The translations under genes and the position numbers were made by a program. A stretch of DNA of 64,000 nucleotides, from NCBI RefSeq assembly GCF_002943465.1, contig NZ_PTQY01000002.1, forward strand, positions 62,001-126,000, given 5' to 3'. Shown here piece by piece: positions 1-64,000 of the stretch; the stretch's first letter is position 1; every line of letters starts with the position of its first letter. The notes beneath the pieces are model-generated. The model saw nothing but the letters and a program-made list of their open reading frames with translations. It made no database searches and was not told where the DNA came from. Origin of the DNA: Rhodoferax sp. TS-BS-61-7. GTDB lineage: Bacteria; Pseudomonadota; Gammaproteobacteria; Burkholderiales; Burkholderiaceae_C.

Positions 1-377
1 TTTTGCAGGCGCGAGTCGATGTTTTTGTAGCTGGGTACCAGACCAATGTTGACTTCTTGCACCAGCTTGGAGGCGATCAGGCGCCCGCTGGCATCACCGG
101 ATGCCGTGACCAGGTCGTAACCACCGGCCTTCATCAGGGACACCATTTCGTCCGAGGTGGCAGCGGTCTTGACATTGACCTTGCAGCCCGAAGACTTTTC
201 GAAGCTGGTGGTCCAGTCGTATTCCTTGACCGTTTCGCCGCGCTCGATGTAGCCGGCCCAAGCGATGATGTTGAGCTGCCCCTCCCCCTTGCCAAGTGCC
301 TTGGGGGGAGCTGCGAGGCTGGAGGTGGCGGCGGCCACGGCCAGCAAACCGGTGAGTAGTGCGCGGGTTTGGGACAT
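1..377 (-). CDS. ABC transporter periplasmic substrate-binding protein, polyamine (PotD) type, 3' end cut by window edge
   Basis: The minus strand is open from an ATG at 377 to the window edge, giving the first 125 residues. A signal peptide (about residues 1-23, hydrophobic core followed by SLAAP) precedes a family-1 solute-binding fold beginning QLNIIAWAGYIERGE and continuing with DEMVSLMKAGGYDLVTASGD, the pattern of putrescine/spermidine-type binding proteins. It should bind its ligand in the periplasm and deliver it to an ABC permease that would lie beyond the left edge. A CAGGAG ribosome binding site precedes the ATG. It is divergent from the LysR gene at 610, so that regulator may control it. 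The ligand cannot be settled from a fragment. Confidence 0.8.
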   Translation of the reverse strand, partial: MSQTRALLTGLLAVAAATSSLAAPPKALGKGEGQLNIIAWAGYIERGETVKEYDWTTSFEKSSGCKVNVKTAATSDEMVSLMKAGGYDLVTASGDASGRLIASKLVQEVNIGLVPSYKNIDSRLQ

Positions 378-450
378 GAAGAACTCCTGACGTTGGTTGT
401 TGGGGCGCGCAGGTGCGGGCCTGAAAAGCATCTTAGGTTTTGCCCTGGAC

Positions 451-478
451 TTGAACCATATCGCCAAGGCAATACAAT
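451..478 (+). promoter_or_regulatory. Candidate sigma-70 promoter for the LysR gene
   Basis: In the 232-bp AT-richer gap between the two divergent genes, TTGAAC (451-456) and TACAAT (473-478) are separated by 16 bp and point towards the regulator at 610. The match is by eye only. Confidence 0.35.
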
Positions 479-609
479 CCATCGGGAAAACAGAAACCTC
501 GCACCAAAAAACGTTTATTTAGTGGTTTACCCTATGCCTCAAAGCAGTGCATTTGCGGGTTTACCCTTTAAACGAGCCAAAAAGGTGCCTGAAATGAAGA
601 AATAGCGAA

Positions 610-1539
610 ATGAGCACGTCTTTCAAGAGCATTCGGTATTTCATAGCGGTGGCCGAATCTGGCTCCATTTCTGCTGCCATTCAGGAATTGGGCGTCTCGC
701 AATCAGTGGTTTCGGCCGCAATTGCCCAAATCGAGGCCGACCTGGGCACCCTGCTGTTCGAACGCCGGGCACGTGGCATGTCGCTCACCCATGCGGGCCA
801 CCAGTTTTTGCGCCACGCCCACCAAATTGAGGTGGCCATGCGCAACGCGCGCGATGCCCTGGCCTCCCGCCCCCATACCGTTACCGGCAGTCTCAACATC
901 GGGGTGACCAGCCTGATGGTGGGTTATTACCTGCCGTTTCTGCTGGACCGCTTCCGCCGCGTGTTTCCCCGCATCCAGGTGCAGATCACCGAAGACCGGC
1001 GCGATTACCTGGAGCATTTGCTGGTGAGTGGGGAGCTCGATGTCGCGCTGATCGTGGTGTCACAGCTGCAGAACTACCGCGCACTGGAGACCGAGACCAT
1101 TCTGCGCTCCGGCTGGCGGGTCTGGTGCCCGGTGAACCACCGGTTGGTTAGCGAGGAAAGAATCCAGGCCGCGGAGCTGGCGCAGCAGTCACTGATCCTG
1201 CTGCAGGTGGACGAGCTGGGCGATGCCACCACGGCGCTGTGGAATGCCGGCGGTGCCGACCCCAATGTGTTGATCCGTACCTCGTCGGTGGAGGCGGTGC
1301 GCAGCCTGGTAGCGACTGGGGCGGGCTGTTCGGTGTTGCCCGACATGTTGTACCGCCCTTGGTCGCTGGAGGGGGATCGCATTGAGGCACGGCCCTTGGT
1401 GCAGCCCTTGCCGCCACTGGATGTGGGGTTGGCTTGGCGCAAGGGGGCGGTGTTGCCGGAGTCGCTGAGCAACTTTTTGACGGCGGTGCGGCCTACGCTG
1501 GATGGGTATTTGCCGGCTACGGGGGGGCATTTGCGGTAG
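610..1539 (+). CDS. LysR-family transcriptional regulator
   Basis: 309 residues, the usual LysR length. Residues 1-60 form the winged helix-turn-helix (YFIAVAESGSISAAIQELGVSQSVVSAAIAQIE split around the recognition helix), followed by a linker helix and a periplasmic-binding-like effector domain (about 90-300). It binds DNA as a multimer and responds to a small ligand. Its divergent position suggests control of the binding-protein gene at 377 and of any transport operon beyond the window. The ATG at 610 is the first in frame with the helix-turn-helix. The ligand is not predictable. Confidence 0.9.
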   Translation: MSTSFKSIRYFIAVAESGSISAAIQELGVSQSVVSAAIAQIEADLGTLLFERRARGMSLTHAGHQFLRHAHQIEVAMRNARDALASRPHTVTGSLNIGVTSLMVGYYLPFLLDRFRRVFPRIQVQITEDRRDYLEHLLVSGELDVALIVVSQLQNYRALETETILRSGWRVWCPVNHRLVSEERIQAAELAQQSLILLQVDELGDATTALWNAGGADPNVLIRTSSVEAVRSLVATGAGCSVLPDMLYRPWSLEGDRIEARPLVQPLPPLDVGLAWRKGAVLPESLSNFLTAVRPTLDGYLPATGGHLR

Positions 1540-1540
1540 T

Positions 1541-1954
1541 TTTTGGTTGGGTTAGACCGCTTTTTTGGACACCCACTCCCCCAGCCCCTCGCCCCGTCGG
1601 CGAGGGGAGCTTTTAACAGCCGTATTTTTTCGTTGTGCGCCGACTACATGGCTACTGGAGTTTTGTTGCGACTGTTTGTTCGCTCCACGGCCCCGGGCGG
1701 CGGTTGTAGGACTTCTGATGGGTGTGCGCGGAACCGCTGGCGGCTGCGCACGCCAGGAGTGGAGCGCAAGCACGTTCGTGGCCACTACAACCGTTGGCAC
1801 TGGCCGTGGCGCACCCACCCGCTGGCGACAGTCCTTGTGTAGCACCGCAGCCGGAGCAACACCACCAAATCGGCTGTTAAAAAGGCTCCCCTCGCCGACG
1901 GGGCGAGGGGCTGGGGGAGTGGGTGTCCAAAAAAGCGGTGCAGCCCAACAAAAA
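1541..1954. repeat. Long inverted repeat element, two arms of about 82 bp around a 248-bp core
   Basis: The left arm (1541-1622) and the reverse complement of the right arm (1871-1954) are nearly identical: both run through ACCGCTTTTTTGGACACC, the CCCCTCGCCCCGTCGGCGAG segment and AACAGCCG, with only a few differences. Each arm carries its own inner palindrome. The core (1623-1870) has further inverted pieces (GGTTGTAG near 1700, CTACAACC near 1785) and no convincing gene. It fills the gap between the convergent LysR and FAH genes, so it could end transcription from both sides. It resembles a miniature transposable element without an obvious target duplication. Confidence 0.85.
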
Positions 1955-1961
1955 AAGTGAG

Positions 1962-3131
1962 TTACAGCAACCCACGCTTAGCCAAGTTGCGCATCAGGTG
2001 CGAAGCGCCGAAAGTCCAAGGTGGGCAGTGGTCCGTAGCCTGCATGCGGTTGCGCAGCGTGCCCAGCTTGGGGCTGGTGATGGTCACCACATCGCCCAGT
2101 TTGTGGGTGAATCCACTGCCCGGCGCATCGCGGTCCTGCACGGGCGCAAACAGCGTGCCCAAAAACAGCATGGCGCCATCCGGGTACTGGTGGTGCGCCC
2201 CCATCAGTTGGCCCGCCAATGCCAGCGGGTCGCGGCTGATGCGGGCCATAGACGAATAACCGTCCATCACAAAACCATCTTCCCCTTCCACCCGCAGGCT
2301 CAGCTCGGCCTGGCGCACGTCGTCGATGTTGAAGCTGGTATCAAACAAGCGGATGAAAGGACCAATGGCCGCCGAGGCGTTGTTGTCCTTGGCCTTGCCC
2401 AGCAGTAGGGCCGAGCGGCCTTCCACATCGCGCAGGTTCACGTCGTTACCCAGGGTGGCGCCCACCACCTGGCCGCGCGAGTTGATGGTCAGCACCACTT
2501 CGGGTTCCGGGTTGTTCCAGTGGGATGCGGGGTGCAGACCTGCGTCGGCCCCGCAGCCCACGGCGGCCAGCACTGGAGCCTTGGTAAAAATTTCTGCGTC
2601 CGGGCCAATGCCAACCTCCAGGTACTGGCTCCAGGCGCCTTGGGCGATGAGCACTTGTTTGAGCGCCATGGCCTGCTCGGAGCCCGGTGTCAGCTTGGAG
2701 AGGTCGTCGCCAATCAGTGCCTGAATTTCGGTGCGGATCGCGACGGCAGCGGCCGGGTTGCCGCGTGCCTTTTCTTCAATCACGCGCTCCAGCATGGAGG
2801 TGGCAAAGGTCACGCCTGCTGCCTTGATGGCTTGCAGGTCACAAGGCGCCAATAGCCAAGGGCGGTCTTGCTTGTTCTGGTGGCCGTTGCTGTTGGCCAG
2901 TAAATCTTCTAGGCTGCAAACCACCTTTCCTTGAGCCGCCCGCAGAGCAGCGGCGGGGTCGGGGGTTTCGCAGAGATCGCGCACGGTGGGGTAGGTAGCA
3001 CTGATGTCCAGCACCATGCCGTCACGCAGCGCCACCACGCTGGGGCCTTGCACGTCGGGGCGCCAGATGCGGCCGACCAGGGCACCTTGGGTGCCGTCGA
3101 GGGGGAGGGTGTTGTCGGGAGTGAGTTGCAT
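1962..3131 (-). CDS. Fumarylacetoacetate hydrolase (FAH) family protein
   Basis: 389 residues. The C-terminal half carries the FAH-fold metal site: E180, the NPEPEVVL motif (E209, E211) and D230 in GNDVNLRDVEG, followed by GKAKDNNASAAIGP. Members hydrolyse or dehydrate acyl-pyruvate-like or 2-keto-3-deoxy acids with a divalent metal in the cytoplasm. It is the last gene of the minus-strand operon, only 4 bp after dctM. With a TRAP porter and a Schiff-base aldolase-family lyase alongside, a role as a 2-keto-3-deoxy sugar acid dehydratase is likely. The exact substrate is not readable from sequence. Confidence 0.85.
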   Translation of the reverse strand: MQLTPDNTLPLDGTQGALVGRIWRPDVQGPSVVALRDGMVLDISATYPTVRDLCETPDPAAALRAAQGKVVCSLEDLLANSNGHQNKQDRPWLLAPCDLQAIKAAGVTFATSMLERVIEEKARGNPAAAVAIRTEIQALIGDDLSKLTPGSEQAMALKQVLIAQGAWSQYLEVGIGPDAEIFTKAPVLAAVGCGADAGLHPASHWNNPEPEVVLTINSRGQVVGATLGNDVNLRDVEGRSALLLGKAKDNNASAAIGPFIRLFDTSFNIDDVRQAELSLRVEGEDGFVMDGYSSMARISRDPLALAGQLMGAHHQYPDGAMLFLGTLFAPVQDRDAPGSGFTHKLGDVVTITSPKLGTLRNRMQATDHCPPWTFGASHLMRNLAKRGLL

Positions 3132-3135
3132 CGTT

Positions 3136-4434
3136 TTATCCAGTCACATAACCCATGGTCTGGGGCAGCCAAAGCACGATTTGGGGGAAGCAGGTGATTG
3201 CCAGCAGCAGGCACAAGAGCATGACGAGGAAGGGCCAGCCTTCTTTCATCATCTCGCCAATCGGAATGCCGGTGAGAGCTTTGGTAACAAACAGCAGCAT
3301 GCCAAAAGGTGGGTGAATCAGGCCAATCATCATGTTGAGCACCACCAGCACACCAAAGTGCACCAAATCCACACCCAGTAGCTTGGCTGCGGGCAGCAAC
3401 ATGGGCACAAACACCAGCAGCAGCACGGATACATCCAGAAAGCAGCCCAGCACCAGGAACATGACGTTCACCAGCAGCAAAAACTGGATTTTGGTGAGGT
3501 CCATGCTGTCCACCCACGTCGCCATGCTTTGGGGAACACCCTCGGCGGTGAAGGCGTAGTTCAGCATGAAGGAGCCAGCCAGGATGATCGTGATGACGGC
3601 GCTGCCGCGTGTGGACTCCAGCACCACGCCCCAAAAGCTGCGCCAGGTGAGTGCGCGGAACACCACGGTGGACAAAATCAGCGCATGCAGCGCGGCCACG
3701 GCCGCTGCTTCTGTGGGGGTAAAAGCGCCCGAGTAGATGCCACCGAGCAAGACGATAGGCATAGACAAAGGCAGAGCACCACGGAAGATCAGACCTGCCC
3801 ACTCGGAGCGGGGCACCGGCTCGTCACGCGGCATATTGCGTTTGACCGCAATGATGTGGACCACAAACATCATCAGCCCGGCCATCAGAAAGCCCGGCAC
3901 CACACCGCCCAGGAACAGTGCGCCCACGGAGGCGCCCGACACCAGGGCATAGATGACCATGGGAATGCTGGGTGGAATGATGGGCCCCAGCGTGGCACTG
4001 GCCACCACCACGGCACCGGCAAACCCGCGTGTGTACTCCGGCTTTTTCAGCATCTGGCGAATGGTTACCAGGCCGGGGCCCGCGGCATCGGCAATGGCAC
4101 TGCCGCTCATGCCAGAGAAGATCACACTGACCAAAATGTCCACCTGCGCCAGGCCACCGCGCATGCGGCCCACCAGGATGCGGCAGAAGTCAAAAATGCG
4201 CTCACTCACGGTGCCCGCATTCATGATGTTGGCGGCAAACACAAACAACGGCACCGCCAGCAACACATAGCTGTTGTAGAGACCGTTGCCTACCTGTTCG
4301 GCCACCAGGCCTACATCCTGGCCTTTGACCAGCAGGTAGGCCACGCCCGACACCAGCATGGAAAAACCGATAGGCATGCGCAGCAGCAGGCCTGCCACCA
4401 TCACGCCAACAAGAATCCAGATTCCAGAGGTCAT
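3136..4434 (-). CDS. dctM: TRAP transporter large permease, DctM type
   Basis: 432 residues, almost all hydrophobic, with about 12 membrane segments. It has the TRAP-M signatures SGMSGSAIADAAGPG and LGPIIPPSIPMVIYA. DctM forms the translocation channel for a sodium-driven, binding-protein-dependent uptake system in the inner membrane. I chose the ATG at 4434 because it overlaps the dctQ stop codon (ATGA) and starts the first membrane helix directly; the longer open frame upstream is just the antisense-like continuation through dctQ. The downstream FAH gene follows after 4 bp. Confidence 0.93.
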   Translation of the reverse strand: MTSGIWILVGVMVAGLLLRMPIGFSMLVSGVAYLLVKGQDVGLVAEQVGNGLYNSYVLLAVPLFVFAANIMNAGTVSERIFDFCRILVGRMRGGLAQVDILVSVIFSGMSGSAIADAAGPGLVTIRQMLKKPEYTRGFAGAVVVASATLGPIIPPSIPMVIYALVSGASVGALFLGGVVPGFLMAGLMMFVVHIIAVKRNMPRDEPVPRSEWAGLIFRGALPLSMPIVLLGGIYSGAFTPTEAAAVAALHALILSTVVFRALTWRSFWGVVLESTRGSAVITIILAGSFMLNYAFTAEGVPQSMATWVDSMDLTKIQFLLLVNVMFLVLGCFLDVSVLLLVFVPMLLPAAKLLGVDLVHFGVLVVLNMMIGLIHPPFGMLLFVTKALTGIPIGEMMKEGWPFLVMLLCLLLAITCFPQIVLWLPQTMGYVTG

Positions 4435-4910
4435 AGTCGCAATTCCGCTTCCAGGCCGATGCCACGCACGGCGTTCCAGATGGCCCAGGCGCTGCGGATG
4501 ACCAGGGCGATCAAGAGCAACACAAACGGCAAGAAAATCCACATAAACGGCAGGCTCAGCACGGGTGAACCTTCGCGGGCCATGAAGTGCACATAGTCCC
4601 AACTGGCAGGAATGGCCACCAGGGCCAGGCCACCCACCATCAGGTTGCCCACAATGCGCATGGCTTGGCGGGTGCGGGTGTTCACGCTGTTCCACACCAG
4701 GTCAAACACCACGTGTTCGCGCTCTGGCACCACGGCAGCTGCGGCCCACAGAATCACCCACACGTACAAAATGACGGCCGCCTCATCGGTCCACGGCAAG
4801 GGCTTGTTGAAGCCAAAACGCGCTGTTATCTGGATGATGAACACGACAAACAGGGTCAGGAAAAGGCCGCCGCCCAGAAGGTTGGCGGCCTGTTGCAATC
4901 GACGCAACAT
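4431..4910 (-). CDS. dctQ: TRAP transporter small permease, DctQ type
   Basis: 159 residues with four predicted membrane helices, including the typical WTDEAAVILYVWVILWAAAA stretch between helices 1 and 2. DctQ pairs with DctM in the inner membrane and is needed for its assembly. The stop overlaps the dctM start by 4 bp, and dctP ends 14 bp upstream of its start, so the three subunits are translated from one message. Confidence 0.92.
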   Translation of the reverse strand: MLRRLQQAANLLGGGLFLTLFVVFIIQITARFGFNKPLPWTDEAAVILYVWVILWAAAAVVPEREHVVFDLVWNSVNTRTRQAMRIVGNLMVGGLALVAIPASWDYVHFMAREGSPVLSLPFMWIFLPFVLLLIALVIRSAWAIWNAVRGIGLEAELRL

Positions 4911-4924
4911 GGGGAATGCGTCGC

Positions 4925-5926
4925 TTATTTGGTCGCGTTGATGCGATCCAGCAGACCCTTGGGCCAGACCTTGGCGTAGTCAGACGTCTGGTAGGTGGTC
5001 TGCACCGATTTGCGGAAGGCGTCCACATCGGGGGTGATGACCTGCAGGCCTTCCTTCTTGAAGAACTCCACCAACTGGCCTTCTTCCTTGATGCGGTTTT
5101 CGTTGTTGTAGGCCGCGGCTGCCTGGGCGGCGGCGGTCACCTTTTGTTTTTGTGCGGTGGTCAGTGCGTTGAAGCTCTTGTTGGAGATGGCGATGAAGAT
5201 GCCGTCCACCAGGTGGCTGGTCAGCACCAACTGCTTGGTCACCTCATAAAACTTGGCCGCGCGCACCGAGGGCAGAGGGTTGTCCTGGCCATCGATGGTG
5301 CCGGTCTTCAGGCCCATGTAGACCTCGCCAAAGGCCAGCGGGGTGGCGGTGGCGCCCAAGGCTTCGCCCAGGAACAGCCATTCCTTGGAGCCGGGCATGC
5401 GCAGCTTCACGCCTTTCAGGTCGGCCGGGGTCTTAACCGGTTTGGCTTCGCGCATGTTGACCTGGCGGGTGCCCAGGTACACGGTGGCCAGCGGGGTGAC
5501 TTCCATTTTTTCAGACACCAGCTTGAACAGCTCGGCACCGATGGGGCCGTTGAAGATTTTTTGCTGCTGCTCGGGGTCGCGCACCACGTAACCCGCGGTG
5601 AAGATGGAGAACTCGGGCACCAGCTTGGCAATGTCAAATGCGGAAATGCTGGACAGCTCCAGGTTGCCACGCGCCATGGCGGCGGGTTCGGTGCCTTGTT
5701 TGAAGAGTGTGGCGTTCAGGTTGATCTGCACGTCAAATTCGCCTGGAGCCGTCTTTTCGAGTTGCTCTTTGAACACAGTCCACATCTTGGCGTGCCAGTC
5801 ATCGGGCACGGCGGGTGTGGAGATGCGCAGCACGGTTTTGGTCTGTGCCATGGCGGGCAGGGCGCTAGCGCCCAGGGCAGCAGCAGCACCCAGCAGGGTG
5901 CGACGGTTCAGGTGGGATGTGGTCAT
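4925..5926 (-). CDS. dctP: TRAP transporter periplasmic solute-binding protein, DctP type
   Basis: 333 residues. The N-terminus NRRTLLGAAAALGASALPAM is a signal peptide with a twin-arginine look and cleavage near AMAQ. The body is a DctP fold with the family stretch LKGVKLRMPGSKEW and, later, the arginine-containing region that pins the ligand carboxylate (YLGTRQVNM). It captures an organic acid in the periplasm and hands it to DctQM. The lyase and FAH genes in the same operon argue for a sugar acid or hydroxy acid as ligand; that is inference. Confidence 0.92.
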   Translation of the reverse strand: MTTSHLNRRTLLGAAAALGASALPAMAQTKTVLRISTPAVPDDWHAKMWTVFKEQLEKTAPGEFDVQINLNATLFKQGTEPAAMARGNLELSSISAFDIAKLVPEFSIFTAGYVVRDPEQQQKIFNGPIGAELFKLVSEKMEVTPLATVYLGTRQVNMREAKPVKTPADLKGVKLRMPGSKEWLFLGEALGATATPLAFGEVYMGLKTGTIDGQDNPLPSVRAAKFYEVTKQLVLTSHLVDGIFIAISNKSFNALTTAQKQKVTAAAQAAAAYNNENRIKEEGQLVEFFKKEGLQVITPDVDAFRKSVQTTYQTSDYAKVWPKGLLDRINATK

Positions 5927-5959
5927 GGTTGTGTCTCCTTTAGTTATGTCAATCTCAAA

Positions 5960-6874
5960 TCACAGGTGGCTCAAAGCGCTACCGATGGCACGATAACCGC
6001 TGCGCACGGTTTCCAGCTCGGTGTTATCCAAGGGGCTCAGCGGTGCGCGCATGGTTAGCCAGGCGTTGTCACCGGTCTGTTCGGCCAGCATGGCTTTGTA
6101 CACGCCTACAAAGGGCATGCCGGGCTTGATGGAGAGCAGCTTGAGCAGGTCCAGAATCAGCTGGGCATCGGCTGGCGCCACTTTGTCGGGGGCGCTCATC
6201 ACACGTTTCATGAGGCGCGGCGCAATATTGGCCAAACCGTTGATGGAGCCGGAACCGCCTTCACACATCACGGGGGCCACATCAGGCTCAGCGCCCACCA
6301 AAATGGCCAGTTGTGGGAAAGCGCGTGCCAGCGCCAGGGAATGGGCCCGGTCGCCGCTGCTGTCTTTCACCCCCACCACCTGACCGGGGTGGCGGCGCAC
6401 CAGCTCGGCAATGGCGGCGTGTGAAAAACCAAAGGTGCTCATGGCGGGGAAGTGGTAGAGCAGCAGTTTCAGGCCATCGTCCCCAATGCCGCGCACCACT
6501 TGCGACACGGCTTCAATGATGCCCGCGTCGCGCGGTTGGTTGAAGAAGAACGGCGGCATCAGCATTTGGCGGTGCACACCCAGGCGGCTGGCGTGTTGGC
6601 CCAGTTCAATCGCCTCGCCCAGCGCCAGTGCGGTGGTGGTGACGATGATCTGGTCGGCTCGAATACCTGCGCCCAGCATGGATTCGAGCAAGCCTTTGCG
6701 TTCGGCCACGGTGAAGGCCGGGCCTTCACCTGTGGTGCCAAACAGGGTGACACCGTCGCAACCGGCTTGCAGCAGGCGCTGGGCATGGGCAATGGCACGC
6801 GGGGTGTCGAGCGCGCCGTCGGTGGTGACGGGCAACAACAGGGCAGGCCAGAGGCCGTGGATATCGGGGTTCAA
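5960..6874 (-). CDS. Dihydrodipicolinate synthase/N-acetylneuraminate lyase family protein
   Basis: 304 residues from a TTG start. It has the family GTTGEG loop (46-51), Y140 in LLLYHFP and the Schiff-base lysine K170 in VVGVKDSSGD. Enzymes of this class I aldolase family cleave, condense or dehydrate 2-keto acids. In this operon (TRAP porter, FAH protein, GntR regulator) a 2-keto-3-deoxy or 5-keto-4-deoxy sugar acid is a more likely substrate than lysine precursors. The TTG at 6874 overlaps the gntR stop (TTGA) and has AAGGAG six bases upstream; an ATG at 6907 lies inside gntR and has no such site. Confidence 0.88.
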   Translation of the reverse strand: MNPDIHGLWPALLLPVTTDGALDTPRAIAHAQRLLQAGCDGVTLFGTTGEGPAFTVAERKGLLESMLGAGIRADQIIVTTTALALGEAIELGQHASRLGVHRQMLMPPFFFNQPRDAGIIEAVSQVVRGIGDDGLKLLLYHFPAMSTFGFSHAAIAELVRRHPGQVVGVKDSSGDRAHSLALARAFPQLAILVGAEPDVAPVMCEGGSGSINGLANIAPRLMKRVMSAPDKVAPADAQLILDLLKLLSIKPGMPFVGVYKAMLAEQTGDNAWLTMRAPLSPLDNTELETVRSGYRAIGSALSHL

Positions 6875-7620
6875 ACGCTTCTCCTTGGGGTGTGGGGGGT
6901 GTTCCATTCGCTGCGCACCTGTTCCAGGGGCGCGTTCATCACGCGACTGCGCGCGCTACTGATGTGGTCTTCGAGCAACTCCACCGCCAGTGCGGCGTTG
7001 CGTTGGCGCAGGGCTTCGATAAAGCGCAGGTGCTCCTGCATGGCCGGAATCAATCGGCTGGGCGTGATCACGCTGTGCTCCAGCTTGATCAGGCGCACGC
7101 GCAGGCTGTTCACGCGGTACTGCTCGGAAATGATGTCGTTGCCCAGCGCGTCGACCATGCGGTCGTGCAAGCCCCAGTCCACGGCCTGGGCGTCGTCCAG
7201 CAGGGCGGTGTCGTTCAGCGCATCCGGGGCTTCGGCACGGTGCAAGATGTCGCGGTGGCTGGCCTCAATGGCGGCCAGCTCGGTCTCGCTGGCGCTGCGC
7301 ACAAAGTTCAGCACCGCCTCGCGCTCAATCATGGAGCGCACCTGGAAGGCATTGCGGATCAACTTGAGGTCCACATGCGCCACCTGCAGGCCGCGCTGGG
7401 GTACGGTCTTTACCAGGCCGGCGGCTTCCAGGCGGGGGATCATCTCGCGCACGGCGCCCAGGGGCATGTCCAGCAGGGCCATCAGCTCGCGCTGCGAGAT
7501 GAACTGCCCGGCGCGTATGCCGCCGTTGAAGATTTGCTGGGTGAAGCCCTGGTAGGCGCGCGCACGCTGGCTGGTGGTGTCGTCGGGGGCGGTGGCTGCA
7601 GCCTGTGTCATGACTGACAT
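6871..7620 (-). CDS. GntR-family (FCD domain) transcriptional regulator
   Basis: 249 residues. The N-terminal winged helix (about 20-85, with FISQRELMALLDMPLGAVREMIPRL split over the recognition helix) is followed by an all-helical FCD ligand domain (about 95-230) with the scattered D/H residues that bind a metal and an organic acid. It heads the transport-catabolism operon and is translationally coupled to the lyase gene, so it is most likely the local, acid-responsive repressor. The start could be the ATG at 7620 or the second ATG four codons in. An inverted TGTCA-tgac-TGACA lies across the start region and could be an operator. Confidence 0.9.
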   Translation of the reverse strand: MSVMTQAAATAPDDTTSQRARAYQGFTQQIFNGGIRAGQFISQRELMALLDMPLGAVREMIPRLEAAGLVKTVPQRGLQVAHVDLKLIRNAFQVRSMIEREAVLNFVRSASETELAAIEASHRDILHRAEAPDALNDTALLDDAQAVDWGLHDRMVDALGNDIISEQYRVNSLRVRLIKLEHSVITPSRLIPAMQEHLRFIEALRQRNAALAVELLEDHISSARSRVMNAPLEQVRSEWNTPHTPRRSV

Positions 7621-7752
7621 GTTAGTTAAATTTCAATGCGAAATGCATGGTGTTTACCCTTGTGCGGGGCCTTGTGGGGTGCGGGCGGGCTGTCGCCCCG
7701 GGGCGGCGATAATAGAAGGCTCTATTGACCCCACGCGCGAAGAAAACCAGAC

Positions 7753-10614
<2,862 letters not shown>

Positions 10615-10628
10615 GTGGCTGTGGATGT

Positions 10629-10688
10629 GCTATCAAATAGGGAGCTGCTTGCGCATATTCCATGCGGGCTAGAGCCCTATTTGATGCA
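10629..10688 (+). repeat. 60-bp palindromic repeat, copy A (intergenic)
   Basis: Between alaS and the tlpA-like gene. The ends ATCAAATAGGG and CCCTATTTGAT are perfect 11-bp inverted repeats, and the core AGCTGCTTGCGCATATTCC is shared with the copies at 25.7, 41.6, 46.2, 52.3 and 63.7 kb. Confidence 0.85.
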
Positions 10689-10691
10689 TAA

Positions 10692-11237
10692 ATGCCCATG
10701 AAACGCCGCCACCTGCTGGGCGCCTTGGGCGTGGCAAGTGTGGCGCCTTGGGCTGGGTTTGCCGCAGCCAGCCCGGGTTTTGACGTGTTGGCCTGGAACC
10801 GCCAACACACCCAGCCGCCCGTGGACTGGGTGGACCTGGAAGGCAAACGCTGGAACCTGCCTGCGCTCAAGGGCCGTGCGGTTTTGCTGAACTTCTGGGC
10901 CAGTTGGTGTGAACCCTGCCGCGCCGAGATGCCCGCACTGCAAACCCTGGCCGAACGCGAGCGCGAACGCCTGGTGGTACTCACCATCAACCTCAAAGAA
11001 TCTTCCGAGGCTATCGCCCGTTTTGTGCAAAACACGGGTCTGGTTTTGCCTGTGGTGCGCGATGTACAAGGCGACACTGCCAAAGCCTGGGGTATCCGCA
11101 TTTACCCCTCCACGGTGTTGATTGATTCCGACGGCCGGACGCGCAGTGTGGTACGTGGCGCGCTGGACTGGGCTGGGCCCGAGGGGGAGCGCCTTTGGCA
11201 GCCCCTGCTGCAGCCTCAGCGCGCGCGCAAGCGCTGA
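10692..11237 (+). CDS. TlpA/ResA-like thioredoxin-family protein
   Basis: 181 residues. An N-terminal RRHLLGALGVASVAPWAG segment looks like a Tat-style export signal or anchor. The thioredoxin domain carries the active site WASWCEPC (C73, C76) and a cis-proline in YPSTVLID. Such proteins act as periplasmic thiol-disulfide reductases, often for cytochrome c or copper-centre maturation. A second ATG two codons in (10698) is an equally good start. Its 3' end overlaps the convergent thioredoxin gene by 22 bp. Confidence 0.87.
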   Translation: MPMKRRHLLGALGVASVAPWAGFAAASPGFDVLAWNRQHTQPPVDWVDLEGKRWNLPALKGRAVLLNFWASWCEPCRAEMPALQTLAERERERLVVLTINLKESSEAIARFVQNTGLVLPVVRDVQGDTAKAWGIRIYPSTVLIDSDGRTRSVVRGALDWAGPEGERLWQPLLQPQRARKR

Positions 11238-11584
11238 GCCAAGGCCAGCACCTCGGGGGCCTGCACGGCGCGCGCATCGGGCGCGCTGCTGGATTGGATG
11301 AGCCGGCGCAGGGTCTCCAGGTGTGGCATCACGGTGCCAAAAAAACGGGGCTGCGTGCCCTGCGCAATCAGGATGGTGGGAAAGTTCTCCACCTCGACCG
11401 GGTCCACCAGGTCGGCCTCGTCCTCAATATCGACCCACACAAAACGCGCGCCGGGAAAGTCGGCCTGCAGCTGGGCAAACAGCGGCTGGTACTCGGTGCA
11501 GGTGCCACACCACTGGGCACACAGGCAGGCCACCAGCAGTGGGGCGCTAGAGGTAGTTTCGGACGGGGCGGAGGCGTGGGGCAT
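11216..11584 (-). CDS. Thioredoxin-family protein
   Basis: 122 residues, one thioredoxin fold without a signal peptide. The active site is AQWCGTC (C26, C29) with cis-proline in ENFPTILI and the VWVDIEDEAD strand typical of cytoplasmic thioredoxins. It probably reduces protein disulfides in the cytosol; the partner is unknown. It is convergent with, and overlaps, the TlpA-like gene, so the two thiol proteins are unlikely to share a transcript. Confidence 0.87.
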   Translation of the reverse strand: MPHASAPSETTSSAPLLVACLCAQWCGTCTEYQPLFAQLQADFPGARFVWVDIEDEADLVDPVEVENFPTILIAQGTQPRFFGTVMPHLETLRRLIQSSSAPDARAVQAPEVLALAQRLRAR

Positions 11585-11720
11585 GGCGGTCGCGCTAATG
11601 ACTCAAATCAATATCGATATAACAAGTCGTGGGGGTATGGAGTTTTACAATATAGGGTTTCGCCCTAGCCGAAAGTGGCTGCGGGCATTTCCCACTGACT
11701 GACCCTCACCCAAGGCCCCC

Positions 11721-12497
11721 ATGAGTGCATTTCTGGAAGAAACAGTTTTAAGCGTACACCACTGGACAGACCGTTTGTTCAGCTTCACCACCACTCGGGA
11801 TCCGGCTCTGCGTTTTTCCAACGGTCACTTCACCATGATTGGCCTGCGCCAAGACAATGGCAAGCCGCTCTTGCGCGCCTATTCCATTGCCAGCGCCAAC
11901 TACGAAGAACACCTGGAGTTTTTGAGTATCAAGGTGCAAGACGGCCCGCTCACCTCCAAGCTGCAGCACATCAAGGTGGGTGACAAGATTGTGGTGGGCC
12001 GCAAGCCCACCGGCACTTTGTTGATTGACTACCTCTTGCCCGGTAAAAACCTGTACCTGCTGGGCAGCGGCACCGGCCTGGCCCCGTTTTTGAGCGTGGC
12101 ACGGGACCCCGAGACCTACGAGAAATACGAGAAGGTTGTCGTGGTGCACGGCGTGCGCGAAGTGAAAGAGCTGGCTTACCACGACCTGTTCAAAACTGAG
12201 CTGCCCCAGCACGAATTCCTGGGCGAAACGGTCAGCCAGCAAATGTTGTATTACCCCACGGTGACCCGTGAAGCCTTTGAAAACCAGGGCCGTATCACCA
12301 CACTGATCGAAAGCGGCAAGTTGTCTGCCGATCTGGGCCTGCCCCCGCTGGACCCGGCCGTGGACCGCATCATGATCTGTGGCAGCCCTGGCCTGAACAA
12401 AGACATGCGCGAAATCCTGGATGCCAAGGGTTTCAAGGAAGGCAACACCACCACTCCAGGCGACTACGTGGTGGAACGCGCCTTCGTGGAGCAATAA
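11721..12497 (+). CDS. fpr: Ferredoxin/flavodoxin--NADP+ reductase
   Basis: 258 residues, the length of bacterial subclass I FNR. FAD-binding motif RAYSIAS, the NADP site GSGTGLAPFLSV and the C-terminal DYVVERAFVE ending are as in the family. It moves electrons between NADPH and ferredoxin or flavodoxin, supplying Fe-S and stress-response enzymes in the cytoplasm. It stands alone, with AT-rich upstream sequence (11600-11720) containing a TACAAT at 11646 and a strong terminator after the stop. Confidence 0.93.
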   Translation: MSAFLEETVLSVHHWTDRLFSFTTTRDPALRFSNGHFTMIGLRQDNGKPLLRAYSIASANYEEHLEFLSIKVQDGPLTSKLQHIKVGDKIVVGRKPTGTLLIDYLLPGKNLYLLGSGTGLAPFLSVARDPETYEKYEKVVVVHGVREVKELAYHDLFKTELPQHEFLGETVSQQMLYYPTVTREAFENQGRITTLIESGKLSADLGLPPLDPAVDRIMICGSPGLNKDMREILDAKGFKEGNTTTPGDYVVERAFVEQ

Positions 12498-12530
12498 ACA
12501 CAGTGGCCCAAGCGGCCTGCGATTTACAGG

Positions 12531-12556
12531 AAAGGCCTGCTTGCAGGCCTTTTTTA
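12531..12556 (+). terminator. Rho-independent terminator after fpr
   Basis: AAGGCCTGC-TT-GCAGGCCTT stem followed by a T run (TTTTTTAT), 34 bp after the fpr stop codon. It overlaps the end of the convergent TIGR03643 gene. Confidence 0.85.
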
Positions 12557-12817
12557 TGCCTGCCGGGTGTGGCTGGCGCGGTGCCGTTGGACCTCGGACG
12601 ATCGCAACGCCAGGTGTTTGGTGGTCCGGCCGGCCATGCGTTTGCGCCACATGCGAAACGAGCTGGGTTTCATGTGCCTGCGCATCACATCCACCACGGC
12701 GGATTCATTCAAGCCGAATTGGGTCTCAATGGTTTCAAACGCCGTGCGGTCTTCCCAAGCCATTTCCACGATGCGCGAAACGTCAGATTCTGTCAGGGCA
12801 ACTTGGGCCCGCGTCAT
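12554..12817 (-). CDS. TIGR03643-family small conserved protein
   Basis: 87 residues. LTESDVSRIVEMAWEDRTAF, then FGLNESAVVDVMRRHMKPSS and FRMWRKRMAGRTTKH, match the short TIGR03643 family of proteobacteria, which has a helix-turn-helix-like pattern and unknown function. The ATG at 12817 overlaps the stop of the DUF3429 gene by 4 bp (ATGA), so the two are co-translated. Confidence 0.8.
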   Translation of the reverse strand: MTRAQVALTESDVSRIVEMAWEDRTAFETIETQFGLNESAVVDVMRRHMKPSSFRMWRKRMAGRTTKHLALRSSEVQRHRASHTRQA

Positions 12818-13260
12818 GAGACTAGGCTCCCAGCCAGTAGGCTTAACGCCGCGATTAGTGTCAGGTGCAGACGCATGGGTAGCCAGTCGGTTAGACCATA
12901 GGCTGGGTAGCTGCGCCGGTCCACGGCCAGGCAGATACCTAGCAATAAGGCCAGCGTGACCAGGCCTTGTGCCAGTGGTAGTAGCAGCGCCACCCACGCC
13001 ACCAGGCTGGGGAACACGCCCCATACAAACGGGCCGGGTTGTGGCGTGAGTGGCCCGCGCATGGCCAAGCCCCAGTGGATGGCTCCCATAAAACTGGCAA
13101 TGGTTGCGCCATAGGCCAGCAGGGCCAAGGCCGCTTGGCTGCGGTAGGCGGCTGGCGCCCACCAGGCGGCCACAGCCAGCGCAATAAACGGCAGCGCACC
13201 GGCATAGCCCAGCCGGGCGGCCCAGCGCGGCAAGGGCAGGGATGTGGGGGCTGCGATCAT
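12814..13260 (-). CDS. DUF3429 family membrane protein
   Basis: 148 residues with about five membrane helices; LGYAGALPFIALAVAAWW and the ASFMGAIHWGLAM motif mark the DUF3429 family. Function unknown, inner membrane. The start at 13260 is the ATG immediately before the hydrophobic region; the longer frame upstream has no family similarity. Couples to the TIGR03643 gene downstream by a 4-bp overlap. Confidence 0.8.
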   Translation of the reverse strand: MIAAPTSLPLPRWAARLGYAGALPFIALAVAAWWAPAAYRSQAALALLAYGATIASFMGAIHWGLAMRGPLTPQPGPFVWGVFPSLVAWVALLLPLAQGLVTLALLLGICLAVDRRSYPAYGLTDWLPMRLHLTLIAALSLLAGSLVS

Positions 13261-13452
13261 GGGGCTTCGCCTTGTTGCAAGGCACTGGTTCCGCAGCAGC
13301 GCTCGTCGTCGTTGTCCATGGTTGCGTCCTGAAAAGCCATACATACAAAGCTTGCTTGCCACTGTGGCAGCATGCGGTGCCCGTATTTTGTGGGAAACCG
13401 CCCCCCGTGTGTCCCTGGGGGCCATTGTTGTGTGTCTGAAAGCGAGTTGAGA

Positions 13453-13812
13453 ATGTCCGCCCTGAATGTTTTAGGCACTGCCTTGCAAGCCTGCTCGTTT
13501 GACCCGCTCACCGGGTTTTCCCGCGACGGCTGTTGCAACACCGATGCCCACGACCACGGCACCCACGTGGTGTGTGCCAAAGTTACGGCTGATTTTCTGG
13601 CGTATTCACTGCAACGGGGCAATGACCTGAGTACCCCGCGGCCCGAATACCGTTTTGTGGGGCTGCGCCCCGGCGACCGCTGGTGTCTGTGCGTCAACCG
13701 CTGGCTGGAAGCCCTGCGGGCGGGTGTGGCCCCGCCCGTGCATCTGGAGGCCACCCACGCCAAGGCCCTGGAGTCTGTGAGCCTGGAGCAACTTAAGGCC
13801 CATGCGTTGTAA
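13453..13812 (+). CDS. DUF2237 family protein
   Basis: 119 residues. NVLGTALQACSFDPLTGF, RDGCCNT, THVVCAKVTADFLAYS and GDRWCLCVNRW are the DUF2237 hallmarks, with conserved cysteines but no assigned activity. The ATG at 13453 starts right at the conserved block. It stands alone upstream of the lipocalin gene. Confidence 0.85.
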   Translation: MSALNVLGTALQACSFDPLTGFSRDGCCNTDAHDHGTHVVCAKVTADFLAYSLQRGNDLSTPRPEYRFVGLRPGDRWCLCVNRWLEALRAGVAPPVHLEATHAKALESVSLEQLKAHAL

Positions 13813-13863
13813 ACGCGTGCGTTGCCGCACCGATGGAGCCCTGTGCACATGCATACTGAGCCT

Positions 13864-14412
13864 ATGAAACAACATTTTCTCCTGTGGGCGCTTGCCACCA
13901 CCTTGGCCAGCAGCGCCGCTGTAGCCCAAGCCGACAAGTCGCCCTTGCAGCCGATAGCCTCTCTGGATGTGGCGCGCTACATGGGCACGTGGTATGAAAT
14001 TGCCAAGTACCCCAACAGCTTTCAGAAAAAATGCGCCCGCAACACACGCGCCGATTACCAGGCCAAGCCGGACGGCACCGTGCAAGTGCTCAACCGCTGT
14101 GTGATGGCTGATGGCCAAACCACCGAAGCGCTGGGCGCCGCCCGCCAGGTAGGGCCTGCGGACTCCCCCAAACTGCAAGTACGCTTTGCGCCCGCGTGGT
14201 TGTCGTTCTTGCCCATGGTGTGGGGCAACTACTGGGTCATTGACCTGGACCCACAGTACCAATTGGTGGCGGTGAGCGAGCCCGAGCGCGAATACCTGTG
14301 GGTGCTTTCGCGCACCCCCACGGTGGAGCCCGCCGCTTACCAAGCCTTGCTGGCCCGCCTGGCCCAGCGTGGTTTTAAGATGACCCGTTTGGAACTGAGC
14401 CCGCAGGAGTGA
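13864..14412 (+). CDS. blc: Lipocalin family protein (Blc-like)
   Basis: 182 residues. Signal peptide to about residue 22 (AVAQA), then the bacterial lipocalin signature ARYMGTWYEIAKYPNSF and the later EYLWVLSRTP strand. Unlike E. coli Blc there is no lipobox cysteine, so it is probably a soluble periplasmic protein. Lipocalins bind lipids or other hydrophobic ligands during envelope stress. The gene ends 2 bp before the SSB-like gene, suggesting one transcript. Confidence 0.88.
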   Translation: MKQHFLLWALATTLASSAAVAQADKSPLQPIASLDVARYMGTWYEIAKYPNSFQKKCARNTRADYQAKPDGTVQVLNRCVMADGQTTEALGAARQVGPADSPKLQVRFAPAWLSFLPMVWGNYWVIDLDPQYQLVAVSEPEREYLWVLSRTPTVEPAAYQALLARLAQRGFKMTRLELSPQE

Positions 14413-14414
14413 GC

Positions 14415-14765
14415 ATGATTGAAGGATTGATTGCCGGCCACCTGGTCGGCCTGGCCGAAACCCGCCAAGGCAAAAACGACAGCATGTTTGCGCTGGCCAA
14501 AGTCAAAGCCACTGCAGGCGATGGCGAGAGCCTGATCGTGAACGTGATTGCCTTTGCAGCAGAGGCCAGCGCTGCATTGATGGCGCTGGACGATGGCGAT
14601 GCGGTGGCACTGGCCGGGGCGTTGACGCCCAAGGTGTGGACCGATAAACAAGGCAACACCCGGCCCGCACTGGATATGGTGGCGACGCAGGTGCTGACGG
14701 CTTACCACGCAGCGCGCAAGCAGCAAGCGCTGGGTGGGGTAGGCGACACGCCTCTCAGTCCTTAA
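14415..14765 (+). CDS. Single-stranded DNA-binding protein-like OB-fold protein
   Basis: 116 residues. MIEGLIAGHLVG, VNVIAF and LAGALTPKVWTDKQGN with ALDMVA are the pattern of small SSB-like OB-fold proteins annotated in Burkholderiales. It lacks the acidic C-terminal tip (DDIPF) of housekeeping SSB, so it would not recruit the usual SSB partners. The ATG at 14415 is preferred over a GTG two codons upstream. Its 3' end overlaps the convergent small gene by 11 bp. Confidence 0.75.
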   Translation: MIEGLIAGHLVGLAETRQGKNDSMFALAKVKATAGDGESLIVNVIAFAAEASAALMALDDGDAVALAGALTPKVWTDKQGNTRPALDMVATQVLTAYHAARKQQALGGVGDTPLSP

Positions 14766-14964
14766 GCTCGACCCCCAGCGTCAGTAGTTTCTTGGCATAC
14801 GCATCCCGGCGCTTGGCAGCCTTGGCTGCCGTCTCTACCGCAGCCTGAATTGCCTTGGGCCCTTTGTTGGCCACCACTTTGATCAAGCCGAACTTGTGTG
14901 CAGCTTCTGCTTCCGCTCTGCGGTAGGTGGCGAGGAGATCGGTTTGGGCGGGGGAGGGGTTCAC
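14755..14964 (-). CDS. Small conserved hypothetical protein
   Basis: 69 residues, mostly helical and rich in Ala and Lys (KAIQAAVETAAKAAKRRD). No signal peptide or membrane helix. The composition is like other core genes here rather than the accessory region. Function unknown. Confidence 0.55.
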   Translation of the reverse strand: MNPSPAQTDLLATYRRAEAEAAHKFGLIKVVANKGPKAIQAAVETAAKAAKRRDAYAKKLLTLGVELKD

Positions 14965-15172
14965 AAGTACCTTATGGGCTAAAGCGGTATTTTCTCCGGT
15001 TGCTTACGGCTTGAATCTGATTTTTGTAAAGGGCCATGCACAGGCCTTTGCCTGCTTTTTGCCGGTGCGCTGAGGCTTCAGTAGACTGTAGGCCGACATG
15101 GAATAACCCGCAAAGCGGGCGTCAAAACTTTGGTCAGTGGGAGTTTCGGGCATGGGCCACAGTCAAATGATT

Positions 15173-15448
15173 TCAGGTAGAACGGCTGGCGGCCTCAGAC
15201 AGCTGCTGCACGAAATTCTCGCCAAGCACCTTATCAACTCTTGCGATTGCCTCCACAGCTTCGGCTGGATCAAATGAGCGTCCTTCCAGCACTGCCAATG
15301 CTTGGTTGTGCAGTGCATATGCAAGATGCGCGGCGGCACGGACCGAAGGCTCGCCATTCACGTCGCTACCCAAGTGCCCAGCTAGTAGTAGTCGCAGCTC
15401 GTACACGGCAAATGCGAGTATCTTGGTTTGATCAAGATTTAAGGTCAT
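15173..15448 (-). CDS. Hypothetical protein
   Basis: 91 residues if started at the ATG at 15448 (MTLNLDQTKILAFAVYELR), a helical protein with no recognised domain. The open frame extends back to 15613, but that part runs through an attC-like repeat and is probably not coding. Position just downstream of such a repeat makes it look like a gene cassette. Lower GC than the flanking core genes. Confidence 0.5.
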   Translation of the reverse strand: MTLNLDQTKILAFAVYELRLLLAGHLGSDVNGEPSVRAAAHLAYALHNQALAVLEGRSFDPAEAVEAIARVDKVLGENFVQQLSEAASRST

Positions 15449-15485
15449 TGGATTGAATTTTCTGGAGTCGAAGTATTGGGGCGAA

Positions 15486-15562
15486 GTCTGCTGTCGCCGC
15501 GAAGCCGAGGCATCTACAGACTCGAAGCGGTCCTTTCGTGCGCTACAAAGCGGACGTTCAGT
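15486..15562 (-). repeat. Isolated attC-like repeat
   Basis: On the minus strand it runs from ACTGAACGTCCGCTTTG through CGAGTCTGTAGATGCCTCGG, the same core as the repeats between cassettes at 33-37 kb. The left box is ACTGAAC (consensus RYYYAAC, one mismatch). It lies exactly between two small minus-strand ORFs. Confidence 0.5.
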
Positions 15563-15879
15563 CACCGACCAGTGATGTGCTTTCTCCAGTATGCATAACC
15601 GCCAGGAAGCCAATTGAATCGAGGCAAGGGAGTTACAAGCTTTGTCTTTATTTCTTGAATGAAGCCATCCTGACCTTGGCTTAGTTCGTAGAGTTGCAGA
15701 AGGCGGTCTATTCGCCTTCCCAAAGTCCGTCTAGCACTGCCAGGCACAAAATTTCGGAATCGCCCCACACTACCTCGGACCACTCCTCGCAGCCGCTCTT
15801 TCGGCATGCGAATCAGTCGAGAGCGGTAGTGCCTCGTATTCGAAGTGATGGTTTTGTGTGGACGTCGAAGATGTCGCAT
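15562..15879 (-). CDS. Hypothetical basic protein
   Basis: 105 residues (or 81 from the ATG at 15807, MPKERLRGVV). Very rich in Arg and Lys in the first two thirds, with no domain I recognise; the C-terminus is PRFNWLPGGYAYWRKHITGR. Its stop codon abuts the attC-like box at 15556-15562, as in the cassettes further right. Could be a degraded gene. Confidence 0.4.
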   Translation of the reverse strand: MRHLRRPHKTITSNTRHYRSRLIRMPKERLRGVVRGSVGRFRNFVPGSARRTLGRRIDRLLQLYELSQGQDGFIQEIKTKLVTPLPRFNWLPGGYAYWRKHITGR

Positions 15880-15947
15880 TTCACGAAGCTAAAAATTTAT
15901 TGGAATTTCTTTGGAAGACTGCTTCCGCCGCATATCGGCCGTCCATG

Positions 15948-18107
15948 CTACCCGCCCACCACCCTCGTCCCCAACTTATACGCCGGCAACCCCGCCAGCA
16001 TGCGCTTCCCGTAACTCGTTTGCGTCAGCCGCTTGTCGTAGCAAATCACCTGCGCGCGGTCTTCTTCGGTGCGGATGGCGCGGCCGGTCCATTGCAGCAG
16101 CTTCACACCCGTGGCGGGGAGTACCAGTTCGTTGAACGGGTCGCGCCCCACGCTGCGTAGCCACTCGGCACGCGCTTCGTCCACCGGGTCGCTGGGCGGG
16201 GCAAACGGCAGCTTGGCGATGAACACGGTTTCGCACAGCGCGCCGGGCAGGTCCAGCCCTTCGCCAAAGCTCTGCAGGCCAAACAACACAGACGGCAAAC
16301 CACTTTCCACACGTTCTGCGTGTGCAGTTAGCAGGCGCGTGCGCGACTGTGTGCCTTGCACCAGCACCATGTCCATCAAATGGCCGGGCAGGGCGTCGGT
16401 GGCGGCGCGCATCTGTGCGCGGCTGGTGAACAGCACCAGCGCGCCGCGTTTCACCTGCTCAATGTCGTCCATGAGCGCGCGCACCATCTCGGCGGTGTAG
16501 GCGTCGGCGTGTTTGGGGTCGGCTTGGGTGTGCACCACGGTCAGGCTGCCCTGGGCGCTGTAGTTGAAGGGGCTGGCCACTTCCAGCGCGGTGACATAGG
16601 GCTTGTTGGACAGTCCTGCTTCTTTGAGGAAGTAATCAAAACTGCCGCAACTGGTGAGGGAGGCGCTGGTGACGATGGCGCCGCGCACCTGGCTCCACAA
16701 AAACTGGCGCAGCAAGTCACCCGGCACGATGGGGCAGGCGTGCGCGGTCATGGTCAGGTAGCCGTTTTCGCTCTCGGCCTGCAGCCATTTGGCCAGCGGC
16801 TGTTCGCCATGTTCCAGCAGCAGTTGTGCGGTGGACACCAGGCTGCCCAGGCGCGGCGCCAGGCCACCCAGCTGCGCATACAGCTGGGCGCACAACACGG
16901 CTTGCGATGGATCGTCTTTGGCAATGGCCTTCACCTCCACCCCCAGTGCCTCCAGCGCCTTGGACAGGCCATTGGCCTGCGCGTGGATTTGTGTCACCGG
17001 CTCATGCAATGCGTCGGGTAAAACCCCGTTGGCAAAGCGCAGCGTGCCGTCGTTGCCTTCGCCGCGCGCGTTCTGACCGGTGTGGGCCCACACCAGGTCC
17101 ATGGCAATGCGGGCCAGGGTGGTCAGTGCGCCTTTGAGCTGGCTGGTCACGGTTTGCACGTCTTCGCCCACATGCAGTGCCAGCTTGCCGGCCACCTCGT
17201 TCATGGCCTTGGGCAGCTTGTCCAGCCAGCGCAGGTTGCTCAGGTCCATGGCGTTGGAGAACTGGTCCAGCGCCACGGCGGGCAGGTGGTGGCCTTCGTC
17301 AAACACCACCAGGCAGTTGTCCAGGTCGGGCAGGGTCTTCATGCCCAGGCTGGCCAGCACCAGGTCGTGGTTGGCGACGATGACATTGGCCTCGGCCAGC
17401 TTGGTGCGGGCGTTGTAGTAGCTGCACTCCTTGTAGCGCGGGCAGTGGCGTGCGGTGCAGGTGTGGCGCTCGGCGGCCACGGCCGACCAGTCGCGCGGGT
17501 CGGGTGTGTCGGGCAGGGTGTCGCGATCGCCGTCCCAGCTCACCACGGCCAGCTTGTGCGCCATGCTTTCGTACAACGATTGGCGGCGTTCTTCAATGGC
17601 TTCTTGCGACAACGCCGACACCTTGGGCTGCGGCATGTCGTCGTCAAACATGTCGTCCTCGGCCGCGCCACTGCCCACCAGGCGTTCCAGCTTCACCTTG
17701 CAGACGTAGCGCCCGCGGCCCTTGGCCAGCGCGTAGGCAAAGGGCTGGTCCATGCTGCGGGCCAGGGCGGGCAGGTCCTTGGTCATCAGCTGCTCTTGCA
17801 GGGCCACGGTGGCGGTGCTGATGATGACGCGCGTCTTGCGCTCCAGTGCCATGGCGATGGCGGTACTGGCATAGGCCGCGCTCTTGCCCACACCGGTACC
17901 GGCCTGGATGACGGCAATGGCCTTGGTGGGGTTGGGGTGCTCGCCAATATCGGCCTGGGCCAGCGTGGCGGCCACGGTTTCGGCCATCTGGTGCTGGCCG
18001 GGGCGGCGCCTAAAGCCACTGGTGCTGCCCACCACGGTCTCGAAGGCGTGCAGGGCGTGCTGGGCCAGGGCGGCGCTGGCGGGCGGCAGGGAGGAAAAGT
18101 CGGACAA
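15948..18107 (-). CDS. dinG: ATP-dependent DNA helicase, DinG family
   Basis: 719 residues, the usual DinG length. Walker A QAGTGVGKS near residue 70, then an Fe-S cluster cysteine set (YVCK near 135, later CTARHC and KEC), DEGHH Walker B near 280 and the C-terminal helicase half with TGRAIRTEED. DinG is a 5'-3' XPD-like helicase that resolves R-loops and unwinds damaged or stalled structures. The ATG at 18107 gives the normal N-terminus. A monocistronic gene, divergent from the transglutaminase-like gene. Confidence 0.95.
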   Translation of the reverse strand: MSDFSSLPPASAALAQHALHAFETVVGSTSGFRRRPGQHQMAETVAATLAQADIGEHPNPTKAIAVIQAGTGVGKSAAYASTAIAMALERKTRVIISTATVALQEQLMTKDLPALARSMDQPFAYALAKGRGRYVCKVKLERLVGSGAAEDDMFDDDMPQPKVSALSQEAIEERRQSLYESMAHKLAVVSWDGDRDTLPDTPDPRDWSAVAAERHTCTARHCPRYKECSYYNARTKLAEANVIVANHDLVLASLGMKTLPDLDNCLVVFDEGHHLPAVALDQFSNAMDLSNLRWLDKLPKAMNEVAGKLALHVGEDVQTVTSQLKGALTTLARIAMDLVWAHTGQNARGEGNDGTLRFANGVLPDALHEPVTQIHAQANGLSKALEALGVEVKAIAKDDPSQAVLCAQLYAQLGGLAPRLGSLVSTAQLLLEHGEQPLAKWLQAESENGYLTMTAHACPIVPGDLLRQFLWSQVRGAIVTSASLTSCGSFDYFLKEAGLSNKPYVTALEVASPFNYSAQGSLTVVHTQADPKHADAYTAEMVRALMDDIEQVKRGALVLFTSRAQMRAATDALPGHLMDMVLVQGTQSRTRLLTAHAERVESGLPSVLFGLQSFGEGLDLPGALCETVFIAKLPFAPPSDPVDEARAEWLRSVGRDPFNELVLPATGVKLLQWTGRAIRTEEDRAQVICYDKRLTQTSYGKRMLAGLPAYKLGTRVVGG

Positions 18108-18235
18108 ACGGGGGGACCTTCAGCGCGGGGGAGGGCTGAATATACAGGCAGCAGGGATAATCGGGCCTGCGCCACCCCGGGGTACTTTGTGTTACGCCGT
18201 ACGCGCCGCCTTTTCATCCACCCGGAGATCTCTGT

Positions 18236-19387
18236 ATGACCCCCGTTACTTCTTCTGCCCCCGTGGCTTCCCGTGTGGCTTCGCGCCGTAAATTTATGGC
18301 CAATTCGGCTGTAGCCCTTGTAGGTACTGCGCTACCTGCTATCAATTTTGCACAATCGGCCAGCATGGCCGAGCGCCAGTTCAGCCCCAAGCCGGGCGCG
18401 TGGCGCACCTTTGAGGTCACCACCCGCGTGGACATTGCCAAGCCCCAGGGCGCGACCCGCCTGTGGCTGCCCATTCCCTCGGTCAACAGCGACTGGCAAA
18501 AGTCACTGGAAAGTAGCTACCAGACCAACGGCACGGCCCGCATGGAAGACGACAACACCTATGGCGCACGCATGCTGTACGTCGAGTTTGCCGCCGACCA
18601 GGCCAAACCTTTTGTGGAGCTGACCAGCCGCATCCAGACCCAGAACCGGGCTCAGGACTGGAGCCAAAAGTCTGCCCCGGCTGAAGACGCCGCCAGCCTC
18701 AAGTACTGGACCCAACCGACCAGCCTGCTGCCCACCGACGGCATTGTGCGCACCACGGCCTTAGAGGCCACCCGCGGCGCCAAGACCGATGTGGAGAAGG
18801 CCCAAAAGCTGTTTGACTGGATCGTGACCAACACCTACCGCGAACCCAAGGTGCGTGGCTGTGGCGAAGGCGACATCAAGACCATGCTGGAAACCAACAA
18901 CCTGGGCGGCAAGTGTGCCGACCTGAACGCGCTGTTTGTGGGCCTGTGCCGCTCCGTTGGTATCCCCGCGCGCGATGTGTACGGCCTGCGCGTGGCGCCC
19001 AGTGCCTTTGGTTACCGTGAGCTGGGCGGCAACTCTGCCAGCCTCAAGGGGGCACAACACTGCCGTGCCGAGGTCTACCTCAAGGGCCATGGTTGGGTGG
19101 GCATGGACCCGGCCGACGTGGCCAAGGTGATGCGCCAGGAAACCCCGGAGTGGATCAAGACCGCCAAGAACCCGCTGGTAGCCCCGGTGAACAAGGGCCT
19201 GTTTGGTGGCTGGGAAGGTAACTGGATGGCCTACAACGTGGCACATGATGTAGCACTGCCCCAGTCCACCAGCCCCAAGCTGGGCTTCTTTATGTACCCC
19301 GCGGCCGAGACTGCCGCGGGCCGCCTGGACTCTTACGCGCCGGACGACTTCAAGTACCAAATCAGCGCCAAGGAAATCGCGGCCTGA
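18236..19387 (+). CDS. Tat-exported transglutaminase-like (cysteine protease fold) protein
   Basis: 383 residues. The N-terminus has a twin-arginine signal (SRRKFMANSAVAL) whose hydrophobic core is written by a palindromic repeat (copy H). The catalytic triad of the transglutaminase-like fold is visible: C227 in LGGKCADLNALF, H275 in GAQHCRAEVYL and D291 in GMDPADV. Such periplasmic proteins are generally amidases, peptidases or transamidases; the substrate is unknown. The start is the first ATG ahead of the signal. Confidence 0.88.
   Translation: MTPVTSSAPVASRVASRRKFMANSAVALVGTALPAINFAQSASMAERQFSPKPGAWRTFEVTTRVDIAKPQGATRLWLPIPSVNSDWQKSLESSYQTNGTARMEDDNTYGARMLYVEFAADQAKPFVELTSRIQTQNRAQDWSQKSAPAEDAASLKYWTQPTSLLPTDGIVRTTALEATRGAKTDVEKAQKLFDWIVTNTYREPKVRGCGEGDIKTMLETNNLGGKCADLNALFVGLCRSVGIPARDVYGLRVAPSAFGYRELGGNSASLKGAQHCRAEVYLKGHGWVGMDPADVAKVMRQETPEWIKTAKNPLVAPVNKGLFGGWEGNWMAYNVAHDVALPQSTSPKLGFFMYPAAETAAGRLDSYAPDDFKYQISAKEIAA
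18307..18352 (-). repeat. Palindromic repeat, copy H (diverged, inside a Tat signal sequence)
   Basis: Read on the plus strand, GTAGCCCTTGTAGGTACTGC followed by GCTACCTGCTATC aligns with the TAGCGCTTATGGATATTGCG...GCAGCT core of copy C; about 27 of 38 positions match by eye. It encodes residues 25-39 (AVALVGTALPAINFA), the signal hydrophobic core. The most diverged copy, so less certain. Confidence 0.5.
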
Positions 19388-19418
19388 ACGGCCTGACGAT
19401 TGGCCCCACACTCTGCCT

Positions 19419-21158
19419 ATGCCCCAGCCCCATGCCCTGATTGATTTTGGTGACCCGCACCACACCGCAGCCCCGCTGCGGCTGGCGTTTGGGCCGCCCG
19501 ACCAGGTGCTGGTGGCGCATGCGGTGGACGAGGTGGCCGCCGTGCTGGCGCAGGTGGACGCGCTAAGCCGCCAAGGACGCTGGTGTGTGGGTTATGTGCG
19601 GTACGAAGCGGCACCCGCGTTTGACGCGGCGCTGCAGGTGCATGCGGCCGACGGGCCGCTGGCCTGGTTTGGCGTGCACACGCAGCCCTTGCCAGACGTC
19701 TTGCCCGCCAGTGCCGCCGAGCCCACGGTGGTGTGGGGCGGTGGCGTGGAGCGTGTGGTGTTTGACCAGAACATGGCAGAGATCCATCGGGCCATTGCGG
19801 CGGGAGAGCTGTACCAGGTCAACTACACCGCGCCACTGCAGGCCCCATTTGCGGGCAGTGCGCTGGCCTATTTTCAGGCGCTGCGCCGCGCCCAGCCACG
19901 GGCCTACAGCGCTTTCATCGACGCCGGGACCGAGCAGGTGCTCTCGGTCTCGCCCGAGTTGTTTTTTGACTGGGATGGCACGCACATCCTGAGCCGCCCC
20001 ATGAAGGGCACCGCCGCACGTGGCGCCACGCCCGAGGACGATGCCGCCAACGCCGCGAACCTGCGCAACACCCCCAAAGAGCGGGCCGAGAACGTCATGA
20101 TCGTGGACCTGATCCGCAACGACCTGTCCCGCCTTGCGCAGCCGCACAGCGTGAAAGTGCCGCGTCTGTTCCATCTGGAGGCGCTGCCCACCGTGTGGCA
20201 AATGACCTCGGACGTGGAGGCGAAGACGCGCCCCGGCACCACGCTGCTGGACGTGTTTACAGCGCTGTTTCCCTGCGGCTCCATCACCGGTGCGCCCAAG
20301 GTTCAGGCCATGCGCATGATCAAGGCCCTGGAACCCGACCAGCGCGGTGTGTACTGCGGCGCGGTCGGCGTGGTGCGACCGGGCGGCCACGCCACCTTCA
20401 ATGTGGCGATTCGCACCGTCACCGTGAAGGGTAACGCGGCGCGCAGTGGCATTGGCAGTGGCATTACCTTTGATGCGCAGGCCGAAGGTGAGTGGAACGA
20501 GTGGCGTAGCAAACGTATGTTTCTGGAGCGCGCCAGCCAACCGTTTGAGTTGCTGGAAACGCTGGCGCTGCGCGACGGTGTGTTGCCGCACGTCGATTTG
20601 CACCTGAACCGAATGGCCGGAGCCGCGCAGCACTTTGGCACACCGTGGGACCGGCAGCGGGCACTGCAAGCCTTGCAGACTCTGGCCACCACCCACCCCA
20701 AGGGCCCGTACCGTGTGCGCCTGCTGTTGCCAGCCCACGGGCATTTTCAGGCCCAGGCCTTTGCGCTGGTGGACACGCCCCAGCCTGTGCGGCTGCAACT
20801 GGCCGGTGCACCTATGGCCGATGCGCACAGTGAGTTTGTGCGTTTCAAAACCACACGCCGCGCCCACTACGACGCGTTCACGCCCAGCGATGCCACCGTG
20901 TTTGACACCGTGCTGTTCAACGCGCAGGGCGAGGTGACGGAGTGCACACGTGGCAACATCGCCGTGTTGCTGGATGGCCGCTGGGTCACACCGCCGCTGG
21001 CCTGTGGCCTACTGCCCGGTATTGGCCGTGCGGTGCTTTTGCAAAGCGGCCGCGTGAGCGAGGCCGTGGTGCGGGTGGAGGACTTGCAGCGTGCGCAGGG
21101 CCTGGCGTTTGTCAACAGTTTGCGAGGCTGGCTGAATGCCGAGTTGGTGGCCTCCTAA
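19419..21158 (+). CDS. pabB: Aminodeoxychorismate synthase component I fused to aminodeoxychorismate lyase
   Basis: 579 residues. The N-terminal two thirds are a chorismate-binding domain (IVDLIRNDLSRLA, LPTVWQMTSDVE, CGSITGAPKVQAM). From about residue 370 a PLP-dependent class IV aminotransferase-fold lyase follows (LLETLALRDGVLP, with the PLP lysine in RFKTTRR and FVNSLRGW near the end). The fusion would make aminodeoxychorismate and then cleave it to p-aminobenzoate for folate synthesis. The 3' end overlaps the TIGR03790 gene by 23 bp. Confidence 0.93.
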   Translation: MPQPHALIDFGDPHHTAAPLRLAFGPPDQVLVAHAVDEVAAVLAQVDALSRQGRWCVGYVRYEAAPAFDAALQVHAADGPLAWFGVHTQPLPDVLPASAAEPTVVWGGGVERVVFDQNMAEIHRAIAAGELYQVNYTAPLQAPFAGSALAYFQALRRAQPRAYSAFIDAGTEQVLSVSPELFFDWDGTHILSRPMKGTAARGATPEDDAANAANLRNTPKERAENVMIVDLIRNDLSRLAQPHSVKVPRLFHLEALPTVWQMTSDVEAKTRPGTTLLDVFTALFPCGSITGAPKVQAMRMIKALEPDQRGVYCGAVGVVRPGGHATFNVAIRTVTVKGNAARSGIGSGITFDAQAEGEWNEWRSKRMFLERASQPFELLETLALRDGVLPHVDLHLNRMAGAAQHFGTPWDRQRALQALQTLATTHPKGPYRVRLLLPAHGHFQAQAFALVDTPQPVRLQLAGAPMADAHSEFVRFKTTRRAHYDAFTPSDATVFDTVLFNAQGEVTECTRGNIAVLLDGRWVTPPLACGLLPGIGRAVLLQSGRVSEAVVRVEDLQRAQGLAFVNSLRGWLNAELVAS

Positions 21159-22182
21159 GGCGCTCTGCGCGCTGTTGCTGCTGCTTGGTGCCGGCGTCTG
21201 CGCACAGGTGGCAGGCCATGGTGCCAAACGTGTGTTGGCGGCAGACCTGGGCCTGGTGGTTAACCAGGCCGACCCGTATTCGGTGGCGGTGGGCGACTAC
21301 TACATGCGCCAGCGGGGGCTGGATGCCAGCCAGGTGCTGGTTGTAGACCTGCCCGTGAAACCCGTGCTCAGTGCGGCCGAGTTTGAGCCGCTGCAAGCGC
21401 AACTCAAGGCCGCCTTGGGTGGCAAGACCCGTGCATTAGTGCTTGCCTGGACCCAGCCCTATGCGGTGGAGTGCAATGGCATCACCGCTGCCGTCACCCT
21501 GGGCTTTGACCCCGAGGTGTGCAAAAACACCTGTGCCCCCAGCAAGCCCTCGCCCCTGTTCAACCGGGTGCTCACCCCCGCGCATACGGAAGAGGGCCTG
21601 CGCCCCTCCATGCTGCTGGCCGCCCGCAGCGTGGAGAGTGCCAAGGCGCTGATTGACCGTGGCCTGGCTGCCGACCAGCAGCTGGGCAAGCGCGGTGTGC
21701 CACTGGCCCACGCCGTATTTGTCTCCACCCTCGACAAGGCGCGCAATGTGCGTGCACCCCTGTTTCCTGTGGCTGCGATGGTGCCTGCGTTGGGCCTGCA
21801 GATTGACCGCGTGGACAGCAGCCAGGCCGAGCCCTTGCCCCGTGTCATCCTCTACCAAACCGGCAGTGTGCGTGAGGAGCACATGGCACGCATCGCCTGG
21901 CTGCCGGGCGCGCTGGCGGATCACCTCACCTCATTCGGCGGACAGCTGCTCCACGCACAGGGCCAGATGAGTGTGCTGGACTGGCTGGAGGCTGGCGCCA
22001 CGGCAAGTTATGGCACGGTGAGTGAACCCTGTAACCACCTGCAAAAGTTTCCCCACCCCGCCTTGCTGCTGGCGCACTACGCCCAGGGCGCCAGTGTGCT
22101 GGAAGCCTACTGGCGTAGCGTGGCCTGGCCCGCACAAGGCGTGTTCGTCGGCGAGCCGCTGGCCGCCCCCTTCGGGCGCTGA
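21136..22182 (+). CDS. TIGR03790 family exported protein
   Basis: 348 residues. A signal peptide (LCALLLLLGAGVCAQ) precedes the TIGR03790 region with VVNQADPYSVAVGDYYMRQR at the start and, towards the end, TVSEPCNHLQKFPHP. The family has no assigned activity. It overlaps pabBC by 23 bp and is likely co-expressed. A minus-strand terminator follows its stop. Confidence 0.82.
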   Translation: MPSWWPPKALCALLLLLGAGVCAQVAGHGAKRVLAADLGLVVNQADPYSVAVGDYYMRQRGLDASQVLVVDLPVKPVLSAAEFEPLQAQLKAALGGKTRALVLAWTQPYAVECNGITAAVTLGFDPEVCKNTCAPSKPSPLFNRVLTPAHTEEGLRPSMLLAARSVESAKALIDRGLAADQQLGKRGVPLAHAVFVSTLDKARNVRAPLFPVAAMVPALGLQIDRVDSSQAEPLPRVILYQTGSVREEHMARIAWLPGALADHLTSFGGQLLHAQGQMSVLDWLEAGATASYGTVSEPCNHLQKFPHPALLLAHYAQGASVLEAYWRSVAWPAQGVFVGEPLAAPFGR

Positions 22183-22189
22183 GGCACAC

Positions 22190-22213
22190 AAAAAAGGGAG
22201 CTAAAAGCTCCCT
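22190..22213 (-). terminator. Rho-independent terminator of the PEP-CTERM gene
   Basis: On the minus strand, GGGAGC-TTTT-AGCTCCC is followed by TTTTTTGTGTG, 23 bp past the PEP-CTERM stop. Read on the plus strand it has no T run after the stem, so it serves the minus-strand gene. Confidence 0.8.
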
Positions 22214-22235
22214 GTGTTGGTAAGCCCGAGAGGGC

Positions 22236-22769
22236 TTAGGCGCGGAGCGCCTGTTTGCGACGACGCACTGCAGCGCCCACAAAGCCCAAGCCCGCCAACA
22301 TCAAGGCGTAGGTCTCAGGTTCGGGAACAGCAGCGGTCAGGAATACGTAGTTGGTACTGGAGAAACCATCCTTGATATAGGCCGAGTAGGCCGAGTACAT
22401 GCAGTCGGTCCCGGCGATTTCACAGCCGTTGTAACCCAAGCCTGTGCTGTCCAGTTTGTAGTTGCTGGCGTAGGTTTGTCCAGCATGGTCGCCCCAGCCG
22501 TCATACCAGGCCAGGTTGTTGATCGTCTGGCGATCTGTGGACACGGCGTATTGCGAGGCCAAACCACCAAAAATCAATGCGGCTGCGTCGAGGCCCGAGA
22601 ACACGCCTGGATTAGAGGTCCAATGTGCCGCCGCGAGGCTGGAGGACGTGCCGTTGGCGAAGGTAATGGTGTTGCCGTCGGTGGTGAAGGATCCCACATA
22701 GGTTTGCGCGCTGGCCAAAGATGCAGCAAGTCCCAGTACGGCGCTGATGATGATTTTGTGTAGTGTCAT
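22236..22769 (-). CDS. PEP-CTERM sorting domain protein
   Basis: 177 residues. Signal peptide ISAVLGLAASLASAQ; the extreme C-terminus is VPEPETYALMLAGLG then FVGAAVRRRKQ, the textbook PEP-CTERM tripartite signal (motif, helix, basic tail). The protein should be exported, then cut and anchored by an exosortase coded elsewhere, so the genome should have an exosortase/EPS locus. The middle part has no known fold. Start at 22769 chosen because it begins the signal peptide. Confidence 0.88.
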   Translation of the reverse strand: MTLHKIIISAVLGLAASLASAQTYVGSFTTDGNTITFANGTSSSLAAAHWTSNPGVFSGLDAAALIFGGLASQYAVSTDRQTINNLAWYDGWGDHAGQTYASNYKLDSTGLGYNGCEIAGTDCMYSAYSAYIKDGFSSTNYVFLTAAVPEPETYALMLAGLGFVGAAVRRRKQALRA

Positions 22770-22919
22770 GAAGTCTCCCTCTTGGTTGTGAATGCGTGCG
22801 GACTGTAGACCAGGCGTTTCATGTAACCAATGATCCGATCGGACTAGCGCTTTGTGCATGTCCGCAGATTTCTCCAGTGCAGGCGTGTGTAATAGCGCTT
22901 TTCCTTTCCATCTTCATTT

Positions 22920-24020
22920 GTGTCACCACTTGTAACAACGCGCACCAGCCTGCTGGACCTGATGCGCAGCCCCGCATCTGCAGCGCCCGTGGTGTGTGGG
23001 GTGCTGGCAGTCAATGTCATGGTCTTCTTGGCCATGCTGCTGGCTGGTGCAGGCTGGTGGCATGCGGCGCAGGGCGTGCCCTTGGCCTGGGGGGCCAACT
23101 TTGGGCCGGCCACGCAAGACGGCCAGTGGTGGCGCTTGGGCACGGCCATGTTTGTGCATTTTGGGGTGATGCACCTGGCGCTGAATATGTGGGCGCTGTG
23201 GGATGTGGGCCGCCTGATGGAGGGGCTGCTGGGGCGCTGGCGGTTTGCGGCGCTGTACCTGGGCAGCGGGGTGTTGGGCAATGGCGTGTCGCTGGTGGTG
23301 CAGGGCAACCAGGCGGTGTCGGGCGGGGCATCGGGCGCGGTGTTCAGCCTGTACGGGGCCTTGCTGGTGTTTTTGTGGCGCGAGCGCCGGCAGGTGGACC
23401 GGTCCGAATTTCGCTGGCTGTTTGGTGGGGCACTGTTTTTTACGGCATTGATGCTGGGTCTGGGCTTGGTACTGCCTGGCATAGACAACGCGGCACACGC
23501 CGGTGGCCTGCTGGCGGGCGCCTTGCTGGGCGGGCTGCTGGCCCGCCCGTGGACGGCCCAGAGCCCGCCAGTGCGGGCTTGGCAGTGGGCATCTGCCAGC
23601 GGGGTGTTGCTGCTGGTAGCGCTGCTGTGGCGCACCTTGCCAGCACCGCCCTACCTGATGGGGGAAGAGCTGAAGGCCCGGGCCGGCATTGCCCAGTTTT
23701 TGCAAGAAGACCAGCGCATCAGCCAGCGCTGGGGCAGCCTGGTGCAGAGCGGCCAGCAGGGTGGGCAAACTTTTGAGCAACTGGCCGGGCGCATAGACGC
23801 TGAAGTGGCCGCGGGCTACGCGCGCAGTTTTGACCGCCTGGCCGCTGCCGCCCCAGCCGGGGATGCGCCCTCGGCCGCTACGCTGGGGGCTTTGCAGGCC
23901 TATGCGGTGCAGCGTGCAGAGGCGGCACGCACGCTGTCTGATGGTCTGCGCCGAGGCGATGCCCAGGCACTGGACGCGGCCTTGCGCCCCGCTTCTGCAC
24001 CGCTGCTGCCCCGGCGCTAG
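22920..24020 (+). CDS. Rhomboid-family intramembrane serine protease
   Basis: 366 residues from a GTG. Six membrane helices in the first 220 residues with the catalytic serine S138 in SGGASGAVFSLYG and histidine H193 in DNAAHAGGLLAG; HFGVMHLALNMWALW is the typical L1/TM2 region. It should cut transmembrane substrates within the inner membrane. The C-terminal 130 residues are a helical, Ala/Gln-rich extension of unknown role, probably cytoplasmic or periplasmic. The stop overlaps the convergent EAL gene by 4 bp. Confidence 0.9.
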   Translation: MSPLVTTRTSLLDLMRSPASAAPVVCGVLAVNVMVFLAMLLAGAGWWHAAQGVPLAWGANFGPATQDGQWWRLGTAMFVHFGVMHLALNMWALWDVGRLMEGLLGRWRFAALYLGSGVLGNGVSLVVQGNQAVSGGASGAVFSLYGALLVFLWRERRQVDRSEFRWLFGGALFFTALMLGLGLVLPGIDNAAHAGGLLAGALLGGLLARPWTAQSPPVRAWQWASASGVLLLVALLWRTLPAPPYLMGEELKARAGIAQFLQEDQRISQRWGSLVQSGQQGGQTFEQLAGRIDAEVAAGYARSFDRLAAAAPAGDAPSAATLGALQAYAVQRAEAARTLSDGLRRGDAQALDAALRPASAPLLPRR

Positions 24021-25591
24021 GCGCGCTGCTGCAGCACCAGCCGCTGCACCAATTGCGGCATAGGCATGGGTTTGCCAAACAGCCAGCCCTGTGCCAGCTG
24101 CACACCACGCTCACGCAGCAGGCGTGCCTGGTCTTCGGTCTCCACGCCCTCGGCAATCATCTTCAGGTTCAGATCCTTGGCCATGTCGATGATGTGCATG
24201 GCCACATGGCTCGTGGCGGCCCCGGTGCCCAGGGTGTCCACAAACGATTTGTCGATCTTCAGGTAGTCCAGCTCAAAGGTGCCCAGGTAGGACAGGCTGG
24301 AGTAGCCCGTGCCAAAGTCGTCCACCGCCACCTCGATACCCAGCGCGCGAATATCCCGGATGACCTCGCGCACTCGCACTGTGTCCATCAGGCCGCGCTC
24401 GGTGGCCTCCACCACCAGCTGCTGTGGGCCGGCCCCGCTGCTGTGCTGCAGGGCACGCAGGCGCTCCACCGTGCACGCCGACTTGAGGTCCAGCGACGAC
24501 AGGTTGACGCCGATATGAAAGCCCGGGTAGCGCACCAGCAGGTCCCCCAGATCTTGCGCGCACAGCAGGAGCACGCGCTGGGTCAGGGCCTGGATCAGGC
24601 CCGACTCCTCGGCCACAGGGATGAACTTGTCCGGCCCCATGGCCAGGCCATCCCCACGGCGCCAGCGCAGCAGGGCTTCGGCCCCTACGCAGGCGCCCGT
24701 GTGCAGGTCGATGAGGGGCTGGTAGAGCAGGTAAAACTCGTTTCTGCGCAGCCCGGTGCGGATCATGGCGGGCAGCGCCATCTGCTGGCGCGCCACCAGA
24801 AACACCAAAAACGCCAGTGCCAGGCCCGCCAGAATGCCCAGCGGCAGCAGCTCCCGAATGACCGCCGTGGTGTGGGCCTGCAGCTGTGCCAGTGGCAAGG
24901 CCGCCAGCGTCACCGTAGAGAAGTTGCGCGACTCCACGGTGGCCACCAGATAACCATCGGCCATGAAGGTGGCCTGGCCACCGGTGCGTGGGCGGTCTAT
25001 CCAGGCGCGCTGCACGGTGCCGCGTGTGGACCGGAAATTACCGTTGCGGGGGGAATACGTGGCCAGCGAGACATCGGCTGGCGTGGTGGGAATGTCGACG
25101 GTGATGGCTTCGTGCACGATGGCTGCGTAGCCTCCGCGCTCCACCACAATGAAAGTCATGCCCGGCGCAAATGGCAGCTGCACCTGCGTGTACAGGGTGA
25201 TGCCATCCTTGCTGGGTGCGCCTGGCACGGGGGGCAGTGTGTAGGCTTGTTCCAGCTTGCCATAGGAGGTGCACAACAAGCGCCCGTTGGCGATGTGGGC
25301 CATGGCCTGGATGTCGGCTGAGACCAGATCGATCTCGCCCATGCGGGCCATCTGGGCGGCAGAGCAGGGGGCATCGCTGTGGGCCTGCAGTTTGGCAATG
25401 CCTGCATACACCTGCTTGGTGGCACGCTCGGAGCGCTGCAACACGGCGTGGGCATAGTCCAGCATGTGCTGCTGCTCGGCCTGCAAGCTTTGCCGCTGGG
25501 CCATGTGCAGCGTCACCCCGATGGGGATCGCCCCGGCCAGCAGGCCGGCCAATGTGGCCATGGTGATGGTGAGCTTTTTGTTCAAAAACAC
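24017..25591 (-). CDS. Cyclic-di-GMP phosphodiesterase with periplasmic CSS-motif sensor and EAL domain
   Basis: 524 residues. One membrane helix (about 8-28), a periplasmic CSS-type domain with C76 in APCSAAQM, a second helix (about 245-265), then an EAL domain. The catalytic set is complete: EALLRW, GVNLSS, VVEATERG, VDDFGTGYSSLSYL and the EGVETEDQARLL stretch, so it should hydrolyse c-di-GMP. The CSS pair in relatives senses periplasmic redox state. It stands alone, convergent with the rhomboid gene. Confidence 0.93.
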   Translation of the reverse strand: MFLNKKLTITMATLAGLLAGAIPIGVTLHMAQRQSLQAEQQHMLDYAHAVLQRSERATKQVYAGIAKLQAHSDAPCSAAQMARMGEIDLVSADIQAMAHIANGRLLCTSYGKLEQAYTLPPVPGAPSKDGITLYTQVQLPFAPGMTFIVVERGGYAAIVHEAITVDIPTTPADVSLATYSPRNGNFRSTRGTVQRAWIDRPRTGGQATFMADGYLVATVESRNFSTVTLAALPLAQLQAHTTAVIRELLPLGILAGLALAFLVFLVARQQMALPAMIRTGLRRNEFYLLYQPLIDLHTGACVGAEALLRWRRGDGLAMGPDKFIPVAEESGLIQALTQRVLLLCAQDLGDLLVRYPGFHIGVNLSSLDLKSACTVERLRALQHSSGAGPQQLVVEATERGLMDTVRVREVIRDIRALGIEVAVDDFGTGYSSLSYLGTFELDYLKIDKSFVDTLGTGAATSHVAMHIIDMAKDLNLKMIAEGVETEDQARLLRERGVQLAQGWLFGKPMPMPQLVQRLVLQQRA

Positions 25592-25655
25592 CTCGGAGGC
25601 GGTTGAGCTTGCAGCGCGCTGCTGCAGTGTACTGCGCTCCCAGGGTCTTGTATTT

Positions 25656-25715
25656 GCTATGAATTAAGGAGCTGTTTGCGCATACTCCATAAGGGCTAGA
25701 GGCCTATTTCATTCA
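25656..25715 (+). repeat. 60-bp palindromic repeat, copy B (overlaps the stop of the pseudouridine synthase)
   Basis: GCTATGAATTAAGGAGCTGT through GGCCTATTTCATTCA. The downstream arm is read by the minus-strand gene at 25696, whose last codons and TAG stop fall inside the repeat. Confidence 0.85.
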
Positions 25716-26625
25716 AATTTTGCAAGGGCAGCAGCCTGCGCTGACTCTCAAACTGCCGCGCCTCGCCGCTCAGCGGGTCGGTGAAGGCAATGCGCTGGGC
25801 CAGCAGCTGCAGCGGGCGGGCGTAATCGGTAGCGTCTTCGGGGGTGAGGGTGGGGTACATGCCGTCAAACAGCAGGGGCAGGCCCAGCGCCGCCATGTGC
25901 ACACGCAGCTGGTGGCGCTGGCCGGTCAGCGGCTGCAGTTGGTAGCGGGCCCACGGCCCCAGGGTTTCCAGTGGTGTGATGTCGGTGATGGCGTTCACCG
26001 CGCCGTCCACCTCGGTCTGCTGCATGAAGTGGGACGACACGGCGATGCGGCTCTCGCGGTGGATGGGCCAGGGCAGGGCGGGGTTGGCCGGCGCGATGCA
26101 CTCGTAGGTCTTGGCCACCACCCGGTCGCGAAACAGCGCGTGGTAGGCGTCGCGCGTAGCGGGGTTGATGGAGAACAGCACCAGGCCTGCGGTGTCGCGG
26201 TCAATGCGGTGGATGGGGACCAAGTCGTGCAGCCCCAGCCGGTTCTTCAGGCGCACCAGCACGGTCTCTTGCAGGTATTTGCCCGAGGGCACGACCGGCA
26301 AAAAGTGTGGCTTGTCCACCACCAGCAGGTGTTCGTCCTGCCACAGCACCACTTCGTCAAACGGTATGGGCGGCTCGGCCGCCAGCGCGCGGTAGTAGTA
26401 GAGCCGGCGCTTGGGCGCATAGGCGCTGTGCGGCGTCAGCACCAGACCCTGCTCGTCCACCACATCGCCATCCTGCAGGCGCTGCAGCCATTGGGCGTGG
26501 GGGATGCCGGGGAAGCGTTGCACCAAAAATTCGAGCACCGTGGCCCAGGGCCCCTCGGGCAGCACCACGCTGCTGGCGCCTACCCCGTTGCGCGTGGGCG
26601 GGGCGTTGGGGCGGGGGCGCGCCAT
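25696..26625 (-). CDS. RluA-family pseudouridine synthase
   Basis: 309 residues from the ATG at 26625 (MARPRPNAPP). Carries the family signature HRIDRDTAGLVLF with catalytic D142, plus TGQRHQLRVHMAALGLP. It isomerises uridine to pseudouridine in rRNA or tRNA; the exact site cannot be told apart from sequence. The final residues EIGL and the stop are provided by palindromic repeat copy B, so the original C-terminus has probably been altered. It ends the trmB-rlu pair, 10 bp apart. Confidence 0.9.
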   Translation of the reverse strand: MARPRPNAPPTRNGVGASSVVLPEGPWATVLEFLVQRFPGIPHAQWLQRLQDGDVVDEQGLVLTPHSAYAPKRRLYYYRALAAEPPIPFDEVVLWQDEHLLVVDKPHFLPVVPSGKYLQETVLVRLKNRLGLHDLVPIHRIDRDTAGLVLFSINPATRDAYHALFRDRVVAKTYECIAPANPALPWPIHRESRIAVSSHFMQQTEVDGAVNAITDITPLETLGPWARYQLQPLTGQRHQLRVHMAALGLPLLFDGMYPTLTPEDATDYARPLQLLAQRIAFTDPLSGEARQFESQRRLLPLQNLNEIGL

Positions 26626-26635
26626 GCCAGCCGGG

Positions 26636-27427
26636 TTAAATGCGCTCGAACACCACGTCCCACACGCCGTGGCCGAGCTTGATGCCACGGTTTTCGAACT
26701 TGGTGAGCGGGCGGTAGTGCGGCTTGGGCGCGTAGCCGGCCAGCTCGGGGTTGGCTGCCAGCGCGCGGTTCTTCAGCTTGGGCTCGGCGCTCAGCACTTC
26801 CAGAATCTGCTGGGCATAGGGCTCCCAGTCGGTGGCGGCGTGCAGGTAGCCGCCGGGCTTCAGGCGCGCGGCCAGCTTGGCCACCAGCGGGCTCTGGATC
26901 AGGCGGCGCTTGTTGTGCTTGGTCTTGTGCCAGGGATCGGGGAAGAAGATGTGCACACCGTCCAGACTGCCCAGCGGCAGCATGTGGTCAATCACCTCCA
27001 CCGCGTCGTGGTTGCAGATGCGGATGTTGGGAATGTTGTTTTCACCAATGCGTTTGAGCAGGGCGCCCACACCGGCCTCGTGCACCTCGCAGCACAAAAA
27101 GTTGGTGCCCGGCAGGGTCAGCGCAATTTGGGCCGTGGCCTCGCCCATGCCAAAACCAATCTCCAGCACCACCGGGCGCTGTGTGCCAGTTTGGGCATCA
27201 TTTGGGCCGCTAGCCCCCGCCGCACCTGCGAATGCAGCTTCGAAATCGATAGCAGATGGCTGGTAGGGGAAGAGAAATTTCGGCCCCAGTTCCTCCACCG
27301 CCTTGATCTGCCCACTGCCCATGCGGCCCGCGCGCTTCACAAAACTCTTGATGGTGCGCATGAAGGGCTTGGCGCCTTCTTCGGCAGGGTTCTCGGGCGG
27401 GGTGGTGTCGGGTGTGGAGGTGGTCAT
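26636..27427 (-). CDS. trmB: tRNA (guanine-N7-)-methyltransferase
   Basis: 263 residues. SAM-binding motif [12 protein letters not shown], then [12 protein letters not shown]-type loop, the [14 protein letters not shown] active-site region and [18 protein letters not shown]: all diagnostic of TrmB, which makes m7G46 in tRNA. The ATG at 27427 fits; the frame above it has no similarity. Residues 59-78 ([20 protein letters not shown]) are encoded by an in-frame palindromic repeat (copy F), lying just before the SAM domain. Confidence 0.95.
27194..27253 (-). repeat. 60-bp palindromic repeat, copy F (in frame inside trmB)
   Basis: On the coding strand it starts GCTATCGATTTCGAAGCTGC and ends GCCCAAATGATGCC. 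An ungapped alignment with copies A and E gives about 60-65% identity, including GCTATC, AGCTGC, CGCA and GGGCTAG. Codons begin at repeat base 1, the same phase as copy G. Confidence 0.6.
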
Positions 27428-27704
27428 GGTCGGCAGTCGCGGCAAAAAGGCCGGGCCTGCATTGTATGCAGGGGCGGTGGGGGGCATTTTTGGGAGTCGC
27501 GGGAAGGGGGGGCCACTTGCGGGAGTTGGCCAGAGAATGCTTTCTGGAAGACAATCGCTTCCACTTGCCGCACCGCGGGATACGCAGCCGACAAGCTGAA
27601 GTTAGCCTGAAGCCAACAGAAGCGTCTAAGGCTGGTAAAGCACTTCATAGTCAACACTTGTCCCCCGCTTTTCGAGATGCCTACCTTTCATCATAGATAA
27701 ATTC
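27428..27704. other. Junction between core genes and the accessory region
   Basis: 277 bp between the trmB start and the GreA/B-like gene. It contains the trmB upstream region and an AT-richer tract from about 27590. No gene, tRNA or direct repeat was visible. Confidence 0.5.
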
Positions 27705-28175
27705 TTGCTGCAGCAGCAGGTGCTGGAGCGGCTCGCCGAAGACCTGCTGCAAGCCGAACAGGCAGTGCGTGCGGCCCATGAAACGGCGACTCACGAAGAA
27801 AACATTGCCGAAAACAAATACGACACATTGGGACTCGAAGCCGCCTACCTGGCTACCGGCCAGGCTCGGCGCGCCGCAGGCATCCGCCAGGCGATGGCCA
27901 ATTGGCGCCAATTCCGCCCGCGCCCCTACGATGCCAGCAAAGGTATACAGCTCGGCGCGCTGGTCTGCCTAGTCGATTCCGACGACAAGCAGCAACAGCT
28001 CTTTCTCGGGCCGGATGGGGGCAGCATGAAGTTGGTCAGCGGCGCTCAGCTCGTTCAGGTCATCAGTAGCGAAGCCCCTTTGGGCAGGGCCATGCTGGGT
28101 AAATGTGAGGGTGATGAGGTTTGGATACAGGTCGCTCCAATTCAACAGCAATTTGAGGTGCTGCGGGTTTATTAA
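27705..28175 (+). CDS. GreA/GreB-like transcription elongation factor family protein
   Basis: 156 residues from TTG. The N-terminal half is a coiled coil with AVRAAHETATHEENIAENKY and LEAAYLATGQARR; the C-terminal half is an FKBP-like GreA C domain (IQLGALVCLVDSDDKQQQLF, then SSEAPLGRAMLGKCEGDEVW). Gre-type proteins enter the RNA polymerase channel and rescue or modulate paused complexes. In-frame codons upstream read I-D-K-F-L; the position where Met would be expected is ATA at 27693, so the start codon may have been lost or moved to this TTG. It may be a poorly expressed relic at the edge of the accessory region. Confidence 0.75.
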   Translation: MLQQQVLERLAEDLLQAEQAVRAAHETATHEENIAENKYDTLGLEAAYLATGQARRAAGIRQAMANWRQFRPRPYDASKGIQLGALVCLVDSDDKQQQLFLGPDGGSMKLVSGAQLVQVISSEAPLGRAMLGKCEGDEVWIQVAPIQQQFEVLRVY

Positions 28176-28505
28176 TCCGCAAGCAAGCCCATGCCAAATT
28201 GGTTGAGGTCAGCAGGCGTGCCTGGAGGCTAGACTTCGGCAGTGGGCCAGTTGCGGATCTTGGTGAATGTCCGCTTTGGAGCACGAAAAAAGATCGACCG
28301 GATTGCCGTACTTACGCTCCTGGGCTCCAAACCCAAGTGCTACTGAAACTGGGTGGACGTCGCACCTGCCATAGCCTTTTCGAAAGTGATTCTTTGTAGC
28401 AGAAGGATCGACAGCGACTGCAACAGTCGAGAACAAATCATGGCTCGGTCGTGTAGCATTTGCACAGAAGATCAGTTCTCTGTGTCTCAAATAAAGGGAG
28501 AAGCT
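28176..28505. other. 330-bp gap with a plus-oriented attC-like repeat fragment
   Basis: Around 28262-28300 the sequence GAATGTCCGCTTTGGAGCAC-GAAAAAAG repeats the core of the attC-like sites seen inverted at 15.5 and 33-37 kb. The rest is AT-rich leader for the next operon, ending in AAAGGGAGAAGCT before the ATG at 28506. No gene seen. Confidence 0.45.
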
Positions 28506-28952
28506 ATGAATAAGACCGATACATCCTCAAACCTCGTTGCAACGTCTGATCTGATCAGTTTTGTGAACTCGACTGAGCGTTCCGATGCCCAAATCCTGGG
28601 GCGGATTGAATCGCTGAATTTGTCGGCAGACGCTAAAGCACTACTTTCTGACCTTCTCAAACTTGGTGTCGACGTAGGCAATGCCGTCCTGCGAATCGGC
28701 CGGAAAGTTCTGGACTTCGTCCTGTCGCTCATTCAGCAATTCCCGAAGCTAGGCTTTGCAGTGATTCTTGCGGCCGTGGTGGCAGCTCTGCTCAGCATGG
28801 TTCCTCTGCTCGGTGGATTGTTGAGCCCCGTGCTTACTCCGTTGGCATTGGCCCTCGGCGTGAGCTGGGGCGCTCTCAAAGAATATGAGAGTGGGGACTT
28901 TGCGGATCGAATCAAGGAATTCGCAGCTCGGTTTGCGACAGACGCAGCATGA
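28506..28952 (+). CDS. Hypothetical membrane protein
   Basis: 148 residues. N-terminal 60 residues are soluble and helical; then two or three closely spaced membrane helices (VLDFVLSLIQQFPKLGFAVI and LAAVVAALLSMVPLLGGLLS) and a short acidic tail. A good ribosome site (GGGAG) sits 7 bp before the ATG. Its stop overlaps the TerB-like gene start (ATGA), so the two are coupled and may form a complex. No known family. Confidence 0.65.
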   Translation: MNKTDTSSNLVATSDLISFVNSTERSDAQILGRIESLNLSADAKALLSDLLKLGVDVGNAVLRIGRKVLDFVLSLIQQFPKLGFAVILAAVVAALLSMVPLLGGLLSPVLTPLALALGVSWGALKEYESGDFADRIKEFAARFATDAA

Positions 28953-30016
28953 CCACTGTTTCTTCTCGGGTTGGCGCAGCCGCAGTGCTCGAAGGCGTAG
29001 AACGGGTTGTTGCCGAGCCACTGCGATTCAAAGCCAAACTTGCGATCGGCGAGGAGGCGTATACATCGCTTCGCCTAGTCAACGGGATGCGTGAACTTTG
29101 GGATGTATTGGGCGCAGCTGGCACGGGCGCAGCTGTCGCCAAATCTAGCTTAGTCGCGACCTCTTTTTTTGCTCCATCTGGCCTACTCGGAGCGATTGGT
29201 ATTGGGACCGCTGCAACGCCTATTGGTTGGGTAGCGTTTGCCGCCCTTGCTTCTGGAGGCGCATGTTATGGCCTCTATCGATTCCTCGGCAATTCGAAAG
29301 GCAGTCGGGTCATCGAGATACCCCGTTTCCTGAACACCCCGCTCGATGCGTTAGGCCTGGCTTTATTCGATCTGATTGCACCGCTAGCGCTTGGCTTGGC
29401 CAAGGTAGACGGACAGATCGATCCTGAGGAGCGGGAGCTCATCACAATGCACCTCGTCGAGGACTGGGGACTGGATGGCCATTTCGTGAAGCAAGCTCTC
29501 CAGGTGATTGAGCCTGAGTTGAATAAACTCAACGTGGAAGCGATGGCTCAAGAACTGGCCGAATTCCTCCACGCCAATCCAGACTGCAAGCACCAAGTTA
29601 TTGCTACGGATCTTTCTGGCTTTCTTCGGGAGATGCTGACATCAGCCGGTGCTTTGACCCCCGCGGAAGAACAGACTTTGACCAAAGTGTCCAGATTACT
29701 GCACGCCGTACCCAACGGAAATCTTGCAAATTGGTGGGCAGAAGCCAAGGCGACAATCGCCCCGGTGAGCTCGCATTTAGCTGAGAGCGCATCTAAGACA
29801 GTGGATCGGATTCAATCGGCAATGCCTTCAGCGCAGGACGTCCGCACCACTGCTGCAACAGCAGGCAGCTCGATCCAACACGGGTTGAAGAGTGCGGCAG
29901 GTGCTGCTCAAGCGGCTCTACCGACCAAGGAGCAGCTGAAAAATACCGCTCAATCCGTTGCATCGACCACCGGTGCTGCTGCCTCATGGCTGCGAGAGAA
30001 GGTACGGCAAAAATAG
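28949..30016 (+). CDS. Membrane-associated TerB-like domain protein
   Basis: 355 residues. Residues about 60-115 contain a glycine-rich hydrophobic segment (SGLLGAIGIGTAATPIGWVA) that probably inserts in the membrane. Residues about 140-255 look like a TerB/DjlA-type all-helical domain: LGLAKVDGQIDPEERELITM with the acidic residues that bind metal in this fold. The C-terminal 90 residues are low-complexity Ala/Ser/Thr helices. TerB-like domains occur in tellurite-resistance and phage-defence clusters. Coupled to the preceding membrane protein; role unknown. Confidence 0.65.
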   Translation: MTTVSSRVGAAAVLEGVERVVAEPLRFKAKLAIGEEAYTSLRLVNGMRELWDVLGAAGTGAAVAKSSLVATSFFAPSGLLGAIGIGTAATPIGWVAFAALASGGACYGLYRFLGNSKGSRVIEIPRFLNTPLDALGLALFDLIAPLALGLAKVDGQIDPEERELITMHLVEDWGLDGHFVKQALQVIEPELNKLNVEAMAQELAEFLHANPDCKHQVIATDLSGFLREMLTSAGALTPAEEQTLTKVSRLLHAVPNGNLANWWAEAKATIAPVSSHLAESASKTVDRIQSAMPSAQDVRTTAATAGSSIQHGLKSAAGAAQAALPTKEQLKNTAQSVASTTGAAASWLREKVRQK

Positions 30017-30314
30017 TCTTGTGACCCTTTTGACGTTATTCCATATCGGGAGATAGTCAATCACGTGAACATTGTCATAGTGTTTTGATGGCTATGTATC
30101 CCACTGAAACTCCCCAGCTATTCCAATCCAATCCCTGCCAGCAATTCCTGTGAAAACCAGGCCATTGTTCTGATTCACACCTAACCCAAAAACGCGATTG
30201 GACTGCACTATGTATCGTCGGCTCCGGGCCAGTAACGGTCATTCGTGATAGTCAGCTTTGGGTTGAGTCCGGCGTGTCAACTCCAGTGGTATGTACTGAC
30301 GGCATAATTTCGCC
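30017..30314. other. 298-bp AT-rich gap, no gene
   Basis: Between the TerB-like gene and the nuclease gene. No clear ORF, terminator or repeat; a CATAAT hexamer 6 bp before the nuclease ATG is too close to be its promoter unless the message is leaderless. Confidence 0.4.
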
Positions 30315-31274
30315 ATGGACGACCGCTTCCACTACCCGCCGGATGTTTTCAATTTGCTTGTCGACACGATTCCTCTGCTCTCAAAAGGCAAGGATGACGT
30401 GCTGTTGTTCCTGCGCGGTGCCGGCGTGCCCAGTGACGATCTGCTGGAGATGCAAGCCAAGGTACGTGCAGACCGCAATTCGGTGAGCAAATTCGCGATA
30501 GTGCGCGACGTGCTGGAGAAACTCAACAAGCGTGGCGATGCCGGTCTTAGACCGCGTCGGGAAGTCATAAAACGTGTGGTTGAGTTCGAGCACTTCTCGA
30601 TGTGCTGGGAAAGCGATGTGCATAAGGCCAAGGCCAACGTCGGCGACCTCGCCAAGATCGTCAACCATCGCGACTCGTTCACACGGATGAACCAGCAACG
30701 CGAGGCTGCGCAGGCGGATATTGCAGCGAAAGCGCGTGCAGAACGCGAAGCGGCGGCCGAGAAACGCCGAAAGATTCAAGATGTGCGCGACCGTTTGAAC
30801 CTGCTATTCGGCTTGGACGCCGAGCCGCAGAAACGCGGCAAGCTGCTAGAAGGAGTGTTGAACGACTTGTTCCGCGTTCATGGCATTCTGGTTCGCGAGG
30901 ACTTCAAACGACAGGATCCGACAGGCAGCGTTGTCGTCGAGCAGATTGACGGAGTCATAGAGTTCGAGGGAAACATATACCTAGTTGAGATGAAGTGGCT
31001 CAGCACTCCGGTGGGTGTGCCGGAACTCGGCTCACACATGATGCGGTTGTTCGCCCGCGAGGGCGTCCGCGGCATCTTTATCTCGAATTCCGACTTCACA
31101 GCGCCGGCCATCGCCGAATGCGTGACCCACTCCACCAACAAGGTCATGGCGCTATGCACGTTGCGTGAGATCGTCATGCTCCTGTTGAACGAACGTGACC
31201 TCATAGCGCTGCTACGGCACAAAGTGCAGGCCGCCATTTTGGACAAGAAGCCCTTCGCCGAAATCCTGTGTTGA
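30315..31274 (+). CDS. Restriction endonuclease-like PD-(D/E)XK protein
   Basis: 319 residues. The first 125 are a helical domain of unknown type (FHYPPDVFNLLVDTIPLLSK), then a charged coiled coil (about 125-160, rich in A, E, K, R), then a Mrr-like nuclease core: E179 in GKLLEGVLNDLF, D212 in QIDGVIEF and E225/K227 in LVEMKW. All catalytic positions of the PD-(D/E)XK fold are filled, so it should cut DNA. The DUF3800 gene follows 7 bp later. No methylase is adjacent, which points to a type IV-like or abortive mechanism rather than classical restriction-modification. Confidence 0.8.
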   Translation: MDDRFHYPPDVFNLLVDTIPLLSKGKDDVLLFLRGAGVPSDDLLEMQAKVRADRNSVSKFAIVRDVLEKLNKRGDAGLRPRREVIKRVVEFEHFSMCWESDVHKAKANVGDLAKIVNHRDSFTRMNQQREAAQADIAAKARAEREAAAEKRRKIQDVRDRLNLLFGLDAEPQKRGKLLEGVLNDLFRVHGILVREDFKRQDPTGSVVVEQIDGVIEFEGNIYLVEMKWLSTPVGVPELGSHMMRLFAREGVRGIFISNSDFTAPAIAECVTHSTNKVMALCTLREIVMLLLNERDLIALLRHKVQAAILDKKPFAEILC

Positions 31275-31281
31275 ACGTATC

Positions 31282-31989
31282 GTGCAACTAATCTTCTTTG
31301 ACGAGGCGAAGGACGACGACGACTATCCGGTCTATCACATCGGTGGCGTGTGCATCGACGAAGCGGACATTGCGGATGTCGAAACACGCATTTCGCAATT
31401 GGCAGAGAAGTCTTTCGACAACTCAGTGCTTGGCCGCGACACGGAGTTTCATGCCGCCGAGATATTTCATCGGAAGGCCCACTTCAAAACCTGGAATGAT
31501 TTTGGAGTCAGGCTTGATTTGCTGAAAGAGTTTGTTGGCATACTGTCGCTGAAACAGGTCAGCTTGATCGACATCCAGATTAACAAAGCCAAACTCCATG
31601 ACACCCAGTCATCATCCGACATTGCATTCATGTTCTTGTGCGAACGCTCGAACCAATTGATGCGGGCACGGGGGAAGATGGGCATGTTAATCGGTGATCG
31701 GGACACTGATTCGTCGGCGGCGAGATGCGCAACCAGCCTGTCGTCCTATCGCGTAAATGGCACTGACTTTCAGTACGGGCAGAAGATTACCAACCTCGTA
31801 GACTCCGTGCACTTCACGCACTCGCATCTAAGCCGCTTTCTGCAGCTTGCTGATGTGTATACGTGGCTGAAGCAATTCCGTCATCGGAATACAGACTCCA
31901 AGAACGAGCGGCATCAGGCGCTGTTCAACATTCTCAATGACAAACACGCTGATCTCGGTCCGTCGAAGTACAAGGAGTGGCCGAAGTAG
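31282..31989 (+). CDS. DUF3800 family protein (predicted RNase H-like fold)
   Basis: 235 residues from a GTG. The DUF3800 pattern is present: an N-terminal acidic pair D7/E8 in LIFFDEAK, a middle IGDRD (D139, D141) and a late LQLADVYTWLKQ with D191, spaced like an RNase H-type nuclease. Members are common in accessory regions and defence islands and are usually paired with other genes. The 7-bp spacing suggests co-translation with the PD-(D/E)XK nuclease. Confidence 0.8.
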   Translation: MQLIFFDEAKDDDDYPVYHIGGVCIDEADIADVETRISQLAEKSFDNSVLGRDTEFHAAEIFHRKAHFKTWNDFGVRLDLLKEFVGILSLKQVSLIDIQINKAKLHDTQSSSDIAFMFLCERSNQLMRARGKMGMLIGDRDTDSSAARCATSLSSYRVNGTDFQYGQKITNLVDSVHFTHSHLSRFLQLADVYTWLKQFRHRNTDSKNERHQALFNILNDKHADLGPSKYKEWPK

Positions 31990-32200
31990 CGCTCCTCACT
32001 TCGGCTTCCTCGATCATTCTGGAACCCTAAACTCTCCATATGAGCCGTTGACCCAGGGATGTCTAATTTGGGTCGACAGCTACTGAGGGCCACAACGAGT
32101 CAGTCGCGACCGACCGCTCTGGGGACGCTGGCCAGACCAATGCTTGGACCCTTGAGGTGTGTCAACCTCAACAGTTGTCTCGTTGAAAAGGTCACGAACA

Positions 32201-32476
32201 ATGCGTATTCATGAACTCAAGCAGCCTATCGAGCCGCCAAACAAAGTATCAATCGCCAGGGGGCTGTGCTCCCTTGTCGAGAGCCTGCCTCCAGACATCA
32301 ACACCGAGCGAGGCTGCCTGGAAGATGCATTTGCGTTCCTTGACGCGGAACCGCCAAACGTAAGCGCCGCATTGGATGAGTTGACGCGCGGCTACACCCA
32401 CGCCTTCCGCGGGATGCATCGCGAGACCAGACCGGAGGTCTGGCTCATTGCTGCCGCCGTCGAACTGCTCCGATAG
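32201..32476 (+). CDS. Small hypothetical protein
   Basis: 91 residues (MRIHELKQPIEPPNKVSIAR at the start), helical, with no recognised domain. The frame extends upstream to 32159 with another ATG but the conserved-looking part starts here. No strong ribosome site. Followed by attC-like fragments near 32510-32600, so it may be a remnant cassette in the opposite orientation. Confidence 0.4.
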   Translation: MRIHELKQPIEPPNKVSIARGLCSLVESLPPDINTERGCLEDAFAFLDAEPPNVSAALDELTRGYTHAFRGMHRETRPEVWLIAAAVELLR

Positions 32477-32687
32477 CACGGTCTCCAAGGGGCCGGATGC
32501 TGTTTCTGGCGAATGACTGCTATCGAGATCGCGTCGAACTGAAAGTCGAACTATGTCTACCGGACCGTGTGAAGTCCAGTGGGCTGTATTACTGCCATCA
32601 TCTGCCCGTAGTGTCGTGCGGCAAATTGCAATGCCGAGACAATGAAGTAGATGCGGGAAGAATGACAGCTGATCTTTCCGTCGCCGT
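32477..32687. other. Gap with attC-like fragments
   Basis: GAATGACTGCTATCGAGATC (32511-32530) and a following CGAACTGAAAGTCG are diverged versions of the repeat core at 33-37 kb. No gene supported; the plus-strand ORF 32497-32727 translates this repeat and the 3' end of the next gene. Confidence 0.35.
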
Positions 32688-33524
32688 TCAAGGCGAAATC
32701 AGCTGCTGGTTGGACAGACCAGGGTAACGTTTTACTTGCTGGCGCATGTTTTCCAGCGTTGCATTCAGTTGCTTGCTTGCTCGCGATTCCCATTCCTTGC
32801 GTGAATTGACATCCAAGCTGTCTGAAAGTGACTTGTTGACTTCTCTTTGGCATTGAGCCAGATTCGCAAGCTTTACGCGGGCTTGCGCTTTCATTCCCGC
32901 AAGTACTTCTTTCCTGGCAATTGGCGCCGGAGACGCTATCTCCAATGACCTGAACATGGCTGGATGGCAAGCGAGGTAATTGACCAAGTAGTTGTTGTAC
33001 GCTTGGTCCTCTCGCCTAGCGGCATCGCCCCATGCATTCAGAGAAATGTTTGCTTGCGCTGAGCTTGATCCATTGAGAGCTGCAGAGAGTGTCCATCGAT
33101 ACTGGGCATGCTTGTCTTCAGCGCTGAAGGCGGCACATTCCTCTTGCGCGAGAACATACCCTTGTTCTGCTGCAGCACAAAAAGCTTTGCGTGCGTTCTC
33201 CATATAGCCATCTGCGTGTGGCATCGGTTCAAACTTGTAGCCGGCACCCAACGCGAATAGAACTTCGGGGTCTTTGGGGTTTGACGAAGCATTCAGGCAT
33301 TGCGTGAACGCGCTAAGACGGTCAGCTACATATGAATCACCAGCCCGATAAAGCCGATCGGGGTAAAACTCTGTCTTCTGAACGCAAGTCAGAATTTCCT
33401 GCGTAATAGTTGAATTGCTTTGTGCCAATGTGGAGCCGCATATTGCACTGCAAAGAACTACTCCAAGGAGGCGAATTGTCACGGCGGCACTCACTATCAG
33501 ACGAGATGGCATACGAATTCCCAT
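32688..33524 (-). CDS. Secreted hypothetical protein with Sel1-like region (cassette)
   Basis: 278 residues from the ATG at 33524. A signal peptide (IRLLGVVLCSAICGSTLAQ) is followed by a cysteine-containing domain and a Sel1/TPR-like stretch (NARKAFCAAAEQGYVLAQEE). Probably periplasmic. The open frame continues back to 33794 but that part lies on an attC-like site and overlaps the next gene. The first of the minus-strand cassettes at the array's far end. Confidence 0.55.
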   Translation of the reverse strand: MGIRMPSRLIVSAAVTIRLLGVVLCSAICGSTLAQSNSTITQEILTCVQKTEFYPDRLYRAGDSYVADRLSAFTQCLNASSNPKDPEVLFALGAGYKFEPMPHADGYMENARKAFCAAAEQGYVLAQEECAAFSAEDKHAQYRWTLSAALNGSSSAQANISLNAWGDAARREDQAYNNYLVNYLACHPAMFRSLEIASPAPIARKEVLAGMKAQARVKLANLAQCQREVNKSLSDSLDVNSRKEWESRASKQLNATLENMRQQVKRYPGLSNQQLISP

Positions 33525-33535
33525 TTGTTGCGTGA

Positions 33536-33667
33536 GATCTAATGAATTAGCTATGAAATGGACATCGAAATCGTATCGAACTGGGCCTGGATGCGGAATG
33601 ATCGCTTCTGCCCCAAAGCTTGGGCATCTACAGACTGAAAGCAGTCCTTGAAAATGCAGTATTAACG
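33536..33667 (-). repeat. attC-like site 7
   Basis: Minus-strand boxes: CGTTAATACTGC at the gene-end side and ATTAGAT (consensus GTTRRRY, one mismatch) at the start side of the following gene. Contains the shared core CTTTCAGTCTGTAGATGCCC. Confidence 0.45.
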
Positions 33668-33741
33668 TGAAAATGACAAGCCCGTCATCCTTCGCGACGA
33701 AGCCGCTGCACGCAAATGTGGGGCCGTGTCGATTGGCATAT

Positions 33742-34206
33742 CTAGCTGGGACTCCATAAGCGGCAAGTCGTACGTTCCCCCATAAACCATACACAAGAGA
33801 ACGGGTGCGTAGTTGCGTCGAGCCAGGGAAGAATGGTTGGAATGATCACGTCGTCTGGTGTAATGATTTGGCCATCGGTGTAAACGAGTAACTCGATACG
33901 CTTTACCGATGTCATGTATTTCTTGTTGAGCTTTTTGCGGATGATTCTTTCTGAGGGATCAGAAGTGGAAAAAGCATCTTGGCGGGCCTTAGAACCTGCA
34001 GCCTGCACTTTAGATATGTCCTCATCTGTAAGACTTACCAACTCGAAAGCAATTGGCCCATCAGTCGCGTGAACGCACAATAGGTCTGGCTCAGGTTCGG
34101 GCCTGCTGCACACACTCAGCCATTCACTCTCAATTTCCATGGCGCGCGCAAATCTAGCGAAAGCTGCCTGTTCGTTTTTTTGCTTTGAGGTGAGCGCCGT
34201 CGTCAT
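33742..34206 (-). CDS. Hypothetical protein, possibly nuclease-like (cassette)
   Basis: 154 residues from the ATG at 34206, which follows the GTTAGCA box of the attC-like site by 5 bp. The EPDLLCVHATDGPIAFELVS stretch has the strand-turn-strand look of the PD-(D/E)XK fold, though the usual lysine is replaced by valine. The C-terminus YTDGQIITPDDVIIPTILPW is also typical of small cassette proteins. Fold assignment is speculative. Confidence 0.5.
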   Translation of the reverse strand: MTTALTSKQKNEQAAFARFARAMEIESEWLSVCSRPEPEPDLLCVHATDGPIAFELVSLTDEDISKVQAAGSKARQDAFSTSDPSERIIRKKLNKKYMTSVKRIELLVYTDGQIITPDDVIIPTILPWLDATTHPFSCVWFMGERTTCRLWSPS

Positions 34207-34215
34207 GTTTGTGCC

Positions 34216-34307
34216 TGCTAACGAATCATGTGTGGAAGATTGAGCCTTGCGGAGACGCCAATAGACTGGTTGCTGACATTTGCAGCGATCTAAAGCAGTC
34301 GTTAGGT
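34216..34307 (-). repeat. attC-like recombination site 1
   Basis: On the minus strand it starts ACCTAAC (RYYYAAC) at 34307 and ends GTTAGCA at 34216, with a perfect 7-bp inverted pair CTAACGA / TCGTTAG across 92 bp. The stop codon of the preceding gene (TAA, 34304-34302) lies within the first box, and the next gene starts 10 bp after the last box. Confidence 0.65.
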
Positions 34308-34904
34308 TGCATTGGACCTCCATAGCGAGGCAATCTTTATCCAGGCCTTGTGATACCAGCGCGGCCACACGACATGAACGTTTGCGACTTGCGTACCCGG
34401 TTCAACCCTCGCCCAGCCATGTGCGGCATTTCCGGCTTGCAGTTTCGTGAACAACTCGGCAGTGGCTTCGAGTGGCTTTCGTTGCTCTTCGTCGTTCATT
34501 CCTATCAGTGCTTGCTGTGTGTGGCGGGTTAGGCGAGCTAGTAGTTCAGCCGGAAGGCGGAGCTCGTGGCAGGAACCAAAGGTGTCGAACGAGGCGACGA
34601 AACCTTTCGCGAACGAACCCAGTGCGGCATCTTCGCCGCGCACAAGGAGTGCGCCGCCAAGTTCTGCGAAGTGATGCGGAGAACCCCACGCTTCGCGTGA
34701 CCACTCAGCATCTGCCAGGAAAAGGTGCTCAAGCAAGAGCGGCGGTGCCCTCTCTGGTGCGGCCACGCACGCATGCACTACCCTCCACCGGAACTCTTGA
34801 TTGGCATCCTCGAATTCCGCCGCGTGCTCGCCGTTCCAAGCGAAGGCAACCCGCTCCCGATCAGCTTCGGTGTACTTCTCGATGAAATCTGCGATCTCGT
34901 GCAT
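34302..34904 (-). CDS. Hypothetical protein in an integron-type gene cassette
   Basis: 200 residues, soluble, acidic at the start (MHEIADFIEKYTEADRERVA) with no family I recognise. Both ends are fixed by attC boxes: GTTAGGT lies 7 bp upstream of the ATG and the TAA stop sits inside ACCTAAC at the other end. This is the clearest complete cassette in the window. There is no Shine-Dalgarno sequence, as is usual for cassettes read from an array promoter. Confidence 0.65.
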   Translation of the reverse strand: MHEIADFIEKYTEADRERVAFAWNGEHAAEFEDANQEFRWRVVHACVAAPERAPPLLLEHLFLADAEWSREAWGSPHHFAELGGALLVRGEDAALGSFAKGFVASFDTFGSCHELRLPAELLARLTRHTQQALIGMNDEEQRKPLEATAELFTKLQAGNAAHGWARVEPGTQVANVHVVWPRWYHKAWIKIASLWRSNAT

Positions 34905-34911
34905 TGATACA

Positions 34912-35019
34912 ACCTAACGAAAAATTTATCGATTTTGCAGCCTATCGACCCGACACCACGACGCCTGCAGACTGGAAGCGGACTTTTGTCGCACTCCAAA
35001 TCGGTCAGAGTAATTAGGT
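34912..35019 (-). repeat. attC-like recombination site 2
   Basis: Minus strand: ACCTAAT at 35019-35013 and GTTAGGT at 34918-34912, with ACCTAA / TTAGGT as a perfect 6-bp inverted pair 108 bp apart. It shares CTTCCAGTCTGCAGGCG with the other sites. The preceding gene's TAA stop lies in the first box. Confidence 0.65.
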
Positions 35020-35400
35020 CTTATCACTTGTGGGGGGGCTAACAATGTGTGGCTCAATCCATTTAGATGAAAAAGTCTCGGGGCTACCTAAGAGAACCGG
35101 GTTCAAGACTTTGGTAATTTTCACAACCCCCATTGCACGGGTACCCTCTGAAATCTCAATCTCTCGACCATTCCACATAGAAGCTGGATAGACATCTGGA
35201 GAGATTAGCCAAATCAACACCCTGGTGACCTCCCCTGGGCTTACTTCGTCTACGTCGGGATACTGATGATGTCCGGATGACAAATAGTTCTCATGAACTT
35301 TGTGTATCGGGCGATAGCCGGAGCGTACGGCTAAGCGCCGCCCACTTTCAGAGGTGGCAAACAAATTAAACAAACCTTCGATGTCGTGTGGTCGGTTCAT
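35014..35400 (-). CDS. Free-standing EF-Tu domain III-like protein (cassette)
   Basis: 128 residues. SGYRPIHKV, then VSPGEVTRVLIWLISPDVYP and REIEISEGTRAMGVVKITKV match the C-terminal beta-barrel of elongation factor Tu (GYRPQF..., MPGD..., EGLRFAIREGGRTVGAG...). There is no GTPase domain. In EF-Tu this domain contacts tRNA, EF-Ts and several toxins and antibiotics; a lone copy could compete for such partners. The ATG at 35400 or a TTG at 35406 could be the start. The stop lies in the attC box. Confidence 0.6.
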   Translation of the reverse strand: MNRPHDIEGLFNLFATSESGRRLAVRSGYRPIHKVHENYLSSGHHQYPDVDEVSPGEVTRVLIWLISPDVYPASMWNGREIEISEGTRAMGVVKITKVLNPVLLGSPETFSSKWIEPHIVSPPTSDKT

Positions 35401-35408
35401 GGACAAGG

Positions 35409-35517
35409 GCTATCGGAAACATTGGCCTGTGTATTTTGCAGACCGCATTCGCTGCGTAGCTGAGGCGCTTTCAGACTGAAAGCCGACTCTCGTATCGCTC
35501 AACAGCAGTCGTTTACC
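35409..35517 (-). repeat. attC-like site 3
   Basis: Minus strand: GGTAAACGACTGC at the stop of the 35513 gene and GATAGCC near the start of the EF-Tu-like gene. Core GTCGGCTTTCAGTCTGAAAG. Boxes are degenerate but position and core fit. Confidence 0.5.
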
Positions 35518-35833
35518 TTCTGGTGAACACCAGAAATTCGTCACCAGAAGGATTTTTCATACAGAAGTTCAACACTGCTTGCGGCAAGTTTTCCCTCGAA
35601 ACCTTCAATTCAGAGGGAACCGTCCATGAGGAAGTACCTGGGTCTCCAAAGCCGACGACGCAGCCGCCACGCACCAAGCCAGATAGAACTGCCTCAATCG
35701 TTTCCTCATCTGGCGGTCTGTGCAATTCGCTAAAGTCACCTTTCCGTATATTCCACAAGAACACCAAATCCCTGAGAGCTTCATCAAGCAGCTCTTGCGT
35801 CCATTCGTCTACTTCAGCGGGCGTGTGGGTCAC
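35513..35833 (-). CDS. Small hypothetical protein (cassette)
   Basis: 106 residues from a GTG. Soluble, acidic N-terminus (TPAEVDEWTQELLDEALRDL), later GCVVGFGDPGTSSWTVPSEL. No recognised family. AGGA lies 9 bp before the GTG. The TAA stop overlaps the attC-like box, as in its neighbours. Confidence 0.5.
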   Translation of the reverse strand: MTHTPAEVDEWTQELLDEALRDLVFLWNIRKGDFSELHRPPDEETIEAVLSGLVRGGCVVGFGDPGTSSWTVPSELKVSRENLPQAVLNFCMKNPSGDEFLVFTRR

Positions 35834-35845
35834 AAAAATGTCCTG

Positions 35846-35941
35846 GCTAGACTTTTAGAAAATGGTCGACTTTCGCCCCAGAGCCGAGGCGCCTACAGAC
35901 TGAAAGCCGACTTTAGCTGCGCTCCAAAGCAGTCGTTACGC
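35846..35941 (-). repeat. attC-like site 4
   Basis: Minus strand: GCGTAACGACTGCTTTGGAG, core GTCGGCTTTCAGTCTGTAGG then CGCCTCGGC, ending at GTCTAGC. Same design as sites 1-3 with a degenerate terminal box. Confidence 0.5.
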
Positions 35942-35946
35942 CCAGG

Positions 35947-36633
35947 TTAAGGGCGCGGCTCCGCCGAAGGCGGAGACGTCGGACCTTGAACCTGTTGTTG
36001 GGCGGCATTCATCCAACCCTTTGGAAGTTTTAGCGCCCGACTTCCGCCTGATTTTGTAGACACCAGCCGTTTGAAATACTGCTCACGTAAATCTAGGGGT
36101 AGATCGCCCTGGATGCAGCAGAGAAACTCCCGCAGTTCACTTGAACTCCACGACCACGGGAAGATGAAATGAGGCTGTAGAAAGATTCTCTGCGCCTCAA
36201 TTAAGACGTTCAAGCGCGAAGTTATTGGCAGGCCACTGGCGAGAGGCTCGAAGGGAGCCTTCCACGCAAAGGTGTAGCTGAAGGAAAGACACGCCGGACC
36301 ACCAGCCGACTGACGCGGCCAGAGGTCCTCCTCAAAAGAAAGATTCAGTGCCTCTTTAAACTGTGCTGGTGTGAAGTGCCATGTGCCTTCATCGCATGTG
36401 CCCAGCACATTGTTTGCGTGCGAACGGTACGCATTGAAGACATCAACTGGGCCAGAAAAGGGCAGCACGCACCGAAGAGAAATATGCTCATTGAGCGTGC
36501 TCGTTGTCCTCTTTTCGAGGAACGACTCGACGAGTGGCCACGCGCTTCTGGCGTTCTTGATTCGCGTCTGGTGTCCAAAGCACACCGACTTTGGCGGTTC
36601 ATATGACACGTACTCGTTCAATAACTCACTCAC
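35947..36633 (-). CDS. Hypothetical protein (cassette)
   Basis: 228 residues from a GTG at 36633, chosen because AGGAG stands 6 bp upstream; a TTG at 36654 is inside the GTTGGAC box. Soluble, aromatic-rich (HFIFPWSWSSSELREFLCCI). No family recognised. The stop is immediately followed by attC-like site 4. Confidence 0.5.
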   Translation of the reverse strand: MSELLNEYVSYEPPKSVCFGHQTRIKNARSAWPLVESFLEKRTTSTLNEHISLRCVLPFSGPVDVFNAYRSHANNVLGTCDEGTWHFTPAQFKEALNLSFEEDLWPRQSAGGPACLSFSYTFAWKAPFEPLASGLPITSRLNVLIEAQRIFLQPHFIFPWSWSSSELREFLCCIQGDLPLDLREQYFKRLVSTKSGGSRALKLPKGWMNAAQQQVQGPTSPPSAEPRP

Positions 36634-37100
36634 ACCTTCTCCTATGACGTCCAACGTGTTGTAGACGTCAAACAGGTCTTATGAACAGAGCCACATACAC
36701 CCATGATTCCCTCCCGTGGATTCTTTAAGTGCTTGATTTATATCCGATTAGTCAGACCCGATGCCGCGTGGCCATCGATGAAAATGAGGCCAAACCCTGC
36801 AAACCTGCTTATGAACAAGGCGGCTTGCTTATGAGCACCGTTAACGCCAGCTCAGGAACTCTTTGATTTCATTGCGCATTTTGACGTGGGATGCAATTTG
36901 ATGGTGATAACGGAATGGCCGAACCCTGCAATAACCCAGCGCGCGGTGTCTTCATTGACAGTCCGCTTCCGCCGCCTAGCGGGGACGTCAAAAGACTGAC
37001 TGCGGTCTTTCGCAGTGGTCCAAAGCGGTCATTACGTTTGAGATGAGAGGCAAACAACGGCGGCTGTACGTAGGCAAAAGTACTAAGGCGCGACCCGCCG
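36634..37100. other. 467-bp gap with attC-like site and perhaps a decayed cassette
   Basis: Holds GTTGGAC (minus strand, 36656-36650, exact GTTRRRY) next to the preceding gene and an attC-like core at 36960-37037 (GTAATGACCGCTTTGGACC, then CAGTCAGTCTTTTGACG). The 300 bp between are too long for one attC, so a cassette gene may have been lost here. ORF 36869-37135 is a translation of the repeat. Confidence 0.45.
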
Positions 37101-37538
37101 CTATTTGTCCTCTCGATTGAAGGGTTGTGCATCACCTTTGGACCTCACACTCAATTCGCTCCAGTATGTATCACTGGCCGAGACTAGGGACTCGTAACTG
37201 ACCTCAACTTCCGACGGAAGCATGACACGCATAGCATCGTATTCAAGCTCAAGAGTTCCCATGACGCAGTCGAGAAGCAGCGGCTGCTCGGAGGTGACAT
37301 AAAGAATTTCAGGCTCTCGCTCTTGGATCTTCGTTATGTCTTGAGTTGGCTTTTCGTCGTACTCGCTGTAGACAACCTTGGTGTAGCCTGTTAGTTCGAT
37401 TCGGAATGAAATTCCCGGCTCATCGAACATGCCACGTAGATACTCGATCTCGACCTCAAGTATTAGCGTTCCTGGAACGCTGCCGTCGATGTACTTCAGC
37501 ACACCGTCGTGAAAAACACCCCAGATATCGCGCTTCAT
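37101..37538 (-). CDS. Hypothetical protein (cassette)
   Basis: 145 residues, beta-rich and acidic (WGVFHDGVLKYIDGSVPG, SFRIELTGYTKVVYSEYD). No recognised domain. The ATG follows TTTAGGC, a near match to the GTTRRRY box, by 4 bp. It is the first cassette on the minus strand, nearest where an attI and integrase would be expected. Confidence 0.55.
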   Translation of the reverse strand: MKRDIWGVFHDGVLKYIDGSVPGTLILEVEIEYLRGMFDEPGISFRIELTGYTKVVYSEYDEKPTQDITKIQEREPEILYVTSEQPLLLDCVMGTLELEYDAMRVMLPSEVEVSYESLVSASDTYWSELSVRSKGDAQPFNREDK

Positions 37539-37827
37539 TTAAGGCCTAAAGAATAATGTTTGGAAACGTCATCGGAATCCTACAACTGAGCCATGTCGCC
37601 GAATGACTGCTGACGCCGCATAGGCGACCTCGGCAGGCGCACCTCATTTGTATCAGATCGGATGTCTGCTTTCGGGCAGGTATTTCGGGAGTGCAGAAGA
37701 CCGCTTTGGGTCGATTGAGAATGTTCAATATTCACTACACACGCTAGGTGGAAGCCATCCATGCCAGCAAATCGTGTGAAGATAAACAGAACGAAGTTGA
37801 CAACGCGAACTCCTGAGATGGCCCCCC
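37539..37827. other. Array-edge region with attC-like repeats, no integrase
   Basis: Contains CGAATGACTGCTGACGCCGC (about 37600) and GATGTCTGCTTTCGGGCAGG (about 37660), then GACCGCTTTGGGTCGATTG, both plus-oriented versions of the repeat core, and TTTAGGC on the minus strand. No attI or intI is present before the core gene at 37828. Confidence 0.45.
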
Positions 37828-38259
37828 ATGACATACCACTGGTCTGATTCCACCGACTCCCTGGACTGGGACGAACTCGCCGCGCTCTACCGTGCAGCCC
37901 CTTTGGGCAACAAGACGCCCGAGGGGCTGAAAACGGCCTTTGGCAACAGCTTGTTCCGTTGCTTTGTGTATGACGATGGCGCGCTGGTAGGCGTGGGCCG
38001 CGTGCTGGCCGATGGTGTGGACTGCGCCTATGTTTGCGACGTGGCGCTGTTGCCCAGCCACCAGGGCACAGGTTTGGGCAAGGAGATCGTGGCACGGCTG
38101 GTAGCCTTGTCGCAGGGGCACAAGAAAATCATTCTCTATGCGGTGCCGGGCAAGGAGCCCTTCTACCGCAAGTTCGGTTTTCGCCGCATGCGCACAGCCA
38201 TGGCCATTTTTCAGGACACGCAGACTGCGGCCGAGCGTGGTTATATCGACGAAAACTAA
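37828..38259 (+). CDS. GNAT-family N-acetyltransferase
   Basis: 143 residues. The acetyl-CoA motif LLPSHQGTGLGKEIVARL and the preceding CDVAL strand mark the GNAT fold, and FYRKFGFRRM the C-terminal strand pair. Substrate unknown. Core-type composition resumes here, marking the right end of the accessory region. Followed 11 bp later by a GST gene, probably co-transcribed. Confidence 0.88.
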   Translation: MTYHWSDSTDSLDWDELAALYRAAPLGNKTPEGLKTAFGNSLFRCFVYDDGALVGVGRVLADGVDCAYVCDVALLPSHQGTGLGKEIVARLVALSQGHKKIILYAVPGKEPFYRKFGFRRMRTAMAIFQDTQTAAERGYIDEN

Positions 38260-38270
38260 AGGAAGTCCGG

Positions 38271-38912
38271 ATGTACAAATTGCATTGCTTCGCCCAATCG
38301 GGCAACAGTTTCAAGGTGGCTTTTTTGCTGCGTGCGCTGGGCCAGGCCTACGAGCCAGTGTTTGTGGACTTCATGAACGGGGCCTCACGCGACCCCGCGT
38401 GGCGCGAGGCCACCAATGAAATGGGCGAGGCGCCGATTCTGGAAGACGGCACACGCCGCATCACGCAGTCCGGTGCCATCCTCAGCTACCTGGCGGACAA
38501 ACACGGCGCGTATGGCGGCACCACACCTGAGGAAAAGCTGGAGGTGCTGCGCTGGATTTTGTTTGACAACCACAAGTTCACCAGCTACTTCGCCAGTTAC
38601 CGTTTTAGCAAATCGTTTGGCCCGGTGGCACCCGACCCGGCCGTGATGGCCTGGCTCAAGGGCCGGCTGGAAGTGGCCTACGACATCGTCAACAAACACC
38701 TGGCCAAGACACCGTTTATGGTGGGCAACGCCCCCACGATTGCCGACTTCTCGCTGAGCGGCTACGCGTTTTACCCCGAGGAAGAAAACGGGCTGGACCT
38801 GCTGAACCGCTACCCGCATGTGGCAGCCTGGGTCGCGCGCATGCAGGCCTTGCCCGGCTGGGTGGCGCCCTACGACCTGATGCCTGGCGACCGCATACTG
38901 CCCAAGTGGTGA
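38271..38912 (+). CDS. Glutathione S-transferase family protein
   Basis: 213 residues, normal GST length. N-terminal thioredoxin-like domain with serine in CFAQSGNSFKVAFLL as the likely glutathione-activating residue, EAPILEDG with cis-proline, and TQSGAILSYLADK as the glutathione-binding turn; C-terminal helical domain with PTIADFSLSGYAF. Cytoplasmic detoxification or thiol transfer; substrate unknown. An AAGGAAG lies 5 bp before the ATG. Confidence 0.9.
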   Translation: MYKLHCFAQSGNSFKVAFLLRALGQAYEPVFVDFMNGASRDPAWREATNEMGEAPILEDGTRRITQSGAILSYLADKHGAYGGTTPEEKLEVLRWILFDNHKFTSYFASYRFSKSFGPVAPDPAVMAWLKGRLEVAYDIVNKHLAKTPFMVGNAPTIADFSLSGYAFYPEEENGLDLLNRYPHVAAWVARMQALPGWVAPYDLMPGDRILPKW

Positions 38913-38977
38913 TGCCGGGGCATTTGCACGTAAGCTAGGGCGGCGTTCACAATTCGCTTCACTTCGGGAGGGTTGTC

Positions 38978-41152
38978 GTGTTCCTGCTTCGTGTGCTTCA
39001 GGGCTGGTCGACCGGTTTGCGCATTTGCCTGCTGCTGGCTAGCTGCGTGCTGGTGGGGCAGGCGCACGCAGCGCCCGGGTTGCAGCTGAACGTGGATGAG
39101 CAGGCTTGGCTGGCAGCGCACCGCGGCAAGACGTACACGGTGGGTTTTGATCCGTTTGCGGGTATGGACAGTTTTGAATTCCGGGGCCACCGCGTGGGCC
39201 TGTTGCACGACCTGCTCAAGGACATGCAGGCCCAGTTGGGGCTTCATGTGGTTCCAGCCCAGGTCAAGGGCTGGGATGATGCTTACAACCGCTTTGTTGC
39301 GGGCGACATCGACATCCTCTACGGCGCTAACGCCACGCCCGAGCGCGAACGCATCATGCGGTTTACCCGCCCGGTCTGGAAGTACCCCTACACCGTGTTT
39401 GCACGCAACGACACGGCGGTGCAGACGCTGGGCGACCTGGATGGCAAACGTGTGGGTTTTATTCGCAATGACTTTGTCATCGGGCAGCTGCCGCTGGAGT
39501 TTCCGAACATCCATGTGCAGAGCGTGGAGTTTGACGAACAGGAGGCGGGCCTGAAGGCGCTGGAGCGCGGCGAGCTGGACGGCTTTGTGACCGCGGGGGG
39601 CGGGTTGGAGTATGAATTTTTGTACGCCCACCCCAAGCTGGCCCTAGTGGCAGAGCTGCGCGCCATCACCTCGGACATGACCCTGGCCGTGGCCCGGGAC
39701 CAGCAGCTTCTGGCAGGCCTGTTGGACCGCTACATTGCCCAGCGCGAGGCCGTCATTCAGGAGGTGAAAGCCAAGGCGCAGCGCCTGTACAACCGCAAGA
39801 TCCTGCGCCTGAGCGAGGCCGAGTTGCGCTGGCTGGAGAAAAGCGGCACCGCCGTGGTGGGCGTGGCCGAGGACTACCTGCCTTTCGACTACTACGACAA
39901 AGGCGAGTACCGCGGCATTGCCGGCGAGATGTTGCAGCGCATTGGCGACACGGTGGGCATCCGCTTTGAGGTGGTCAGTGGCACCTTTGCCGACATCATG
40001 GACAAGGCGCGCAAGGGCGGTGTGGACGTGGCCAACATGGCCAAGACCGAAGACCGGCTCAAAGACTTTGTGTTTCCCCACGCCATCAGCACCGAGCGCG
40101 ACATCATCGTGGGCCTCAAGAGCAGCGCGCCGGTGCAGGATGTGTACGGGCTGGACGGGCAACGGGTGGCGGTGATTGACGGTTTTTGGCACGAGGAGTA
40201 CCTGCGCAAGAACCTGAAGAACCCGCAGATCGTGCGCACCGCAGACATCATGGAATCGCTGCGCCTGGTGCGCAATGGCGAGGTGGCCTACATGATCGAG
40301 AACCCCACGGTGGTGGAGTTCTACATCAACGGCCTGGGCTACACCGACGTGGTGAAACGCGGCAACACCTCCAAAGACTCGTTTGTGTACTTTGGCGTGA
40401 GCCGGCGCCAGCCCGAGCTGGCGTCCATCATGGACAAGGTGATTCCGCTGATCCGCTTTGAGGACGCCAAGTACGCCGGCATCCAGAGCGTGCCGGCCCT
40501 GCGCAACGAGGCCAACCGGCGGCTGATCCTGATCGTGGCGTTTTTGCTGGCGGCCTTGCTGGGCATTTTGATGCTGGTCATCAAGGTGGTGCGCAAGCTG
40601 GCCGAGCAAAAGGCCCGCACCCAGTTTTTGACCGAGCGCGAGCATTTTCTGTACACCGACACCCTGACCGGCTTTCACAACCGCAACTACTTCAGCGACC
40701 GGGCCGAGCAGGCGCTGCGGCCCGACTACCCGCAGGCCGTGGTGGTGGCCGACTTGAATAACCTGAAGCGTGTGAACGACAGCTACGGCCACGCCGCGGG
40801 TGACGCCTTGCTGCTGCTGTTTGCGGGCTTGGTGCGTGAGCAGTGGCCCGAGGGGCATTTCTTCCGCATGGGGGGTGACGAGTTCCTCATCGTGCTGCCC
40901 GCTACCAGCGAAGCCCAGGCCCTGGCGGGCATGGAGGGGCTGCGCCAGCGCTGCCTGGGTGCCCGGCTGCCAGCCGCGCCGGATGCCTGGGGCGCCCCCA
41001 GCGCCGCGCTGGGCCACGCCATGCGTGCGAATGCAGAGCAACCCCTGGCGCAGTGCATTGCGCAGGCTGACCAGTGCATGTACCAGGCCAAGGCGCTGAT
41101 GAAAAAGCGGCGTTCGGACCTAGAGGATCCTGCGCCCGAACCCTCAGCCTGA
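38978..41152 (+). CDS. Diguanylate cyclase with tandem periplasmic solute-binding sensor domains
   Basis: 724 residues from a GTG. Signal/anchor at 14-31, then two SBP_bac_3-type ligand domains (about 45-255 and 285-505), a membrane helix (about 513-534) and a GGDEF domain with intact FFRMGGDEF near 632. It should make c-di-GMP when an amino-acid-like ligand binds outside. The RxxD inhibitory site is missing (residues at that spacing are W and G), so product inhibition is unlikely. The first sensor lies close to ABC-type amino acid receptors. Confidence 0.9.
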
Positions 41153-42127
41153 GGCGGTGGCCAGGCGCCATGCTTGCACCCAGCTTGCTAGGTGGTCTGG
41201 CGTGTGTGTGCCGGCGCCTGGCGGCAGGCCCAGCGCCTGTGCGGCCTGCTGCAGGGCTTGCAGCGCAGCCTGGGGTGTGGCGGTGTCCAGTGCGGTAGCG
41301 CCGTTTTGTTTGCTGAGTTTTTCGCCGTTGGGGCCCAGAACCAGCGGCGTGTGCAGGTAGTGCGGGGTGGGCAGGCCCAGCGCGCGCTGCAGCCCAATTT
41401 GCCGCGCCGTGTTGTCGGCCAGGTCTTCACCGCGCACCACATGCGTGATGCCTTGTGCCGCATCGTCCACCACCACCGCTAGCTGATAGGCCCACAGGCC
41501 ATCGGCGCGTTTGAGCACAAAGTCGCCTACCGCCTGTTCCACATGCTGGCTTTGTGGGCCCAGGCGGCGGTCGGTCCAGTGCAGTAGCTGGGCGTTATTT
41601 GCTATGAATTCAGGAGCTGCTTGCGCAATATCCATAAGCGCTAGAGGCCAATTTGGCTTAAAAATAGCGGTATCAGTGCGCAGGCGCCAGGCACGACCGG
41701 GCTTGCCGTGTAGGCCGCCTTGCTCGGGTCTGCAGGTGCCGGGGTAGACCAGTTCGCCGTGGCGCGGCTTGCCATCGCCCCGCACGGCCAGCGCTTGTTC
41801 AATGTCTTTGCGCGAGCAGGCGCAGGCATAGGCCAGGCCGGCGGCAATCAGTTGCTCCAGCGCTTGTTGGTACAGGTTGTTGCGCTGGCTTTGCCACACG
41901 GGCGGTTCGTCGGGGTGCAGGCCGCAGGCGGCCAGTTGCTGCAAGATGGTCTGGTCGGCACCCGGTATGCAGCGCGGTGTGTCCACGTCTTCGATGCGCA
42001 CCAGCCACTGCCCGCCATGCGCCCGCGCATCCAGCCAACTGGCCAGCGCCGCAACGAGCGAGCCCGCATGCAGCGGGCCCGTGGGGGAGGGCGCGAATCG
42101 CCCTCGGTAGGTCAAACGGCTGTTCAC
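41144..42127 (-). CDS. gluQ: Glutamyl-Q tRNA(Asp) synthetase
   Basis: 327 residues, somewhat longer than the usual 290-300. [15 protein letters not shown] holds the HIGH-type motif, zinc ligands are in ACACSRKD and YPGTCR, and KLSKQNGA is the KMSKS-type loop. The anticodon-binding domain is absent, as in all GluQ. It glutamylates queuosine in tRNA-Asp. Residues 157-176 ([20 protein letters not shown]) are encoded by palindromic repeat copy C, an in-frame insertion between the zinc region and the [10 protein letters not shown]-type core. Its ATG overlaps the next gene's stop. Confidence 0.93.
41601..41660 (+). repeat. 60-bp palindromic repeat, copy C (in frame inside gluQ)
   Basis: GCTATGAATTCAGGAGCTGC through AATATCCATAAGCGCTAGAGG; 44 of 60 positions equal copy A without gaps. 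The coding (minus) strand reads [10 protein letters not shown] through the core, in the same phase as copy H. Confidence 0.85.
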
Positions 42128-43167
42128 GCCATCGAGAGTGCCAGTTCAAGGCCTGACACAAAGGCATCTTCCACGCGGTGGCCCAGGCACCAGTCGCCGC
42201 ACACGCCCAGGCCGGCCTTGGCGTCCAGCAGGTGGCTGTGGCCCAGGGGCTGTTCGGTCTTGGCGTACATCCAGCGGTGCACATCGGCGTGGGCCGGTTC
42301 GGCGCGGATGCCAGTGATCTCGGAGAAGGCCTTGATGAGTTTGGCCTGCACGCGGGCGGGGTTGTCTTGCAAATGTTCTTGTGACCAGGCGGCGCTGGCT
42401 TGCACGGTCCAGCGCTCCACGCGGCCACGGCCCGGTTTGCTCGATTCACGTGTGAGCCAGGCAATACGGTGGTGGGTGCTGCGCGCCGCGTTCCACTGCG
42501 GGCCCAAGGTGGTGAGGCCGGGTTGCACGGCCTGCGGGAAGGCCAGCATCAGTGTCCAGCACGGGGCCACTGACACCTTGGTGGTTTTCTTGGCCAGCGC
42601 CTCACCCTTGGGGGTGGTGGCCAGCAGGGCCTGGGCCTGCGGGTGGGGGATGGCCAGCACCACGGCGTCAAAACCGCTGTACACATGGCTACTGTCGTCG
42701 GCACCGGTGGTGCGCAGCTGCCATTGGTTTTTGTTGAGGGCGTCGGGCGCAATGCCCATGACGCGGGTTTGCAATTCCACGTTGCCTGCGTCCACCAGCG
42801 GCTTGGCCCATGCGCCCACCAGCGCGTTCATACCGGGCGAGGGCACCCAATGCGGCTCGCGTGCCGGCAGGCCGGCAGCGGCCACGCGGCCGTGGGAGTC
42901 CAGCACACGCACGGTGTTGGCGCTCCAAGGGCGGCACAGGCCGGCGGTGGTTTGCAGGGCCAGCTCAAAGCGTGCATCGCGCACGGTGAAATACTGCGCG
43001 CCATGGTCAAAGGTGCCGAACGCGCTGCTGCGCGTGGACATGCGCCCGCCCAAGCCCTGGCTTTTGTCAAACACGGTCACCCGGTGGCCTGCTTGCACCA
43101 GCGTGCGTGCACAAGCGATACCGGCCATGCCGGCGCCCACGATAGCGATGTGTTTGGAAGTGGTCAT
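42124..43167 (-). CDS. NAD(P)/FAD-dependent oxidoreductase, renalase/amine oxidase-like
   Basis: 347 residues from MTTSKH. Rossmann dinucleotide motif [17 protein letters not shown], then [14 protein letters not shown] and, near the end, [20 protein letters not shown] as the second FAD contact. Such proteins oxidise amine or nicotinamide substrates; the substrate here is unknown. The stop overlaps gluQ's ATG (ATGA), so the pair is co-translated. Confidence 0.87.
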
Positions 43168-43227
43168 GGGCGCAATCTCCAATAGTTGTAGTGGTCTCTT
43201 TATACACGCTGGCCGGGCCCCACGGGC

Positions 43228-44169
43228 TTACGCGTTGCGGTGTTCTTCCAGCAGCGCGTCGCGTGTGGCCGGGCTTTCCAGTTGGCTCAGCCACCACTGC
43301 AGTGCCTTGCCCTGCTGGGTGGTTTTGCTCAGGCGCCAGGCGTAGTGCAGCGGCACCTGGCGCTGGGCGCGCTCGGTCTTTTTCACCACCAGGCGGCCGG
43401 TTTCGATGTAGCTGTCGGCCATGCAGCGTGGCAGGTTGCCACCGCCCAGGCCACGCAGTTGTGCGTCCAGCTTGGCGTGCATGGTGGGCACGGTGAATAC
43501 ATCTTGTCCGCTGAGCAGGCCAAAGGTCTGGCCCAAACCGCGGCTGATGGAGTCGGCCACCGCCACGGCACGGTGTTTCTGGATCACCTCGTCGCTGAGC
43601 GGCTCGGGCGCGTTGGCCAGCGGGTGGTGGGGGGCCACGGCATACACAAAGGTGATGTGGCCCAGGGGTTTGCTGTGCACCCCGGCGGTACGCGCCGAGT
43701 CTGGGCCCACGCCAATGGCCAGGTCGGCCTGGCCGCGGGTCAGGGCTTCGAGCGTGCCCGACAGCGTTTCCTCGCGCAGGCGGATGCGGGTGGGGGGCGA
43801 CTGGCTGAAAAAGCTCTCGCACAGCTCCATCATGGTGGGTTTGGAGATGACGGTGTCGATGGCAATGGTGAGCTGCGGCTCCCAGCCCGTGGCCACACGT
43901 TTGACGCGGTTGGCCACCGCATCAATTTCTTCGAGCAGGCGCGCACCTTCGCGCAGCAGCTCGGCCCCGGCCTCGGTCAGCTTGGCCTGCCGCGAGCTGC
44001 GGTCGTACAACAGCACGTCCAGCGCGTCCTCGATCTGGCGCACCCGGTAGGTCAGCGCGCTGGGCACCATGCCCATTTCGCGCGCCGCGGCGGCAAAGCT
44101 GCCGGCCACCGCAATGGTCTGCAGCATGGAGAGCGCGTCGGGAGTCAAAAAGTCGCGGGCGTTTTGCAT
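43228..44169 (-). CDS. LysR-family transcriptional regulator
   Basis: 313 residues. HTH at about 10-70 (SFAAAAREMGMVPSALTYRV), effector domain 95-300. Divergent from the pirin-DoxX-flavodoxin cluster starting at 44290, so it probably controls those redox genes and itself; the 120-bp gap is the likely operator region. Co-factor unknown. Confidence 0.9.
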   Translation of the reverse strand: MQNARDFLTPDALSMLQTIAVAGSFAAAAREMGMVPSALTYRVRQIEDALDVLLYDRSSRQAKLTEAGAELLREGARLLEEIDAVANRVKRVATGWEPQLTIAIDTVISKPTMMELCESFFSQSPPTRIRLREETLSGTLEALTRGQADLAIGVGPDSARTAGVHSKPLGHITFVYAVAPHHPLANAPEPLSDEVIQKHRAVAVADSISRGLGQTFGLLSGQDVFTVPTMHAKLDAQLRGLGGGNLPRCMADSYIETGRLVVKKTERAQRQVPLHYAWRLSKTTQQGKALQWWLSQLESPATRDALLEEHRNA

Positions 44170-44289
44170 GAAGCAGGCCTTTATGTTGAATTGGTTTGAA
44201 TGATGCCATCAAACAGCGTGGATGGAAAACACTGTTCCGAGGCCTAAAGTTCAACCCATCAGCAAGACACACAGAGAAAGGACACCGCT

Positions 44290-44991
44290 ATGTTGACCTT
44301 ACGCAAATCCCAAGACCGCGGCCAAGCCGACCATGGCTGGCTGAAGTCGTTCCACAGCTTTTCGTTCGCCGGTTACTACGACCCTGCCCACATGGGCTGG
44401 GGCAACCTGCGCGTCATCAACGAAGACCGCATTGCCCCCGGCACCGGCTTTGGTACCCACGGCCACCGCGACATGGAAATCATCAGCTACGTGATGTCGG
44501 GCAACCTGGCGCACAAGGACAGCATGGGCAACGTCAAGGGTATTCCGCCCGGTGATGTGCAGCGCATGAGTGCGGGCAGCGGTGTGCAGCACAGCGAGTT
44601 CAACCACGCCCAGGGCGAGACCACACACTTCTTCCAGATCTGGATCGAGCCCAATGTGCGCGGCATCCCGCCCAGCTATGAGCAGAAGAGTTTTGACACT
44701 GCCGAGAAACAAGGCAAGCTGCGGCTGGTCGCGTCGCCCGACGGTGCGGACAACAGCGTGCTGATCCACGCCGATGCCAAGCTGTACAGCGGCCTGTTTG
44801 ATGGTGCCGAGAGTGCCGAACTGGCCCTGGACCCCGCCCGCAAAGCCTATGTGCAGGTGCTGCGTGGCGGTGTGGAAGTGAATGGCGCCAAGCTCACGAC
44901 GGGTGATGCGGCGCTGCTTGAGGGCGAAAGCCGCATTACCCTGGCCCAAGGGTCCAACGCCGAAGTCTTGGTGTTTGACCTGGAAGCCTGA
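44290..44991 (+). CDS. Pirin family protein
   Basis: 233 residues, typical of YhhW-like pirins. Metal-binding cupin residues are in GFGTHGHRDMEIISYV and the GSGVQHSEFNHAQ segment; second cupin domain in the C-terminal half. Pirins can act as quercetinases and redox sensors. First gene of the cluster controlled by the divergent LysR. Confidence 0.92.
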   Translation: MLTLRKSQDRGQADHGWLKSFHSFSFAGYYDPAHMGWGNLRVINEDRIAPGTGFGTHGHRDMEIISYVMSGNLAHKDSMGNVKGIPPGDVQRMSAGSGVQHSEFNHAQGETTHFFQIWIEPNVRGIPPSYEQKSFDTAEKQGKLRLVASPDGADNSVLIHADAKLYSGLFDGAESAELALDPARKAYVQVLRGGVEVNGAKLTTGDAALLEGESRITLAQGSNAEVLVFDLEA

Positions 44992-45025
44992 TTTTTTAGT
45001 TCTTTAACCAACGAAGGAGATCCTC

Positions 45026-45436
45026 ATGTTTGACAAATTCCAAAACCCCCTGGCCCTGGCCGCGCGCATTCTGTTGGCAGCCTTGTTTGTGCCTGCTGGC
45101 ATCAGCAAAATTGCGGGCTTTGCCGGCACCGTGGGCTACATCGGCTCGGTCGGCTTGCCGCTGCCCGTAGTCGGCGCAGTGCTGGCCATCGTGGCCGAAG
45201 CGGGCGGTGGCATTGCGCTGCTGCTGGGCTTGCAGACCCGCTTGGCTGCACTGGTGTTGGCTGTGTTCACCCTGGCCGCGGGTGTGTTTTTCCACGCCTT
45301 CTGGGCCGCCGCCCCCGAAGCTGCGCAGATACAACAAATCATGTTCATGAAAAACATCGCCATCGTGGGTGGTCTGTTAATGTTGACGGCCTTTGGCCCC
45401 GGCGCGCTGAGCCTGGACGCCAAGCGCGGCAAGTAA
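45026..45436 (+). CDS. DoxX family membrane protein
   Basis: 136 residues, four helices. ILLAALFVPAGISKIAGF and MFMKNIAIVGGLLML are DoxX-family signatures. Inner-membrane protein often placed with pirin and quinone reductases in oxidative-stress clusters. 34 bp after the pirin gene with GAAGGAGATCCTC before the ATG. Confidence 0.9.
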   Translation: MFDKFQNPLALAARILLAALFVPAGISKIAGFAGTVGYIGSVGLPLPVVGAVLAIVAEAGGGIALLLGLQTRLAALVLAVFTLAAGVFFHAFWAAAPEAAQIQQIMFMKNIAIVGGLLMLTAFGPGALSLDAKRGK

Positions 45437-45445
45437 TCCCCCTGG

Positions 45446-45473
45446 AGCCCGCACGCTGCGGGCCCCTCTTGTT
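45446..45473 (+). terminator. Possible stem-loop terminator after doxX
   Basis: GCCCGCA-CGC-TGCGGGC stem followed by CCCCTCTTGTTT; the T run is weak, so this may only slow transcription before the flavodoxin gene. Confidence 0.4.
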
Positions 45474-45509
45474 TCGCCTTAACTTTCACCTTTATCAAGG
45501 AGCTTTGAC

Positions 45510-46061
45510 ATGGCAAAAGTAGCAGTGGTATTTCATTCCGGTTACGGTCACACGCAGCGCCTGGCGCAGTCGGTGGCACAGGGCGCAGCGGCGGACCTGA
45601 TCACCATCGACGCCGACGGCAATGTGCCCGAAGCCGCCTGGGACACCCTGGCCGCGGCCGACGCGATCATCTTTGGCTCGCCCACCTACATGGGCAGCGT
45701 GAGCTGGCAGTTCAAGAAGTTTGCTGACGCCTCCAGCAAGCCTTGGTATGTCCAGGCCTGGAAAGACAAAATTTTTGGCGGCTTTACCAACAGCGCCAAC
45801 GTGGACGGCGACAAACACTCCACGCTGCACTACTTCATGACCCTGGCCATGCAACACGGCGGCCTGTGGGCCGGCACCGGCATGGCCTACAACAACCACA
45901 AGGGTTCCCAGCGCGCCGACCTGAACTACCTGGCGTCCAACGCCGGCCCGATTGCCCAGACCCCGGGTGACGCCAGTGCCGACGAGATGAACCCCGGTGA
46001 TCTGGAAACCGGACGCAAGTATGGCGAGCGTATTGCTGCGCTGGCGGGCAAGCGCGGTTAA
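45510..46061 (+). CDS. Flavodoxin-fold NAD(P)H:quinone oxidoreductase (WrbA-like)
   Basis: 183 residues. FMN phosphate loop HSGYGHTQRLA, then FGSPTYMGSVSWQFK and the GGFTNSA stretch of the FMN isoalloxazine site, as in WrbA/flavodoxin-like reductases. It would reduce quinones by two electrons, limiting redox cycling. Third gene of the LysR-controlled cluster, preceded by AAGGAG 7 bp before the ATG and followed by a strong terminator. Confidence 0.9.
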   Translation: MAKVAVVFHSGYGHTQRLAQSVAQGAAADLITIDADGNVPEAAWDTLAAADAIIFGSPTYMGSVSWQFKKFADASSKPWYVQAWKDKIFGGFTNSANVDGDKHSTLHYFMTLAMQHGGLWAGTGMAYNNHKGSQRADLNYLASNAGPIAQTPGDASADEMNPGDLETGRKYGERIAALAGKRG

Positions 46062-46079
46062 GCGGCTTTTGCTCTTGTG

Positions 46080-46118
46080 AAACCCAGGCCCGGTGCAGCG
46101 GCACCGGCCTGGGTTTTT
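46080..46118 (+). terminator. Strong rho-independent terminator
   Basis: AACCCAGGCCCGGTGC / GCACCGGCCTGGGTT stem with an AGCG loop, followed by TTTTT, 19 bp after the flavodoxin stop. Confidence 0.9.
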
Positions 46119-46178
46119 GCATGCGGCTTGCTAAGATGGCTGCGGCACTTTTGCCAGCAACCCGAGGTTTTTCCTCTT

Positions 46179-46628
46179 ATGCAATACCGTCGTGCTATCT
46201 CTTTGCTAGCTGCTTGCGCAATGTCTATGGGGGCTACAGCCTCATTTCATGCCCAAGCGCAAACCGATGCATCGGCCCTGAGCGCCGTGTCGGCCATGCC
46301 ACTGGCGTCGGTGGTAGGGGCCAGTGCGGGCGCGGTGGTGGCGGTTCCTGTGGCTTTTTCTAGCGCCGGTGCGGTGCTGGTGGTCAAGGGCGTGGAAGCC
46401 TCTGCCAAGGGCACCGTCTACCTGTTGGAACGTGTATCCGACGGCGCCCGCGCCAGCGTGGAGGTGTCGGGCAAGGTGGCCAGTGGTGCCTCCACAGCCG
46501 TGGGCACCGTGGTCACGGTCAGCGTGATTGGTGCAGGTGTGGTGCTGTCGGTGGCCGGCACGGTGATTGCCTTTATTCCCAATGAAATTGGCAAGGCCTT
46601 GTTGCACAACGAACGTGTGAGCCGCTGA
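46179..46628 (+). CDS. Exported hypothetical protein with repeat-derived signal peptide
   Basis: 149 residues. The signal peptide is MQYRR plus AISLLAACAMSMGATASFHA and then QA; those 20 hydrophobic codons (6-25) coincide exactly with palindromic repeat copy G. The mature part is Val/Ala/Gly-rich (VVGASAGAVVAVPVAFSSAG) with alternating small hydrophobics, perhaps an outer- or inner-membrane helix hairpin. Its stop overlaps the next gene's ATG, so it works with the DUF2145 protein. Function unknown. Confidence 0.75.
   Translation: MQYRRAISLLAACAMSMGATASFHAQAQTDASALSAVSAMPLASVVGASAGAVVAVPVAFSSAGAVLVVKGVEASAKGTVYLLERVSDGARASVEVSGKVASGASTAVGTVVTVSVIGAGVVLSVAGTVIAFIPNEIGKALLHNERVSR
46194..46253 (+). 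repeat. 60-bp palindromic repeat, copy G (forms a signal peptide)
   Basis: GCTATCTCTTTGCTAGCTGC, TTGCGCAATGTCTATGGGGG, CTACAGCCTCATTTCATGCC: 44 of 60 positions equal copy A without gaps. Codon boundaries fall on repeat base 1. Confidence 0.8.
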
Positions 46629-47446
46629 TGCGCAGCGCCGCATGCCGTGGGGTGGTGGCGCTTGCCCTGGGGCTGGGGGCACTGGCCCCGGCCCAGGCGG
46701 GCCGGCCCTGCAACGAACCCCAGGCCCTGAAGGTGGCCACGGTGGAGCGTTCGCTGGGCCTGGCCCTCAGCACCCTGAAAACGCTGGACGCCAGCGGTGC
46801 CAAGGTGGTGGTGATGGCCCGTGCCGGGCAGGACTTGAGCAAATACGGCATTCGTTACTCGCACCTGGGGTTTGCCTACCAGCAGCCGGACGGGCAGGGT
46901 GGCCAGGTGTGGCGCGTGTTGCACAAGCTCAACCAATGCGGCACGGCCGAATCGGCCATTTACCGCCAGGGCCTGGGCGAATTTTTTATGGACGATCTGT
47001 GGCAGTACGAGGCGGCCTGGCTGGTGCCCACCGACGCCGTGCAAAAGCGCCTGCTGGCCGTGCTGCTGGACGAGAAACAGGCCCTGCAGCTGCACCACAA
47101 GCCCTACAACATGGTGAGTTACCCCTGGGCACAAAAATACCAGCAGTCCAACCAGTGGGCGATTGAAACGCTGGCCCTGGCCCTGGCGGCCGACGGCAAG
47201 GCCCCGGTGCTGGACCGGCTGCAGGCCCAGGCCTGGTTGCAGCAGCAGGACTACCAGCCCAGCACCCTGACCATTACCGCGCTCACCCGCCTGGGCGCGC
47301 GCATGACCAAGGCGAATGTGGCGTTTGACGACCACCCCGATGTGAAGCGTTATGCGGACAAGATTGAGACCGTGACCGTGGATTCGGTGTTTGCCTGGAT
47401 GCTGCGTGCTGGCTTGGTCGACAAGCCGCTGGTGACGCAGCGGTGA
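46628..47446 (+). CDS. DUF2145 family exported protein
   Basis: 272 residues. Signal peptide VALALGLGALAPAQA, then the DUF2145 region (SKYGIRYSHLGFAYQQ, GEFFMDDLWQYEAAWLVP, KPYNMVSYPWAQKYQQSNQW). A cysteine pair (C28, and C in LNQCGT) is conserved in the family. Periplasmic, function unknown. Overlaps the preceding exported gene by one base; coupled. Confidence 0.85.
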   Translation: MRSAACRGVVALALGLGALAPAQAGRPCNEPQALKVATVERSLGLALSTLKTLDASGAKVVVMARAGQDLSKYGIRYSHLGFAYQQPDGQGGQVWRVLHKLNQCGTAESAIYRQGLGEFFMDDLWQYEAAWLVPTDAVQKRLLAVLLDEKQALQLHHKPYNMVSYPWAQKYQQSNQWAIETLALALAADGKAPVLDRLQAQAWLQQQDYQPSTLTITALTRLGARMTKANVAFDDHPDVKRYADKIETVTVDSVFAWMLRAGLVDKPLVTQR

Positions 47447-47451
47447 GCGTG

Positions 47452-48210
47452 TCAGGACGCTGATGGTTCGGTCTGCAAACCCACGGTTTGCAGGTCGGCG
47501 CCCAGCGCACGCCGTTCGTCAAACACAAAACAGCCACCGTGGTAGTGGCTGCCATCGGTTTCCTCAAAGTACTTGAGGATGCCGCCTTCGAGCTGGTAGA
47601 CGTGCTCCAGCCCTTCTTCACGCATCAGGATGGCGGCCTTCTCGCAGCGGATGCCGCCGGTGCAAAAGCTCACCACGGTTTTGTCTTTCAGGTCGTTCAG
47701 GTGGCTGCGCAGCGCATCGGGGAATTCGGTGAACTTGGTGATGCGCCAGTCGATGGCGCCGTCAAACGTACCTTCGTCCACCTCAAAGTCGTTGCGTGTG
47801 TCCAAGGTGACCACCGGGCGGCCTTCGTCATCGTGGCCCTGGTCCAGCCAGCGCTTCACGGTGGCTGGGGCCACGGCCGGCGCACGGCCCTGGGCCGGCT
47901 GGATGGCGGGGTGGTTCATACGGATGATCTCGCCCTTGACCTTGACCAGCATCTTCTTGAACGGCTGGGTATCGGACCAGCTCTCTTTGGGGGTGATGTC
48001 GGCAAAACGGGCATCGGTGTGCAGCTGGGCCACAAAACCGCGCACCGCGTCGGCCGGGCCAGCCAGGAACAGATTGATGCCTTCTTCGGCCAGCAGGATG
48101 GTGCCCTTGAGCTGGAGCGCCACAGCACGCTGCTGCAGCAGCTCGCGCAATGCGGGTGCATCGCTGATGGGTACGAATTTGTAGGTGGAGATGTTCAGGA
48201 TGGTGTTCAC
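47452..48210 (-). CDS. trhO: tRNA uridine(34) hydroxylase, rhodanese-like (TrhO/YceA)
   Basis: 252 residues. N-terminal domain with [18 protein letters not shown] and a C-terminal rhodanese fold with the two cysteines of [10 protein letters not shown]; ends [15 protein letters not shown], all as in TrhO. It makes 5-hydroxyuridine at tRNA position 34 on the way to cmo5U/mcmo5U. The gene stands alone, 18 bp past a small hypothetical gene. Confidence 0.93.
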
Positions 48211-48228
48211 CCCCTGATTTTAAGATTG

Positions 48229-48645
48229 TCAGGCGCGGGCCAGTTGCTGCAGCAGCCATTGGCGTGCGCCTTCGGTGTCGGCAAACACCCGGGCGTCTAT
48301 CACGCCGTCCAGCAGGGTCTCAAAACGCGGCTTGAGCAAGGTGGCGCCCTCCACAGCGGGGCCAATCACAAAAGCCACTGCCTGCAGGCGTGATGCAGCC
48401 GGGCGAGACGCGTAGTCTTGGCGGGCACTGGTGTACAGCGCTTCGCTGTAGACCAGGGTGTCATGCAGGATGTTGCAGATGGCCCAGGGGCCAGCCGCAT
48501 TCAGCGCGGGGGCGTACTGCCGCATTTGTTGGGATGTCTGGCTGCGCATTTCTGCGTTCCAGTCGCCGCGCATGTGGACCGTCAGGATGGCGTCGGACAG
48601 TTCTACCAGGGCAGTACCGTGCGGGCGGAAGGCGGGTGTCGCCAT
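48229..48645 (-). CDS. Hypothetical protein, STAS/SpoIIAA-like size
   Basis: 138 residues, no signal peptide. The strand-helix alternation (LVELSDAILTVHMRGDWNAE, WAICNILHDTLVYSEAL, LQAVAFVIGPAVEGATLL) is like SpoIIAA-type STAS domains, but the assignment is only by appearance. Divergent from dnaE. Confidence 0.55.
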   Translation of the reverse strand: MATPAFRPHGTALVELSDAILTVHMRGDWNAEMRSQTSQQMRQYAPALNAAGPWAICNILHDTLVYSEALYTSARQDYASRPAASRLQAVAFVIGPAVEGATLLKPRFETLLDGVIDARVFADTEGARQWLLQQLARA

Positions 48646-48769
48646 GTTTCTTGCTCCAAATCGGGTCGAGGCGGGTGTTCCCGCTTATTTTGTCTCCTGC
48701 AGTGTCATTGTGACGCAAGGCAGTGCCCCTGTGCCCTGGTCGCGGCGTTGGCAAAACTACAATCAAGCC

Positions 48770-51700
48770 ATGTTTGTACACCTGCGCCTGCACACCGAAT
48801 TTTCCGTGGTGGATTCCACCAACCGTATTGACGAGGTGGTCAAGGCCGCAGCCAAGGACGGACAGCCGGCCATGGCCATCACCGACCTGAACAACCTGTT
48901 CGGTGCCATCAAGTTTTACCGGGAAGGCCGTGGCAAGGGCGTCAAGCCCCTCATTGGGGCCGAGCTCATCATCGAAGGCTTGGGTACCGACCCCGCCGCG
49001 GTGTCGCGCGTCATCGTGCTGGTGCAAAACAAGCAGGGCTACCTCAACATCTCGGAGCTGATTGCCCGCGCCTTCACCCAAAACGTAGTGAAAAACCAGG
49101 CCGTGGTGAAGATGGCCTGGCTCAAGGAGCTGCACGAGGGCCTGATCTGCCTGGCCGGTGCACAGGCGGGCCCGGTAGGCCAGGCGCTGGTGCAGGGCGA
49201 CACCGACCGTGCTTACGAAGCCGCCATGCAGTTGGCCGGTGTGTTTCCGCACCGCTTTTACCTGGAGGTGCAGCGCGCCGGCCGGGTCGATGACGAGGCC
49301 CATGTGGTGGCCACGGTGCAACTGGCCGCCCGCATGATGCTGCCGGTAGTGGCCACGCACCCCATCCAGTTCACCGAGCCTGACGACTTTGAGGCGCACG
49401 AGGCCCGTGTGTGTATTGCCGATGGCGAGATCCTGAGCAACCCCAAACGCGTGCGCCGCTTCACACGCGAGCAGTATTTCAAGAGTGCGGCGCAGATGGA
49501 GGCGCTGTTTGCCGACATTCCGTCGGCCATTGCCAACACGCTGGAGATTGCCAAACGCTGCAGCCTGACGCTGGTGCTGGGCAAGCCGCAGCTGCCGGTG
49601 TTCCCCACGCCCGAGGTGAATGGCCAGCGCATGTCGCCGGAGGAGTATTTCCGCTACGCGTCGTTTGAGGGCCTCAAAGACCGCATGTTGCACCTCTACC
49701 CGAAGGCTGACGCACGCGAGGCGCAGATGCCACGTTACGTGGAGCGCCTGGAGTTTGAGCTGGCCACCATTTTGAAGATGGGTTTCCCTGGTTACTTTTT
49801 GATCGTGGGCGACTTCATTAACTGGGCCAAAAACAACGGCTGCCCGGTGGGGCCAGGCCGCGGCTCAGGTGCCGGTTCGCTGGTGGCGTACGCGCTCAAG
49901 ATCACCGACCTGGACCCGTTGCAGTACAACCTGCTGTTCGAGCGGTTTTTGAACCCCGAGCGGGTCTCTATGCCCGACTTCGACATCGACTTTTGCCAGA
50001 CCAACCGCAACCTGGTGATTGACTATGTGAAGGACAAATACGGCAAAGACGCCGTGAGCCAGATTGCCACCTTCGGCACCATGGCCGCGCGCGGTGTGGT
50101 GCGCGACGTGGGCCGTGTGCTGGACATGAGCTACACCTTCTGCGACGGCATCAGCAAGCTGATTCCCAACAAGCCGGGTACCAACGTCACGCTGCAGCTG
50201 CCGCCCACGGACGGCAAGAAAAACGACAAATACGTCTATGCCAGCGAGGCCGAGCCCCTGCTGGCCGAGCGCGAAGAGAAAGAGGAAGACGTCAAGACCC
50301 TGCTGGAGTTGGCCCGCAAGCTGGAGGGCATGACCCGCAACATCGGCATGCACGCCGGTGGGGTGCTGATTGCCCCCGGCAAGCTGACCGATTTTTGCCC
50401 GCTGTACCAGCAGCCTGGCAGCGAATCCGCCGTGAGCCAGTACGACAAGGACGACGTGGAGGCGATTGGCCTGGTGAAGTTCGACTTCTTGGGCCTGGCC
50501 ACGCTGACCATCCTGGAGATCGCGCGCGAGTTCATCATGAAGCGCCACCCGGGCCAGGAGAACTTTGCCTACGAAAACCTGCCGCTGAATGACGCCAAGG
50601 TCTACCGGCTGTTCAGTGAGGGCAAGACCGAGGCCGTGTTCCAGTTTGAAAGCGTGGGCATGCAGCGCATGCTGGTGGACGCCAAACCCAGCCGCCTGGA
50701 AGACCTGATTGCGCTGAACGCGCTGTACCGCCCGGGCCCCATGGACCTGATCCCCAGCTTTGTGGCGCGCAAACACGGCAAAGAGGTGATCGAGTACCCA
50801 CACCCGCTGGTGGCCGAGATGTTGTCCGAGACCTACGGCATCATGGTCTACCAGGAGCAGGTGATGCAGACCGCCCAGATTTTGGGCGGCTACTCGCTGG
50901 GCGGCGCCGACATGTTGCGCCGCGCGATGGGCAAGAAGAAGGCCGAAGAGATGGCCGAACACCGTGCCATCTTCCGCGCCGGTGCGGCCAAAAACGACAT
51001 CAGCGAAGAAAAGGCCGATGAAGTTTTTGACTTGATGGAGAAGTTTGCGGGTTATGGCTTTAACAAGTCACATGCCGCGGCCTACTCGCTCCTGGCTTAC
51101 CACACGGCCTGGATCAAGGTGCACTACACGGCCGAGTTCTTCTGCGCCAACATGACGGTGGAAATGGACGACACCGACAAGCTGAAGGTGCTGTTTGAAG
51201 ACGCCGAGACCATGGGCCTGAGCTTCGAGCCGCCCAACATCAACCGCGGCTTCTACCGGTTTGAGCCCATCTCCAACAAGGAAATCCGCTACGGCCTGGG
51301 CGCCATCAAGGGCACCGGTGAACAGGCCATTCTGGCCATCGTGGCGGCACGCGAAGGCCGTGGCCCGACCGAAGAGGCGGGCCCCTTCAAGAGCCTGTTT
51401 GACTTTGCACGTCGCGTAGACCGCACGCGCCTGAACAAACGCTGCGTGGAGGCGCTGATCAAGGCCGGCGCCTTTGACACCATCCACCTGAATCGGGCCT
51501 CCCTGGTGGAAAGCATGGACCGCGCTTTCGACTTTGCCGCGGCCAGCGCCGCCAATGCGAACCAGCACGGCCTGTTTGACATGGGCGGCGAGGACGACCA
51601 TGGCTCAAGCACCCAGGAACCCGATCTGGTGGAAGTGCTGCCCTGGGGCGTGCGCGAGCAGCTGACGCAGGAAAAGTCGGCGGTCGGGTTTTACCTCTCG

Positions 51701-52336
51701 GGCCACCTGTTTGACGAGATGGCGCTGGAAGTGCGCCGGTTTGCCAAACGGCCGATTGAGGAGGTGCTGGAAACCCGCGAGCCGCAGGTGCTGGCCGGCA
51801 TCATCAGCGGTTTCAAGGTCATCAACGGCAACCGCGGCAAGGTGGGCATCTTCACGCTGGACGACAAGTCTGCGGCCATCGAGGCCACGGCTGACGAAGC
51901 CATGCTGACCACCTACCGCCATCTGCTGCAAGACGACACCCTGGTCATCGTGAGCGGCCGCCTGCAGCAGGGGCGCAACGGCTTTGCGGCGCGGTTTGTG
52001 GTGCAGCAGCTGTGGGGGCTTGAAGAGGCGCGTTGCCGCTTTGGCAAGTTCCTGCGTGTGGCGGTGCAGCTCGATGGGCAACAACGCGCACCCGATTTAC
52101 ACGCCATGGTGCGCGAGTTTCCGGCGGTGCGGGAAATGTCGGAGCAGGGTGAACTGGTGCGTGGCCTGCCGGTACGCCTGCAACTGCAGTGCCTGACGCC
52201 CGAGGGTGAGGTGGCGGGCGCTGCGGTGGACCTGCACCTGGATGAGCGGGCCAAGTTTTTCCCGAGTGACGCGGCCCTGGCCAGCTGGCGGGGGCAGGCT
52301 TACCAGGGCAAAGCTGCCATCGTCTACGATTTATAA
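48770..52336 (+). CDS. dnaE: DNA polymerase III alpha subunit
   Basis: 1188 residues. PHP domain at the start (FVHLRLHTEFSVVDS), palm with the catalytic DxD in MPDFDIDFCQTNR, IGMHAGGVLIAP, YRPGPMDLIPSFV and AFAGYGFNKSHAAAYSLL-type motifs, tandem HhH, OB and C-terminal tau-binding regions. The replicative polymerase. The ATG at 48770 (not the open frame back to 48458) gives the normal N-terminus; a TACAAT at 48758 is too near the ATG to be its main promoter. Confidence 0.98.
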   Translation: MFVHLRLHTEFSVVDSTNRIDEVVKAAAKDGQPAMAITDLNNLFGAIKFYREGRGKGVKPLIGAELIIEGLGTDPAAVSRVIVLVQNKQGYLNISELIARAFTQNVVKNQAVVKMAWLKELHEGLICLAGAQAGPVGQALVQGDTDRAYEAAMQLAGVFPHRFYLEVQRAGRVDDEAHVVATVQLAARMMLPVVATHPIQFTEPDDFEAHEARVCIADGEILSNPKRVRRFTREQYFKSAAQMEALFADIPSAIANTLEIAKRCSLTLVLGKPQLPVFPTPEVNGQRMSPEEYFRYASFEGLKDRMLHLYPKADAREAQMPRYVERLEFELATILKMGFPGYFLIVGDFINWAKNNGCPVGPGRGSGAGSLVAYALKITDLDPLQYNLLFERFLNPERVSMPDFDIDFCQTNRNLVIDYVKDKYGKDAVSQIATFGTMAARGVVRDVGRVLDMSYTFCDGISKLIPNKPGTNVTLQLPPTDGKKNDKYVYASEAEPLLAEREEKEEDVKTLLELARKLEGMTRNIGMHAGGVLIAPGKLTDFCPLYQQPGSESAVSQYDKDDVEAIGLVKFDFLGLATLTILEIAREFIMKRHPGQENFAYENLPLNDAKVYRLFSEGKTEAVFQFESVGMQRMLVDAKPSRLEDLIALNALYRPGPMDLIPSFVARKHGKEVIEYPHPLVAEMLSETYGIMVYQEQVMQTAQILGGYSLGGADMLRRAMGKKKAEEMAEHRAIFRAGAAKNDISEEKADEVFDLMEKFAGYGFNKSHAAAYSLLAYHTAWIKVHYTAEFFCANMTVEMDDTDKLKVLFEDAETMGLSFEPPNINRGFYRFEPISNKEIRYGLGAIKGTGEQAILAIVAAREGRGPTEEAGPFKSLFDFARRVDRTRLNKRCVEALIKAGAFDTIHLNRASLVESMDRAFDFAAASAANANQHGLFDMGGEDDHGSSTQEPDLVEVLPWGVREQLTQEKSAVGFYLSGHLFDEMALEVRRFAKRPIEEVLETREPQVLAGIISGFKVINGNRGKVGIFTLDDKSAAIEATADEAMLTTYRHLLQDDTLVIVSGRLQQGRNGFAARFVVQQLWGLEEARCRFGKFLRVAVQLDGQQRAPDLHAMVREFPAVREMSEQGELVRGLPVRLQLQCLTPEGEVAGAAVDLHLDERAKFFPSDAALASWRGQAYQGKAAIVYDL

Positions 52337-52393
52337 GCCTTTTAGGCCTCTAGCCCCCGTGGATATTGCGCGAGCAGCTATCAAATAAATAGC
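52334..52393 (-). repeat. 60-bp palindromic repeat, copy D (after dnaE)
   Basis: GGCCTCTAGCCCCCGTGGAT then ATTGCGCGAGCAGCTATC, the reverse orientation of copy A. It starts inside the dnaE TAA stop region and lies between convergent dnaE and tolA. Confidence 0.85.
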
Positions 52394-52405
52394 GCTCTGT
52401 ATGCC

Positions 52406-53341
52406 TCAGGGGCCCAGCAGCGTTTGGGGTGAGAGCACAATCACCAGTGGTGACCAGACCTTGCCGTTGTCCAGGGGCAGCTTTTCGGTCTTGTCGATGG
52501 CGTTGAGGGCCGCGTTGTCCCACGCGGTGTTACCGCTGCGTTTGCTGATGCGCCGGCTCAGGATATCGCCGCTGGGGCTGAGCGAGACTTCAATCTCGGT
52601 GATGGGGTTGCCCGAAATGATGTCGGTGTACGTGACATTGGGTTTGATACGTGCCGCCACCCGACCGAAGTAGCTGGCACCGGGGCCTGCACTTTTGGCG
52701 GCACTGCCGGCGCCGCCCGAGCCTGTGGTCTCGCCACCGGCCAGCGCGGCCATGCGTTTGAGCTGGTCATCGCGGTTTTTCTGGGCCGCAAGCTCCGCGG
52801 CCTTGGTGGCTTTTTGTTTGGCCAGGGCTTCAGCTTTGGCCTTGTCGGCCTTCTCTGCTTTTTCCGCCTTCTCGCGGGCGACTTTGGTTTCCTGTTCCTT
52901 GCGCTGTTTCTCTTGCGCCAGCTTGTCACGCTGCAGTTTGTCCTGCTGCGCCTTGCGCTCCTGTTCCAGCTTGGCTTGCTGCAGCTCTTTCTCCTTCTGC
53001 AGGCGGGCCTTTTCCTTCTCTTTGGCCAGGGCGATGTCGGCGGCCTTGGGCGTGTCCACCACGGGCGGAGCCGGTGGCGGCGCGGGGCGAACAGGAAGCG
53101 GCGGCTCGGGTTCCGGTTCTGGTGGCTCGTGTTCCGGCTCGGGGGGAAGGGGGGCTGCCTCTTGTGGCACGGTGGCCCACAGCTCGGCCTCCACGGCCAC
53201 GGGCGGTGTCTCCCGCTTCCAGGCCACACCAATGGCCAACACGGCCACCAGCGCCAAGTGGGCTACCAGGGCCAGCAACACGGCCCGCACCATGCCGGGT
53301 GTGGCGGGCGGGGCAAATTCCAGGTGGCGGGTGCCGCTCAT
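52406..53341 (-). CDS. tolA: Cell envelope integrity protein TolA / TonB C-terminal domain
   Basis: 311 residues. N-terminal membrane helix (VLLALVAHLALVAVLAIG), proline-rich linker, a long Lys/Glu/Ala coiled coil (about 105-205) and a C-terminal TolA/TonB barrel (YFGRVAARIKPNVTYTDIIS). TolA spans the periplasm to link TolQR energy to outer-membrane Pal and is exploited by colicins and phage. Last gene of tolQRA; tolB and pal do not follow. Confidence 0.92.
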   Translation of the reverse strand: MSGTRHLEFAPPATPGMVRAVLLALVAHLALVAVLAIGVAWKRETPPVAVEAELWATVPQEAAPLPPEPEHEPPEPEPEPPLPVRPAPPPAPPVVDTPKAADIALAKEKEKARLQKEKELQQAKLEQERKAQQDKLQRDKLAQEKQRKEQETKVAREKAEKAEKADKAKAEALAKQKATKAAELAAQKNRDDQLKRMAALAGGETTGSGGAGSAAKSAGPGASYFGRVAARIKPNVTYTDIISGNPITEIEVSLSPSGDILSRRISKRSGNTAWDNAALNAIDKTEKLPLDNGKVWSPLVIVLSPQTLLGP

Positions 53342-53346
53342 GGGGG

Positions 53347-53793
53347 TCAGTTGGCCAGTTGCACCGAGAGGCCCACGCGCTGGATGCCCGCGCGCTGCAG
53401 GGTGTCCATGACCTGGACCACACTTTCGTATTTGACCGCCTTATCGGCGCTGATGACCACGGCCGAGTTGGCAGCCGCGGTGCCGCCTTTGGCGCCCTGG
53501 GCACCCCCTTGTGCACGCTGGACGGCAGCGGCCAGGTCCTTGAGCACCAGGGGCGTGGTTTGTTCTTTCACCTTCATTTCCAGCTTGTCGTTTTTGCCAA
53601 TGACGATCTGGATGATCTGGTCGGGCTGGCGCGCGGCCTTGCCGACGCTGGGCAGGTCAATCATGCTGGGCGTGATCAGCGGGGCGGTGACCATGAAGAT
53701 GATCAACAGCACCAGCATCACGTCGATGAAAGGCACCATGTTGATCTCGTTGATGGTGCGGCGGCCTCGGCCGCGTCCGGCTACTGCGGGCAT
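53347..53793 (-). CDS. tolR: Biopolymer transport protein TolR/ExbD
   Basis: 148 residues. Single N-terminal membrane helix with the essential aspartate (INMVPFIDVMLVLLIIFMVT) and a periplasmic D-box domain. With TolQ it forms the proton-driven motor. 5 bp before tolA. Confidence 0.93.
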   Translation of the reverse strand: MPAVAGRGRGRRTINEINMVPFIDVMLVLLIIFMVTAPLITPSMIDLPSVGKAARQPDQIIQIVIGKNDKLEMKVKEQTTPLVLKDLAAAVQRAQGGAQGAKGGTAAANSAVVISADKAVKYESVVQVMDTLQRAGIQRVGLSVQLAN

Positions 53794-53814
53794 GGGTGGG
53801 TTCCTTGCGGTGGC

Positions 53815-54513
53815 TTAGCGGGCAGCCGGGGCAGAGGCCTGCGCGCTCACGTTGCGCTGCAGGATGTTGGAGAACTCTTCGATGAAGGTCTCTTGCTGGA
53901 TGGCAATGCGGTCCAGGTCGCGCGCGAAGCGGTTGTAGGCCACCACGGCCGGGATGGCGGCAAACAGGCCGATGGCGGTGGCCACCAGCGCTTCGGCAAT
54001 GCCGGGAGCCACGGTGGACAGCGTGACCTGCTGCAGTGAGGCCAGGCCGGTGAAGGCGTGCATGATGCCCCACACGGTGCCAAACAGGCCTACATAGGGC
54101 GACACCGAGCCGACCGAGGCCAGGAAGGAGAGGTTGCTCTCCACCGAGTCCATCTCGCGCTGGAAGCTCGCGCGCATGGCGCGGCGGGCACCGTCCATCA
54201 GCGTGCCCACATCGGCCACGCGGCGCTCGCGCAGCTTTTGAAACTCGCGCATGCCGCTGGCAAAAATACGTTCCATGGGGCCGCAGTGTTGGGCGTTTTT
54301 GCTGGCCGCGGTGAACAGGTCGTTGAGGCTGGAGCCGGACCAGAACTCGCGCTCGAAAGCTTCGTTTTGTGCCTTCACGCGGTTCAGTGCAAACAGCTTG
54401 CGGAAGATGGCGGCCCAGCTGGAAATCGATACCAGCATCAGCAGCAACATGACGGCCTGCACCACGATGCTGGCGTTGAGGACCAAATGGAGGATGGAGA
54501 GGTCTTGGTTCAT
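53815..54513 (-). CDS. tolQ: Biopolymer transport protein TolQ/ExbB
   Basis: 232 residues, three helices, with NLSFLASVGSVSPYVGLFGT, TVWGIMHAF and the late ALVATAIGLFAAIPAVVAYN motif. Motor subunit of the Tol system for outer-membrane invagination at division. First gene of the tolQRA transcript, preceded by AACCATTT-type AT-rich DNA and the aminotransferase gene. Confidence 0.94.
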   Translation of the reverse strand: MNQDLSILHLVLNASIVVQAVMLLLMLVSISSWAAIFRKLFALNRVKAQNEAFEREFWSGSSLNDLFTAASKNAQHCGPMERIFASGMREFQKLRERRVADVGTLMDGARRAMRASFQREMDSVESNLSFLASVGSVSPYVGLFGTVWGIMHAFTGLASLQQVTLSTVAPGIAEALVATAIGLFAAIPAVVAYNRFARDLDRIAIQQETFIEEFSNILQRNVSAQASAPAAR

Positions 54514-54530
54514 CAGGAAGGTTCAGGTGG

Positions 54531-55718
54531 TCAGGTCACGAGCATCGCACGCAAACGGGCAATCGCTGTTTCCAATTGTTTCATCGAACTGGCGGTGGAG
54601 AAACGGACAAACTGGGCGGTTTGTGCAGTACCAAAGTCTCGCCCAGGGGTGATGGCCACATGGGCGCGGTTCATTACCTCAAAGGCAAAGTCCCAACTGT
54701 CCTTGATGCCCAGTTTTTGGCAAAGTTCCGAGCAGTCGGCCCAGGCGTAAAACGCACCATCGGGCATCACGGGCACTTTCAGGCCCAAGTCATTGAGCGC
54801 TGGAATGAAATAGTCACGCCGCGCCTTGAACTCGGCGCGACGCTGCTCGTACAGCGCAATACTCGCGTCCTCAAAACAGGCCAGCGCGGCATGCTGCGCA
54901 ATGGTGCTGGGGCAGATGAACAGGTTTTGCGCCAGGCGCTCCACCACGGGCACCAGCACCTCGGGCACCACCATCCAGCCCAAGCGCCAACCGGTCATGT
55001 TGAAGTACTTGCTGAAGCTGTTGATGCTGATGATCTGGTCGTCCAGCGCCAGCGCGGTCTGGCCAAACTGCGCGTCATGGCTCAGCGCCAGGTAAATCTC
55101 GTCGATCAACGTGATACCGCCCTTGGCCTGCACCACCTGGTGGATGCGGCGCAGCTCATCCGGGTGGATGGACGTGCCGGTGGGGTTGGAGGGCGAGGCC
55201 AGCAGCACGCCACGTGTGCGCGGGCCCCAGGCCGCTTCGACCTTGGCCGCGCTGAGCTGGAAGCGTTCTTCCGCCGTGGTGGGAATCAGCACCGCTTTGC
55301 CCTCAGCCGCACTCACAAAGTGGCGGTTGCAGGGGTAGCTCGGGTCGGGCATCAAAATTTCGTCGCCCGATTCAATCAATGCCAGGCAGGCCAGGTGCAG
55401 CGCAGCCGATGCACCTGCGGTCACCACAATGCGGCTGGCCGGCACCTGCACGCCAAAGCGGCTGCTGTACCAAGCGCTGATGCGTTCACGCAGCTGCGGC
55501 AGGCCCAGGGCCGGTGTGTACTGGGAATGGCCATTGCGCACGGCACGTTCGGCGGCTTCTTGCGCCAGCGGTGGTGCGGTGAAATCGGGCTCGCCAATGT
55601 TCAGGAACACCATGGGCGCATCGGTGTGTGCCACCTGGGCGCCCAGGGTGGAAGCGGCCTTGGCCACCTCCATCACATAAAACGGTTCAATGTTCTTTGC
55701 GCGAGACGATATCTGCAT
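54531..55718 (-). CDS. Pyridoxal-phosphate aminotransferase, class I/II
   Basis: 395 residues. PLP lysine in SINSFSKYFNMTGWRLGW, substrate arginine in the late TAQFVRFSTA, ASPSNPTG and DEIYLALS motifs: an AspC-type fold I aminotransferase. Donor and acceptor specificity (aspartate, aromatic or alanine) cannot be read reliably. 17 bp upstream of tolQ; may share its transcript. Confidence 0.9.
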   Translation of the reverse strand: MQISSRAKNIEPFYVMEVAKAASTLGAQVAHTDAPMVFLNIGEPDFTAPPLAQEAAERAVRNGHSQYTPALGLPQLRERISAWYSSRFGVQVPASRIVVTAGASAALHLACLALIESGDEILMPDPSYPCNRHFVSAAEGKAVLIPTTAEERFQLSAAKVEAAWGPRTRGVLLASPSNPTGTSIHPDELRRIHQVVQAKGGITLIDEIYLALSHDAQFGQTALALDDQIISINSFSKYFNMTGWRLGWMVVPEVLVPVVERLAQNLFICPSTIAQHAALACFEDASIALYEQRRAEFKARRDYFIPALNDLGLKVPVMPDGAFYAWADCSELCQKLGIKDSWDFAFEVMNRAHVAITPGRDFGTAQTAQFVRFSTASSMKQLETAIARLRAMLVT

Positions 55719-55736
55719 GGGTGGGGCGGGGGCGTG

Positions 55737-56276
55737 TCAGGCTTTGCGGGGTTTCTTGGCCTTGTCGGCTTCCACCTCGGCGGCGCGCAGGCTGGGTGCC
55801 AGGCCGTTGAGCACGCCGTTCACGTACTTGTGGCCGTCGGTACCGCCAAACTCCTTGGCCAGTTCCACGCATTCGTTCAGCACCACACGCCAGGGCACAT
55901 CCAGGCAGTGCTGGAATTCGTACACGCCAATCCACATCACCGCGTGTTCGACGGGTGAAATCTCGCCCCAGGGGCGGTCCAGCAGGGGGGCGATGAGCGC
56001 GTCCATGGCCTCGCCGTGCTCCACGCAGCCGTGCAGTAGCGCGTCAAAGTGGGCTGCATCGGCCTTGTTGAAACCGGCCAGGTCGCGCGTGAACGGGTCA
56101 ATGTCGTCCACCGCATTGCGGCCCACCAGGCTTTGGTAGAGGCCTTGCAGCGCGAATTCGCGTGCCCGCGTGCGGTTGGACTTGCCAGCCGCCTTGCGCG
56201 CACCCGTGGCCGTGAGCCCGGTGCGGGACTGGCGGGGCGGGCGCTTGGCTGCAGAGGAAGAAGGGGTGTCGCTCAT
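55737..56276 (-). CDS. nusB: Transcription antitermination protein NusB
   Basis: 179 residues. [20 protein letters not shown] and the C-terminal [19 protein letters not shown] stretch match NusB, which binds boxA RNA with NusE in rRNA antitermination. The ATG overlaps the ribH stop (TGATG), keeping the nusB-ribH coupling common in proteobacteria. N-terminal 40 residues are basic and disordered. Confidence 0.93.
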
Positions 56277-56743
56277 CAAATACTTTCCAGAAGGTTGGCC
56301 ATTTCGACGGCTACACGGGCCGCGTCGCGGCCTTTTTCGTCCTGGCGGGCAATCGCCTGGGGCATGTCTTCGGTGGTCAAAATCGCGTTGGCGATGGGCA
56401 GTTGGTAGTCCAGCGCCAGGCGCGTTACGGCGGAGCCGGACTCGTTGGCCACCAGCTCAAAGTGGTAGGTCTCGCCGCGGATGATGCAGCCCAAGGCCAC
56501 CAGCGCGTCGTACTTGCCTTTTTCGGCCATGGCTTGCAGGGCGACTGGTACTTCCAGCGCGCCGGGCACGGTCACGTGGTCAATGTCCTTGTCGGAGACG
56601 CCCAGGGCCAGCAGCTCGGCCTTGCAGGCGGCTGCCAGCGCGTCGGTCACGCTGGCGTTGAAACGCGCCTGGACGATGCCAATGGAGAGTTTTTTACCGT
56701 TCAAACGGTCTTCGGTGGTGGTGCCTTTGTCTGCGCCAAACAT
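56276..56743 (-). CDS. ribH: 6,7-dimethyl-8-ribityllumazine synthase
   Basis: 155 residues. [55 protein letters not shown] and [14 protein letters not shown] are lumazine synthase motifs; it makes the penultimate riboflavin intermediate. The ATG at 56743 follows AAGGGAAA and fits family length; the longer frame adds only MKGKFT. Coupled to nusB. Confidence 0.95.
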
Positions 56744-56807
56744 GGTGAATTTCCCTTTCAAGTGGGGGACAGCGTTAACGATCTGTCCCGCAAAGTTATG
56801 TGCTTGT

Positions 56808-57923
56808 TTATTTGCAGATGTAGCCGGTGATTTCCAGGCCGTAGCCGGTCACGCTGGGCATGCGGCGTGGGCTGCCCATCAGTTGCACCTTGTGCACACC
56901 ACATTGCAGCAGGATTTGCGCGCCAATGCCGTAGGTGCGCAGGTCGATGCGGCCACGCTCGGGCGCTTGGGATGCACGGGCCGTGCCGTCAAACTGGGCC
57001 AGCAGCTGCTCGCCGCTTTCGCCGCAGTTCAGCAGCACCAGCACGCCTTTGCCCTCTTTGGCAATGTGGGCCAGCGCGGTGTCCAGGCTCCAGCTGTGCA
57101 TGGAGCGGTTGATTTCCAGCGCATCCAGCACCGACAGCGGCTCGTGCACACGGGCGGGGACCACAGTGTCGGCCGTCCAACTGCCCTTGACCAGCGCCAG
57201 GTGCACGCCCTGGCCGGTGGTGTCGCGGAAGGCGTGGGCGGTGAATTCGCCGTATGCGGTTTGCATGGGGCGCACGCCCAGCTTTTCGATCAGCGATTCG
57301 TTGCGGCTGCGGTGTTCGATCAGGTCGGCAATGGTGCCGATCTTCAGGCCGTGTTCGGCGGCAAACAGCTGCAGGTCGGGCAGGCGGGCCATGGTGCCGT
57401 CGTCCTTCATGATCTCGCAGATCACGGCGGCAGGTGTGCAGCCGGCCATGGCCGATAGGTCACAACCGGCTTCGGTGTGGCCAGCGCGCATGAGCACGCC
57501 GCCATCCACTGCCTGCAGCGGGAAGATGTGGCCGGGTTGCACCAGGTCGTTGGCCACGGCACCCTTGGCCACGGCAGCTTGGACGGTGCGGGCGCGGTCG
57601 GCGGCAGAAATACCGGTGGTCACGCCCTCGGCAGCTTCGATGGAGACGGTGAAGGCGGTGCTGTGTTTGGTGCCGTTGCGCGTGGCCATGGGTGGCAGCT
57701 TGAGCAGCTCGCAGCGTTCGCGTGTCAGCGTCAGGCAGATCAGGCCGCGGCCAAACTTGGCCATGAAATTGATGGCGTCGGGGGTGACGTGGTCGGCGGC
57801 CAAGACCAGGTCGCCCTCGTTTTCGCGGTCCTCCTCGTCCACCAGGATGACCATGCGACCTGCGCGCATGTCGGCGACGATGTCTTCAACCGGGGAAATG
57901 GGGACGGGGGAGAAGGCGGTCAT
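56808..57923 (-). CDS. ribB: DHBP synthase with degenerate GTP cyclohydrolase II-like domain (RibBX-type)
   Basis: 371 residues. The first 200 are an intact 3,4-dihydroxy-2-butanone-4-phosphate synthase ([37 protein letters not shown]). The C-terminal 165 align with GTP cyclohydrolase II but the zinc cysteines (normally in ECLTGDVFGSLRCDCG) are absent; that place reads [15 protein letters not shown]. So only the DHBP synthase half is likely active, and a separate RibA should exist. No FMN riboswitch is visible upstream. Confidence 0.93.
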
Positions 57924-58050
57924 GCGCAAAGTACTTTCAAAAGAGCGGTCCAACAAGGCCGTGCCGATGGCAGGCGTGTCCCCGATTATCGCCGCAAACC
58001 CCAAGGCAAGCCCCGGCACAAGGGCAATGGATCAGGTTTCAGCGCCGGGC

Positions 58051-58119
58051 CGCCCCAAGCTTAAACGCGCCCCCTTGGGGGGCAGCGACCCGCGCAGCGG
58101 CGGAGCGTGGGGGCTTAGT
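58051..58119. repeat. GC-rich palindromic intergenic repeat
   Basis: GCCGCCCCAAGCTTAAACGC, CCCCCTTGGGGGG and GCGGCGGAGCGTGGGGGCTT form nested palindromes over the hslR stop codon. I have seen similar units between genes of Comamonadaceae; only one copy lies here. Confidence 0.55.
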
Positions 58120-58516
58120 CCACGGATGCGCTCCAGCGCGTACCCCAGCCCTTGTCCAGTGCACGGCGCTCGCGTTTGGTGGGGCGGCCATGTTCAATGG
58201 CATGGGCGGGCTCGGCAGCCAGGCGGTTCTGCTCGGCCATCTTGTGGCGTTGGGCCACGCTTTCGGGGGTTTCTTCGTACAGTTGCTGCGCCACGGGGGC
58301 CGGGCCACGCTGGTCGCTGATCCCTTTGACCACCACGGTGCGCGGCACCTTGGCCTGCCAAATGGTCAGCACATCACCGGCCCGGATGTCCTTGGACGGT
58401 TTGATGTCGCGCTGCGCTATCTGCACATGGCCTTTGTTGACCTCGTCGGTGGCCAGTGCGCGGGTCTTGAAGAAACGTGCGGCCCAGAGCCATTTGTCGA
58501 TGCGGGTGCTGTCCAT
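58115..58516 (-). CDS. hslR: Ribosome-associated heat shock protein Hsp15, S4 domain
   Basis: 133 residues. [20 protein letters not shown] with the S4 RNA-binding fold, then GHVQI and the basic C-terminal RPTKRERR. Hsp15 binds stalled 50S subunits with nascent chains. Its stop is inside a GC-rich repeat. Downstream of the TctE gene by 6 bp. Confidence 0.93.
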
Positions 58517-58522
58517 GCGGAT

Positions 58523-59944
58523 TCAGGTGGGCGGGGATTGGAGGGGTAATCGTACACAGGCGTCCAGACCCACGCACAAGCCCTGTTCGTACAGATTGGT
58601 GAGGGTGATGCTGCCGCCGAGCGCTTTGACCATTTCGCGTGTGATGGTCAGGCCCAGGCCGGAGCCCGAATGGGCGTGGCCCGCGGCAAAAGGCTGGAAC
58701 AGGCGCAGGCGCAGCTCGTCAGAGATGCCGGGGCCACTGTCTTCGATGTGCAGCTCGGCCATATCGCCCAGGGGCTGCAAATGCACGCTCAAGCGGCCGC
58801 CGCGCGGGCTCAGGCGGATGGCGTTGTGCAGCAGGTTCCGCGCCATTTCGCGCAGCATCCATTCGTGGGCATGCACCAGGCTGGGCTCGGTGCGGATCTC
58901 AAAGTCCAGGTCTTTCTCGGCAATCAGGGCCGACACATCCAGCGCCACGGCGCGCAGCGGTTCGGTCCAGTCCATGGTGGCGAAATCCTGCTGCTGCTTG
59001 ACCTGCTCCACCTTGGCCAGCGACAGCATCTGGTTGGCCAGCTGGGTGGCGCGGTCCACCGTGGTCTGGATCTCCTGCAGGGCAACGATAGGCGCCACAT
59101 CGCCGCGCAGGGCTGACTGCACCTGCACCTTGAGCACGGCCAGTGGGGTGCGCAGCTGGTGGGCGGCGTCGCGCACAAAACGTTTTTGGTGGTCCAGCAG
59201 GTGCTGCAGGCGCTGCATGACCTGGTTGGTGGCCTCGGTCAGTGGGCGAATTTCCAGTGGCAGGTGGCTGGCATTGAGCGGGGTCAGGTCGTCTTCGGGG
59301 CGTTGCTGCAGTTCGCTGCTCATGCGGCGCACCGGGCGGGTCACCCGCTGCACCACCACCAGCACCACGGCGGTAATGACGGTGATGAGAATGGCCTGGC
59401 GCTGCAGGGTGTCGATGAGGATTTGTCGCGCCAGCGTGCGGCGCAGCTCCAGCGTTTCGGCCACCTGCACCATGGCCATGGTGCGTTCGCGCCGCGTGGC
59501 CACAGGCTGTAGCAGCACGGCCACGCGCACCGGGTCGCCGCGGAAGCTGTCGTCGTAAAAGTCCACCAGCGCCGCATACGGTCCCTGGTTGGGCAGGGTG
59601 CCACGCCAGGCCGGCAGATCTTCGGCCCCGTCGATCCACTGGCCGCGCGCATCCGAAATGCGGTAACTCATGCGGCTGCGGTTGTCGGCCTCAAAAGCCT
59701 CCAGCGCCGAGTAGGGCACCTGGGCGCGCAGCCGGGCCTGGGCGCCGTCGCCCTCAATGTCCAGCAGCTCACCAATCGCCTTGGCCGAGGCCAGCAGCGT
59801 GCGGTCGTAGGCGGTGTTGACGGCGCCCAGTGCCTGGCGGTACAGGCTGATGGTGTCCACCACCACAAACAGCACGATCGGCAGCAAGATGCCCAGCAGC
59901 AAGCTGCGCCGCAGGGACAGGGGCGTGCGGTGGTTGGGGGCCAT
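58523..59944 (-). CDS. tctE: Sensor histidine kinase, TctE type
   Basis: 473 residues. Two membrane helices (about 14-34, 190-210), periplasmic sensor between them, HAMP, HisKA with FVRDAAHQLRTPLAVLK (His phosphorylation site) and HATPase with GPGISDEL and GSGLGLTI. Detects external carboxylate and phosphorylates TctD. Downstream of tctD, convergent-orientation with tctCBA regulation. Confidence 0.93.
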   Translation of the reverse strand: MAPNHRTPLSLRRSLLLGILLPIVLFVVVDTISLYRQALGAVNTAYDRTLLASAKAIGELLDIEGDGAQARLRAQVPYSALEAFEADNRSRMSYRISDARGQWIDGAEDLPAWRGTLPNQGPYAALVDFYDDSFRGDPVRVAVLLQPVATRRERTMAMVQVAETLELRRTLARQILIDTLQRQAILITVITAVVLVVVQRVTRPVRRMSSELQQRPEDDLTPLNASHLPLEIRPLTEATNQVMQRLQHLLDHQKRFVRDAAHQLRTPLAVLKVQVQSALRGDVAPIVALQEIQTTVDRATQLANQMLSLAKVEQVKQQQDFATMDWTEPLRAVALDVSALIAEKDLDFEIRTEPSLVHAHEWMLREMARNLLHNAIRLSPRGGRLSVHLQPLGDMAELHIEDSGPGISDELRLRLFQPFAAGHAHSGSGLGLTITREMVKALGGSITLTNLYEQGLCVGLDACVRLPLQSPPT

Positions 59945-59945
59945 A

Positions 59946-60623
59946 TCAGCCCTCGGCCTTGAGCAAATAACCCAGGCCGCGCAGGGTGACCAGGCCTACA
60001 CCGGTGGCGGCCAGTTTTTTGCGCAGGCGGTACACCACCACTTCAATCGCTTCAAACTGCACGTCCACCTCGCCCGGAAACACCACCTCAAACAAGCGCT
60101 CCTTGCTCACCGCGTGGCCGGGCCGCGCCATCAGTGCGGCCACCAGGGCCAGCTCGCGCGGACTCAGGTCCAGGATCTGGTGGCGGTGGTAGAGCGCGCC
60201 GTTGGCCTTGTCCAGCCGCAGGGCACCCAATTGCAGGTCGGGGCTGGCGCTGGGCGTGTTACCCGCGTGGCGGCGGTAGAGGGCGCGCACGCGGGCTTCG
60301 AGTTCGTCCAGGTCAAAGGGCTTGGGCAGGTAGTCGTCGGCCCCGGCATTCAGGCCCAACACCTTGTCGCCCACGGTGCCGCGGGCGGTCAGGATCAGCA
60401 CCGGGGTGCCCAGGCCCTCGGCGCGTGCGGCTTTCAGAATGTCCAGCCCGTCTACACCGGGCAGGCTCAGGTCCAGCACCACCACATCGGGCTCGGCACT
60501 GCGCCAGTGGTGCAGCGCCAGGCGACCGTCGCTGCACACATCGACCCGCATCTGCGCGCGCACCAGGCTGCGCTGCAAGGTGGTGTGCAGGGCGGGGTCG
60601 TCTTCGATGAGCAGCAGGTGCAT
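59946..60623 (-). CDS. tctD: Response regulator, TctD type (OmpR family)
   Basis: 225 residues. Receiver domain with LLIEDDP, phosphorylation aspartate in VVVLDLSLPGVDG and PKPFDLDEL; C-terminal winged helix with LSPRELALVAAL and VVVYRLRKKL. Divergent from tctC, so it should activate the tricarboxylate genes. The ATG at 60623 fits; the open frame beyond it is antisense to tctC. TctE starts 1 bp after. Confidence 0.94.
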   Translation of the reverse strand: MHLLLIEDDPALHTTLQRSLVRAQMRVDVCSDGRLALHHWRSAEPDVVVLDLSLPGVDGLDILKAARAEGLGTPVLILTARGTVGDKVLGLNAGADDYLPKPFDLDELEARVRALYRRHAGNTPSASPDLQLGALRLDKANGALYHRHQILDLSPRELALVAALMARPGHAVSKERLFEVVFPGEVDVQFEAIEVVVYRLRKKLAATGVGLVTLRGLGYLLKAEG

Positions 60624-60707
60624 GGGGTTTTCCCTAGGCGTTTGGACAGCCGTTTGACAGGCTGGGCTCGCATCATAGGGCCTGCATTCAACCCTAGGAG
60701 ACATCCC

Positions 60708-61667
60708 ATGCGTCGCGATACCTTTCTGAAGTCCATGGCCGTTTTGGCCGCAGCCGGTGCCTTGCCCCTGTCGGCCCGTGCCGCTGCCAACCTGAAGATG
60801 ATGATCCCCGCCAATCCCGGCGGTGGCTGGGACGGCACTGGCCGCGCCCTGGGCAAAGCCCTGATTGATGCCAAAGCGGCCGACACGGTGCAGTACGAAA
60901 ACAAGGGCGGTGCAGCCGGCGTGATCGGCTTGGCCCAGTTTGTCAACGCCGCCAAGGGTGACCCCAATGCCATGCTGATCACCGGCGCCGTGATGGTGGG
61001 CGGCATCATCACCGGCAAGCCCGCTGTGTCCCTGGACAAGGCAACACCCATTGCGCGCATCACCAGCGAATACAACGTGTTTGTGGTGCCGGCCGACTCT
61101 CCGCTCAAGACCATGAAAGACGTGGTCGCCCAGATGCAAAAAGACCCTGGTAGCGTGAAGTGGGGCGGCGGTTCGCGTGGTTCCACAGAACACATCTGTG
61201 CCTCCATGCTGGCGGGCAAGGTGGGTGTGGACCCCAAGAAGGTGAACTATGTGGCCTTCCGTGGCGGCGGCGAAGCCACAGCGGCCATTCTGGGTGGCAA
61301 CGTCACCGTGGGCGGCAGCGGCTACAGCGAGTTTGCCGAATACATCACGGCCGGCAAGATGCGCGCGATTGGCGTGACATCCGAAAAACGCCTGCCCAAC
61401 ATCAATGTGCCCACCATGCGTGAGCAGGGTTTTGACGTGGTGCTGGGCAACTGGCGCGCGGTCTACGGTGCCCCTGGCATCACGGCCGAGCAGCGCGCTG
61501 CGCTGACCGAGATGGTGGTCAAGGCCACCAAGTCCAAGTCCTGGGCCGAGTCGCTGGAAAAGAACGGCTGGACCCCCGCCGTGTTGACCGGCAAGGCGTT
61601 TGATGAATTTGTGGACAACGAGTTCTCCAGCCTGCGCGGCGTGATGCACCTGGCCGGCATGTTGTGA
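60708..61667 (+). CDS. tctC: Tripartite tricarboxylate transporter binding protein (Bug family)
   Basis: 319 residues. Signal peptide with Arg (RRDTFLKSMAVLAAAGALPL), then the TctC/Bug fold: PANPGGGWDGTGRALGKA, ENKGGAAGVIG and GGSRGSTEH. Binds citrate-like tricarboxylates in the periplasm for TctAB. The ATG follows GGAGACATCCC. First gene of tctCBA. Confidence 0.94.
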   Translation: MRRDTFLKSMAVLAAAGALPLSARAAANLKMMIPANPGGGWDGTGRALGKALIDAKAADTVQYENKGGAAGVIGLAQFVNAAKGDPNAMLITGAVMVGGIITGKPAVSLDKATPIARITSEYNVFVVPADSPLKTMKDVVAQMQKDPGSVKWGGGSRGSTEHICASMLAGKVGVDPKKVNYVAFRGGGEATAAILGGNVTVGGSGYSEFAEYITAGKMRAIGVTSEKRLPNINVPTMREQGFDVVLGNWRAVYGAPGITAEQRAALTEMVVKATKSKSWAESLEKNGWTPAVLTGKAFDEFVDNEFSSLRGVMHLAGML

Positions 61668-62176
61668 TGCGTGCGGTGATCAAAGTGCGCCAGCAAACGG
61701 CGCTGGCCCTGGGCGTGCTCTTGCTCGCGCTGGGCCTGGCCTCGGGAGCCTGGGTCATCCCCTCGGAGGCAGGTTACGCGGGCGTGGGCCCCGACTTTTT
61801 GCCGTGGGTGGTGTCTGTGGCCTTGCTGCTGTGTGGCGGCTTCCTGTTGTGGGAGGCCCGCTCCGGCGGTTTTCGGGATCTGGATGCTGCCGACGATGAG
61901 GCGCCACCTTATTGGTTGGGTTTTGTCTGGATGTCGGCCGGCCTGCTGGTTAATGGCGCTTTGATCACCACCATCGGCTTCATCTTGAGCTGCACCTTGT
62001 GTTTTGTGCTGGCCGCGCGGGGCGTGCGCATGTCGCAGGGGCAGCCCGCCGGGGGCGCACGCACTTGGCTGCTGGACGCGGTGGTGGGCGTGCTCATTGC
62101 TGCACCGGTGTACTGGATGTTTACCAAGTTTCTGGCCATCAGCTTGCCAGGTTTGACGCAAAGCGGGTGGCTGTGA
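61667..62176 (+). CDS. tctB: Tripartite tricarboxylate transporter TctB family
   Basis: 169 residues, four helices; PSEAGYAGVGPDFLPWVVSV is the family start. Small membrane subunit of the TTT system. The ATG overlaps the tctC stop (TGATG) and its stop overlaps tctA. Confidence 0.9.
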   Translation: MRAVIKVRQQTALALGVLLLALGLASGAWVIPSEAGYAGVGPDFLPWVVSVALLLCGGFLLWEARSGGFRDLDAADDEAPPYWLGFVWMSAGLLVNGALITTIGFILSCTLCFVLAARGVRMSQGQPAGGARTWLLDAVVGVLIAAPVYWMFTKFLAISLPGLTQSGWL

Positions 62177-63687
62177 TGATGGATATCTGGAACCAACTCC
62201 TTCAAGGTTTTATGACGGCGGGTACGCCGGTCAATTTGTTGTGGGCCTTTGTGGGCTGCGCACTAGGCACCGCTGTGGGCGTGTTGCCCGGCATTGGCCC
62301 GGCCACCGCGGTGGCCATGTTGCTGCCCATCACCACCCAGGTGGAGGCCACGGCCTCCATGATCTTTTTTGCCGGTATTTATTACGGCGCGATGTACGGT
62401 GGCTCCACCACCTCCATCCTGCTCAACACGCCCGGTGAAACCTCCAGCATGGTCACGGCTATGGAGGGCAACAAAATGGCCAAAAGCGGCCGCGCCGGTG
62501 CGGCGCTGGCCTCGGCCGCCATTGGCTCGTTTGTGGCGGGCACCATTGCCACCATCGTGGTGACCTTGTTTGCGCCGCTGGTGGCCGAATACGCCGTCAA
62601 GCTCGGCCCGCCCGAATACTTTTGCCTGATGCTGCTGGCCTTCACCACCGTGAGTGCGGTGCTGGGCCAAAGCACCCTGCGCGGGCTGACGGCCTTGTTC
62701 ATCGGTCTGGCGGTAGGCCTGATTGGCATGGACCAGATCACTGGTCAGGCGCGTTACACCGGCAACACCCCCGAGCTGCTGGACGGTGTGGAAATTGTGC
62801 TGGTGGCGGTGGGCCTGTTTGCGGTGGCCGAGGCGCTGCACGCCGTGCTGTTTGAAGGCAAAGTGGTAGAGACCGAGAACAAGATGAGCCGCGTGACCAT
62901 GACGCGCTCGGACTGGAAGCGCTCCATCCCGGCCTGGATTCGCGGCAGCGCGATTGGGGCACCGTTTGGTTGCATCCCTGCGGGCGGCACCGAGATCCCC
63001 ACTTTCCTGAGTTACGCCACCGAGAAAAAGCTGGCCAAGCCCGAACACCTGGCCGAGTTCGGCACCAAGGGTGCGATCGAAGGCGTGGCCGGCCCCGAGG
63101 CCGCCAACAACGCCACGGTGACCACCGCGCTGATCCCGCTGCTGACGCTGGGCATTCCGGTCTCCAACACCACGGCGGTGCTGCTGGGCGCGTTCCAGAA
63201 TTACGGCATCCAGCCCGGCCCGCAGCTGTTCAGCAGCTCGTCGGCTTTGGTGTGGGCGCTGATTGCCTCGCTCTACATTGGCAACCTCATGCTGCTGGTG
63301 CTGAACCTGCCGCTGGTGGGCCTGTGGGTCAAGCTGCTCAAGGTGCCCAAGGCGCAGCTCTACGCCGGCATTCTGATTTTTGCCACCGTGGGCACTTACG
63401 GCATGCGCCAGAGCGCGTTTGACCTGTTCCTGCTGTACGGCATTGGCGTGTTGGGCCTGGTCATGCGGCGCTTCAACTTCCCCACCGCACCGGTGATTGT
63501 GGGCATGATCCTGGGCCCCTTGGCCGAGGCGCAGTTGCGCAACGCCATGTCGATTGGTGAAGGTAGTGCCATGGTGTTCCTGCAGCGGCCTATGTCGGTG
63601 ACCTTGCTGGTGGTGGTGGTGGCCGTGCTGGTCTTGCCACGTGTGTTCAAGCGCATGTCGCGCAAAAACATCGAAGCCATTGCCTGA
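62176..63687 (+). CDS. tctA: Tripartite tricarboxylate transporter permease TctA
   Basis: 503 residues, about 12 helices. [39 protein letters not shown] and [18 protein letters not shown] are TctA signatures. Main channel, driven by proton or sodium gradient. The ATG at 62176 overlaps the tctB stop; the longer frame up to 61999 is a shadow. Confidence 0.95.
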
Positions 63688-63696
63688 CCACGATTT

Positions 63697-63756
63697 GGCA
63701 TGAAATAGGCCTCTAAGGCCTATGGAATATGCGCGAACAGCTCCTGAATTCATAGC
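63697..63756 (-). repeat. 60-bp palindromic repeat, copy E (after tctA)
   Basis: GAAATAGGCCTCTAAGGCCT, ATGGAATATGCGCGAACAGC, TCCTGAATTCATAGC: inverse orientation of copy A, 9 bp after the tctA stop. Confidence 0.85.
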
Positions 63757-63790
63757 GGTTCAGGGGCTGTTCCTGCGTTAACATTGCCGC

Positions 63791-64000
63791 ATGCTGACCC
63801 CCGACTCCCTGCCGCGCGACGCCCATAGCATCCTGGAGCTGGCAGCGCGCTCCATGTTTGCGCTGTTCTCCAGCGCCAGTGAAGGCATGATGCTGGTGGA
63901 CCGCCAGGCCCGCGTGGTGTGGATCAACGAGCAGTACAAACGCTTCTTGCCGGCCCTGGGTTTCGAGCGTGAGGAAGACTTTGTCGGCCATCCCGTCTCG
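63791..64000 (+). CDS. PAS-domain protein, 3' end cut by window edge
   Basis: 70 residues visible, open to the edge. LASAR-type linker is absent; SMFALFSSASEGMMLVDRQA begins a PAS domain (later RVVWINEQYKRFLP). PAS plus this gene position suggests a sigma-54 activator or sensor, but the rest lies outside. The ATG at 63791 has no strong ribosome site. Confidence 0.6.
   Translation, partial: MLTPDSLPRDAHSILELAARSMFALFSSASEGMMLVDRQARVVWINEQYKRFLPALGFEREEDFVGHPVS

Follow-up and report, generated by a model that had tools for sequence, protein, structure and literature searches.

The signal peptide of a small exported protein of Rhodoferax sp. TS-BS-61-7 is encoded by one occurrence, copy G, of a dispersed motif of about 68 bp. 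In the reading preferred here, at a probability of roughly 0.56, a function at the level of DNA maintains the motif, which would have arisen at this site by substitution in place, and signal peptides are among its favoured sites.

Copies of the motif in the window

The stretch of DNA under analysis (64 kb, hereafter the window) contains eight copies above the inclusion threshold of a profile built from five window copies. Copy G was not among these five, so that its score of 35.5 bits over the 64 kb searched comes from a profile of other copies. The copies are as follows, together with the gene to which copy G belongs.

10624..10695, + strand, copy A, intergenic, directly ahead of the redoxin-family gene at 10692 (68.5 bits; gene PF00578/PF08534)
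18291..18348, - strand, weak copy, antisense to the N-terminus of the gene for a transglutaminase-core protein (18236-19387, + strand; 20.1 bits; PF01841)
25651..25719, + strand, copy that runs into a pseudouridine synthase gene (25696-26688, - strand) at its 3' end (73.9 bits; PF00849)
27188..27257, - strand, weak copy inside the gene of a TrmB-like methyltransferase (26636-27487, - strand), in sense frame f0 (23.8 bits; PF02390)
41595..41667, + strand, copy in a gluQ-like gene (41144-42127, - strand), antisense to the gene, with an extra loop of 24 residues (76.0 bits; PF00749)
46179..46628, + strand, exported-protein gene of 149 aa, its signal peptide coded by copy G; no Pfam match
46192..46256, + strand, copy G, coding for the signal peptide from its hydrophobic core to its cleavage zone (35.5 bits, E 2.9e-10; 36.1 bits with the 27-copy profile)
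52327..52395, - strand, copy over the 3' end of a gene that terminates at 52336 (58.2 bits; 14% overlap)
63691..63761, - strand, intergenic according to the gene caller used (63.5 bits); the same site is occupied in the close relatives G247 and G248

An earlier note on this DNA had aligned a 60-base segment of copy G with copy A. The alignment was confirmed, with 44 identities in 60 ungapped positions between 46194-46253 and 10629-10688, as was its position in the protein, where GCT at 46194 is codon 6 counted from the ATG at 46179 and the twenty codons are residues 6-25. The placing of four of the eight copies in coding sequence (the gluQ-like, trmB-like, 18236 and 46179 genes) also held. Gene calling without a bonus for signal peptides missed the starts of both the 18236 and the 46179 gene. 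The N-terminus of the 18236 protein, SRRKF, is taken to be Tat-like; this name was given by eye, as were RarA, glyA, nrdR, ArgF, YcnI and polysaccharide deacetylase.

The gene next downstream of 46179 (46628-47446) encodes a DUF2145 protein. A second and unrelated family of repeats, of about 45-66 nt and containing CAGACTGAAAGC and AAAGCAGTCGTT, occurs at 15491-15558, 33605-33649, 34238-34303, 34942-34986, 35446-35513, 35870-35937 and 36966-37033, clustered amid small minus-strand ORFs, and could represent cassette-like sites. There is also an inverted repeat at 1540-1614 and 1881-1955, with 75-nt arms that are 93% complementary and spaced 266 nt apart.

Anatomy of the motif

Alignment of 27 copies (A1) gave the consensus ATTTGCTATnAATTnAGGAGCTGCTTGCGCATAnTCCATAAGGGCTAGAGGCCTATTTGAnTnnnAAAT. 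At its ends, where a REP or MITE moved by a transposase would have terminal inverted repeats, it has only ATTT and AAAT. Read in f0 it yields approximately A-x-x-x-I-A-A-C-A-x-S-x-G-A, a hydrophobic, alanine-rich stretch. Its A/T content is periodic near 11 bp (permutation test, P 0.0035 within 10.25-11.0 bp and 0.047 across all periods). Indels are rare, with insertions in two and deletions in six of the 135 copies scoring at least 30 bits.

The repeat had been called palindromic in the earlier note, a description for which the alignments gave no support. No conserved hairpin was detected by RNAalifold in the 27 copies, the consensus fold having -1.19 kcal/mol and zero compensatory pairs, and in the 135 copies covariation mostly linked adjacent columns; distant pairs were few, and were weak or in sparsely covered end columns. 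An identity as a palindrome or RNA hairpin was rejected on the fold and the covariation. No Rfam family reached its gathering threshold over the window, and one copy of the motif had just a 12.3-bit match (E 4.1).

Codon choice and the motif

Signal peptides rich in alanine and leucine might merely resemble the repeat by chance at the level of protein, and the f0 reading does resemble a signal-peptide core. This explanation is at odds with a recoding test in which amino acids were kept, codons redrawn by host codon usage and the product rescored against the motif. The real codons of copy G are worth 51.9 motif bits, and the same amino acids recoded gave -24.8 +/- 9.3, with 19.0 the highest value in 20,000 trials; 14 of 17 third codon positions agree with the motif. 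Because recoded sequences for the same peptide never reach the observed score, the likeness of copy G to the motif lies at the level of DNA. Codon choice follows the motif in 13 of 13 motif-bearing stretches, none of whose scores was reached by recoding (20,000 trials), and 3/3 motif-free orthologues stood at chance (P 0.96, 0.22 and 0.27). Resemblance between proteins is in consequence a most improbable account.

The proposal that a dispersed element encodes the signal peptide of the 46179 protein was upheld, and it extends to several unrelated exported proteins. In the TS-BS-61-7 genome motif-coded N-termini were found in the 46179 protein, LolA (L175), LolB, SCO1/SenC and a TctC receptor, with two further examples in proteins for which the scanned pieces gave no Pfam match. 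In relatives, DUF1775 (YcnI-like) proteins have motif-coded signal peptides, a family that was not found in the TS-BS-61-7 genome, and one motif-coded N-terminus (L115) belongs to what is presumably a polysaccharide deacetylase. LolA (L175) and LolB (C8:255424) are partners in lipoprotein transport, and both have motif-coded signal peptides within one genome.

Export signals with and without the motif

Matches to the 46179 protein were found in 64/150 family genomes and 29/100 genus genomes, and the loci examined came from 30 of the 64 matching family genomes together with 28 further genus loci. The motif reached 12 bits, a cut of our own choosing, in 22 of 57 loci (own gene counted, the DUF1775 gene L078 excluded, and L073-L077 being distant homologues); these belong to the same genus and to four other genera (L023, L024, L025 and L046). 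At the same cut the motif was present in 20/30 LolA and 17/29 DUF1775 loci.

All full-length members listed in these three sets appear by eye to have a signal peptide, whether the motif is present or absent, and the motif-free 46179 orthologues have ordinary signal peptides (by eye) and unrelated DNA. The distance from the start to the mature protein, for the loci that passed the anchor pattern (46179 40/58, DUF1775 29/30, LolA 30/30, the rest being dropped), was 21.1 residues with the motif versus 23.9 without it in LolA, 23.1 versus 23.5 in DUF1775 and 31.7 versus 31.6 in 46179. An insertion of 66-70 bp would add 22 residues, and since motif-bearing signal peptides are not longer the export signal was seemingly not created by the motif. 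The earlier suggestion that the element generates an export signal is thus unsupported: orthologues without the motif appear to have signal peptides too, nothing is gained in length where it is present, and in the 46179, LolA and DUF1775 sets equivalent signal peptides are encoded by unrelated DNA, the outcome which the earlier note had said would refute its reading. From these comparisons the motif seems to rewrite existing export signals rather than to make new ones.

Substitution in place, insertion or conversion

The principal alternative is a mobile element of the RPE (Rickettsia palindromic element) or MITE type, which would insert about 70 bp in genes and spacers; an older signal peptide would then have been deleted, and decayed copies would form the gradient seen between species. 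Dispersal in several hundred copies fits such an element, and RPEs do insert in frame within genes according to the available text of PMC10969869. Two loci also look like insertions on comparison of sequences. The gluQ gene is about 25 residues longer than in several relatives (L288, L291-L293), a gain that corresponds to the loop, and in G235 a spacer, presumably between glyA and nrdR, has a 48.9-bit copy within 81-87 bp that are absent from G125 and G225.

Most of the other genic sites compared are different. The CCA-adding enzyme gene scores 63.7 bits in the TS-BS-61-7 genome and at intermediate values in other species, and the motif is absent in 8/30 loci, including those of G225 and G210. 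The segment RRDxxIN..DPxxG nevertheless has 33 residues in 22 of the 30 loci (19 counted by script pattern and three by eye), including 8/8 motif-free loci and 14/21 of those with at least 12 bits; its length in the remaining eight is 31 to 53 residues. Within it TINA(I/M)A becomes TINSIA, which matches AATTCAATAGCT of the motif. In the RarA-like gene downstream of lolA there are 70 bases between the flanks in 20/24 loci, motif-bearing or motif-free, and 73 in four motif-free loci, two genomes being represented twice or nearly so among the 24. Five orthologue pairs with the motif-free G225, at 65% identity or more, were compared, two of them involving weak copies (18.9 and 22.0 bits): three are ungapped in the motif, one of these with an 8-residue gap just upstream, and the trmB-like gene and gluQ differ in length there by 2 and 5 residues, respectively. 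This comparison drew on the 10 of 60 genic proteins that were matched in 480 kb of G225, the other five being distant (27-29% identity).

An extra in-frame peptide absent from orthologues was thus seen in gluQ, and not in LolA, DUF1775, 46179, the RarA-like gene or most CCA loci, and the RPE-like insertion in genes envisaged by the earlier note is unsupported at most of the genic sites compared. Against a mobile element there is in addition the lack of a hairpin or clear distant covariation, the small number of indels, the near-constant length in four of the five G225 pairs and the fact that no double signal peptide was apparent by eye in the orthologues listed. All 13 projectable pairs of window copies (7/8 copies) with G247 and G248 retain the motif, without gain or loss, which gives no sign of current transposition in this small sample. 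A mobile element is on balance unlikely.

Ectopic gene conversion or template switching, by which the motif would be copied onto partly similar sequence and would at times add sequence, could account both for replacement at constant length and for an occasional gain, and many donor copies exist. The species with intermediate scores at the CCA, RarA-like and 46179 loci look gradual rather than one-step, however, and the covariation, mostly of adjacent columns, shows no trace of subfamilies. This process is less probable still than a mobile element.

At most genic sites compared the motif seems instead to occupy coding sequence that was already there, whose length has changed little or not at all. 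Under the preferred reading, substitutions toward the motif would build up at sites where the protein can bear them, and existing signal peptides are predicted to have been rewritten with export kept. Signal peptides would be favoured because the motif in f0 reads as a hydrophobic, alanine-rich stretch.

Abundance and placement in the genome

With the 27-copy profile 172 copies at E<=1e-3 were found in 1.22 Mb, and none in the reversed-sequence control. The sample consisted of contig C10, 400 kb each of contigs C8 and C9, and the window, and by extrapolation to the whole genome of 4.19 Mb there are some 590 copies, or one per ~7 kb. When the whole genome was searched with the model, 150 of 1784 candidates were scored, and all 150 reached at least 50 bits. 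The 172 copies are divided between the strands (95 on + and 77 on -). On two of the three contigs their spacing is more even than chance would give; C10 is the exception (CV 1.04, P 0.74).

Sixty of these copies are wholly genic, 73 partly overlap a gene and 39 are intergenic. A check on whether genic copies exceed chance went the other way, wholly genic copies being scarcer (60/172) than the 89% coding share of the sequence would give. Overlaps with gene ends number 70 at 3' ends versus 18 at 5' ends. Convergent gene pairs enclose 35, and divergent pairs 9, of the 111 non-genic copies; the spacers of at least 50 bp available in the sample are 71 convergent and 153 divergent.

The reading frames of the 60 genic copies (31 in sense f0, 19 in antisense a1 and 10 in others) explain the earlier statement that the genic copies of the window are always in frame, since 50 of the 60 use one of the two frames that the consensus leaves free of stops. 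This bias follows from the stop codons present in the remaining four frames of the consensus, as read by hand.

Copies in f0 are enriched at N-termini, with 7/31 beginning in the first 15 residues where 1.5 were expected (P ~5e-4), although genes were called by our own codon-usage script with a bonus for signal-peptide-like starts, which could inflate this count. One of the seven (C8:229073) is unlike a signal peptide. Copies in a1 showed no such enrichment (2/19, 0.95 expected, P 0.25).

Distribution among genomes and relation to competence

Of the 150 family genomes two had the strict motif pattern, and no others in that set are listed under the same genus; looser variants occur in other genera. 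Carriers include Rhodoferax bucti, a MAG labelled Rhodoferax sp. OV413, Comamonadaceae bacterium OS-4 and two Comamonadaceae MAGs, a short list that reflects a scan limited to starts of the form ATG-xxx-CG-TTY. The 480 kb of G225 searched gave no match at E<=0.01. In a tree built from LolA, GluQ and CCA-adding enzyme sequences, motif-rich and motif-poor genomes are interleaved; the tree was midpoint-rooted, richness was represented by a pattern count, and gain and loss are not told apart by it. A single plasmid record contained the motif, at two places (Rhodoferax antarcticus, 31.9 kb, NZ_CP019241.1:28595-28653), and with no phage record matched an origin from plasmid or phage was rejected.

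The motif would most likely be kept through recognition by a DNA-binding machine. The first candidate, a guess by analogy with the USS of Pasteurellaceae and the DUS of Neisseriaceae, is biased DNA uptake, and the second is a protein of chromosome architecture. ComEC (PF03772) was found in 36/38 genus genomes, motif-free ones among them. The two genomes lacking a match, G175 and G249, have 19 and 18 motif-peptide matches, although as drafts they may have lost the gene, and this pattern weighs against biased uptake. The idea that ComEC tracks motif content was rejected, there being no correlation among the 38 genus genomes. The comEC gene of TS-BS-61-7 (domain C3:18049-18855) itself holds a 59.7-bit copy at C3:18364-18435.

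Comparison with known systems

Uptake sequences, in the parts of PMC2346458 and PMC12616744 available, occur hundreds to thousands of times, both within genes and between them, with dialects between lineages. One orientation is commoner in reading frames, and in Pasteurellaceae there is a bias to gene termini (PMC2346458, available portion); the USS has A/T-rich stretches at helical spacing, and the uptake signals described there extend to about 13 and 32 nt (PMC12616744, available portion). The Rhodoferax motif is likewise over-represented on both strands, in genes and in spacers, and it resembles these sequences in the preference for one orientation within reading frames, the lean to gene termini, the helical spacing of A/T-rich stretches and the variation between lineages. 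It differs in being about 68 bp long, in occurring once per ~7 kb and in not being tied to ComEC, which is present in motif-free genomes and unmatched in two that bear the motif. As to the origin in place expected of a USS or DUS, the picture is mixed: most of the loci compared differ little or not at all in length, and gluQ and one spacer look like insertions.

To RPEs, which measure about 150 bp (PMC10969869, available portion), the motif is similar in being dispersed and in lying within reading frames, in frames that are open. It is shorter, has no palindrome and mostly adds no length to the host protein.

A 2017 survey of spaced motifs reported the most significant motif pairs, 140, from R. 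ferrireducens T118, and in Polaromonas naphthalenivorans the pair ATAGCT(N)22CAAAAG in 125 copies, 101 of them intergenic, often near genes and 34 between convergent genes; the available part of the survey gives its function as unexplained (PMC5217627). These pairs can be compared with the Rhodoferax motif by description only, and signal peptides go unmentioned in that part of the survey. Searches of the literature returned no paper combining 'DNA uptake sequence' or 'palindromic element' with 'Comamonadaceae', and core words of the motif gave matches on other subjects only, as far as the text of those matches was accessible.

Implications

A wider version of the preferred reading can be put forward tentatively, and is rather to be doubted than believed: a recognition system for uptake or chromosome organisation, with a motif of about 68 bp that has variants among other genera of the family, may have rewritten conserved enzymes and the signal peptides of unrelated exported proteins, those of LolA and LolB included, codon by codon. 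Motif-coded signal peptides are already more general than the earlier note proposed. If the preferred reading is true, DNA driven by recognition could determine the protein sequence of core genes for about 20 codons in a row, with signal peptides as a tolerant landing place for a DNA motif. This would offer a natural test of how far selection at the level of DNA pushes proteins, and the motif would be a candidate uptake or chromosome-organising signal for the Comamonadaceae.
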